A stretch of 34,789 nt of DNA, taken from the NCBI GenBank assembly GCA_018221135.1, contig JAAOYB010000010.1, positions 1 to 34,789 on the forward strand, in the 5' to 3' direction. Each line of letters begins with the position of its first letter. Position 1 is the stretch's first letter. Under the pieces are notes generated by a model, which did no database searches, was not told the DNA's origin, and worked only from the letters and a program-made list of their open reading frames with translations. The translations under genes and the position numbers were made by a program. This DNA comes from Candidatus Woesearchaeota archaeon. GTDB taxonomy: Archaea; Nanobdellota; Nanobdellia; Woesearchaeales; BM511. Positions 1 to 34,789 of the stretch are shown here, in pieces.

Positions 1-1
1 A

Positions 2-535
2 AAAGAAGGACCAAAAACAATACTATACGACCTTCGAAGCACTAAGCGAGTAAGAGAAATAATCAGTGAAAACAAAGGAAAACCAGTTAGGTGCAGGGTC
101 GGCCACGCTTTTATAAAAGAAGAAATGAGAAGATACAGCGCCGTATTCGCAGGAGAACTATCAGGACACTACTATTTCAAAGATAACTCAACTGCTGAGA
201 GCAGCTTACTAGCATGCATCCACGTACTAAACATCTTAAGCAACACCACAAAACCACTCTCAGAAATAGCTGGTGAAGTAAAGAAGTACAATCAATCAGG
301 AGAACTCAACTTCGAAGTCAAAGACAAAGACGAAGTAATAAGCAAAGTAAAAGAATACTACAAAGACTACGAACACGACTTCTTAGACGGAATAACCATC
401 GACTTAGATACTTGGTGGTTTAACATCCGAGCAAGCAACACAGAACCATACCTAAGACTTAACATAGAAGCAGATAACGACAGACTCCTTCGTGAAAAAA
501 CAAAGGAGTTAATGAGTCTTATAGAAAAACAATAA
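2..535 (+). CDS. manB: Phosphomannomutase/phosphoglucomutase family, C-terminal part (5' end outside window)
   Basis: The reading frame is open from base 2, so only the last 177 residues are present; the usual protein is about 450 aa. The segment reads YDLRSTKRV..CRVGHAFIKEEM.., then GELSGHYYFKD, the sugar-specificity loop of phosphohexomutases, and near the end FNIRASNTEPYLRLN, the phosphate-binding loop of domain 4. Known role of the family: interconverts hexose 1- and 6-phosphates for nucleotide-sugar synthesis. The GELSGH loop favours the mannose/glucose type over GlmM, but the exact substrate is not certain. The gene ends 7 bp before the TATA box of the next operon. Confidence 0.9.
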   Translation, partial: KEGPKTILYDLRSTKRVREIISENKGKPVRCRVGHAFIKEEMRRYSAVFAGELSGHYYFKDNSTAESSLLACIHVLNILSNTTKPLSEIAGEVKKYNQSGELNFEVKDKDEVISKVKEYYKDYEHDFLDGITIDLDTWWFNIRASNTEPYLRLNIEADNDRLLREKTKELMSLIEKQ

Positions 536-542
536 CAAAACC

Positions 543-552
543 TTTATAAATA
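543..552 (+). promoter_or_regulatory. TATA box of the rnp2-proteasome-exosome operon
   Basis: TTTATAAATA directly after the upstream stop codon. The expected start of transcription, about 25 nt downstream, falls on the ATG at 569. Confidence 0.7.
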
Positions 553-568
553 CCTCTCTTTTTCTAAG

Positions 569-706
569 ATGTCGAGGAGAGAGAAGAAAAGACGGAAAAA
601 AAAAGATTTAAAACAAAAATTAATAATACAAAAATATAATAAGATTTTATTTCTTCTCAAAAAAACAAAAAAACAATTATTTTTTTGTTGGCTAAAAAAA
701 GGATAA
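569..706 (+). CDS. Possible small, very basic protein (45 aa) heading the operon
   Basis: ATG at 569 lies 17-26 nt after the TATA box, so it would be a leaderless start, and the stop is 1 bp before the Pop5 ATG at 708. The product starts MSRREKKRRKKKDLKQ and is mostly Lys/Arg with a short hydrophobic C-terminal part. I do not recognise it. Many archaea have RNase P Rpp30 or ribosomal protein eL15 in this position; this is neither. It may be a real RNA-binding peptide, or just an AT-rich leader of the operon. Confidence 0.35.
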   Translation: MSRREKKRRKKKDLKQKLIIQKYNKILFLLKKTKKQLFFCWLKKG

Positions 707-707
707 G

Positions 708-1067
708 ATGGTTGATAAAACCAATAAGAAGACAAAGACGAAACCTCTAAGCCCAAGTCTTAGAGAGAAGAAAAGATACATACGATACGAAGTCTTATCA
801 GAGACGAAATTAAGCCAAGAAAAAATAGAGAAAGCAATAACTAAGAACACAAAAGCCTTAATAGGAGAGCTTAACCTCTCAAAAACAGGCATGATAATAC
901 TAAGAAACAAATACGACGAAGAAAAACAATCAGGGATAATAAAAGTGAATAACAAAAAAGTAGACGAAATAAAAACAGCGCTTGGACTAATAAAAAACGT
1001 AGATGACCAAGCAGTAATATTTACAACGACGAAAGTGAGCGGAATACTAAAAAAAGCCACGAACTAA
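708..1067 (+). CDS. rnp2: RNase P protein component 2 (Pop5/Rnp2)
   Basis: 119 aa. It matches archaeal Pop5 by LSPSLREKKRYIRYEVLSE at residues 14-32, the central LIGELNLSKTG, and the C-terminal ALGLIKNVDDQAVIF..VSGILKKA. Pop5 pairs with Rpp30 and assists catalysis by RNase P RNA in 5' processing of pre-tRNA. Its place just upstream of the proteasome alpha gene is the conserved archaeal order. The first ~13 residues are a Lys/Thr-rich extension. The partner gene rnp3 is not in this window. Confidence 0.87.
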   Translation: MVDKTNKKTKTKPLSPSLREKKRYIRYEVLSETKLSQEKIEKAITKNTKALIGELNLSKTGMIILRNKYDEEKQSGIIKVNNKKVDEIKTALGLIKNVDDQAVIFTTTKVSGILKKATN

Positions 1068-1090
1068 CATTTTTAGGAGGTAAAGAAATA

Positions 1091-1109
1091 AAATGCAACC
1101 AATGCAGCA
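1091..1109 (+). repeat. Copy 1 of a 19-bp direct repeat of the psmA start region
   Basis: aaatgcaaccaatgcagca occurs at 1091-1109 and again, exactly 100 bp later, at 1191-1209, where it is the real psmA start. The flanks just upstream are also alike (ggaggtaaagaaata versus gatgaggtaaaaagac). Confidence 0.9.
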
Positions 1110-1167
1110 AGCAAACAGAGTTTGGGCGTGCATCGTTGCATTTAGCACCTATAATATAAACGCTTAA
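1093..1167 (+). CDS. 24-codon upstream ORF, duplicated psmA start (uORF or fossil)
   Basis: It begins MQPMQQ, almost the same as psmA (MQPMQH), then diverges and stops at 1165-1167. It is preceded by AGGAGGT at 1075-1081, a stronger Shine-Dalgarno site than the one in front of psmA itself. Either a short translated leader upstream of the proteasome gene or the remnant of a 100-bp tandem duplication. The peptide resembles nothing I know. Confidence 0.35.
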   Translation: MQPMQQANRVWACIVAFSTYNINA

Positions 1168-1190
1168 AAACTAGATGAGGTAAAAAGACA

Positions 1191-1209
1191 AAATGCAACC
1201 AATGCAGCA
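1191..1209 (+). repeat. Copy 2 of the 19-bp direct repeat (psmA start)
   Basis: Identical to 1091-1109. It contains the psmA start codon at 1193. Confidence 0.9.
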
Positions 1210-1927
1210 CCAAATGATGGGGTACGACAGAGCGATAACGATGTTCTCGCCTGACGGAAGACTCCTGCAAGTAGAATACGCAAAGAAAACAGTAAGGCAA
1301 GGAAGCACAGCGATAGGCGTGGTATGCAAAGACGGCGTACTCTTAGTAGCAGATAAGAGGCTACCAGACAAATTAATCGTGTCAGAGTCAGTCGAAAAAA
1401 TATTTCAGATAGACGATCACTTAGTAGCAACCGCTGCGGGGATCATAAGCGACGCGCAAGTACTAATCGAGAGAGCCCAGATAAAAGCTCAACAACACAA
1501 AGTAACTTATGACACGCCAATAGACATAATCACAGTTGTTCGTGACATCGCGAGTTTAAAACAACTATGCACGCAAAGCGGAGGCCTTAGACCTTTTGGG
1601 GTCAGCCTACTAATAGCAGGCATCGACACAGATGGCAAGCCAAAACTATACGAGACAGACCCAACAGGGATATACTTCCAATACAAAGCAAAAGTCATCG
1701 GCGAAGGAGAACCTGAGATAGAACAAATTCTTTACAAAGAATACAAAGAAGACCTCTCAATTGACGACGCGCTAAACTTAACGATAAAAGCAATGATAAA
1801 AACTTTAAAAGAGAAGCTAAGCGATTCAAGAATCGACGCGGCTTACATCGATGCCAAAACAAAGAAATACCAAAAAGTAGACAGAGCCAAGATAGGCAAA
1901 GTAATCAGCAGCCACCAAAAAAAATAA
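1193..1927 (+). CDS. psmA: 20S proteasome alpha subunit
   Basis: 244 aa, full length. Residues 10-30 carry the alpha-subunit signature GYDRAITMFSPDGRLLQVEYA, followed by the Ntn-hydrolase fold (GSTAIGVVCKDGVLLVADKR). Alpha subunits form the outer, non-catalytic rings of the 20S core and gate substrate entry; the YDR gate motif is present. The N-terminal methionines at 1, 4, 8 and 9 leave the exact start open. It lies in the conserved rnp2-psmA-SBDS-exosome operon, which ties RNA and protein turnover to translation. No beta subunit is in this window. Confidence 0.97.
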   Translation: MQPMQHQMMGYDRAITMFSPDGRLLQVEYAKKTVRQGSTAIGVVCKDGVLLVADKRLPDKLIVSESVEKIFQIDDHLVATAAGIISDAQVLIERAQIKAQQHKVTYDTPIDIITVVRDIASLKQLCTQSGGLRPFGVSLLIAGIDTDGKPKLYETDPTGIYFQYKAKVIGEGEPEIEQILYKEYKEDLSIDDALNLTIKAMIKTLKEKLSDSRIDAAYIDAKTKKYQKVDRAKIGKVISSHQKK

Positions 1928-1935
1928 TTTAGAAG

Positions 1936-2661
1936 ATGACAGCAAGGATAACATTCGACCACGAAAGAGTAAGTTTTAACTTAGCAAAACTAAAACGAGG
2001 CGGAGAAAACTTCGAGGTAGCAATCATACCAGAAAAAATTATTTCTTACAAAGAAAAAAAAGATTCTAAAATACCTGTCGAGGAGTTGATTAAAAGCCAA
2101 GAAATCTTTGCAGACGTAAAAAAAGGACTCATAGCAAAAAAAGAGAACTTAAACCAAGCGTTTGGAACATCTGATGTCTTGGAAGTGGCTAAGAAAATCA
2201 TTGACGAAGGAGAAATCCAATTCACACAAGAATACAGAGACAAATTACTAATAGAAAAAAAGAATAAGATCATAGACACAATCCACAAAAAAGGAGTGGA
2301 CCCAAAAACTGGGTTGCCACACCCAACTACGAGGATACAAAACGCGTTTGACGAAGCAAAAATCAAGATTGACTACTTTAAAAGTGCAGAAGAACAAATA
2401 GATGAAATAGTAAAGAAGATACGAGTAGTCCTGCCGATTCGCTTCGAAAAACTAAAAGTGTGGCTCAACATACCAAACACGTACGCATCCAGGATTTACG
2501 GATTACTATCAACGTACGGCGACGTATTAGAGCAAGCGTGGCAAAACGACGGAGGACTCATAACAACTATAGAGATCCCAAGCGGGGTCCAAGAAGAATT
2601 CTTCGACAAAATAAACAGTTTAAGCCACGGACAAATACAAAGCAAAAAAATAGAAGACTAA
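1936..2661 (+). CDS. Ribosome maturation protein SBDS/Sdo1
   Basis: 241 aa, the usual archaeal length. It begins with the N-terminal FYSH domain (VSFNLAKLKRGGENFEVAI), continues with the helical middle (EGEIQFTQEYRDKLL; GVDPKTGLPHPTTRIQNAF), and ends with a ferredoxin-like domain (VLPIRFEKLKVWLNIP). In eukaryotes SBDS releases eIF6 from the 60S subunit; archaeal homologues are thought to act in large-subunit maturation. It starts 8 bp after psmA in the same operon. Confidence 0.95.
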   Translation: MTARITFDHERVSFNLAKLKRGGENFEVAIIPEKIISYKEKKDSKIPVEELIKSQEIFADVKKGLIAKKENLNQAFGTSDVLEVAKKIIDEGEIQFTQEYRDKLLIEKKNKIIDTIHKKGVDPKTGLPHPTTRIQNAFDEAKIKIDYFKSAEEQIDEIVKKIRVVLPIRFEKLKVWLNIPNTYASRIYGLLSTYGDVLEQAWQNDGGLITTIEIPSGVQEEFFDKINSLSHGQIQSKKIED

Positions 2662-2718
2662 AAAAACAAAACAAAATATTCATAAAAGAAATATTTGGAG
2701 AAAAAAAAACGAATTAAA

Positions 2719-3450
2719 ATGGGAGAATTAATAGCAAAAGAAAAAGAAGTCGTCGTCCCAGGCGAAGTAATAGCCAAAGGAATGGAATACTTACCAAGCC
2801 ACGGAACATACAGAAAAGACGAAAACATAATAGCCAACAGGCTAGGAATACTATTCATAGACGGAAAAGTCATAAAGACAATACCTGTTAGTGGACGGTA
2901 CCACCCAAGAAGAAAAGACACAATAATCGCAAAAGTAATCGATATAAGCATGAATGGTTGGAGAGTAGACACAAACAGTGCTTACTCAGCTATGCTAAGC
3001 GTAAAAGACGCTACTAACGAGTTTATTAGAAAAGGCGAAGACCTAACAAGGTACTTTGACATCGGAGACTACCTGACTTGCCAAATAATACAAGTAACAA
3101 GCCAGAAACTAGTCGACGTAACCCTTAAAGCCCCTGGGCTTAGAAAACTAGGCAAAGGCAGGATAATCGAAGTAAAAACTCATAAAGTACCAAGGATCAT
3201 CGGAAAACAAGGAAGCATGGTCTCAATGATAAAAAACGAGACGAAAACCCAGATAGTAGTCGGACAAAACGGCATGGTATGGATATCAGGAAGCCAACCC
3301 CAAGATGAGATCCTAGCAATAAAAGCTATCCGCTTAATCGAAGAACAAAGCCATATTAGTGGCTTAACAGACCGCATAAGCGAATTGTTAAAAAAAGACA
3401 ATAAGAAAAAAGAAACAAAGACAGAAGTAAAAACAGAAGATAAAAAATAA
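2719..3450 (+). CDS. rrp4: Exosome cap subunit Rrp4 (S1-KH)
   Basis: 243 aa from ATG 2719. Order: N-terminal domain (VVPGEVIAKGMEYLPSHGTY), S1 domain around residues 55-135 (GWRVDTNSAYSAML..DIGDYLTCQI), and a KH domain with IIGKQGSM at about residues 158-165. A lysine-rich tail follows. Rrp4 forms the RNA-binding cap over the Rrp41-Rrp42 hexamer. An in-frame TTG at 2695 would add eight basic residues; the ATG fits the usual family start better, although GGAG at 2697-2700 is rather far from it. Confidence 0.94.
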   Translation: MGELIAKEKEVVVPGEVIAKGMEYLPSHGTYRKDENIIANRLGILFIDGKVIKTIPVSGRYHPRRKDTIIAKVIDISMNGWRVDTNSAYSAMLSVKDATNEFIRKGEDLTRYFDIGDYLTCQIIQVTSQKLVDVTLKAPGLRKLGKGRIIEVKTHKVPRIIGKQGSMVSMIKNETKTQIVVGQNGMVWISGSQPQDEILAIKAIRLIEEQSHISGLTDRISELLKKDNKKKETKTEVKTEDKK

Positions 3451-3479
3451 TTATTATATGAGGAAACAAAAAGATAAAA

Positions 3480-4196
3480 ATGGCTTATACAAAAAGACAT
3501 GATAACAGGAAAATGGACGAGACCAGACCAATAGAAGCGAAGGTCGGAGTCATAAAAAGAGCTCACGGAAGCGCTTATTTCAAGATAGGCGACACAATAG
3601 CATACGCTGCTGTGTACGGGCCAAGAGAACTACACCCAAAATTTATGCAGAACCCCGAGAGAGGAATACTAAGAGTTAAGTACAACATGCTCCCATTCAG
3701 CGGGCAAGGCGACAGAGTAAGACCTGGTCCTAATAGGAGATCAAAAGAAATAGCTTTAGTAACACAACACGCACTAGAACCAGTGCTGAACTTAGAAGAC
3801 TTCCCAAACAGCGTAGTTGACGTACTAATCGAATTCCCACAAACCGATGCTGGGAGTAGGTGCGCAGGTATATGCGCGGCTAGCATGGCATTAGCAGACG
3901 CAGGGATAACAATGAAAGACTTAGTACCATCAATCGGTATTGGTAGAGTCGGAAAACAAATGCTGGTAGACCTCGACTATTACGAAGAGGCTTACGAAGA
4001 AGAAAGCGTAGCAGACATCCCATTAGCAATGATTCCAACAACCGAGGAGTTCACACTATTGCAAATGGATGGCGACGTCACAAAAGAACAATTAAAAGAA
4101 GCATTAATACTTGGGAAAAAAGCGTGCCACAACATAAAAAAAGTTATGACAACTGCTATAAAACAAAAATTCCAAGAAGGAGTGAAGAAAAAATGA
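3480..4196 (+). CDS. rrp41: Exosome catalytic subunit Rrp41 (RNase PH fold)
   Basis: 238 aa. RNase PH-type 3'-5' phosphorolytic exoribonuclease. It shows RHDNRKMDETRPIEAKVGV near the N-terminus, the basic RNA-binding stretch around 79-90, TDAGSR at 122-127 for phosphate binding, and the acidic active-site candidates D179 (VADIP) and D197 (LLQMDGDV). In the archaeal exosome Rrp41 is active only together with Rrp42, encoded immediately downstream with a 4-bp ATGA overlap. Confidence 0.97.
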   Translation: MAYTKRHDNRKMDETRPIEAKVGVIKRAHGSAYFKIGDTIAYAAVYGPRELHPKFMQNPERGILRVKYNMLPFSGQGDRVRPGPNRRSKEIALVTQHALEPVLNLEDFPNSVVDVLIEFPQTDAGSRCAGICAASMALADAGITMKDLVPSIGIGRVGKQMLVDLDYYEEAYEEESVADIPLAMIPTTEEFTLLQMDGDVTKEQLKEALILGKKACHNIKKVMTTAIKQKFQEGVKKK

Positions 4197-4972
4197 GTAA
4201 TAACATAGCAATATTTAACGATTACCTAAGTAAAGGAATCAGGTTTGACGGAAGACGACTTGACGAGATAAGAGAAGTTGAGGTAACAACTGATGTTTCA
4301 AAAACAGCCGAGGGAAGCGCGCACGTCAAAATAGGCGACACAGAAGTCATGGTAGGAGTAAAACTAGGACTAGGAACGCCGTACCCAGACACCCCAAACG
4401 AAGGAGCCTTAATGATAGGAGCAGAGTTCTCCCCACTAGCAAGCCCTGATTTCGAAAGCGGGCCTCCAGGGATAGAATCAATCGAGTTATCAAGAGTAAT
4501 CGATAGAGGGATTAGAGAATCAAAAGCAATAGATAACAAGAAACTATGCATAACTAAAGGAGAAAAAGTCTGGATGGTACTAGTAGACATAGTGCCTTTA
4601 AACGACGACGGAAACTTACTCGACGCCGCCGGCCTTGGAACCATCGCAGCTCTCAAAACCACTTATTTCCCCGAGTTTGACGGAGTAACAGTTGATTATA
4701 AGAAGAAAACAAAGAACAAACTACCCCTTACTAAGGAGCCAATCCCTTTAACAATATATAAGATAGGGGACAAATTATTTGTGGACCCAGCAATTGACGA
4801 AGCTGATTACTACGATGCTAGACTTACAGTTACTAGCCTTGAAGACGGCACTATTTGCGCTTTGCAAAAAGGAGGCATCAAGCCATTAACAACTGAGCAA
4901 ATAGATGAGATGGTGGCTTTAGCTTTAAAGAAAGCCCCTGAGTTCAGGAAAAAGATAGGTGGTAAGAAATGA
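4193..4972 (+). CDS. rrp42: Exosome structural subunit Rrp42
   Basis: 259 aa. The start at 4193 overlaps the rrp41 stop as ATGA and gives the normal N-terminus MSNNIAIFNDYLSKGIRFDG; a start further upstream would run inside rrp41. RNase PH fold with DGRRLDEIREVEV, EGSAHVKIGDTEVMVGVK and LLDAAGLGTIAALK. Rrp42 completes the ring and part of the RNA-binding path but lacks the catalytic aspartates. Coupled both to rrp41 and, through another ATGA overlap, to rpoK. Confidence 0.97.
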   Translation: MSNNIAIFNDYLSKGIRFDGRRLDEIREVEVTTDVSKTAEGSAHVKIGDTEVMVGVKLGLGTPYPDTPNEGALMIGAEFSPLASPDFESGPPGIESIELSRVIDRGIRESKAIDNKKLCITKGEKVWMVLVDIVPLNDDGNLLDAAGLGTIAALKTTYFPEFDGVTVDYKKKTKNKLPLTKEPIPLTIYKIGDKLFVDPAIDEADYYDARLTVTSLEDGTICALQKGGIKPLTTEQIDEMVALALKKAPEFRKKIGGKK

Positions 4973-5199
4973 GTAAGAAGAAATCTGAGGAAACAATAGT
5001 TTTTACTAAGTACGAAAAAGCGCGCCTCATCGGGAGTCGCGCTCTTCAACTATCAATGGGAGCACCAATGACCATTAAGCTTAGCAAAAAACAACTTGAA
5101 GAAATCAGATACAACCCTATCGAGATAGCTAAGCTCGAATACGACTCAGGCGACATCCCAATAACTGTTAGGCGACCAACAAAAAACGAAGAAAAATAA
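4969..5199 (+). CDS. rpoK: DNA-directed RNA polymerase subunit K (Rpo6/omega homologue)
   Basis: 76 aa. TKYEKARLIGSRALQLSMGAP followed by NPIEIAKLEYDSGDIPITVRRP is the RpoK/RPB6/omega signature; it helps clamp and assemble the largest polymerase subunit. The ATGA overlap with rrp42 makes it the last gene of this operon. In many archaea eL43 (L37Ae) and RpoP follow rrp42, so RpoK in this place is a local rearrangement. Confidence 0.92.
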   Translation: MSKKKSEETIVFTKYEKARLIGSRALQLSMGAPMTIKLSKKQLEEIRYNPIEIAKLEYDSGDIPITVRRPTKNEEK

Positions 5200-5201
5200 A
5201 A

Positions 5202-5240
5202 TATTTTTTTTCTCTTATTCTTTTTTAAAATTTATTTTTT
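5202..5240. terminator. T-rich terminator region between convergent genes
   Basis: The 41 bp between the rpoK and thermosome stops are almost all T and A on the + strand (TTTTTTTT at 5206-5213 and TTTTTT near 5222). Oligo-U tracts fit archaeal intrinsic termination for the rightward operon. No hairpin is evident. Confidence 0.45.
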
Positions 5241-6872
5241 TTACATGCCCATCTCGTTAGGCATACCTTGAGGCGGAGGCATCTCAGGACCTGAGGCTAT
5301 GACGTCATCGATTCTAAGTATCATAACAGCTACTTCTGCAGCGCTACTAATAGCTTGCGTCTTATTTTTTAAAGGCTCAATTATGCCCTTATCATACGCG
5401 TTTATTATCTTGCCGCTAAAGACGTCAACGCCGCTATTAGGCTTATTATTTTTATGACTTGCTACTAACTCAGCTAACACGTTTATTTGGTCTAAGCCAG
5501 CGTTCTCAGCTAAGGTTTTCGGGATGATTTCTAAGCTCTCTGAGAAAGCATTAACAGCTAATTGTTCACGACCACTAAGAGTGTTCGCGTATTCTGCTAG
5601 TTGGAGGCTGAGCCCTATCTCTGACGCCGCTGCTCCGGCTACGACTCTACCATCACTAATAGTCGCTGATACGACTCCTACAGCGTCTTCTAACGCTCTT
5701 TTAACCTCGTCTATTACGTGTTCTGTGCTTCCACGAACAAGGATTGTGACGCTCTTTGCGTTTTTGCACTCACGTATAAATATCATGTTCTCATCGCCGA
5801 CTCTCTCCTCAGCTACTAATCCGCTGCTTCCAAGAATACTGCTTTCGGCGTCGTCGATGCTAGTAAGTATCTTTGCACCTGTTGCTTTCGAGATTTTTTC
5901 TAAGTCTGTTTTTGAGATCCTCCTAACTGCTAAGACGCCATTCTTTGCTAGTAAGTATTGTGCTAAGTCATCGATTCCTTTCTGACAAAAAACTGTGTTA
6001 GCACCGCTGCTAACTACTTTGTCAACGATTTTTCTTATCATGTTCTCTTCCATATCCAAGAATTCTTGTAATCGCGCTGGGTCGTTAATATTTATTTTAG
6101 CGTCTGTCTCAGTATCTCGAATCTCTAATGGTGTGTCGAGAAGTAAAATCTTTGGGTTCCTTACTTTTTTGGGCATCTCAGGATGCACTCTTTCTTTGTC
6201 TAACACTATTCCTTCTATGAGTTCTGTGTCATCAACGCTTTTCCCGGTTCTCTTCTCAATTTTTACGTCGCTAAGATCAATGCTCACACCGCCGTTTTCT
6301 TCTTTTACAACGACGTCAAGCACTGCTTTTATCACGATGTTTGAGAGTTTTTCTTTACTAGTCTCCGCACCCTTTCCAGTCATGGCAGTGTTGGCTACTT
6401 TGAACAATAACTCTTTATCACTGACATCTATCTTCTTTGAGGATGATTCTAAGAACTCCACAGCTTTCTTCGCAGCTAATCTATAACCTTTAACAATCAC
6501 GGTGGGATGAATGTTGTTTTCTAGCAAATCCTCAGCTTTTTTTAATAACTCCCCTGCCAGTACCACTGCTGTCGTGGTGCCGTCCCCGACTTCTTCTTCT
6601 TGAGTCTTAGCGACTTCTACTAGCATCTTGGCGGCGGGGTGCTCGATTTGCATCTCTTTTAATATGGTGACGCCATCATTAGTGACTATTACGTCTCCTA
6701 ATGTGTCCACGAGCATTTTGTCCATGCCTTTAGGACCAAGAGTCGTCCTTATAGTTTCGCCTACGAGTTTCGCTGCTAATATATTGTTTTTTTGTGCGTT
6801 TCTCCCAGTTTCCCTATTAGTGTTCTCTGGCAAGATATATATTGGTTGTACGTTCGGATTATTAGTATTCAT
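5241..6872 (-). CDS. thsA: Thermosome subunit (group II chaperonin)
   Basis: 543 aa, full length. ATP-dependent protein-folding chaperonin forming a double ring. It has [14 protein letters not shown] and [10 protein letters not shown] near the N-terminus, the ATPase motif [15 protein letters not shown] around residue 97, the apical domain in the middle, and a C-terminus ending in Met/Pro/Gly-rich [12 protein letters not shown]. The start is supported by GAGGGG upstream and a minus-strand TATA box at 6934-6941. A single-gene transcription unit. Confidence 0.97.
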
Positions 6873-6933
6873 GTTTTTTTATTCCCCTCAGCCATAATCA
6901 AATTCCTTATATTTTTTTGGAGTACTCGTTTTT

Positions 6934-6941
6934 TATTTAAA
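6934..6941 (-). promoter_or_regulatory. TATA box for the thermosome gene
   Basis: TTTAAATA on the minus strand. Transcription start is expected near 6912, giving a ~40-nt leader that holds the GAGGGG site. Confidence 0.65.
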
Positions 6942-6975
6942 CCTTACGCCTAAAAACCCACTAAAAACAATAAGA

Positions 6976-6986
6976 TTTTTATATAA
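6976..6986 (+). promoter_or_regulatory. TATA box for the acidic small protein
   Basis: TTTTTATATAA centred ~27 nt before the ATG at 7008, indicating a leaderless transcript. Confidence 0.65.
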
Positions 6987-7007
6987 CCTATTTCCAACCA
7001 AGGTTTT

Positions 7008-7208
7008 ATGGCAGAAGAATATCATGACGAGTCTTACGACGACGCCGTCGATTACACTAAGCCAGAAGAAGACTGGGAAGAAAAAGCCGAGAACGATTCG
7101 TTAAGCCCTGAAGAAGAAGCTTTTATGAAAGGTTATGACGAAGCAACAGAGAGCGACGACGAGGACGACAAAGAAGACGACAAAGAAGACGAAGACCCCG
7201 TCATCTAA
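7008..7208 (+). CDS. Small, highly acidic protein (66 aa)
   Basis: About half of the residues are Asp/Glu, ending in alternating Asp/Glu/Lys (EDDKEDDKEDEDPVI). The middle holds a more defined LSPEEEAFMKGYDEA segment that may be a short helix. No membrane segment and no cysteines. No function is recognised; such proteins are often chaperone or nucleic-acid-protein partners, but nothing here proves that. Own TATA box and leaderless start; it stands alone between the divergent thermosome gene and a membrane protein gene. Confidence 0.75.
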   Translation: MAEEYHDESYDDAVDYTKPEEDWEEKAENDSLSPEEEAFMKGYDEATESDDEDDKEDDKEDEDPVI

Positions 7209-7247
7209 AAACTGTTTTTCTTATAATTTTTTTGTTTAATAATAAAG

Positions 7248-7255
7248 TTTTTATA
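7248..7255 (+). promoter_or_regulatory. TATA box for the 7282 membrane protein
   Basis: TTTTTATA(C) about 30 nt before the ATG. Confidence 0.5.
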
Positions 7256-7281
7256 CTCGCAAGCTTCAAAGTACTCGTAGA

Positions 7282-8139
7282 ATGTCTAAAGCCAAAAAGT
7301 TTTTTGAGACTGTTACTAAGAGTTTCTTGCCTCAAAAATACAAGTCATTAATAAGTGGTTCTAATCGGGGCGCGTTATCATACATCTTAGTATTAGTATT
7401 AACTTATTGTTTTCTAAACAGCGTGTTCTACACCCCTCAAATAACGAGTTTTTATAAGAATTTTGACGAGAACTTAGAAGGAATAAAAAACATTTACGTC
7501 TCGCTAAATGTTGAGACTAACTCATCTCTAAAAATCCTGGAAAAACCTTTAATAGTAATTGATTCAAGCGCTAACACCACAAGTGATGAGTACTTATTAA
7601 TAACTGGTGACGCTTATTATAAGAAAGGATTATTCACATATAAGAATACGAGCCTAAAAAACATTGATTTATTAAAGACTCTAAAAGATTCTAAGACGAA
7701 GATAACTTTGTTCTTAGTGTTATTGATTCCTACTCTCTTCTTTTTTTACTACGTCCTAAAATTATTGAGTTTAGCTGCGCTGGTCTTGGTATGTTTCTTC
7801 TTGGTTTTTTTGGTCACTAACTTTTTTGAGCACAAAACCAAGCCAAGAACGCTGCTCTTAGCAAGTATTTATTCACTCACACCATACCTTGTTCTAAGCT
7901 TATTGTTGCGTTTTGAGACTAAAATCACTAGTTACTTTGCAATCCTCATATATTTCTCGTGGTACGTCGTCGTGGTTTACTTATTAAAAGGAGAAAAAAT
8001 AACGAAAAGCAAAGGTCTAAGAACCCATAAACCTTTAAGTGGGGGGAAAACAGTGTATTTTAAGAAGAAACCCTCGAGTGGGGGCGACACCGTTAGTGAG
8101 CGAGACATGGAGAAAATAAACAAGTTATTAAAAAAATAA
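7282..8139 (+). CDS. Membrane protein, DUF1189-like layout
   Basis: 285 aa. N-terminal cytoplasmic stretch with FLPQKYKSLI, one membrane segment at about residues 32-50, an extracytoplasmic domain (~residues 55-145) with an N-glycosylation-type NTT, then four clustered hydrophobic segments (about 148-250) and a Lys/Ser/Gly-rich tail. The arrangement (Phe/Leu-rich start, one TM, soluble domain, TM bundle) recalls DUF1189 proteins of unknown function; I hold this loosely. Own promoter; the gene ends ~50 bp before the transporter gene. Confidence 0.7.
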   Translation: MSKAKKFFETVTKSFLPQKYKSLISGSNRGALSYILVLVLTYCFLNSVFYTPQITSFYKNFDENLEGIKNIYVSLNVETNSSLKILEKPLIVIDSSANTTSDEYLLITGDAYYKKGLFTYKNTSLKNIDLLKTLKDSKTKITLFLVLLIPTLFFFYYVLKLLSLAALVLVCFFLVFLVTNFFEHKTKPRTLLLASIYSLTPYLVLSLLLRFETKITSYFAILIYFSWYVVVVYLLKGEKITKSKGLRTHKPLSGGKTVYFKKKPSSGGDTVSERDMEKINKLLKK

Positions 8140-8145
8140 AAAAGC

Positions 8146-8151
8146 TTATAA
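8146..8151 (+). promoter_or_regulatory. TATA element for the AI-2E family gene
   Basis: TTATAA (in aagcttataag). The expected start near 8172 leaves a short leader containing GGTGAG just before 8189. Confidence 0.5.
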
Positions 8152-8188
8152 GAAAAAGACAATACTTGATAGGTGAGGTGAGCGTAAA

Positions 8189-9235
8189 ATCTTAGAAGAA
8201 TACAAAAAATACATTACTTTGATCTTAATAATAATTTTTATAGGCTTAGCTCTCTTCATAATTTGGCCGTTTCTTCTAAGCATCGTCTCAGCAGGGATAA
8301 TAGCATACATTTTTTATCCTTTATTTCTTAGACTCAAAAAAAAGGTTAAGGGAAACGCTCTTAGCGCGTTCGCTACCACAATGATAATAATATTACTCAT
8401 ACTCATCCCTTTTATTTTCATGATAAACACATTAGCCTCACAAGCGCTAAGCGTGTACGTAGAGACTAACAAGTACATCGGAGAAAACAAAGAACAAGTA
8501 AGCATGATAGAAGAGAGCGTCTCAGAAAAACTAGGCGTTGATTTTAAATTAAACCAAGCAATAAGTGACGTGACAACATATGTTGTTCGAGAAACAAGAA
8601 ATTTCTTAGCAAGCCTCCCTAACCGAATCCTTCAAATATTTATTTTCTTATTCTTACTCTACTATTTTTTTAAGGACGGACCAAAAATAATAGATTACGT
8701 AAAAGGATTAATCCCAATCGATATAAAAAACAGAAACACCATATTAAAAAGACTTGATGAATTAATAAAAGCAATAGTTTTTGGAAGCCTACTAACCGCT
8801 TTAATACAAGGAGCCGTGGGAGGGATAGGCTTCTTAGCGTTCGGTGTTTCAAGCCCCATATTTTGGGGTTTTATGATGGCAGTCTTCGCACTTATCCCTT
8901 TTGTTGGAACCGCGATTATATGGATACCTGCGAGTCTATACTTAGTACTAGCCGGGGTGACTACGCAAAACGCCTGGCTTATCGGAAAAGGCATCGGCTT
9001 AGCAGTTTACGGCTTCTTTGTTATCAGCATGGTAGACAACTTCCTTAAACCCTACTTAATCGGTGATAAAGGAAAACTACACCCAGCAATCGTATTGCTA
9101 GGCATCCTTGGAGGATTAGCAGCTATGGGCTTTATCGGCATAGTCGTGGGTCCGATGATCATGATAATTTTCTTAAGCATCATAGAAGCATACAAAGGCG
9201 AATTAGAAACAGCAACAAAAAAGAAGAAAACATAA
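8189..9235 (+). CDS. AI-2E / UPF0118 (PerM) family membrane transporter
   Basis: 348 aa if translation begins at ATC 8189. Multispanning protein with an N-terminal TM pair, a soluble region (~75-135), and the family's C-terminal block GLIPIDIKNR..RLDELIKAIVFGSLLTALIQG..GFLAFGVSSPIFWG..PFVGTAIIWIPA and LHPAIVLLGILGGLAAMGFIGIVVGP. Members export signals or ions; the substrate here is unknown. No ATG or GTG lies in frame before the first TM. TTG at 8219 has no Shine-Dalgarno site and would remove ILEEYKKYIT, which fits the family N-terminus. GAGGTGAG at 8175-8182 is well spaced for 8189, so a rare ATC start or a base error (ATG read as ATC) is likely. Confidence 0.85.
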   Translation: MLEEYKKYITLILIIIFIGLALFIIWPFLLSIVSAGIIAYIFYPLFLRLKKKVKGNALSAFATTMIIILLILIPFIFMINTLASQALSVYVETNKYIGENKEQVSMIEESVSEKLGVDFKLNQAISDVTTYVVRETRNFLASLPNRILQIFIFLFLLYYFFKDGPKIIDYVKGLIPIDIKNRNTILKRLDELIKAIVFGSLLTALIQGAVGGIGFLAFGVSSPIFWGFMMAVFALIPFVGTAIIWIPASLYLVLAGVTTQNAWLIGKGIGLAVYGFFVISMVDNFLKPYLIGDKGKLHPAIVLLGILGGLAAMGFIGIVVGPMIMIIFLSIIEAYKGELETATKKKKT

Positions 9236-9265
9236 AAAAAATTGATTAGGGGTGACATTCCTACT

Positions 9266-10762
9266 TTGAACTTAAAAATAAAAAAAGTAAATATTTGCAC
9301 AGGCGACAGCTTCATCGCGCTTCTCAACAAAGCCGACGCCATATTCTACGACTTATACCAAGGAGACAGAGTAAAGATAAGTAATAAGAAAGGAGAAGAA
9401 GTTGTCGTAGTACTAAACATCACAAGCCACGAAGAAACCCTTCCCAAAGGGTACATCGGCATCTTTGAAGACATATTAACACGGGTGAAATTCAAAAACA
9501 ACGAAGTAGTAAAGATAAAACCTCAACAAAAACCAAAAAGCATTAGTTACATAAGAAAAAAACTCAAAGGAAAAAGACTTAGTTACGACGAATTCTTAGA
9601 GATAATACGAGACATCATAGACAATCAATTAAGCCATATCGAAACCACTTATTTTGTGGCAGCTACGTACATGCACGAATTAACAATAAAAGAAACCATT
9701 AACTTAACAAAAGCGATGTATCACTCAGGTGACACCTTAAACTTCGGTCACAAACTAGTACTGGACAAACACTGCGTTGGCGGAGTCGCAGGTAATCGCA
9801 CCACGATGCTCGTCGTCCCGATAATCGCGGCTGCGGGGTACATCATCCCAAAAACGAGTAGTAGGAGTATTACTAGCGCGGCTGGGACGAGTGACACCGT
9901 AGAAGTCTTGTGCAAAGTAGATTTAGGTATTAATCAGCTTAGAAAAGTTGTTGAGTCAACAAATGCTTGCTTGAGTTGGGGTGGCGCGCTTAACTTAGCA
10001 CCCGCTGATGACAAAATCATAAAAGTAGAGCACCCAGTAAGCCTTGACCCAAAAGGGCAACTTCTTGCTAGTATTTTGGCTAAGAAGAAGAGTGTTGGTA
10101 CTAACATCTTATTAGTTGACATCCCTGTTGGTAGAGATGCTAAGATTAAGACTAAAAAAGAAGCGATATCTCTTAAGAGGCGCTTCTTGAAAGTAGGGCG
10201 TGCTCTTAGACTAAAAATAAAAGTTGTCATCACTGATGGGAGCAGCCCAGTAGGTAGGGGTATAGGCCCCGCACTCGAGGCTCGCGACGTCTTATGGACT
10301 CTTAGAGGCGACCCTAGAGGAGACCATAACCTAAGAGTAAAAAGTTTGTTTCTTGCTAGTAAGTTACTTGCTATGGCTGGTGAGAAACGCCCTCAGCAAC
10401 TCGCAAAGAAATTATTAGATAGCGGAGCGGCGTATGAGAAGTTCATCGAGATCATACGAGCACAAGGAGGTTACGAAGTCGACCCTTCAAAAATAAGGCT
10501 TGGTAATCATACTTTTGATTACACTGCTAAGAAAAGCGGTGTCGTTTCTCATATTAATAATAAGTACGTTAATAGAATCGCTAGGATAGCCGGCGCACCG
10601 GTTGATAAAGAAGCAGGGGTTTATCTCAATATCAGAAAGGGTGGCATTGTAAAAAAAGGCGACGTGCTCTTCAAAGTTTACAGCGATAACAACGAAAAAA
10701 TAGATTACGCCAAGAAATACAGTAACGACGTAGAAGGCATAATAATCGACGCACTAGACTAA
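9266..10762 (+). CDS. deoA: AMP phosphorylase (archaeal DeoA-type)
   Basis: 498 aa. Converts AMP and phosphate to adenine and ribose-1,5-bisphosphate, the first step of the archaeal AMP route to Rubisco. N-terminal extra domain (LKIKKVNICTGDSFIALLNK), then the pyrimidine-phosphorylase core: KHCVGGVAGNRTT phosphate loop, SSRSITSAAGTSDTVEV, DPKGQLLASILAKKKSVG and DGSSPVGRGIGPALEA. The start is chosen as TTG 9266 because GGGGTGA at 9249-9255 is ~10 nt upstream and it gives the usual short N-terminus; a TTG at 9242 would add eight residues. The isomerase and Rubisco genes are not in this window, so the route itself is inferred. Confidence 0.92.
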   Translation: MNLKIKKVNICTGDSFIALLNKADAIFYDLYQGDRVKISNKKGEEVVVVLNITSHEETLPKGYIGIFEDILTRVKFKNNEVVKIKPQQKPKSISYIRKKLKGKRLSYDEFLEIIRDIIDNQLSHIETTYFVAATYMHELTIKETINLTKAMYHSGDTLNFGHKLVLDKHCVGGVAGNRTTMLVVPIIAAAGYIIPKTSSRSITSAAGTSDTVEVLCKVDLGINQLRKVVESTNACLSWGGALNLAPADDKIIKVEHPVSLDPKGQLLASILAKKKSVGTNILLVDIPVGRDAKIKTKKEAISLKRRFLKVGRALRLKIKVVITDGSSPVGRGIGPALEARDVLWTLRGDPRGDHNLRVKSLFLASKLLAMAGEKRPQQLAKKLLDSGAAYEKFIEIIRAQGGYEVDPSKIRLGNHTFDYTAKKSGVVSHINNKYVNRIARIAGAPVDKEAGVYLNIRKGGIVKKGDVLFKVYSDNNEKIDYAKKYSNDVEGIIIDALD

Positions 10763-10776
10763 AATTAAGCGATAAA

Positions 10777-10786
10777 GCTATAAATA
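10777..10786 (+). promoter_or_regulatory. TATA box for the rubredoxin-like gene
   Basis: GCTATAAATA; the leader then contains GGAGGT at 10821-10826, 12 nt before the ATG. Confidence 0.55.
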
Positions 10787-10837
10787 AAAGTAAACACTTT
10801 ATTTTCTTATTATATTAATTGGAGGTATTTTTGAAAA

Positions 10838-11173
10838 ATGGATTTTTTTAAATGCGGAGTTTGTGGTTACATTCATGAAGGAACAGAAGCACCTAATAAG
10901 TGTCCTAAGTGCGGAGCACCAAAAGAACAATTCACACAACTAAATAACTTAGACGCTGAGCTAATAACAAAGAGCAGGCTTACTAATGATTTTCACATGG
11001 AACTACGAGGCCTACTAGACACGATAGAAGAATTAGCAGAAGAAGGAATAAAAGAAGACTTAGACCCTAACTGCGTAGTCATATTCAAAAGAGCTAGAAG
11101 AGACGCAAGAGAACTAGCAGGGATGATAAAAGCAGAGATAACAACTCACATAGAAAAGAAGAAATGGGGATAA
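10838..11173 (+). CDS. Rubredoxin-like / rubrerythrin-like small metalloprotein
   Basis: 111 aa. The N-terminal zinc-ribbon/rubredoxin-type domain has C6-x2-C9 and C22-x2-C25 (CGVCGYIHEG..CPKCGAP), the pattern of rubrerythrin C-terminal domains, here placed first. It is followed by a helical domain (about 40-111) rich in Glu/Arg with ELRGLLDTIEELAEEG and ARELAGMIKAEITTHIEKKKWG. It lacks a full ferritin-like di-iron set, so it is probably an electron carrier or oxidative-stress partner and not a complete rubrerythrin. Strong GGAGGT upstream. It ends 3 bp from the convergent helicase gene. Confidence 0.8.
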   Translation: MDFFKCGVCGYIHEGTEAPNKCPKCGAPKEQFTQLNNLDAELITKSRLTNDFHMELRGLLDTIEELAEEGIKEDLDPNCVVIFKRARRDARELAGMIKAEITTHIEKKKWG

Positions 11174-11176
11174 ACT

Positions 11177-12667
11177 TTATTGTCCTATTTGTTCCTTAAC
11201 GTTCTGAGCTGTCTTCTCACCAAGGAGTTGTGTTAGTGTTGTAATAGTAGCTTTTCTTATATCGCCCAAATCCTTAATCTTATTATTAAATAATTTCCTA
11301 GCCCTAACACGCCCAATATTCCTAAGTTTTAACAACGCGAATAATTCTTCTTTAACACCGTGCTTCGCCCTATACCTGGTTTTCTTAATGTATTTTAGTA
11401 TGTGCTGATAACCTATCATCCTAGCGAACTCCTCAGCGCAGTACAATATCCAGTCAGCCTTGTCTCTTTTGTAGTTGAACTCGCCTGGGCGCACATTGTA
11501 TTTTTCTAGTATTATCTGCTCGTCAGCTTCGTTCATCCACTCATCAAAAACCAAAGCAGTCTTAACACTATTAAGGAATTCGTCGTACTCATCCTCGTAA
11601 ACGTCAGGTTCTTCGACTAAGAAGCTTTCGTCTTCTCTGCTAATCTTATCCAATACCAATCCATGTTCTCTAGCACCCACCCTAAACAACGGCCTTAGTT
11701 CGAGCGTGGTGCACACTAAGTGTACTAAGCCGAACTCATTAATAGTTTTTGAGCTATTATCTCGAAGCGCTTCTATTATTTTGTAAGCAGTTAAAGGATC
11801 TAAATACAGCTCTGCTACTCTTACTCCTATCTTTGTGGCTTCTAATTTCTCTACTCCGTTTGCTGATTTGAAATCATTGCTTGTTTGTGGTTTTAGAAAC
11901 TCCCATTCCTCTAATTGATTTATGACTTTGTCAATCATTGACTGCACACCATCTATTTTTCCGTATTGGTGCGCGTAGAAAGTCCTCTCAAAAAACTCGT
12001 ATAACTCCTTGATATTATTGGCGAAACCAGTAGCTATCAAACTTAATATGTATGTTCGTAGGATTGGCTCAGCTGCTAGTTTGCTGTATATGTCTTCTGG
12101 CGGAGCGAATAAGAAGTTTTCTTTTATCGCTTGTTCTTCAGACTCACTACTCGCTAAGCAGATTGTTTCTCCGTGGTCCTCCCTGCCTGGACGACCGGCT
12201 CTTCCGCTCATCTGGTGGTATTCTAGGACTTGGATGGGTTCCATTCCCCAACGACCGCCGTAACGCTTCAAATCCCTAATAATAACTCTATACGCTGGCA
12301 TGTCAAGGCCGTAAGCCAAAGTAGGAGTAGCGACTATTATTGAGACGTTTGATTCCCTGAAATTGTCTTCGATTAGTTCTCTTTGCTTACTAGGAAGGCC
12401 TGAGTGGTGGAACGCTACGCCTTTGACTAAGCACCTACTTAGTCTTTCACATTGCTTAGTAGGCCTAGACAAAACTTTTAGGCTTTTATCAGCGATTTTT
12501 TTTTGTTTATCTTCTTTGATTAACTTACTTATTTTTTCTGCTACGCTCTCCGCGCTTCTCTTGGTATTGACAAATATTATGCTTTGCTTGCCTATCTTTA
12601 TGGTGTCTAAGGCTAAGTTAAGAACTGCTTCGTTAGTCTTTTCCAATATTTTTTTGGTTTTTGTCAT
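11177..12667 (-). CDS. Ski2/Hel308-type helicase lacking its first RecA domain
   Basis: 496 aa; Hel308/ASKI2 proteins are usually ~700 aa. It begins right at RecA2: QSIIFVNTKRSAE (motif IV) at 28-40, VAFHHSGL at 85-92, SIIVATPTLAYGLDMPA (motif V) at 109-125 and QMSGRAGRPG (motif VI) at 152-161. A winged-helix and ratchet region and a C-terminal helix-hairpin-helix (LLKLRNIGRVRARKLF) follow. Q motif, Walker A and DExH are absent, so it cannot bind and hydrolyse ATP alone. The ATG overlaps the alkD-like stop (ATGA), which argues for a genuine coupled start and not a recent break. A separate RecA1 gene elsewhere is possible. Confidence 0.88.
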   Translation of the reverse strand: MTKTKKILEKTNEAVLNLALDTIKIGKQSIIFVNTKRSAESVAEKISKLIKEDKQKKIADKSLKVLSRPTKQCERLSRCLVKGVAFHHSGLPSKQRELIEDNFRESNVSIIVATPTLAYGLDMPAYRVIIRDLKRYGGRWGMEPIQVLEYHQMSGRAGRPGREDHGETICLASSESEEQAIKENFLFAPPEDIYSKLAAEPILRTYILSLIATGFANNIKELYEFFERTFYAHQYGKIDGVQSMIDKVINQLEEWEFLKPQTSNDFKSANGVEKLEATKIGVRVAELYLDPLTAYKIIEALRDNSSKTINEFGLVHLVCTTLELRPLFRVGAREHGLVLDKISREDESFLVEEPDVYEDEYDEFLNSVKTALVFDEWMNEADEQIILEKYNVRPGEFNYKRDKADWILYCAEEFARMIGYQHILKYIKKTRYRAKHGVKEELFALLKLRNIGRVRARKLFNNKIKDLGDIRKATITTLTQLLGEKTAQNVKEQIGQ

Positions 12668-13365
12668 TTTTTCTTAAGGTAGTATAATCTTTTGTTTTCC
12701 TCGAATTTTTCTATTGAGTACCTAAGCATCGTCCTAGGCATCTTAGTAGCGTATTTATCTAAGAAGTTTGTTAGTCTTTTCTCGTCTTTTTTTCCGATTT
12801 CTCGAAGCATCCAACCAACTGCTTTATGGATTAAGTCATGAGAATCTTTTAGCAAGATCTCGCTTATTTTTATGGCGTCTTCGAACTCGCCGTTTTTAAT
12901 GAAAGTAAATGTAGATAGCACAGCGATTCTTTTCTCCCACAAATCATTACTCTTAGCGAATTCGTATAGGATGCTCCGATCTTTATCAAGAAGGAAAAGT
13001 CCTACTATTTTGGGTGTTGTGACATCTATTAAATCCCAATTATTCAATCCATTTCTATTTTTAATATAGAACTCATAAATTTCTCTTCTTAAATCGTCGT
13101 CTGCTTTTTCGTATTTGTAAGTTAGTATTAAGTAACCCGTCATGCGGTACTCATGAACCTTGTTTGAGATTAATTTCTTAACATCTTCAAATCCTGTTTC
13201 TTTGTATTTCTTGGCAGTTTTTCTTATCTGAGGCATTGTTAATCCGATGAAGACGTCGCCTTCCCCATACTCTCCAGGCCCAGTTTTGAAAAACCACTTC
13301 GAACTATGTTTTCTCTCCTCATCGCTTTGATCTTCTAATTCATTAACTATTTTTTCGTAACTCAT
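12664..13365 (-). CDS. AlkD-like DNA alkylation repair protein (HEAT-repeat)
   Basis: 233 aa, all-helical ALR fold. Family motifs: GVGEVFIG-like GEGDVFIGLTMPQIR near 34-48, NNWDLIDVTTPKIVG (holding the Trp/Asp positions used by AlkD), LWEKRIAVLSTF, and DLIHKAVGWMLREIGKKDE. AlkD removes bulky or positively charged N3- and N7-alkyl purines without base flipping. It overlaps the methyltransferase upstream and the helicase downstream by ATGA, so the three are made together; damage processing is a sensible common theme. Confidence 0.88.
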   Translation of the reverse strand: MSYEKIVNELEDQSDEERKHSSKWFFKTGPGEYGEGDVFIGLTMPQIRKTAKKYKETGFEDVKKLISNKVHEYRMTGYLILTYKYEKADDDLRREIYEFYIKNRNGLNNWDLIDVTTPKIVGLFLLDKDRSILYEFAKSNDLWEKRIAVLSTFTFIKNGEFEDAIKISEILLKDSHDLIHKAVGWMLREIGKKDEKRLTNFLDKYATKMPRTMLRYSIEKFEENKRLYYLKKK

Positions 13366-14096
13366 TTTCGTCTTGCAACAACATTTATTCTGTCTGTCTT
13401 GTTTGTTACGTGTTGGAGGGTGTACGCGTCGTTTGCTTCTAAGAAAACAAAACCAACTCTTTCTAATATTTTTTTTATTTGTTCTAAACCGTAATGTTTC
13501 TCTTTGTGTTTCTCTACGAACTTGTCATAACCACCTCTGTTATTTTCGATGAATGTGGTGAAAGTCCACGTCCAAACTTTGTCTTTGTAATCGTTCTCCC
13601 ATATGTAAGAATCTCCTTTTTTTGTGTGCCCTGCTTGTACTGAGTAGTTTTTCATTCCTTTCATAGCTTTTATCGTTATTATGTCAAAGACGAACACTCC
13701 CTCAGTTTTCAAGTGATCATAGACGTTTCTAAACGCTTTCTCGACATCTTTGATGCTTTCTAGGTTGTTTAGGACGTCGTAGACGCACATAACCGCGTCG
13801 AAATCTTTGTTTTCTAGGTTTAGTTTGGTTATGTCTTGGACGAATAACTCAGCTTTAACGCCTTTTTCTTTGGCTTTTTCTATCATGTCTTTTGATGCGT
13901 CGACTCCAACGCATTCGTAACCTTTCTTTTCGAGTATTAATAGGTGTCCTCCTGTGCCGCAGCCAACGTCTAGAATAAGTGGTTTTTTATTGGTTGAGTA
14001 CGTGTTTATTAAGAATAATATGTCGTTAGTCCATGCTTCGTAGTCCATGGCCCCTATTACTTCGTCGTACACCCTTGCTAGTTTACCAAAACCCAT
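13362..14096 (-). CDS. Class I SAM-dependent methyltransferase
   Basis: 244 aa. Motif I is ILDVGCGTGGHLLILEKKG (about 40-58), then VGVDASKDMIEKAKEK, FDAVMCVYDVLNNL and a C-terminal half with VFDIITIKAMKGMKNYSVQAGH and a beta-rich domain. The layout resembles small-molecule or glycine/sarcosine-type N-methyltransferases; the substrate is unknown. First gene of the MT-alkD-helicase operon, with a TATA box ~28 nt upstream (leaderless). Confidence 0.87.
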   Translation of the reverse strand: MGFGKLARVYDEVIGAMDYEAWTNDILFLINTYSTNKKPLILDVGCGTGGHLLILEKKGYECVGVDASKDMIEKAKEKGVKAELFVQDITKLNLENKDFDAVMCVYDVLNNLESIKDVEKAFRNVYDHLKTEGVFVFDIITIKAMKGMKNYSVQAGHTKKGDSYIWENDYKDKVWTWTFTTFIENNRGGYDKFVEKHKEKHYGLEQIKKILERVGFVFLEANDAYTLQHVTNKTDRINVVARRK

Positions 14097-14119
14097 TATG
14101 TATGTTGTATTTTTGTTTT

Positions 14120-14127
14120 TATTTAAA
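14120..14127 (-). promoter_or_regulatory. TATA box of the methyltransferase-alkD-helicase operon
   Basis: TTTAAATA on the minus strand, centred ~28 nt before the ATG at 14096. Confidence 0.6.
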
Positions 14128-14197
14128 AAATAATTGTTTATTTAACCTACTCACTTTTTGGTTTTTTCTTATTTATTTTCTGTATTGAAAATAAATA

Positions 14198-14265
14198 GTC
14201 GAAATAATCCCTTAGTGTTGTCTTTATTGTTTCTTTTAATTGTCGGCGTTCTGTATTGTTTCGAC
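14198..14265. promoter_or_regulatory. TTTCGAC-type sites upstream of the methyltransferase operon
   Basis: GTCGAAA at 14198-14204, TGTCGGC at 14241-14247 and TTTCGAC at 14259-14265 lie in the otherwise featureless 239 bp (14097-14335) between this operon and the HTH gene. They resemble the sites in front of that gene (14892-14910). Confidence 0.4.
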
Positions 14266-14335
14266 AAGATTAGACATAATATAGTAAAGCAGTAAATTTT
14301 AAGCAAAACCAACAAATAATTAGCGCTTATTGTTT

Positions 14336-14833
14336 TTAGGCAACGCTTACTTCTTTTTGCTTGAATTGTTGGCTTAGTTTTTCGTTCTTAAGCTTTTTTT
14401 GCAACTCAGACACGAACTTCAAAGTCATATCCATGTTATTCTTTAACTTAACAAAACCACGACTAAACGCTGATTCTAACGTCGGACCATTCAGTTTATA
14501 CCCTATTATTACTTTTCCTTCCCATATATAACTCGTCTTAGCTATTAAGTCAATATCTGTCCATCTAGAAAGATACTCGTACATTGTTTGTCGTGTAATA
14601 TTAGCGCAAGCTCCCATCTCTTCTACAGTCATTATAGCTTGTTCTGGGCGCTTATTCTGATTAGATCTCTTTGTCCTCTCATACAACTCGACTAAGACTC
14701 TGTGCATTTTGTCTGTTGAGCCTTTTTTTCTAGGCATAAGTCCTACTCTATTAATGATTACATTAGCTAATTCAGTGCTTGTTGGGTCCATACTGCTTGG
14801 TTGGTAGTCTGTTAAGATTATTTTTCCTCTCAT
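14336..14833 (-). CDS. HTH DNA-binding protein, probable local regulator
   Basis: 165 aa. A basic LMPRKKGSTDKMHRVLVELYERT region (about 32-54) is followed by a helix-turn-helix with AIMTVEEMGACANITRQTMYEYLSRW (about 65-90), a wing-like IWEGKVIIGYKL, and a C-terminal coiled coil (about 120-158). No sensor domain is recognised. GAGGTGAT upstream of the ATG supports the start. Its promoter carries a TTTCGAC-AAAA-GTCGGAA palindrome just upstream of the TATA-like element, consistent with self-regulation. I cannot assign it to a named family. Confidence 0.75.
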   Translation of the reverse strand: MRGKIILTDYQPSSMDPTSTELANVIINRVGLMPRKKGSTDKMHRVLVELYERTKRSNQNKRPEQAIMTVEEMGACANITRQTMYEYLSRWTDIDLIAKTSYIWEGKVIIGYKLNGPTLESAFSRGFVKLKNNMDMTLKFVSELQKKLKNEKLSQQFKQKEVSVA

Positions 14834-15124
14834 ATTAGTATCACCTCATAGAACTCATTATTTTTTGGAGGCTTTTTAAAGTATTATACTGTTTCGACAA
14901 AAGTCGGAAAAATCACTTACAACTTGTTAGCAAAGACTACAATAAATTGCGCCTAAAAACTGTAATCAAAGATTATATTTTTGTGTTATATCTATTTTAA
15001 GGCGATTTAAGCACACTTATCAGAATAACATACATCTGATGCTTTTATTTCAACGTTTTTCTAATTTTTTTTGCTTAAAATTTTTAGTTTCTAATTTTTT
15101 CGGAGAAATCCCGATTATAGGTAT
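14834..15124. promoter_or_regulatory. 291-bp regulatory region upstream of the HTH gene
   Basis: Holds a minus-strand TATA-like TTTAAAAA at 14873-14880, the palindrome at 14892-14910, an ATCAGA/TCTGAT dyad at 15019-15024 and 15035-15040 followed by a T-rich run, and TCGG/CCGA inverted at about 15099-15117. No coding sequence is seen. Confidence 0.45.
14892..14910. promoter_or_regulatory. Palindromic operator candidate
   Basis: TTTCGACAAAAGTCGGAAA: 7-bp arms with one mismatch around AAAA. It sits ~12 bp upstream of the TATA-like element of the HTH gene (minus strand), where an archaeal regulator would touch TBP/TFB binding. Confidence 0.55.
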
Positions 15125-15319
15125 ATGGCAAAAAACACCATTTTCTTATATGATTCCGACTCTGACGAAACCATTCCGACGGTTATGAGATTGTTCCGAC
15201 AAAACAGTTTAAGGGGTATTGATTGCTTAACCCAGGTTCCACACCAAGATGTACCAAAAGATGCAATAAAGAGGGGTTTAGCCGCTTTTGTCGGAAAAGT
15301 TTTTGACAAGAACAACTAG
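15125..15319 (+). CDS. Possible small protein (64 aa) overlapping an iterated DNA motif
   Basis: Begins MAKNTIFLYDSDSDETIPTV and ends GLAAFVGKVFDKNN; the composition is protein-like and the codons fit the neighbourhood. There is no convincing Shine-Dalgarno site (only AGG just before the ATG) and no clear TATA box at the right distance. Three TTCCGAC copies at 20-bp spacing lie inside it in all three reading frames, so at least part of this sequence is shaped at the DNA level. Unknown function. Confidence 0.4.
   Translation: MAKNTIFLYDSDSDETIPTVMRLFRQNSLRGIDCLTQVPHQDVPKDAIKRGLAAFVGKVFDKNN
15154..15200. repeat. Three TTCCGAC direct repeats at exact 20-bp period
   Basis: TTCCGAC at 15154-15160, 15174-15180 and 15194-15200, with a further inverted copy GTCGGAA at 15290-15296. 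Two helical turns between copies places them on one face of the DNA, as for a cooperatively bound protein or iterons. Confidence 0.7.
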
Positions 15320-15554
15320 TATACTAAAAAGGTATAAAAACTAGTTTATGAGTTTTCCCTAAGAATTTAACTTAATTAATTAATTTTTTTACTAAAAAAA
15401 TTTGCTTATTATTTTTTCTAATAATCTGTTGATTCTTTTTTAAAAAAATACAAAAAAAATTAGTAAAAACAAATAAGATAAAAGTTTTGATTATTGCTAA
15501 AAAAATATAAGCAGATAGTATCAATTAAAAAATATAATCAAAAACAAAAAGTTT
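15320..15554. other. Very AT-rich non-coding stretch
   Basis: Long A and T runs, including taattaattaatt. I find no ORF, stable dyad or RNA gene. A TATA-like GGTATAAAAAC at 15330-15340 leads only to a four-codon ORF. Confidence 0.6.
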
Positions 15555-15728
15555 CTACCAGCTTTGTTTTAGATTCATAATCTTTTTTTCAAGCTTAGCA
15601 ATCTCTCTATCAATTTTTTTCTGAGATTTCTCTAATTCATCAACCCATACGTGCAGGTCAACTGTTTCTTCGTTTACGTCTTTTCTTCCTAGATTAATTG
15701 CTTTTCTGATGTTTTTTATGAAATCCAT
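15555..15728 (-). CDS. Small coiled-coil protein (57 aa)
   Basis: ATG at 15728 (minus), stop at 15555-15557. The product begins MDFIKNIRKAINLGRKDVNE and has a heptad-like Lys/Glu/Leu stretch in its second half (residues ~31-54), ending in Ser-Trp. AGGGGT lies ~8 nt before the ATG and a minus-strand TTTAAATA at 15780-15787 gives a ~30-nt leader. Promoter, ribosome site and composition together make it a credible gene below usual length cut-offs. Function unknown; the N-terminal amphipathic helix could touch membrane or partner protein. Confidence 0.65.
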   Translation of the reverse strand: MDFIKNIRKAINLGRKDVNEETVDLHVWVDELEKSQKKIDREIAKLEKKIMNLKQSW

Positions 15729-15779
15729 TTGAAATAACCCCTTTTAGTTATTGTTACTAGATAGTGGAGACTCATATAG

Positions 15780-15787
15780 TATTTAAA
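15780..15787 (-). promoter_or_regulatory. TATA box for the 57-aa protein
   Basis: TTTAAATA on the minus strand; divergent from a + strand TTTTTAAAA element at 15808-15817. Confidence 0.55.
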
Positions 15788-15807
15788 GTTTACTGTTTTT
15801 TTTCGTT

Positions 15808-15817
15808 ATTTTTAAAA
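15808..15817 (+). promoter_or_regulatory. TATA-like element for the 59-aa protein
   Basis: ATTTTTAAAA centred ~30 nt before the ATG at 15843. Confidence 0.45.
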
Positions 15818-15842
15818 ACCCCAAGCCCCAATACACCTTTTT

Positions 15843-16022
15843 ATGATAGTCGATAAGTTCAAAGAAGTAATAAACAAGCTTAAAAAACAAAAGATACCTA
15901 GTCTAAAACACATACAAGAAGAAGATCAAAAACTAAAAGGCTTAGAAGAAAAAGAAGATAAACTAATCAAGAAACCTAAGTCTAAAAAGAAGAAGCCTAG
16001 TTCTAAAAAGAAAAAAAAGTAA
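15843..16022 (+). CDS. Small protein with lysine-rich tail (59 aa)
   Basis: ATG at 15843, TAA at 16020-16022. The first ~45 residues are charged and helical (MIVDKFKEVINKLKKQKIPS..), then two KPKSKKKK/KPSSKKKKK repeats like a nucleic-acid-binding tail. The TATA-like element ~30 nt upstream suggests a near-leaderless start. Divergent from the 57-aa gene and convergent with the PAC2 gene, 7 bp away. Function unknown. Confidence 0.6.
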   Translation: MIVDKFKEVINKLKKQKIPSLKHIQEEDQKLKGLEEKEDKLIKKPKSKKKKPSSKKKKK

Positions 16023-16029
16023 GGTTGTT

Positions 16030-16761
16030 TTATCCGACGTAGCTCATTTGTTGCTTGGTTGTTTCTTCTCCTGGAATTGCTGGTGGAGCACCTGCTCCTG
16101 AGAGCATCTTTTTGAGTTTGTCTTCGAATACTTGTGCTTGTTTTAGTAGTGGTTTGTAATCTACAGAGAGATCTAGATATTTGTCGAGTGTTTGTATTAC
16201 TTTAGCAGCACTATTGCTATCCGGCAATGCGCTTGCTGTCTGCGCGAATAAACATGTTAAGTCTTCGTCTGTTGCTTTTAAGAGTAAAGCACTTGTGACT
16301 CCGACTATGATGCTTTCCTGTAATTTTTTTAGTTTCATATGGTCTAAGCGTTTAGCTTTTACGTCGTTAGTAGTATAATAGTAGAGGTTAGGTTCTTTTT
16401 CTTTTGTTTCTCCTGCTGCCATGACGCCTTCTATGCTTAGTATCTGCGTTGCTTTAACAGTCTTGGCGAATTCGAATATGCTCTTGGCTATCTTCCACTC
16501 CAAACCCATAGGATTCAAGATGGTATGTAAGATTATGATATTGTATTTTTTGTCGTAGAAAACCCCCATTGGGTGTATGAGTTTGCCTTTGTGAACAGTC
16601 GCAGTAGGAGTGAACTCGTCGTATTCGAAGTGTCCTATGAAGTCTGCGTTTGTGTGCTCGATTAAGAACTCAGTAACAATAGTTCCAATCAACCCGATAC
16701 TTGGAAAACCACAAATAATGACTGGTCGTTTGTCTATCTTCTTTTTTAACTTAATACGCAT
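16030..16761 (-). CDS. PAC2-family protein (proteasome assembly chaperone-like)
   Basis: 243 aa. PAC2 fold signature: VIICGFPSIGLIGTIVTEFLIEH near the N-terminus, HPMGVFYDKKYNIIILHTILNP, ILSIEGVMAAGET, and a C-terminal helical part. Archaeal relatives (PbaA/PbaB) bind the proteasome alpha ring, and this genome has psmA in the same window. The C-terminus ends MSYVG and not in a clean HbYX motif, so proteasome docking is not certain. ATG 16761 is preferred over GTG 16773 because GAGGTGAG then sits ~8 nt upstream. Confidence 0.88.
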   Translation of the reverse strand: MRIKLKKKIDKRPVIICGFPSIGLIGTIVTEFLIEHTNADFIGHFEYDEFTPTATVHKGKLIHPMGVFYDKKYNIIILHTILNPMGLEWKIAKSIFEFAKTVKATQILSIEGVMAAGETKEKEPNLYYYTTNDVKAKRLDHMKLKKLQESIIVGVTSALLLKATDEDLTCLFAQTASALPDSNSAAKVIQTLDKYLDLSVDYKPLLKQAQVFEDKLKKMLSGAGAPPAIPGEETTKQQMSYVG

Positions 16762-16817
16762 AACTACTCTCACCTCTTAATAATTGTATTCTTAGAAGTC
16801 TGTGTTTAAAAATCTTA

Positions 16818-17408
16818 CTATAAGGTTGAATTAAAATAGTTGTGTACTATTTGGTCTATGTATTGATGGTTCCCTGTAAAATCGTGTCTTAGGCGAGCGA
16901 TTACTTGTCCTGGCCGCATAGGCCCTTTGTAATCTCTGGGGCTAAGAAGACTGTCTGCTTTGTCTACAGCACCTATTATTTGTGTTAGTATAGGAACTTT
17001 GCAATTACCACACCCATTTTGCAAGTCTTCAGGTGTTTGAGGATACCCTCCTTTTTGATAAACGTGGTGGCCGAAAACAGGTTTTCTTATGTGTTTATGA
17101 AAATCTTCTAAGATATCATATCCTATCTTCGGGTGTTCTCTCATTAACTCTTTTTCTTTTGGTGTTAAGTCTCCGTTTTTACTAATAATCGAGGGGTCTA
17201 TTCCTATTTTTCCGATGTCGTGCAAGATCGCTGCGGTTGTGAGGTGTTCTAAGTCCTCACCGTTAATACTGTTTAATACTCCTATTTCGTGGGCCATTTG
17301 TCCTACTTGAACGCTATGATCATATGTGCCTGCGTGGTGTTGACTAAGTATATCTAAGAATTCTTGTACTTTTTCTTTGTTTAGTATCTCTCTAAATCCT
17401 GCGCCCAT
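16818..17408 (-). CDS. HD-GYP-like metal-dependent phosphohydrolase
   Basis: 196 aa. H31 (YDHSVQV), H63-D64 in AAILHDIGKIGI, H92 (EHPKIGYDIL), H114-H115 with GGYP at 120-123, and D149 (AVDKADSL) form the HD-GYP metal set. Bacterial HD-GYP proteins cleave cyclic-di-GMP; in an archaeon another phosphodiester or nucleotide is likely. A GCGNCK segment (132-137) inserted after GGYP could bind metal. No receiver or signal domain. A TATA box at 17457-17464 (minus) gives a ~25-nt leader. Confidence 0.85.
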   Translation of the reverse strand: MGAGFREILNKEKVQEFLDILSQHHAGTYDHSVQVGQMAHEIGVLNSINGEDLEHLTTAAILHDIGKIGIDPSIISKNGDLTPKEKELMREHPKIGYDILEDFHKHIRKPVFGHHVYQKGGYPQTPEDLQNGCGNCKVPILTQIIGAVDKADSLLSPRDYKGPMRPGQVIARLRHDFTGNHQYIDQIVHNYFNSTL

Positions 17409-17456
17409 AATAAAATCAAACCTTGCGTGTAAAGCTAACCAGTAGAGCTTAATTAC

Positions 17457-17464
17457 TATATAAA
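17457..17464 (-). promoter_or_regulatory. TATA box for the HD-GYP-like gene
   Basis: TTTATATA on the minus strand between the ACT and HD genes. Confidence 0.55.
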
Positions 17465-17477
17465 CCTCTCGATTTTT

Positions 17478-18176
17478 TTAACTGGCTTTACTGTCTAAGA
17501 TTTCAAAGCCTTCTGTGTTTATCTTGGCTCTTTTAAAGAGGTTTGTTAGTAAGTTGTAGGCTTTTTGGTTGTCTTTGTCGTCTACGATTATGTTGATTTC
17601 TTCACCGCAACTAAACGCTTGGACGATGTTGATGCTGTTAAGACTTAACTCATTAGTTAGTGTTAAGAGTACTCCTGGCGTGTCACGTCCGTTAAATGGC
17701 ATTGCTATGATGAATTCGCAGAGTCCTTTGTGTGTCGCCATGACTTTTCCTTCAAATAAATTCAGGATTTTGTCCATGTTCGCTTCTTCGACTATTGCGT
17801 GAAGAACGCTGTGCCCTTTAATCAACCTAAATAAGTCGTTGTTGTATAATTCGTTGATCTTAAAGGATTTATTGATTAGTTGCAATGTTGATTCGTCTTT
17901 TACGAATTCTATTTTTACCATGTTGCTTCGAACATGCAATGCGCTGTCTGCGAGTATTTTTTCTGCTTTTTCTAAAAGGTTTGAGTCGTTTCTTTTTGGC
18001 CTCTTAAGCCTCCTTATAGCTGTTCTTACGCTTTCAGGGTGCAGTTCTCGCTCAGGGTTTTGTATAACTATGTGTTTTGCTAGAGTCCCTGCACTGATTA
18101 ATTTACGCTCATATCCCATCCTAAGGATTGGGTCTTCCTCTAAAGTTTTGCTTATTAGATAATTCATATTATCCAT
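17478..18176 (-). CDS. HTH-ACT domain protein, probable amino-acid-responsive regulator
   Basis: 232 aa. The N-terminal half is helical and basic (ISAGTLAKHIVIQNPERELHPESVRTAIRRLKRPKR at ~26-62), HTH-like; the C-terminus is an ACT domain (TPGVLLTLTNELSLNSINIV..INIIVDDKDNQKAYNLL, about 163-215) as in aspartokinase, a small-molecule sensor usually for amino acids. Similar HTH-ACT proteins occur in archaea without known function. AGGTGAT before the ATG and TTTAAATA at 18214-18221 define the start. Divergent from an Lrp gene across a promoter region full of dyads. Confidence 0.8.
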   Translation of the reverse strand: MDNMNYLISKTLEEDPILRMGYERKLISAGTLAKHIVIQNPERELHPESVRTAIRRLKRPKRNDSNLLEKAEKILADSALHVRSNMVKIEFVKDESTLQLINKSFKINELYNNDLFRLIKGHSVLHAIVEEANMDKILNLFEGKVMATHKGLCEFIIAMPFNGRDTPGVLLTLTNELSLNSINIVQAFSCGEEINIIVDDKDNQKAYNLLTNLFKRAKINTEGFEILDSKAS

Positions 18177-18213
18177 TGGTTATCACCTTTTAGTAGTCAA
18201 AATTATTATATGG

Positions 18214-18221
18214 TATTTAAA
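18214..18221 (-). promoter_or_regulatory. TATA box for the HTH-ACT gene
   Basis: TTTAAATA on the minus strand, ~40 nt before the start codon; the leader holds AGGTGAT. Confidence 0.6.
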
Positions 18222-18246
18222 GCTTTCGCTTTTTTGGCGTTTTTTG

Positions 18247-18335
18247 GGTCGTTTTGACCAACAAAAATCAAGAAAAACGGTAAAACAATAGTTTAATCTG
18301 GTCGTCTATAACCAAACCCGGTACAAATTGAACCG
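18247..18335. promoter_or_regulatory. Three GGT..ACC dyads in the ACT/Lrp divergent promoter region
   Basis: GGTC-GTTTT-GACC at 18247-18259, TGGT-N8-ACCA at 18299-18314 and CGGT-N9-ACCG at 18319-18335. Such spaced inverted repeats suit a dimeric Lrp- or ACT-type regulator. They lie between the two divergent TATA boxes. Confidence 0.45.
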
Positions 18336-18349
18336 AAACGTAGCACAAA

Positions 18350-18357
18350 TTTAAATA
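18350..18357 (+). promoter_or_regulatory. TATA box for Lrp paralogue 1
   Basis: TTTAAATA; expected transcription start near 18378, inside the nested dyad at 18361-18394. Confidence 0.6.
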
Positions 18358-18360
18358 ACA

Positions 18361-18394
18361 AATAAGTTATTACTACTAAATAACAACACTTATT
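18361..18394. promoter_or_regulatory. Nested dyad overlapping the Lrp-1 transcription start
   Basis: AATAAG (18361)/CTTATT (18389) encloses GTTATT (18366)/AATAAC (18379). Its place between TATA box and start codon would suit autorepression. Confidence 0.45.
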
Positions 18395-18409
18395 CGAGGT
18401 GGTTTGTTC

Positions 18410-18859
18410 ATGAAAGAAAAAGACATGAAAATCATTAATCATTTAAGGCGAGACGCCAGGATGCCGCTTACCAAGATGAGTCGTAAGACTCAAATCCCAG
18501 TCTCAACTATATTCGACAAACTAAAAATCTTCGAAGAAGACCTAATAATAAAACACACCACGCTAATCGACTTTTCAAAACTAGGCTATTATACACGAGC
18601 AAACATTGCTTTTAGAGTCGACAGAGAAGACAAAGAACTACTAAAAAAACACCTATTAAAACACACCAGCATAAACAGTGTTTACAGGATTAACAACGGA
18701 TACGACTTCATGATAGAAGCAATCTTCAAACAAATAAAAGACATAGAAGACTTCACAGACGAAATAGAACAAAAATTCAAGATACTAGACAAAAAAACCT
18801 ACTACATAATCGAAGACCTAAAAAAAGAAAGCTTCCTCACTAATGCAGACTACTTTTAA
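18410..18859 (+). CDS. Lrp/AsnC-type transcriptional regulator, paralogue 1
   Basis: 149 aa. N-terminal AsnC-type HTH (MKEKDMKIINHLRRDARMPL..KTQIPVSTIFDKLK) and a C-terminal alpha/beta ligand-type domain (ARANIAFRVDREDKELLKKHL..INNGYDFMIEAIFK..). ATG 18410 is chosen because GAGGTGG sits 7 nt upstream; a TTG at 18404 is also in frame. Close homologue of the gene at 22682 and more distant relative of 23217. Lrp-type proteins commonly bind amino acids and control amino acid genes, which fits the tryptophan-rich neighbourhood; the ligand is not known. Confidence 0.88.
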   Translation: MKEKDMKIINHLRRDARMPLTKMSRKTQIPVSTIFDKLKIFEEDLIIKHTTLIDFSKLGYYTRANIAFRVDREDKELLKKHLLKHTSINSVYRINNGYDFMIEAIFKQIKDIEDFTDEIEQKFKILDKKTYYIIEDLKKESFLTNADYF

Positions 18860-18886
18860 TACTAAGGATTATAACCTATTTGAGTT

Positions 18887-19744
18887 TCATACTCTGCTTA
18901 GAGAAGTTACTTTTTCATCTTTATTTAAGATTCTTAACGCATAGCTTGGACTTTTTCCTTCATGAACAATTGCTCTTAATGCTTGTGCGAACTCTGTTGT
19001 GTTCTCTCTATTAAACCCATTTCTTCCAAAACAAACACCTGCTCCTCCAGCTGATACTGCACCATATGCCATCTCAAATATTTCTTTATCATCAAGTTTT
19101 GGTCCACCAGCAATAACTACAGGAACGTCCCCACAAGATTCAACTACACTACTAAAACTCTCAGCGCTTCCTGTGTATGGAACTTTTATTATATCTGCTC
19201 CTAATTCAGCACCTATTCTAGCTGCGTGTCGAACGAGTTTGGTATAGTCCTTGTTGTTATTTTCTTTTAAGTCAAGGTAATTCTCGTCTTTTCCAAAGCC
19301 TTCTTTTCTAGGATACATCAAAGTCAATAAAGGAACTCCTAAATTTTCAGCTTCAGATGATATAAGTCCTAGGTTGTGCAACATCTCAGTTTCGTACATT
19401 GAACTTACATTAACATGTACTCCAACGCCATCAGCCCCGTAACGTAAAGCTTCTTCAACATTTCCAATCAAAATCTTTCTAGTGTGTTGGCCTAACGAAG
19501 TACTTGCTGTAAGATTCATTATAAAACCCACATCTCCTATTTCTTCAAAAGAGTTTTTCATAACGCCTTTAAAACCTAATATGGCGTCTACTCCGCCGTC
19601 TACTATTTCTTTGACTTTTGACTTCATATCTCTAAGCCCTTCTTCAGGACCATCTAATAACCCATCGTCTATAGGTATCATCACAAGCCTTCCTGATTCA
19701 GTATTAATGATTCTTTCCAATCTTCTTTTTTTACCTATATTCAT
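18887..19744 (-). CDS. DhnA-type class I aldolase (ADTH synthase / FBP aldolase family)
   Basis: 285 aa. GKKRRLERIINTESGRLVMIPIDDG at the N-terminus, LMYPR with Y144, and K187 (ADIIKVPYTG) as the Schiff-base lysine, then VVIAGGPKLDD and GAGVCFGRNGFNR for phosphate binding. Opening residues and length match archaeal 2-amino-3,7-dideoxy-D-threo-hept-6-ulosonate synthase, which starts the archaeal shikimate route; FBP aldolase is the alternative. The usual DHG is DDG here (residues 26-28). It starts just after the VOC gene with AGGAGGT, so it is translated from the NACHT-VOC-aldolase unit. Confidence 0.88.
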   Translation of the reverse strand: MNIGKKRRLERIINTESGRLVMIPIDDGLLDGPEEGLRDMKSKVKEIVDGGVDAILGFKGVMKNSFEEIGDVGFIMNLTASTSLGQHTRKILIGNVEEALRYGADGVGVHVNVSSMYETEMLHNLGLISSEAENLGVPLLTLMYPRKEGFGKDENYLDLKENNNKDYTKLVRHAARIGAELGADIIKVPYTGSAESFSSVVESCGDVPVVIAGGPKLDDKEIFEMAYGAVSAGGAGVCFGRNGFNRENTTEFAQALRAIVHEGKSPSYALRILNKDEKVTSLSRV

Positions 19745-19745
19745 C

Positions 19746-20183
19746 TTACTTACCTCCTAGGTACTCAGTTTTTTCAAAGAGTTCCACAAGCACTCCATCA
19801 GGATCATTTAGGAACACATATCTATGCCCGCTTCCACCAACAGAAGGTTCCTGTCCGATAGCTATCCCTTTTTTTCGTAGTTCCTCACAAGCAACAACTA
19901 TGTCTTCTACTCCCAAAGCCAAGTGTTTAGTTCCTATAGTTCTTAAATCCCCTATCAAAGTTTTTCTATATTCTGGTAAGGGATTAAACTCTTTAAAGCT
20001 AAACAATTCTAATCCATAACCATTGTTTAAATACATTAATGCTATCTTTGCACCCATTTCTTTTCTTTCAAATAATTTGCTTGGCTTAAAACCGAGTTTT
20101 TGGTACCAAGACATTGACCTATCTAAGTCTGACACTGTTATCGCAGTGTGGTGTCCTATAATTTTTAATTCATCTTTTTCCAT
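19746..20183 (-). CDS. VOC/glyoxalase-family metalloenzyme
   Basis: 145 aa, two beta-alpha-beta3 units. The N-terminal unit has GHHTAITVSDLDRSMSWYQKLGF and LELFSF; the second has TKHLALGVEDI, YVFLNDPDGVLVELFEKTEY. The His/Glu set (H11 or H12, the Glu of LELF, the His of TKHLAL, the Glu of VELFE) is complete for metal binding. Lyase, epimerase or dioxygenase activity cannot be told apart. Directly upstream of the aldolase (1-bp gap) and ~14 bp after the NACHT stop, so one operon. Confidence 0.88.
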   Translation of the reverse strand: MEKDELKIIGHHTAITVSDLDRSMSWYQKLGFKPSKLFERKEMGAKIALMYLNNGYGLELFSFKEFNPLPEYRKTLIGDLRTIGTKHLALGVEDIVVACEELRKKGIAIGQEPSVGGSGHRYVFLNDPDGVLVELFEKTEYLGGK

Positions 20184-20197
20184 TTTATTTCTTCCTC

Positions 20198-22546
20198 CTA
20201 AACCTTTTTATCTACTCCTTCATTTTTTATTTTTGAAAATAAACCAAGAAGTTCAGCATGGTTATCTGACCATATATGATCAAATACTTCACACATACCA
20301 ACTTTGTTTTGTAAGGACAAAGCATATGATAAATGGTATTTCATAAAAGAACTTAATTTTTGATTTTCTTTTAAGTAATCATAAATATTGAATAAACTTT
20401 TATCAAAGTCGAGTCTGGCCAACTCCAATAAGCCATGACTAATTCTTATTTCATCTTTAGACTTTTTTAGTCCTAAAACTATTTTTTTAAATAAATCTTC
20501 TTTGTATTTCTCAATATCTTCTAAGTCTACCAAAAATTCTTTTTTGTTTTTCTTCCAAACACTATACTGTTCCCATGCATCATCTCCGATGTTTTCTATA
20601 ACCCACATAATAGTGGATAAAAGAATAGGGTCGTTAGACGATAGGTGCTCGAAGACGTATTTTAAGTATTTTATGTCTTTTTTTATTCCTATCACTTCAA
20701 TAACAGAATACAATAAATGAGGATCATTACTTGTTTGAAGAATCTTAACCAATAAATTAAATAATTTTTTGCTCTTAATATCTATATTTGAATTAAACAA
20801 GACATTGGTTAATCGAGCATTAGGATTTTTGGATTTATCAAAAAAACGTATTATGTTGTTATAGGTTTTTTTATCTTCTATTTTTATGAATATCTTGTTT
20901 AATTCATACCAATTATTATAGAATTTTTCATCTGACAAGTAATATACTTCTAATAAATTATTTATGAGAAACGAATATTTTTCTTCATTTATTAGTCCTA
21001 CATCTATTAAGATGTTTGATAAGTAAAACAAGTGTTTTAAATCTTTATTTTTGTGATATGTGCCCTGAAGCATGTTTAGCAGGTTATTTTCTTTTTTTAT
21101 CTTAGTATAAAATAACCCTATGTCTTGCCAATAATCAGATTTGATTATCATATCAATAATTTCTGTTGGAAGCTTACCATCATATTTTTTTGAGAGGTAT
21201 AAAGCACAAAAATAGTCTTGTATTGATTGATGTATAAATTCAAAAGAATTAATTTTTGTTTCACTAAGAATACTGGAAGAAATCAGTATTTCATAAGCTA
21301 TGTTTTGTTTGTCCTCAATAAACATCTCGGAGATGTTCTTAGTCAAGTCACCAGTAGTAATCTCACTTATTTCTTTTTTATTATCATATGCTACTTTAGA
21401 TAGTATTTCTATTATTTTTGGGATGAAAAGTTTCTTATCAAGATTTGTGCTATCTATCTTTCCATAAACCATTATGTCTACATAATCTTTGTATAAATCA
21501 AGGTAAGACCTTACTTCTAAATCACCTCTTTTATCTATCTCTATGGCTAAATTCAAAAAAAGAGGGTTTTTACAAGTCGCGTAAAGATTCTTATTAGTCT
21601 TAAACTGATTGTATAAATTATTCGAGTCTTGTTGAAACAATATTTTTCTAACCTGTTTAAATGATAAATCCTCAAGAACAAATGTTGAAAGGTTTAATTC
21701 TTTTTTTGGATCTGAAGAAGTCCTACAAGTAACTAAGTACTTATTTTGGTTATACTTTACGAAGGTTTTGTTTAGAATTGAGATAATCGAGTTTCTTTTC
21801 TCAAAGGAAGTTTCGTTTAACCCATCAAACATAAAGAAAAAGCTTCCTTTTTTAAGCAGAGAAAACACAATCTCCAAATCTATTTTTTTGTGTGTTTCCT
21901 CAAGTATTTTTTTTTGTATTATCTTAGGAAAATTAGTGTTTATAGGTTCTTTAAAAGAAAAAGTTATGGGTATAAAATTTGAGTTTTTTGCTAGATGATA
22001 AGATAAATATTTGGTAATAGTTGTTTTTCCTGATCCTGAATTTCCTAGTAAGAGTATTTTTGTTTCTTCTTTTAGGACATCAATTATTTTTTCTTTTTCA
22101 TAATAGGTACTCCTGTTATTTTGGGATGTCAAATATGCTTTTTTTGCTAATGGGATTTCTAACTGTGCGTTTCTTTTATTTTTTTCAATTATTTTTTCTC
22201 TATAAACAGATAGGATGGTTAAGGGATTTTCATTATCATTTAAAGAAGCATACGAGAAATCATCACCGACCACATATTTTGATTTAAGTACATTTAGGTG
22301 ATTTTCTAATTTGTAAACCCAATCCAAGTTTATCATGTATTCTTTATCTTTTTCTAATAAAACTTCTTTGTTTAGAAGCTCTTTTAAGAATTTATGCACG
22401 GCTTGATACGTCAATGACTCACCTCTTTTTTTTATCTCGTAAAAAATTTTTCTTGCGGAAAGAGGGTATTTATATGTTAATATATCTAATATTAAATTCT
22501 TACCTTTATTGCTACCATATGTTAATTCCACCCATAAATTATTCAT
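20198..22546 (-). CDS. NACHT-type STAND NTPase with N-terminal winged helix (NLR-like)
   Basis: 782 aa. An N-terminal winged-helix-like region (residues ~15-75) is followed by a linker, then NACHT: Walker A GNSGSGKTT at 168-176, Walker B FFFMFDGLNE with D241, sensor TCRTSS at 273-278, the winged-helix region FEFIHQSIQDYFCALYL, and a long C-terminal helical HEAT-like repeat array to the end. STAND proteins are molecular switches; bacterial NACHT proteins include anti-phage sensors, while wHTH versions can be transcription regulators. The gene looks richer in A/T than its neighbours, a sign of transfer. Leaderless start: TATA at 22567-22578 lies ~27 nt upstream. Confidence 0.9.
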   Translation of the reverse strand: MNNLWVELTYGSNKGKNLILDILTYKYPLSARKIFYEIKKRGESLTYQAVHKFLKELLNKEVLLEKDKEYMINLDWVYKLENHLNVLKSKYVVGDDFSYASLNDNENPLTILSVYREKIIEKNKRNAQLEIPLAKKAYLTSQNNRSTYYEKEKIIDVLKEETKILLLGNSGSGKTTITKYLSYHLAKNSNFIPITFSFKEPINTNFPKIIQKKILEETHKKIDLEIVFSLLKKGSFFFMFDGLNETSFEKRNSIISILNKTFVKYNQNKYLVTCRTSSDPKKELNLSTFVLEDLSFKQVRKILFQQDSNNLYNQFKTNKNLYATCKNPLFLNLAIEIDKRGDLEVRSYLDLYKDYVDIMVYGKIDSTNLDKKLFIPKIIEILSKVAYDNKKEISEITTGDLTKNISEMFIEDKQNIAYEILISSSILSETKINSFEFIHQSIQDYFCALYLSKKYDGKLPTEIIDMIIKSDYWQDIGLFYTKIKKENNLLNMLQGTYHKNKDLKHLFYLSNILIDVGLINEEKYSFLINNLLEVYYLSDEKFYNNWYELNKIFIKIEDKKTYNNIIRFFDKSKNPNARLTNVLFNSNIDIKSKKLFNLLVKILQTSNDPHLLYSVIEVIGIKKDIKYLKYVFEHLSSNDPILLSTIMWVIENIGDDAWEQYSVWKKNKKEFLVDLEDIEKYKEDLFKKIVLGLKKSKDEIRISHGLLELARLDFDKSLFNIYDYLKENQKLSSFMKYHLSYALSLQNKVGMCEVFDHIWSDNHAELLGLFSKIKNEGVDKKV

Positions 22547-22566
22547 ATAAAACGGAAATGTTTTAC

Positions 22567-22578
22567 AAATATATAAAG
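22567..22578 (-). promoter_or_regulatory. TATA box for the NACHT-VOC-aldolase operon
   Basis: CTTTATATATTT on the minus strand, ~27 nt before ATG 22546. Confidence 0.65.
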
Positions 22579-22586
22579 ATTCTCTT

Positions 22587-22611
22587 AAAAATCAACTAAT
22601 AGTTGATTTTT
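22587..22611. promoter_or_regulatory. Perfect 12-bp-arm palindrome between divergent promoters
   Basis: AAAAATCAACTA and TAGTTGATTTTT with a single central base. It abuts the NACHT TATA box on its upstream side and lies ~12 bp before the likely Lrp-2 TATA (TTTTAAATAG, ~22623-22632). Best read as an operator for one or both promoters. Confidence 0.65.
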
Positions 22612-22654
22612 TTATACTTTACTTTTAAATAGTCTTTTTACATTATTGTAATTA

Positions 22655-22671
22655 TTTCGATTTTTTCGAAA
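22655..22671. promoter_or_regulatory. TTTCGA-N5-TCGAAA dyad in the Lrp-2 leader
   Basis: 6-bp perfect arms around TTTTT, just upstream of the start codon at 22682. Possible autoregulatory site or leader hairpin. Confidence 0.4.
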
Positions 22672-22681
22672 AAAACAAAAA

Positions 22682-23146
22682 ATGTTCAAAATGAAAGAAA
22701 AAGACCTCAAAATCATAAGTCACCTTAGGCGTGACGCAAGAATGCCCTTGACTAAGATGAGTAAGAGTAGCGGTATCCCTGTAAGCACCATTTTTGATAG
22801 GCTTAAAGTTAACGCTGAGGATTTCATCGTAAAACACACATGTTTATTGGATTTTAGTAAGATGGGCTACCACACCCGAGCAAACATCGTGTTCAAAGTC
22901 AGCAATGAAGATAAAGAAAGCTTCAGAAGTTTCATGATTAAGCACTCTAGCATTAATAGTTTGTACAAAATCAATAATGGTTTTGACTTCATGGCTGAAG
23001 GAGTCTTCAAACACATAAAGGACATGGAAGAATTCATAGAACTCGTAGAATCCGAGTTCAGAGTTGAGGATAAGAAATATTATTACATCGTTGATGATCT
23101 TAAAAGAGAAGGATTCCTAACAAAGGAAGAACCAAGCTTCTTTTGA
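22682..23146 (+). CDS. Lrp/AsnC-type transcriptional regulator, paralogue 2
   Basis: 154 aa. Nearly the same domain text as paralogue 1 (MKEKDLKIISHLRRDARMPLT.., IPVSTIFDRLK, GYHTRANIVFKV, INNGFDFMAEGVFK, DDLKREGFLT), so a recent duplicate. No Shine-Dalgarno site precedes either ATG 22682 or ATG 22691; the latter would match paralogue 1 exactly. Together the two paralogues bracket the aldolase-VOC-NACHT block, which runs in the opposite direction. Confidence 0.87.
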   Translation: MFKMKEKDLKIISHLRRDARMPLTKMSKSSGIPVSTIFDRLKVNAEDFIVKHTCLLDFSKMGYHTRANIVFKVSNEDKESFRSFMIKHSSINSLYKINNGFDFMAEGVFKHIKDMEEFIELVESEFRVEDKKYYYIVDDLKREGFLTKEEPSFF

Positions 23147-23183
23147 ATTTATTGGAAATTTTTTGGTTTTTCTTAAATAACGC

Positions 23184-23192
23184 TTTTAAACC
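23184..23192 (+). promoter_or_regulatory. TATA box for Lrp paralogue 3, inside a TTGGTTT/AAACCAA dyad
   Basis: TTTTAAACC region ~29 nt before ATG 23217. TTGGTTT at 23163-23169 and AAACCAA at 23188-23194 flank it, so a bound dimer could block TBP. Confidence 0.45.
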
Positions 23193-23216
23193 AATTCAAC
23201 CATTCTAGTTTGTTAT

Positions 23217-23696
23217 ATGTTAAGTAAGAATGAACTAAGAGTTTTATCTCACTTAAGAACTAACAGCAGGATGACGCTCTCAGAAATCGCTTATAGAACA
23301 AGTCTAAGTGTTAGCAACATTCATTCCATTGTTAAAAAGTTAGGCAGAGTAGTTGAGAAACACGTCTCGCTTCTCGATTTTCAGAGTTTGGGTTTTCCTT
23401 TAAAGGTTCACTTCGCTCTCAGCGCATATAACAAAAAAGCCTTGAAATATTTCTTGCTTAACCATTCAAGTATCAATTCGCTTAGTAGTGTTATGGCTAA
23501 GATGAACGATTCTTACTTTGATAATCCTTACGATTATTACTTTGAGGCAATCTTCAAAAACTTCGTTGAATTAGAGGATTTCAAAAAGCGATTAGAAATC
23601 TACGACATCATAAAAAGCGATGAGCATTTAGTAGTTGAAGACCTAAAAAAAGAAGAATTCAAAGCCCAAAAAGCTTCTATGTCGACAAAAAAATAG
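23217..23696 (+). CDS. Lrp/AsnC-type regulator, paralogue 3 (diverged)
   Basis: 159 aa. HTH at the N-terminus (LSKNELRVLSHLRTNSRMTLSEIAYRTS..VSNIHSIVKKLG), a diverged C-terminal domain with a short insert (KMNDSYFDNPYDYY) and a Lys/Ser-rich tail. It shares VVEDLKKEEF with the other two paralogues but little in the ligand-domain core, so it may bind something else. Lies directly upstream of the TrpRS operon on the same strand; leaderless start. Confidence 0.82.
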   Translation: MLSKNELRVLSHLRTNSRMTLSEIAYRTSLSVSNIHSIVKKLGRVVEKHVSLLDFQSLGFPLKVHFALSAYNKKALKYFLLNHSSINSLSSVMAKMNDSYFDNPYDYYFEAIFKNFVELEDFKKRLEIYDIIKSDEHLVVEDLKKEEFKAQKASMSTKK

Positions 23697-23785
23697 TTTT
23701 CCGATGATTTTCTAATTACTTCTCCTTTTTTCGTAAACCTTCCAATAAAACCCAACAAAAATCCGAGTTTTCTTAGAAAACCCAC

Positions 23786-23793
23786 TTTAAAAA
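23786..23793 (+). promoter_or_regulatory. TATA box of the TrpRS-decarboxylase-chorismate mutase operon
   Basis: TTTAAAAA ~24 nt before the TrpRS ATG, indicating a leaderless mRNA. Confidence 0.6.
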
Positions 23794-23813
23794 AGAACAC
23801 CTAATCATTTTGC

Positions 23814-24845
23814 ATGAAAGAAAAAAAACCTGTGGTCTTAAGTGGTATGAGGCCAACTGGGAAACTACACATCGGGCACTTAGAAGGTGTTCTTAATGAA
23901 TGGGTAGAATTACAAAAAAGTCATGAGTGTAATTTCTTCGTCGCTGATTATCATGCTATTACTACTAATCAAGACACTCGAGAAATCAAGCAAGACACTT
24001 TTGATATGGTAAAAGATTGGGTGGCTTATGGTATTGACCCTGAGAAAAGCAACATTTTTGTTCAGTCTATGGTTCCGCAGCACAGCAATCTTCACTTAAT
24101 ATTTAGCATGCTCGTAAACCTTGGCAGACTTGAGAGGCTCCCGACGTTTAATGAGTACTTAAAAGAAATAGTACAAGTAGACGAAAAAGATGTTAAAAGA
24201 GTTGATGAAGAAAAAAGGGCAAAGGTAAGTTATGGTTTTCTTGGATACCCTATACTTCAAGCAGCTGACATCTTAGCTTACAAGACAGATGTTGTTCCTG
24301 TTGGCGAGGATCAACTCCCTCACATAGAGTTTACTAGGGAGATAGCTAGGAAATTTAATGGTTTGTATGGTGAGTTATTCCCTCTTCCAGAAGCAAAACT
24401 TGGCCACGCCCCAAGAATCTTAGGTACTGATGGGAGGAAGATGTCTAAGAGTTATGACAACGAAATAAGCCCTTTAGATGACTTGGGCGCATTGCAAACT
24501 AAGACTAAAAAAATGGTTTCTGATAGTACTAGAAAATCATTAAGCGAACCAGGTCATCCTTATGAGTGCAGCGTTTTTGACTTGCAAGAAGTCTACGATT
24601 TAGAAGGCTCAAAACAAGTCTATTCTGATTGCACAACTGCCAAATTAGGTTGCGGGGATTGTAAGGGTTTGCTTCCGCAAAAAATCTTTGAGAAATACGG
24701 CGAGTTCCGAGAGAAAAGAGAGAGCCTAAGAGACCAAGACATCTTAGAAGTATTAGTTGAAGGTAGCTTGAAATCTCAAAGAATCACTGGTGAAACACTT
24801 TCACAAGTCAAAGAGTTAATGTTGATGGATTACATAAGAAAATGA
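23814..24845 (+). CDS. trpS: Tryptophanyl-tRNA synthetase, bacterial-type with four-Cys cluster site
   Basis: 343 aa. Class I synthetase that charges tRNA-Trp. HIGH at 19-22 (GKLHIGHLEG) and KMSKS at 209-213 (GRKMSKSYDN). SGMRPTGKLHIGH and the short length are bacterial-type, unlike the usual archaeal/eukaryotic enzyme. C252-x20-C273-x6-C280-x2-C283 closely matches the [4Fe-4S] site I recall for Thermotoga maritima TrpRS (C-x22-C-x6-C-x2-C). Coupled by ATGA to a PLP decarboxylase. A tRNA-Trp gene lies 2.5 kb downstream. Confidence 0.94.
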   Translation: MKEKKPVVLSGMRPTGKLHIGHLEGVLNEWVELQKSHECNFFVADYHAITTNQDTREIKQDTFDMVKDWVAYGIDPEKSNIFVQSMVPQHSNLHLIFSMLVNLGRLERLPTFNEYLKEIVQVDEKDVKRVDEEKRAKVSYGFLGYPILQAADILAYKTDVVPVGEDQLPHIEFTREIARKFNGLYGELFPLPEAKLGHAPRILGTDGRKMSKSYDNEISPLDDLGALQTKTKKMVSDSTRKSLSEPGHPYECSVFDLQEVYDLEGSKQVYSDCTTAKLGCGDCKGLLPQKIFEKYGEFREKRESLRDQDILEVLVEGSLKSQRITGETLSQVKELMLMDYIRK

Positions 24846-26335
24846 AAGAAAGACCAATAAATTATGATAGGATTTTTGAGATCCCTCAAAAAGGGGAAAG
24901 TGAAAAGTACGTCTTAGAGCAAGTTAGGTTATCTGCAAAAGACACTCTCGCTGATTATAGTACGGGACATCCTTCCACTAAACCCGGAACTAACCCAGAT
25001 CCCTTATCTCAAAGAGCTAGAAATATTGGTGAGGATCTTAGCAATCCTAACCTTATAGATCAAGGAATGTTTAGAGGAGCATATAATAGAGAGAAAGAAG
25101 CAGTTTCTATGACAGCTAGAATGTTTGGAAAAGAAGCAGACGATTCTAATCTTGACGCTGGTTTTTTACTTAGTGGAGGAACTGAGAGTTTAAATCAGGC
25201 TTTGTGGATGATTAGAAACAAATTTTTTTCGCAAAGTTACAACGACGCGTATGATGCTGATATCAGAACTGATGGATTGTTGGGTTTGGCGAAAAAAATA
25301 GTTGAAAAAGAAGGAAAAATCCCAAATCCTAGAATTTTATCTCCTGTGAATTATCATTTCTCAATTAACAAAGGTGTTGATTTAGCAGGTCTTGGTGTTA
25401 ATTCAATAGCTTATTATGATTTAGATAAAAATTTTGATGTAGATGAAGCCTCATTAGAAAATACTATTCGAGAAATTTATGATGATGGCGATAATATACT
25501 GGTTAACTTAGCAGTCGCTGGAGATACTCCAAGAGGAAAAGTCCACGATGTAAATTTAATAACAAAGAAGATACGAGAAGTTTCTACTGAACTTGGAAAA
25601 GATGTGCCTCCAACATTTGTTGATGCAGCAGGAGCGTATCTTTTCATAGCTACTATGCAAGACAATTCTGCTTATGATGGTGTGCTTCCTAATATTTCTT
25701 TTGAGAACAAGGACATAGAAGGAATTATTGGCGATCCTCACAAACAAGAAATGCCTTATAGTTGCGGAATGCTTTTATTAAAAGATTGGGATTTATTAAA
25801 ATATACTGATACTGAAAATTTTTCTAGTTATTTAGATGTATTAGTTGATAACGAACAAAAAAAAGCAGGGTTACACGCAACAGCTATGATACCCACTTCT
25901 AGAAGTGGTGCTAACGCGTTCGCTGTTTGGGCATATCATGTTAATCAAGGATTAGAAGGGATAAGAAGTAAAAAAGAAAATATTTGGGGTTTAGTAAAAG
26001 AATTCGCTAATTACGTTGATACCTCACCACATTATGATTTGGTTAGCGAGCCTCAGACACAAGTAGTTAGTTTCAGATTAAAAGATTCTAATCCAAATAA
26101 TCATAAAAGTATTTATGAGACTATAAAACATGACCCTAGCGATTTTCTTCACATATCTCATGATACTGGATTATTGGTTAGGACAAAAGAAGAACTAGGC
26201 CAAACACGGCAAAAAACTTACAAAAAAGACATGATTTATTCAGGGTTATTCACAACCTTCACTGAACATAATAATGGAGGAACTATTGGTTTGCTTACTA
26301 AGAGATTAGATAAAGAAGCAAAGAGGCTCAGGTGA
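24842..26335 (+). CDS. PLP-dependent group II decarboxylase
   Basis: 497 aa, fold type I. H172 (NYHFSINK) stacks on PLP, D261 (FVDAAGAYLF) pairs with the pyridine nitrogen, and K301 (GDPHKQEMP) is the Schiff-base lysine; GGTESLNQALW holds the phosphate. The pattern fits the aromatic amino acid/glutamate decarboxylase and MfnA group. Substrate is unknown; its ATGA overlap with TrpRS and the chorismate mutase next door make an aromatic amino acid likely (inference). Codons look more T-ending (gat, aat, tat) than in the exosome operon, hinting at a different origin. Confidence 0.88.
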   Translation: MKERPINYDRIFEIPQKGESEKYVLEQVRLSAKDTLADYSTGHPSTKPGTNPDPLSQRARNIGEDLSNPNLIDQGMFRGAYNREKEAVSMTARMFGKEADDSNLDAGFLLSGGTESLNQALWMIRNKFFSQSYNDAYDADIRTDGLLGLAKKIVEKEGKIPNPRILSPVNYHFSINKGVDLAGLGVNSIAYYDLDKNFDVDEASLENTIREIYDDGDNILVNLAVAGDTPRGKVHDVNLITKKIREVSTELGKDVPPTFVDAAGAYLFIATMQDNSAYDGVLPNISFENKDIEGIIGDPHKQEMPYSCGMLLLKDWDLLKYTDTENFSSYLDVLVDNEQKKAGLHATAMIPTSRSGANAFAVWAYHVNQGLEGIRSKKENIWGLVKEFANYVDTSPHYDLVSEPQTQVVSFRLKDSNPNNHKSIYETIKHDPSDFLHISHDTGLLVRTKEELGQTRQKTYKKDMIYSGLFTTFTEHNNGGTIGLLTKRLDKEAKRLR

Positions 26336-26341
26336 TTCTTT

Positions 26342-27097
26342 ATGGATTCAAGATTGTTGATGCCTAAGAGAAACGTAAACGAGATGAGTTTTGAACAGAG
26401 ACGAGACTTACTTGGTGAGATTACGAGAAGTTCTCTTAGGCTATTATCAAAAAGAGCAGAGTTTAGAACAAACCCTGTTATCTACGAGAAAGGCGCATTA
26501 GGAGAAGGTTTCGAAGATATTAGCTTGTTAGAGTACGCCATAAACGAAAAAGAAGGTTATTATAAGAAGATGGGCAGGTATCGTCACGAAACAAGATACT
26601 CAATCATCGAAGGAGAAGAAACAACCAGTCCTTTTTATGGAGTTGAGCAAAAAAATGAGCGTTTCAAAAAAAGAATAGAAATCCCTAACTTCTTAGAGTT
26701 TTACAAAAGCTTAATCGATGATTTTTGTGAAGATGGCGAGAATCCTGGCAGAACAAGCCAAATAGCGGATTTAGATGTTGATTGCTTAGATCAAATTCAC
26801 ACTAGGCTTCAATTCGGAAGATACATCATCGATGGAAAAATAGAGAGCATCCCTGAACTTAACGAGCTAGTAACTGATTACACACCTAAGAATAAAGAGG
26901 ATGTCTTAAGCCATATTGTTTTTAAAGAGCAAGAAAACAGAGTTGTAGAAGCAGCTATTGATTACTCCCTAAAAAACGATTTAGGCTTTAAAGTGGGTAG
27001 TGTCAGGAAACTAATCAAGAATTTCATCGACATAAACACAAACGTTCAGTTCATGCACCTAAAAGAAATTTATGGTGTTGACTTAGAAAAAACATAG
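26342..27097 (+). CDS. Chorismate mutase of the yeast/plant (AroQ-beta) type
   Basis: 251 aa, all-helical. Recognised by comparison with yeast Aro7 from memory: LRLLSKRAEF..NPVIYE corresponds to the ERS/ERAQF..NPKIY region, SLLEYAINEKEGYYKKMGRY to the SLLEF..VGRY region, and LDQIHTRLQFGRYIIDGKIES to LQSLSRRIHFGKFVAEAKFQS. R and K eleven residues apart in RLQFGRYIIDGK match yeast R157 and K168. The C-terminal helix with the Thr/Glu effector-site residues is diverged (DINTNVQFMHL). The enzyme makes prephenate for Phe/Tyr. Third gene of the TrpRS operon, with AGGTGATT before its ATG. Confidence 0.75.
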   Translation: MDSRLLMPKRNVNEMSFEQRRDLLGEITRSSLRLLSKRAEFRTNPVIYEKGALGEGFEDISLLEYAINEKEGYYKKMGRYRHETRYSIIEGEETTSPFYGVEQKNERFKKRIEIPNFLEFYKSLIDDFCEDGENPGRTSQIADLDVDCLDQIHTRLQFGRYIIDGKIESIPELNELVTDYTPKNKEDVLSHIVFKEQENRVVEAAIDYSLKNDLGFKVGSVRKLIKNFIDINTNVQFMHLKEIYGVDLEKT

Positions 27098-27133
27098 TTT
27101 TTCCGTAAAGTTTCCGATGCTAAAAACCTAATG

Positions 27134-27141
27134 TTTAAATA
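27134..27141 (+). promoter_or_regulatory. TATA box of the Trp-leader/tRNA/trpD-like transcript
   Basis: TTTAAATA, centre ~23-25 nt before the leader ATG at 27160. Confidence 0.65.
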
Positions 27142-27159
27142 TGAGAAGAGGTATAATAC

Positions 27160-27300
27160 ATGTTATGTGTGACTCAATTTTGTATGGTGGTTGCCCGTGG
27201 CAACATCAATAAGCTTTCTTTATTAGTTCGCACTATATTATTTGAGATTGATTGTTTTCTTAGAATGCTCCCTTTTAAGTTTTGGTGGTGGCAACTTTAA
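27160..27300 (+). CDS. Candidate tryptophan leader peptide (46 aa, ending WWWQL)
   Basis: The ATG coincides with the expected transcription start, so it would be translated leaderless. Codons 42-44 are three consecutive TGG (27283-27291), then CAA CTT TAA. Upstream, GTTGCC at 27190-27195 can pair with GGCAAC at 27199-27204 (6-bp stem, 3-nt loop) or with GGCAAC at 27290-27295, which overlaps the third Trp codon. Ribosome stalling at the Trp codons would change which pairing forms. No oligo-U terminator follows, so the read-out mechanism is unknown. The rest of the peptide is hydrophobic and Cys-containing and not recognised. Confidence 0.55.
   Translation: MLCVTQFCMVVARGNINKLSLLVRTILFEIDCFLRMLPFKFWWWQL
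27185..27204 (+). repeat. TGGTGG-(TTGCCCG)-TGGCAAC, copy 1 of leader repeat
   Basis: Copy 2 at 27283-27295 is the same sequence without the central TTGCCCG (TGGTGGTGGCAAC). The extra seven bases complete the local hairpin in copy 1. Confidence 0.6.
27283..27295 (+). repeat. TGGTGGTGGCAAC, copy 2 of leader repeat (Trp codons)
   Basis: In frame with the leader peptide it encodes Trp-Trp-Trp and part of Gln. See copy 1 at 27185-27204. Confidence 0.6.
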
Positions 27301-27338
27301 TTCTCATTGGCTACTATTCTTAAAAAAAAATTGTTTAT

Positions 27339-27412
27339 GGGGGTGTAGTATAACACGGCTATTATATCCGGCTCCAGACCGGAGGATTCGAGTTCAAATC
27401 TCGACGTCCCAA
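27339..27412 (+). tRNA. tRNA-Trp (anticodon CCA)
   Basis: Cloverleaf by eye: acceptor GGGGGTG/CGTCCCA, D arm GTAT..TTAT with A14, G18G19 and A21, anticodon arm TCCGG-CTCCAGA-CCGGA with CCA at 27374-27376, variable GGAT, T arm TCGAG-TTCAAAT-CTCGA. U8-A14 and A15-U48 tertiary partners are present. No intron; CCA is not encoded; the discriminator is A73. The first pair is G1:A72, a mismatch; if one G of the GGGGG run were absent, T27338 would pair with A72 and the acceptor would be fully paired. The gene sits between the Trp leader and the trpD-like gene. Confidence 0.88.
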
Positions 27413-27438
27413 ATAAAAAATTGGAGGAAAAAAATAAG

Positions 27439-28641
27439 ATGAATGAAGAAATACATAAACCAAAATATGATATGAATCAATTAAGAGAATTATCAAAAGA
27501 TTTCAGCGTAAACAACGTGCTTAAGCATCACGCGTATCAAAACAAGCCATTAGGCTTTGAGGATGCTTATGTCTTAGGAGTTTACACTTTGTACCCTTAC
27601 AAAGAAGAACTTGAAGGAATATTTGATGTTGATCCAGTCTTAGCTGAGAAACAAAGCATAGCAGCTCTTTGCGCTTTGCATAATAAAGAAACCTACAAGG
27701 ATGAAAAAGCTGCAGGGCAAATAGCTGGTATCACCGCTGCTGTGTTCGACTATGACATCGGATTATCAACGAATGGTTTTTTAAACCTTGATATTGGTTG
27801 TGTCATGGATAATTGTGGTATGGGAGGAGATTTGTATAGGACTAGTAATGTTAGTACCTTAGCTGCTTTGATAGCTTCAGCGGACGGGATTCCTATGGGC
27901 AAACACGGCTCTCCAGGTAATACTGATAGCACAGGAAGCAGTGATTTTCTTGAGTATTTAGGTGTTGATTTGTTTAGTAAGCCAGAAGTCGTTGAGGAAG
28001 CTTTAAGAAGGTTTAATTTTGGGTACACTGACGCTTTAGACACAGATTATAAGAGCGTACATGTACAAACTCATAAATCAGCTCACCTAGCCCATATGAA
28101 TGACATAATCGGCCCTATAACTAACCCTTTAAACCCTGCCATGGTTAAGAAGAGGGTTTTAGGGGTTAATCACCTCATAGAACCAAGCATTGTCGCAAAA
28201 GCATACAACATCCTAAACAAAGAAGGAATTACGAGCCTTGATCATGGCTTGTTCATAAGAGGTTATGTTGATAGTGAGCGAAACGGCGGCATTGATGAAG
28301 CTTCAGTTTTTGAGGGAGGAACAAAAGTAGCAGAACTAAAAGACGGCGTGGTTGATGAGTATTCTTTGTTCGCTGATGATTTCGGAATCGATACTCCTAG
28401 CTATGTTGAGCCTCCAAGAGGAAAAATTGGAAAAGCACAGTTTAGCAAGGAGATTCTTGAAGGAAAAGTCAGTGGTGTTCACAAAGATTTAGTATTGGCA
28501 AACGCCGCAATCCTACAATACTTAGATAAAGGAATAGGTTTTAGAGAAGGCTTTAAAAGATCTAAAGACATCCTTGAATCTGGTGAGCCTTTCAGAAACC
28601 TTGAAAACTACATTAGTTTTACAAGAGGTGAAGTAAAATGA
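27439..28641 (+). CDS. TrpD-like phosphoribosyl/nucleoside transferase family protein
   Basis: 400 aa from ATG 27439, with GGAGGA 10 nt upstream. Anthranilate phosphoribosyltransferase fold: NCGMGGD at 125-131 (canonical GTGGD), NVST at 137-140, KHGSPGNTDSTGSSDFLEY at 155-173, IIGPITNPLNP, and a C-terminal DLVLANAAILQYLDKG. The PRPP-binding loops are largely kept. Where TrpD has an RTIFN-type stretch carrying the anthranilate-binding Arg, this protein has LAHMND, and the SxxGS loop is altered, so the acceptor may not be anthranilate. Coupled to the BtpA gene by ATGA. Confidence 0.85.
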   Translation: MNEEIHKPKYDMNQLRELSKDFSVNNVLKHHAYQNKPLGFEDAYVLGVYTLYPYKEELEGIFDVDPVLAEKQSIAALCALHNKETYKDEKAAGQIAGITAAVFDYDIGLSTNGFLNLDIGCVMDNCGMGGDLYRTSNVSTLAALIASADGIPMGKHGSPGNTDSTGSSDFLEYLGVDLFSKPEVVEEALRRFNFGYTDALDTDYKSVHVQTHKSAHLAHMNDIIGPITNPLNPAMVKKRVLGVNHLIEPSIVAKAYNILNKEGITSLDHGLFIRGYVDSERNGGIDEASVFEGGTKVAELKDGVVDEYSLFADDFGIDTPSYVEPPRGKIGKAQFSKEILEGKVSGVHKDLVLANAAILQYLDKGIGFREGFKRSKDILESGEPFRNLENYISFTRGEVK

Positions 28642-29399
28642 AGAAATTAATTGGTGTAATTCATCTTAAGGCCCTTCCTGGGTACCCCCAACATAAAGAT
28701 ATGAAGTACGTTGTTGAACACGCAGTAAAAGACGCAGTTATACTAGAGAAAGGAGGGGTTAATGAGATTATTGTTGAGAACACAGATGATGACCCTCACA
28801 AAAAAGTGAACACAGCAGAGACAGTTGCAGCGATGACATATGTGTTAAGTGAGATCAAAAAAAAGGTTGGTGTTCCTTTAGGTGTTTGTGTCTTATGGAA
28901 TGATTACAAAGCATCATTAGCAATAACTAAAGTCTTAGACTTAGATTTTGTTAGGGTGCCTGTGTTCATCGAAGCTGTTCTTACTAGTAGCGGATTCATC
29001 GAAGGAGACCCTTACGACGTAATAAATTACAGGAATCTTTTAAGAGCTAATAATATCAGGTTATTGGTGGATGTTGATGTAAAACACGCAACTAATATGT
29101 CTAAGAGAAGCATTGAAGAATCAGCTAATGAAGCTTTGCATTTCGGCGCTGATGAATTAGTAATCACTGGTAAATTCACTGGTGATTCTCCTGATTTAGA
29201 AGACCTAAAAAAAGTTAGGAAAATATCTCCTAACACAATTATTTGTATAGGTAGTGGTACTGACATAGAAAACGTAGAGTCATTAGCTATGTACGCTGAT
29301 AATTTTATTGTTGGGACTTACTTCAAAGATGAAAAAGGAGAAATCGATGTGGAAAAAGTTAAGTTGCTACGACAAAAAATAGAATCCTTTGCGAAATGA
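28638..29399 (+). CDS. BtpA/SgcQ-family (beta/alpha)8 protein
   Basis: 253 aa. Family text throughout: IGVIHLKALPG at the start, GGVNEIIVENTDDDPHKKV, TVAAMTYVL, VPLGVCVLWNDYKASL, VDVDVKHA, ELVITGKFTGDSPDLEDLKKVR, IGSGTDIENVESL and FIVGTYFKD. Members include photosystem I biogenesis protein BtpA and putative sugar-phosphate enzymes; the activity is not established. A TIM barrel next to a TrpD-like protein recalls the TrpD-TrpF pair, but no TrpF motif is seen. ATGA overlaps on both sides. Confidence 0.9.
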   Translation: MKKLIGVIHLKALPGYPQHKDMKYVVEHAVKDAVILEKGGVNEIIVENTDDDPHKKVNTAETVAAMTYVLSEIKKKVGVPLGVCVLWNDYKASLAITKVLDLDFVRVPVFIEAVLTSSGFIEGDPYDVINYRNLLRANNIRLLVDVDVKHATNMSKRSIEESANEALHFGADELVITGKFTGDSPDLEDLKKVRKISPNTIICIGSGTDIENVESLAMYADNFIVGTYFKDEKGEIDVEKVKLLRQKIESFAK

Positions 29400-29941
29400 G
29401 TATCTCTAGTGCTTTTTTTGGTGTTGTTAGCCCTTACTTAGTTGGTTTGGAGAGTTTTGTACTTGTTGATTGTTGTGCTGGTGATGGCAAAGCAGGAGCA
29501 GAATTTTATAGCGTTGAGGGTGTTGAAAAAATAATTTTTGTTGATGTTTATGAGCCTAACAAGTTCAAGAAGAACACTCAAAATCTAAAAACTCCTTTTG
29601 AAGTATTTCATGAAGGTTTAGAAAACTTTCCAAGTATTGAGAACGCTGTTTATATTGGATTGCATAGTTGCGGGGAATTAACTGATTTAATCATAGAAAA
29701 AGCGGTGAGTACCAAGTCTGTTTTGGCTGTTATGCCTTGTTGTTATAATCAAAGAATGAAAAGATATGATTTGGTTAACCCGCCAGATAATAGAAAATTG
29801 TTGTATGAGGCTGAAAAAGATTATTTTGACGCTTTTAGAATACAATATTTAAAGGAACAAAACTGCGAAGTTTTCTTAGAAAGAATAGATAAGAGTATAA
29901 CTCCTATGAATAATGTGATAATAGCAAAACCTTTTGATTAG
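29396..29941 (+). CDS. Methyltransferase-like protein with CC/HSCG motifs
   Basis: 181 aa. Rossmann-type VLVDCCAGDGKAGAEF (motif I), FVDVYEPNKF, then YIGLHSCGELTDLIIEKAV and LAVMPCCYNQRMKRY, the pattern of the METTL25/RRNAD1-like methyltransferase group, in which LHxCGxLT and CCY mark the active region. Short for the family, so only the catalytic core is present. Fourth unit of the leader-tRNA-trpD-btpA transcript, coupled by ATGA. The substrate is unknown; RNA is possible. Confidence 0.75.
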   Translation: MSISSAFFGVVSPYLVGLESFVLVDCCAGDGKAGAEFYSVEGVEKIIFVDVYEPNKFKKNTQNLKTPFEVFHEGLENFPSIENAVYIGLHSCGELTDLIIEKAVSTKSVLAVMPCCYNQRMKRYDLVNPPDNRKLLYEAEKDYFDAFRIQYLKEQNCEVFLERIDKSITPMNNVIIAKPFD

Positions 29942-29970
29942 TCACTCTTTAGTGGTTAATAAGCGAAAGT

Positions 29971-29980
29971 TTTATAAATA
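29971..29980 (+). promoter_or_regulatory. TATA box for the small lipoprotein
   Basis: TTTATAAATA centred 25 nt before ATG 30001: leaderless. Confidence 0.65.
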
Positions 29981-30000
29981 TCTAGTTTATTATTTATTGT

Positions 30001-30291
30001 ATGAAAACATATCAAAGAATAATTACTGGTGGATTGGTATTGGTTGGTCTAGCTGGTTTGTTAGGTTGCGATAACAAAAAAAACGAATTAGAAGAAAGAC
30101 CTACACCTACATATTTTGCATCGATTCCAATGTCTATTGGTACGGGGTTAGGAATGACGAGCGGGGATTTTGATGGAGACGGCGACTTAGACTTAATTAT
30201 TGGAGCAAAACTTCCTGACGATAGTGGAAAAGCAAAAACATATAGATTCTATAATGATGGAAACGGAAATCTCTCACAACGAATCTTTTAG
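30001..30291 (+). CDS. Small lipoprotein with one FG-GAP/VCBS-type repeat
   Basis: 96 aa. Signal peptide with hydrophobic core (residues 8-21) and lipobox LLGC, lipidation at C23. After a charged linker comes one repeat with a calcium-loop pattern SGDFDGDGDLDLIIGAK (~59-75) and ends FYNDGNGNLSQRIF. Integrin-like beta-propellers need about seven such blades; one is unusual, so it is either a remnant of a larger surface protein or a minimal unit that oligomerises. Exposed on the outer face of the membrane. Stands alone with its own promoter. Confidence 0.75.
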   Translation: MKTYQRIITGGLVLVGLAGLLGCDNKKNELEERPTPTYFASIPMSIGTGLGMTSGDFDGDGDLDLIIGAKLPDDSGKAKTYRFYNDGNGNLSQRIF

Positions 30292-30313
30292 TTATTATTC
30301 TTTTTAATTTCTT

Positions 30314-30991
30314 TTAATATTTGTTTTTTGTGTAGACGTCCATGTAGTATGATGTGTGACCTTTCTTTTTTCGTTTTTTATCGTCTTTTTCTATCTCTAT
30401 TATCTGGCCTTTCTTTGTCGCTTCTAAGACGAGTGTTAAGTCTAATCCTCGAAAATTAAGAGGTTTTTCTAAGAAGTTATGATGTAAGAACACAGTGCCT
30501 AGATTACCTTGAAGAAATATTTTTTCAGCGATGAACCTCGCATTAGTTTGATAATTAAAATGTACTTTTACATCCTTAAACTCGTATTTGATTTCTTGAT
30601 AGGACTCATCGCTTCTAAAATCACCTAATATCGGGATGACTTCTTCGTCGTCAATGAGTTTCTTTGCGATGAAATGCCTTATGTGAGTTCTGCTCTTATA
30701 ATAATACTTATCTTCACCCTCGATGCCGATTGATGGCATCTTAAACATCGCATTTGCGAGGATCATGGCTCTTCCATCACCTGAGCCGTTATCACAAAAC
30801 ACGTTGCCTTCACTAATTATGTTTTTGTGTATTAAGTAATCTAATAAATAAAAGACTATGTCTGTATCGCAAGGCAGAAAACAACCAATAGAGGTGCCTA
30901 TTGAGCGATTAGAAAAAGGTTTCCAAGATAATAAGTCCTGACGCTTAAAATAAGTTTTTATCTTCTTGTAAGTCGCGTGATCAACCCTCAT
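30314..30991 (-). CDS. SAM-dependent methyltransferase-like protein
   Basis: 225 aa. Motif-I-like GNVFCDNGSGDGRAMILANAMF (about 62-83) followed by IGIEGEDKYYYKS and IPILGDFRSDESY suggests a class I SAM fold; FCDNGSGDGR resembles the acidic loop of DOT1/protein-methyltransferase-like enzymes. The C-terminus is Lys-rich (EKDDKKRKKKGH) then YYMDVYTK. No typical NPPY/DPPY motif, so base methylation is not suggested. Leaderless: TTTAAATA at 31013-31020 (minus) is 25 nt upstream. Divergent from the GHKL gene. Confidence 0.65.
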   Translation of the reverse strand: MRVDHATYKKIKTYFKRQDLLSWKPFSNRSIGTSIGCFLPCDTDIVFYLLDYLIHKNIISEGNVFCDNGSGDGRAMILANAMFKMPSIGIEGEDKYYYKSRTHIRHFIAKKLIDDEEVIPILGDFRSDESYQEIKYEFKDVKVHFNYQTNARFIAEKIFLQGNLGTVFLHHNFLEKPLNFRGLDLTLVLEATKKGQIIEIEKDDKKRKKKGHTSYYMDVYTKNKY

Positions 30992-31012
30992 TTATTAATG
31001 AATGATGGATTC

Positions 31013-31050
31013 TATTTAAATAAGTTATTTTTTGAAAAAAGCTTAAATAA
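31013..31050. promoter_or_regulatory. Back-to-back TATA boxes of divergent genes
   Basis: Minus-strand TTTAAATA at 31013-31020 serves 30991; plus-strand CTTAAATAA at 31042-31050 serves 31074. Both place the start codon ~25-28 nt downstream. Confidence 0.55.
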
Positions 31051-31073
31051 ACCTATTCAAACCCCTTTTTTTT

Positions 31074-31568
31074 ATGTTTGTTGATATGAGTTTTGAAGAA
31101 ATGTGCGGGGAAGCACAGATTAATGGAGTTTATTATGATTACAGTTTTGTACCTATAAACCTAAAGGATCCAGAAAAAGGAGAAATGTCAGGCATAAAAA
31201 TAATTTATCCAGGAAAAAATTATCTTAGCATGGTTAGTGGTATAATAGGCAAATACTCTATAGTAGCTGTAAGAGAAGCCATTCTTAACGCTATAAGGTG
31301 GGGTAACAAAGCAGACCCAACTATGCAAGTAAACCTAGAAATATTTGAAGGTCTTGATTCAAAAGTTCTTCAAATAAGTGATTTTGGAGAAGGCTTCGAC
31401 TATAAAGACTTAATAAATAAGCAAAGAACAAGAATAAAATATTTTCAAAACACTGGTAATGGTTTGCAAAGATTCGTAAATGATAGACACTACAAAGTAA
31501 GCTACGCAGACAGTGGTAGCACAATAAATTTTTTGATACCTAATGTCTTGCTGAGTTATTTAGAATAA
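31074..31568 (+). CDS. Orphan GHKL (HATPase) protein, RsbW/SpoIIAB-like
   Basis: 164 aa. N box VREAILNAIRWGN (E68, N72, N78), G1 box ISDFGEGFD (D103, G105, G107), and a G2 box NTGNGLQ at 126-132, then SGSTINFLIP. These are the ATP-binding motifs of anti-sigma-factor kinases of the RsbW type; no phospho-acceptor histidine domain is present. Archaea lack sigma factors, so the target must be something else. The N-terminal 50 residues are not recognised. Leaderless start. Confidence 0.8.
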   Translation: MFVDMSFEEMCGEAQINGVYYDYSFVPINLKDPEKGEMSGIKIIYPGKNYLSMVSGIIGKYSIVAVREAILNAIRWGNKADPTMQVNLEIFEGLDSKVLQISDFGEGFDYKDLINKQRTRIKYFQNTGNGLQRFVNDRHYKVSYADSGSTINFLIPNVLLSYLE

Positions 31569-31571
31569 AGC

Positions 31572-31578
31572 TTATAAA
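31572..31578 (+). promoter_or_regulatory. TATA box for the phosphodiesterase gene
   Basis: TTATAAA ~28 nt before ATG 31603; a second CTATAAAAT at ~31589 lies too close to the start to be the main box. Confidence 0.5.
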
Positions 31579-31602
31579 GCCTTACTTCTATAAAATCTTC
31601 TT

Positions 31603-32079
31603 ATGATTGTAATCCTTAGTGATACGCACGAACACGTAGAAGTATTAAAAAAAGCTTTGAAGAAAATAAAAAAGCTAAAACCAGAGTTAATAATTCACTT
31701 AGGAGACCTCATCTGCCCTCCCATGCTTGATTTCTTTAAAGATTATAAGGATTTCAGGTTAGTATTTGGAAATTGTGACGGAGAAAAACAAGGCCTAAGA
31801 GCAAAAGCAAAAGCGTACGGCTGGGATGAGCCAAAAGAATTCTTAAACTTCGAGTTTGAAAACAAGAAGTTCTTCGCTGCGCACCAACCACACAAAACAG
31901 AAAGCGCGATAGAGACGCAAAGATATGATTACGTGCTTCACGGCCACACCCACAACGCAAGAGACGAAAAAAATGGGAAGACGCGAATCATTAACCCAGG
32001 AGCGTTGTACTGGACGAAGAAATACACGTTCGCATCTCTAAACCCAAAGACTGACGAGTTAAAGTTCATCAAGGTTTAA
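31603..32079 (+). CDS. Calcineurin-like phosphodiesterase (MJ0936/YfcE type)
   Basis: 158 aa. Metal-binding set complete: SDTHEH at 6-11, GDLI, GNCD, AAHQ and GHTHNA, then RIINPGAL. MJ0936 hydrolyses phosphodiesters with Mn or Ni; the natural substrate is unknown. Length matches the family. Single gene between the GHKL and uvrC genes with its own TATA box. Confidence 0.92.
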   Translation: MIVILSDTHEHVEVLKKALKKIKKLKPELIIHLGDLICPPMLDFFKDYKDFRLVFGNCDGEKQGLRAKAKAYGWDEPKEFLNFEFENKKFFAAHQPHKTESAIETQRYDYVLHGHTHNARDEKNGKTRIINPGALYWTKKYTFASLNPKTDELKFIKV

Positions 32080-32087
32080 ACAAGTAA

Positions 32088-32097
32088 TTTATAAATA
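32088..32097 (+). promoter_or_regulatory. TATA box for uvrC
   Basis: TTTATAAATA ~29 nt before ATG 32121. Confidence 0.6.
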
Positions 32098-32120
32098 AGG
32101 AGCGTAAACATTTTAGTTCT

Positions 32121-33851
32121 ATGATTGATTACAAGTCTTTGCCGACAAGCACGGGTTGTTACTTGTTCAAAAATGATTCTGGCAGCGTTATCTACGTTGG
32201 TAAAGCAAAGAACATAAAAAAAAGGGTATCTTCGTATTTCACAAAGACTAAGCACGACGCGAAAACGGAGTTGATGATTCCAAAGATTAGAAGCGTTGAT
32301 TTCTTTATTACTAGCAACGAAGCAGAAGCACTGCTTTTAGAATCAAACCTTATTCGAAAACGCAAACCAAAATATAATTTGGAACTAAAAGATGGCATAA
32401 GATACGCGTACATAAAAATAACAAGCGAAGCGTATCCTAGGCTGGTAATAACGAGGCACGTAACAAAAAAAGGCAAGTACTTCGGTCCGTACACTAGCGG
32501 GCAAGCAAGGCGAGAAATAATAAATTATGCCAGGAAAACATTTAAGATACGAGCCTGCAATAATATGCCAAGAAAAGAATGCTTATTATACCACTTAGAA
32601 CAATGCAGTGCTCCGTGCACATCTAAGATAAGCAAGAAGGATTATGAGAAGAACGTAAAAGATTTGATGAGGTTCTTAAAAGGCGACACTTATTCTTTGA
32701 TAAAAGACTTAGAAATCGAGATGAAGAAGTACTCGGATAAGCAACTCTTTGAAGAAGCTAAAAAAGTAAGGAATCAGGTAAGCAGCATAAAATTCTTAGG
32801 TGAGAAACAAAAAGTTGAGAGGGTCTCAAGACACGACGAAGACTACGTGGTGCGAGTAGTTGAGAAATCAAAAACTGCGATTTTCGTCTTTAACGCAAGC
32901 AAAGGAGTGATTGTATCAAAGAAGTTTTACGAGTTCGAAGATCAAGAAGACTTATACGAGTCTTTTATCAAACTTTATTATTCTAAACATAGCATACCAC
33001 AAAAAATAATCATACAAAAAAAGTTAGGCGACCAAGAAAACATCGAAGAATACCTCTCAAACATAGCAGGGAGACAAGCAGAGATACTAATCCCTAAAAA
33101 AGGAGTAAGAAAACAATTACTCGAATTAGCAAAACAAAACGCGTTATTACAATTCGACTTAGAAAACAAGACATTATTAGAATTACAAAAAAATTTGAGG
33201 TTATACACGACTCCTTCAGTTATTGACTCTTTTGACATCTCAACAAGTTCAGGCGAAGACACTGTTGGCAGCGTTGTGAGATACGTTAATCTAAAACCTG
33301 ACAAGTCAGAGTATAGAAGTTTTAATATAAGAAGCGTGTTTGGAGTTGATGATTTTAGAAGTATGTACGAAGCAGTGTTTCGAAGGTACAAATCAATAAT
33401 AAGTGATGAGAAGCGGAGCCTGCCAGACTTAATACTAATTGATGGGGGGCCTCAACAACTAGCATTCGCGATGAGAGCGCTTAAAGAACACAACCTAAGA
33501 ATCCCTGTTATTAGTTTGGCTAAGCGAGAAGAAGAAGTATACGCTCCAGGCCTAAAAAAACCACTTAATATAAAAAAGAATAGTGATAGCTTAAGAGCGC
33601 TTCAAAAAATAAGAGATGAAGCACACAGATTCGCTGTTACGAGGCATAGAAAGAAGCGCTTAAAGAAGTTAAGCGTCTCAGAACTAGACGAAATAAGTGG
33701 TGTTGGGATTAAGACAAAACAAGATTTACTAACAAGGTTTGGCTCAGTTAAGAAAATAAAAGAATTAATTAGAACTAAGAAAACATCTAAGTTAGAAGAA
33801 ATGATTAGCAAAAAAGTTTTTCTGAAACTAAAAAATTATTTCAAAAAATAA
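32121..33851 (+). CDS. uvrC: Excinuclease ABC subunit C
   Basis: 576 aa, complete. GIY-YIG nuclease domain (GCYLFKNDSGSVIYVGKAKN, residues 12-31), four cysteines C146, C154, C162 and C166 that fit the UvrC Fe-S site, a UvrB-binding helix pair, the RNase H-like nuclease (DSFDIS..GEDTVGS; LILIDGGPQQL; DEAHRFAVTRHRKKR), and a C-terminal helix-hairpin-helix (LDEISGVGIKTKQDLL). It makes the 3' and 5' incisions in nucleotide excision repair. A bacterial-type gene in an archaeon; uvrA and uvrB are not in this window. Confidence 0.97.
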   Translation: MIDYKSLPTSTGCYLFKNDSGSVIYVGKAKNIKKRVSSYFTKTKHDAKTELMIPKIRSVDFFITSNEAEALLLESNLIRKRKPKYNLELKDGIRYAYIKITSEAYPRLVITRHVTKKGKYFGPYTSGQARREIINYARKTFKIRACNNMPRKECLLYHLEQCSAPCTSKISKKDYEKNVKDLMRFLKGDTYSLIKDLEIEMKKYSDKQLFEEAKKVRNQVSSIKFLGEKQKVERVSRHDEDYVVRVVEKSKTAIFVFNASKGVIVSKKFYEFEDQEDLYESFIKLYYSKHSIPQKIIIQKKLGDQENIEEYLSNIAGRQAEILIPKKGVRKQLLELAKQNALLQFDLENKTLLELQKNLRLYTTPSVIDSFDISTSSGEDTVGSVVRYVNLKPDKSEYRSFNIRSVFGVDDFRSMYEAVFRRYKSIISDEKRSLPDLILIDGGPQQLAFAMRALKEHNLRIPVISLAKREEEVYAPGLKKPLNIKKNSDSLRALQKIRDEAHRFAVTRHRKKRLKKLSVSELDEISGVGIKTKQDLLTRFGSVKKIKELIRTKKTSKLEEMISKKVFLKLKNYFKK

Positions 33852-33869
33852 TTTTTGCGCTCTACACAC

Positions 33870-34643
33870 CTATTTTAGTGGTGGTTTCTTGCTGCTAATA
33901 GCGCTTAGGTCATCGCTTTTTTCCATTTCCAAAATAGCGCTTGCTAATTGCTTGCCACCCACTACTTCTGGCATGACTACAATGTGCGCTCCTACTTTGT
34001 GCAAGCGACTAACTGCTTCTTCATCATTAGCTTTAGCAGCGATTATCATGTTAGGATTCATATCGCTTGATGTCATGACTAAGTAGATGTTGTCGCTGTT
34101 TTCTTTAAGACAAGAAACTAATACTCTTGCTTTAGTAATATTTGCTTTTTCAAGCACGTGCGGGTCGAGCGCGTTTCCTTGAATCACGCTCTCTCCTTTA
34201 TCTATTAGTTTCAAAACGAGTTCTGGGTCTTGTTCTATTATCAAGTATTTCTTGGTGTCTTTTTTTAAGGTTTCAAGAGTGTAACGACCAGTCATTCCGT
34301 AACCGCATATGATGATGTGATTCTTTTCTTTTTTCATCCTAATAATGCCTCCTTTTATACCCCTAATAATCATATTAGTTCTTCCTTCAATAATCATGCT
34401 AGCAACGCTAGTAACTGTGTAAAGCACGGCTCCCATACCCATATAAAGAGTTATTAGGGTTATCGCTCTTCCCATAGGGGTTTGGGGCACGTATAGTAAG
34501 TCAACTGTTGTAAACATAATAAAAACGCTGTACAAGCTTTCTCTAAACGTGATGTTCTCAAAATAAGAGATGAAAAAAGCGCTTATAAAACTAATCGTTA
34601 TAAAAAAAGTTACTCCTCCAAGAATACCTCTTCTACTAGTCAA
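33870..34643 (-). CDS. Two-TM RCK channel-like protein with atypical pore
   Basis: 257 aa. TM1 (~9-29), pore region, TM2 (~60-85), then a TrkA-N/RCK Rossmann domain HIIICGYGMTGRYTLETL with GYGMTG and NALDPHVLEKANITKARVLV, like MthK. At the place of the TVGYGD selectivity filter it reads TTVDLLYVPQTPMGR, so the potassium filter is lost and one residue is missing; ion selectivity is doubtful. TTG 34643 is preferred because GAGGTGG lies ~8 nt upstream; GTG 34655 overlaps that site and would add four residues. TATA at 34693-34700. Confidence 0.85.
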   Translation of the reverse strand: MTSRRGILGGVTFFITISFISAFFISYFENITFRESLYSVFIMFTTVDLLYVPQTPMGRAITLITLYMGMGAVLYTVTSVASMIIEGRTNMIIRGIKGGIIRMKKEKNHIIICGYGMTGRYTLETLKKDTKKYLIIEQDPELVLKLIDKGESVIQGNALDPHVLEKANITKARVLVSCLKENSDNIYLVMTSSDMNPNMIIAAKANDEEAVSRLHKVGAHIVVMPEVVGGKQLASAILEMEKSDDLSAISSKKPPLK

Positions 34644-34692
34644 ACCTAAGCCCACCTCTTTTTTTTGATGTTTTAGTAACTGTTATTGACGG

Positions 34693-34700
34693 TATATAAA
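34693..34700 (-). promoter_or_regulatory. TATA box for the channel-like gene
   Basis: TTTATATA on the minus strand; the ~30-nt leader holds GAGGTGG. Confidence 0.55.
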
Positions 34701-34712
34701 GTTTTTCTTTTT

Positions 34713-34789
34713 TTAAAGAATTTTTTTTAGTTCTTTTAAGTCTTCTAAACTTAAGAAATCTAATTCTTTATTTTCTTTTTTGAACTCAT
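34713..34789 (-). CDS. C-terminal tail of a gene entering from beyond the window
   Basis: On the minus strand the last frame reads EFKKENKELDFLSLEDLKEL then KKIL and stops at 34713-34715. Only 24 residues are visible, charged and helical, too few to identify. It could also be chance in AT-rich DNA. Confidence 0.4.
   Translation of the reverse strand, partial: EFKKENKELDFLSLEDLKELKKIL

Follow-up and report, generated by a model that had tools for sequence, protein, structure and literature searches.

How could an archaeon match the expression of a tRNA-Trp gene and a TrpD-like gene to its supply of tryptophan? This question is raised by a leader region of a Candidatus Woesearchaeota archaeon, located within the 34,789 nt of contig JAAOYB010000010.1 (GCA_018221135.1, forward strand) analyzed here (the window) and flanked by a chorismate-mutase-like gene on one side and tRNA-Trp on the other. 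The first-pass annotation proposed a Trp-sensing leaderless leader peptide ahead of tRNA-Trp and a TrpD-like gene. Both genes were found downstream (Table 1), the latter being called TrpD-like because its match to TIGR01245 falls below the curated cut-off, and a leader peptide of this kind is supported by its conservation in relatives. An Rfam search of the segment matched no RNA family except the tRNA, and hence no T-box RNA structure. Comparison of related leaders indicates that the region probably carries a programmed +1 frameshift cassette, in which a hungry sense codon serves as the amino-acid sensor.

The 46-codon leaderless ORF originally put forward as the leader does exist, but its start and frame were wrong. 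The conserved start is ATG 27165, in a different frame from ATG 27160, and the longer ORF was rejected as the leader because other members lack an ATG in that frame; ATG 27160 is probably fortuitous. The two ORFs overlap, and the WWW run, previously taken as the first sensor, lies in the +1 frame of the true leader, whose first sensor is TGG 27198. With up to three mismatches allowed, the window contains one copy of GGTGGTTGCCNGTGGCAAC where 0 are expected, and its pattern recurs in at least 9 of 353 genomes of the order, with 0 in the control; a viral scan for patterns was too unspecific to use. At seven loci the motif lies exactly 21 nt past an ATG that is itself preceded by a TATA box at about 30 nt, and these loci encode M-x6-[G/S]GC-x-WQ followed by an early stop. 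Conservation of the motif keeps to the coding register set by the ATG and allows TGT/TGC and CAA/CAG exchanges, which marks it as a coding element; on these grounds a palindromic operator was rejected. In another Nanoarchaeota genome, a TrpD-like homologue without a preceding tRNA-Trp retains GGTGGTTGCCTGTGGCAAC upstream. In 78 of 92 related leaders the TATA box and the ATG are 29-32 nt apart, a promoter spacing that would put the transcription start site at the ATG and predicts a leaderless mRNA. The general layout is a TATA box, about 30 nt, ATG, codons for [S/V/G]-[D/G]-[C/Y]-x-sensor, and a stop one to five codons on; in the window, TAA 27210 closes the 0 frame soon after the sensor TGG. 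Beyond the 0-frame stop lies a conserved T-rich element, a candidate termination or pause signal.

Table 1. Features of the leader region and the genes behind it (positions in the window)
Feature	Position	Strand	Remark
TATA-like box TTTAAATA	27134-27141	+	31 nt before leader ATG
46-codon ORF of the first-pass annotation, ending FWWWQL-stop	27160-27300	+	3' part is the +1 frame of the leader
0-frame leader ORF MCDSILYGGCPWQHQ-stop, predicted leaderless	27165-27212	+	conserved with relatives
Constant motif GGT GGT TGC	27186-27194	+	TGC is the 3-nt spacer before the shift codon
Putative shift codon CCG (P site with TGG in A site)	27195-27197	+	from x-codon statistics
Sensor codon TGG, 0 frame, then C	27198-27200	+	C likewise in 44/53 Trp leaders
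+1-frame extension GNINKLSLLVRTILFEIDCFLRMLPFKFWWWQL-stop	27199-27300	+	
Conserved T-rich element GCTTTCTTTATTAGTTCGCACTATATT after 0-frame stop	27213-27239	+	weak in window member
Second sensor, three TGG codons just ahead of +1-frame stop	27283-27291	+	inside the 46-codon ORF
tRNA-Trp (CCA)	~27339-27412	+	downstream of leader
TrpD-like phosphoribosyltransferase, presumed regulated gene	27439-28641	+	TIGR01245, E 6e-43
BtpA-family protein, presumed regulated gene	28638-29399	+	

Two search models were used to collect the family from draft metagenome assemblies. The first, built from seven leaders, found divergent members with KSDCxW and RVDCxW, and the second (R2), built from twelve shorter leaders, was searched across the order; the 59 newly fetched R2 match regions together with the earlier loci gave 92 usable leaders. 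R2 reaches only a few tens of bases past the leader, so that neither the genes downstream nor the point where the +1 frame stops belongs to the model. Across 279 sampled genomes of the phylum, R2 gave matches at E <= 1e-4 in at least 42, and five of these belong to other orders of the class; prevalence figures here are lower bounds. Among these five loci the rule of sensor and gene is clearly kept in three, namely L340 (Trp, TrpRS), L348 (Trp, tRNA-Trp) and L350 (His, HisRS); at L356 the leader precedes BtpA and TrpRS genes, and L355 has no assignment. In the window's own genome only the leader at 27165 is significant. A second motif match in the window, TGTGGTTACATTCAT at 10862 (+), has a His-type sensor. 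A motif scan of the oriented loci returned 109 cassettes on the sense strand, 19 of them outside the leaders already counted, and 0 on the antisense strand.

The sensor is W, H or P, two residues past C/Y, and it matches the genes behind it, as identified with NCBIfam. A W sensor precedes tRNA-Trp, TrpRS, TrpB, TrpE or TrpD-like genes at 24 loci, an H sensor tRNA-His, HisRS, HisG or HisC at 29, and a P sensor ProB or ProC at three, with no crossover among labelled neighbours (56 matches; Fisher p = 1.3e-15); outside the training loci the matches number 15 for Trp, 28 for His and 3 for Pro. The His and Pro members rule out a system for Trp only. When 70 regions upstream of HisRS were surveyed without the models, His leaders turned up in 12 on the sense strand and in none on the opposite strand; most HisRS genes of the order have no leader. 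In favor of a functionless chance ORF is that short ORFs containing TGG are common. This reading is refuted by the conservation between genera and into other orders of the class, by the matching of sensor to gene and by the 109:0 ratio of sense to antisense cassettes, and its probability is negligible. About half of the Trp-type leaders precede genes without a clear link to Trp. A protein family beginning VDEFLKINGA... recurs behind Trp leaders (L026:3-704, L220, L252), and its L026 member has no Pfam match. Two candidates were rejected as members: L030, which lies inside a racemase gene and has no promoter or leader layout, and the IleRS leader of L169, which has no shift cassette. The latter (L169:1535-1609) is a leader-like ORF with four terminal Ile codons (MKPNQKLGFIGIALVSFISVIIII), and may be an ordinary leader peptide or a chance occurrence.

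A classical RNA-hairpin attenuator had been suggested for the locus, with GTTGCC at 27190 pairing either with the near GGCAAC (27199) or with the far one (27290). These sequences are present, and members with GGTTGCC..GGCAAC retain the near pair; the switch itself is unsupported, since 27160-27337 folds no better than its shuffles (z -0.36) and Rfam gave no match. The near hairpin arises from the coding of GC-x-WQ, as GGT TGC CCG TGG CAA C forms both arms, and KSDCxW, DY and His leaders have it in weakened form or not at all. The far GGCAAC derives from a TGG-TGG-CAA run and is not general, and the leaders compared have no conserved alternative pairing. A hairpin attenuator is therefore very improbable.

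The +1 frame of the leaders is open and conserved. From the sensor onwards, the median open length is 28 codons in the +1 frame versus 7 in the +2 frame, and the +1 frame is the longer one in 88 of 92 leaders (p 1.2e-15); in the model-free HisRS leaders it spans 21-194 codons versus 0-60 (p 0.002). The conserved stretch past the leader is nearly always in the +1 frame, open back into the leader and without an ATG of its own, and it repeats cognate codons before its stop (GxWR-stop, HHx-stop and, in the window, WWWQL-stop), a cognate residue lying within the last 5 aa in 67 of 86 short +1 ORFs. Among five leaders of one genus, differences past the 0-frame stop amount to 0.15, 0.18 and 0.38 at +1 codon positions 1, 2 and 3, a pattern that points to a translated frame. 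Transcriptional slippage at the T run was rejected as a route into this frame, because the T run of the leaders comes after the 0-frame stop, too late for slippage to bypass it. At six His loci (L198, L216, L241, L264, L265 and L247), the +1 frame crosses the tRNA-His gene region, and in L247 it reaches HisRS.

At several loci the +1 frame leads directly into an enzyme, namely an amino-acid racemase (E 6e-34 to 4e-53), HisG (PF01634, 9e-17) or an FAD oxidoreductase, and behind the L028 leader a PEP-synthase-like protein follows in the +1 frame. The conserved sequence of the racemase, HisG and PEP-synthase-like proteins mostly begins ahead of any ATG. In the racemases, the Pfam domain starts 8-12 residues past the shift point and the first ATG, if any, falls after the onset of the conserved N-terminus; an ATG is mostly missing at the expected start, and the start annotation of these genes may be wrong. 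Some loci have two cassettes in series, and at L177 the ribosome would have to shift +1 twice in succession, at a Trp codon each time, to reach the racemase. Asp/Glu-type racemase genes occur in both the Trp and the His regulons (L177, L186, L188, L195, L227, L229, L249). A winged-helix-like protein occupies the +1 frame in L230 and L245 (Pro) and in L242 and L356 (Trp), Pfam confirming it for L230 only, and the shift may therefore yield a transcription regulator during starvation. A further conserved protein, without Pfam or NCBIfam matches, is found in the +1 frame of the His cassettes of L228, L237 and L263, where CTG is the only NTG in the motif.

The codons at the presumed shift site are strongly biased. 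TGG is preceded by CTT, CGG, CCG, GCG, TTT or CGC in 48 of 53 Trp leaders, these six making up 7.5% of codons in the genes of the fetched loci (p 1.7e-48), and the His sensor is preceded by ATT or CTT in 29 of 35 leaders (p 7e-31). Since 12 leaders served to train R2, these counts depend in part on the search model. The base after TGG is C in 44 of 53 Trp leaders, and across the 92 leaders the A-site sensor codon is TGG, CAY or CCN, never the stop UGA. Known +1 sites include CUU_UGA_C and UUU_U (RF2), CUU_AGG_C (Ty1), GCG_AGU_U (Ty3) and, in antizyme, GCG_UGA_C and CCG_UGA_C (PMC5009743). Many pre-sensor codons of the leaders coincide with known +1 shift codons; ATT and CGG are not among the cited shift codons found in the open-access literature. 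Ty1 and antizyme sites shift with high intrinsic efficiency (PMC5009743), and the likeness of the leader sites to them would also suit a constant +1 frameshift of set ratio, unresponsive to amino-acid supply and serving only to make fusion products. A constant shift would need no match between sensor and gene, but the A-site codon is always cognate to the regulated genes, and we give such a shift very little credence.

The main rival is internal initiation at the NTG of the motif, giving two overlapping leader peptides and no frameshift. The first ORF would start at the leaderless ATG and the second at an internal GTG, TTG or CTG in the +1 frame; each would have its sensor codon, and ribosome stalling alone would bring about attenuation. 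Archaea use GTG and TTG starts, and in 92 of 92 leaders the motif has NNT followed by G, which creates GTG, TTG or CTG; as an NTG is always found in the motif's +1 frame, such initiation is possible. ATG, the best start, occurs in 0 of the 92, however, with one ATG outside the order (L340), and several gated enzymes have only CTG (L228, L237, L249, L263). The rival also leaves the bias toward shift-prone codons (p 1.7e-48) and the C after TGG (44/53) unaccounted for, and we judge it unlikely. A hungry-codon +1 shift is the simplest account, because it explains together the cognate codon in the A site, the shift-prone codon in the P site, the conserved open +1 frame and the enzymes encoded there.

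An additional element may assist this frameshift. Ahead of the spacer, the choice among synonymous codons is invariant (Ser AGT 46/46, Val GTT 29/29, Gly GGT 9/9 and 24/24, Asp GAT 68/68), and GGUGGU can pair with the 16S 3' tail GGAUCACCUCC, a sequence identified in the window's genome and in nine more, two of which have a changed tail or flank. The choice of codons strengthens the pairing in 87 of 92 leaders (-5.4 versus -3.4 kcal/mol); in aligned spacing, the pairing element is about 4 nt more distant from the shift codon than the RF2 Shine-Dalgarno element. The spacing cited for +1 stimulators is 3 nt (PMC5009743), the length of the spacer here. Owing to the difference of about 4 nt from RF2, stimulation of the shift by the 16S-pairing element is offered as a hypothesis.

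These features suggest how the locus may work. Translation of the leaderless mRNA would begin at ATG 27165 and pass through GGT GGT TGC CCG, bringing TGG into the A site next. When charged tRNA-Trp is plentiful, TGG would be decoded and translation would terminate three codons on, at TAA 27210. If it runs short, the ribosome would pause with CCG in the P site and slip by +1, so that GGC becomes the A-site codon, and the second frame would then be read through the T-rich region up to the Trp run WWWQL-stop at 27300. At related loci with an enzyme in the new frame, the enzyme would be a direct product of the shift. Ahead of a tRNA gene and an operon, as in the window, extended translation would most likely keep a ribosome behind RNA polymerase and prevent early termination, raising tRNA-Trp and TrpD-like expression in Trp shortage; as tRNAs are not open to translational control, relief of early transcription termination is the most likely step at tRNA loci. 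A plausible termination factor at the leaders is FttA, considered the likely source of archaeal polarity (PMC12548453). Swapping one codon would retune the sensor. We consider it likely that the cassette is a modular switch of DPANN archaea for Trp, His and Pro genes, in which a shortage of charged tRNA would lead to a +1 slip, with gating of enzymes and antitermination as its outputs. Comparison of sequences shows the cassette, the match of sensor and genes, the open and conserved +1 frame and the bias in shift codons; from these patterns we infer that starvation drives the shift, as well as the efficiency of the shift and the antitermination step.

Among the closest known counterparts is bacterial RF2 (prfB), which likewise has a short 0-frame ORF, the P-site shift codon CUU (sometimes UUU) and a slow U-initial A-site codon followed by C, as in CTT-TGG-C of the leaders and CUU-UGA-C of RF2 (PMC5009743); RF2 also has a product in the +1 frame and an upstream 16S-pairing element, both of which are proposed for the leaders. 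The slow codon of RF2 is the stop UGA, which senses RF2, whereas in the leaders a Trp, His or Pro codon takes this place and would sense charged tRNA; the leaders also serve many unrelated operons, on predicted archaeal leaderless mRNA, and their candidate 16S-pairing element differs in sequence and spacing. The Ty1, Ty3 and yeast antizyme sites share the arrangement of shift codon and slow codon, most with C after it, but have neither amino-acid-specific gene regulation nor a swappable cognate codon. With bacterial trp and his attenuators the leaders share a cis-acting leader peptide, codons that match the downstream operon and an expected induction by starvation. Unlike these attenuators, they have no competing hairpins, intrinsic hairpin terminator or U run, are predicted to be leaderless, usually have one sensor codon at the shift site, and continue in the +1 frame. 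In the tna operon of E. coli, the Trp-sensing leader TnaC blocks a termination factor; it responds to excess Trp through an arrest peptide and without a frameshift, in contrast to the frameshift proposed for the leaders. In T-box riboswitches, the charging state controls aminoacyl-tRNA synthetase and amino-acid biosynthesis genes and one codon sets the specificity, but the T-box is an untranslated tRNA-binding RNA, whereas the sensor codon of the leaders is translated.

Each component therefore has a precedent, and the combination of a swappable sense-codon sensor with +1 frameshifting is without precedent in the open-access literature searched, where neither an archaeal amino-acid attenuation system nor a natural regulatory use of hungry-codon frameshifting was found described. 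The initial remark that no archaeal equivalent had been described agrees with a 2021 paper, which states that archaea have no known transcription attenuation or antitermination (PMC8448881). A 2016 review considered that hungry-codon frameshifting could serve starvation-specific synthesis, with no examples known; there the pheL frameshift is considered incidental and the telithromycin-induced frameshift in the ermC leader regulatory (PMC5009743). For archaeal frameshifting, the literature searched gave -1 cases and a single viral +1 case (PMC8211752). If the proposed mechanism is correct, the cassette would fill both gaps, the use of hungry-codon frameshifting and archaeal attenuation or antitermination, and would reveal a possible way for DPANN archaea with small genomes to regulate amino-acid genes without dedicated repressors. 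Retuning of the sensor by one codon would become testable, and the racemase, HisG and PEP-synthase-like enzymes may be mis-annotated, with starts that lie across the frameshift.

The leaders also bear on the BtpA family. BtpA-family genes recur both behind Trp-sensing leaders and adjacent to TrpD-like genes, in the window (28638-29399) and at L238, L242 and L197, and this recurrence suggests a role for the family in Trp synthesis, perhaps as a TrpF-like enzyme. In L012, from another archaeal lineage, a BtpA-like frame lies ahead of a TrpD-like gene.
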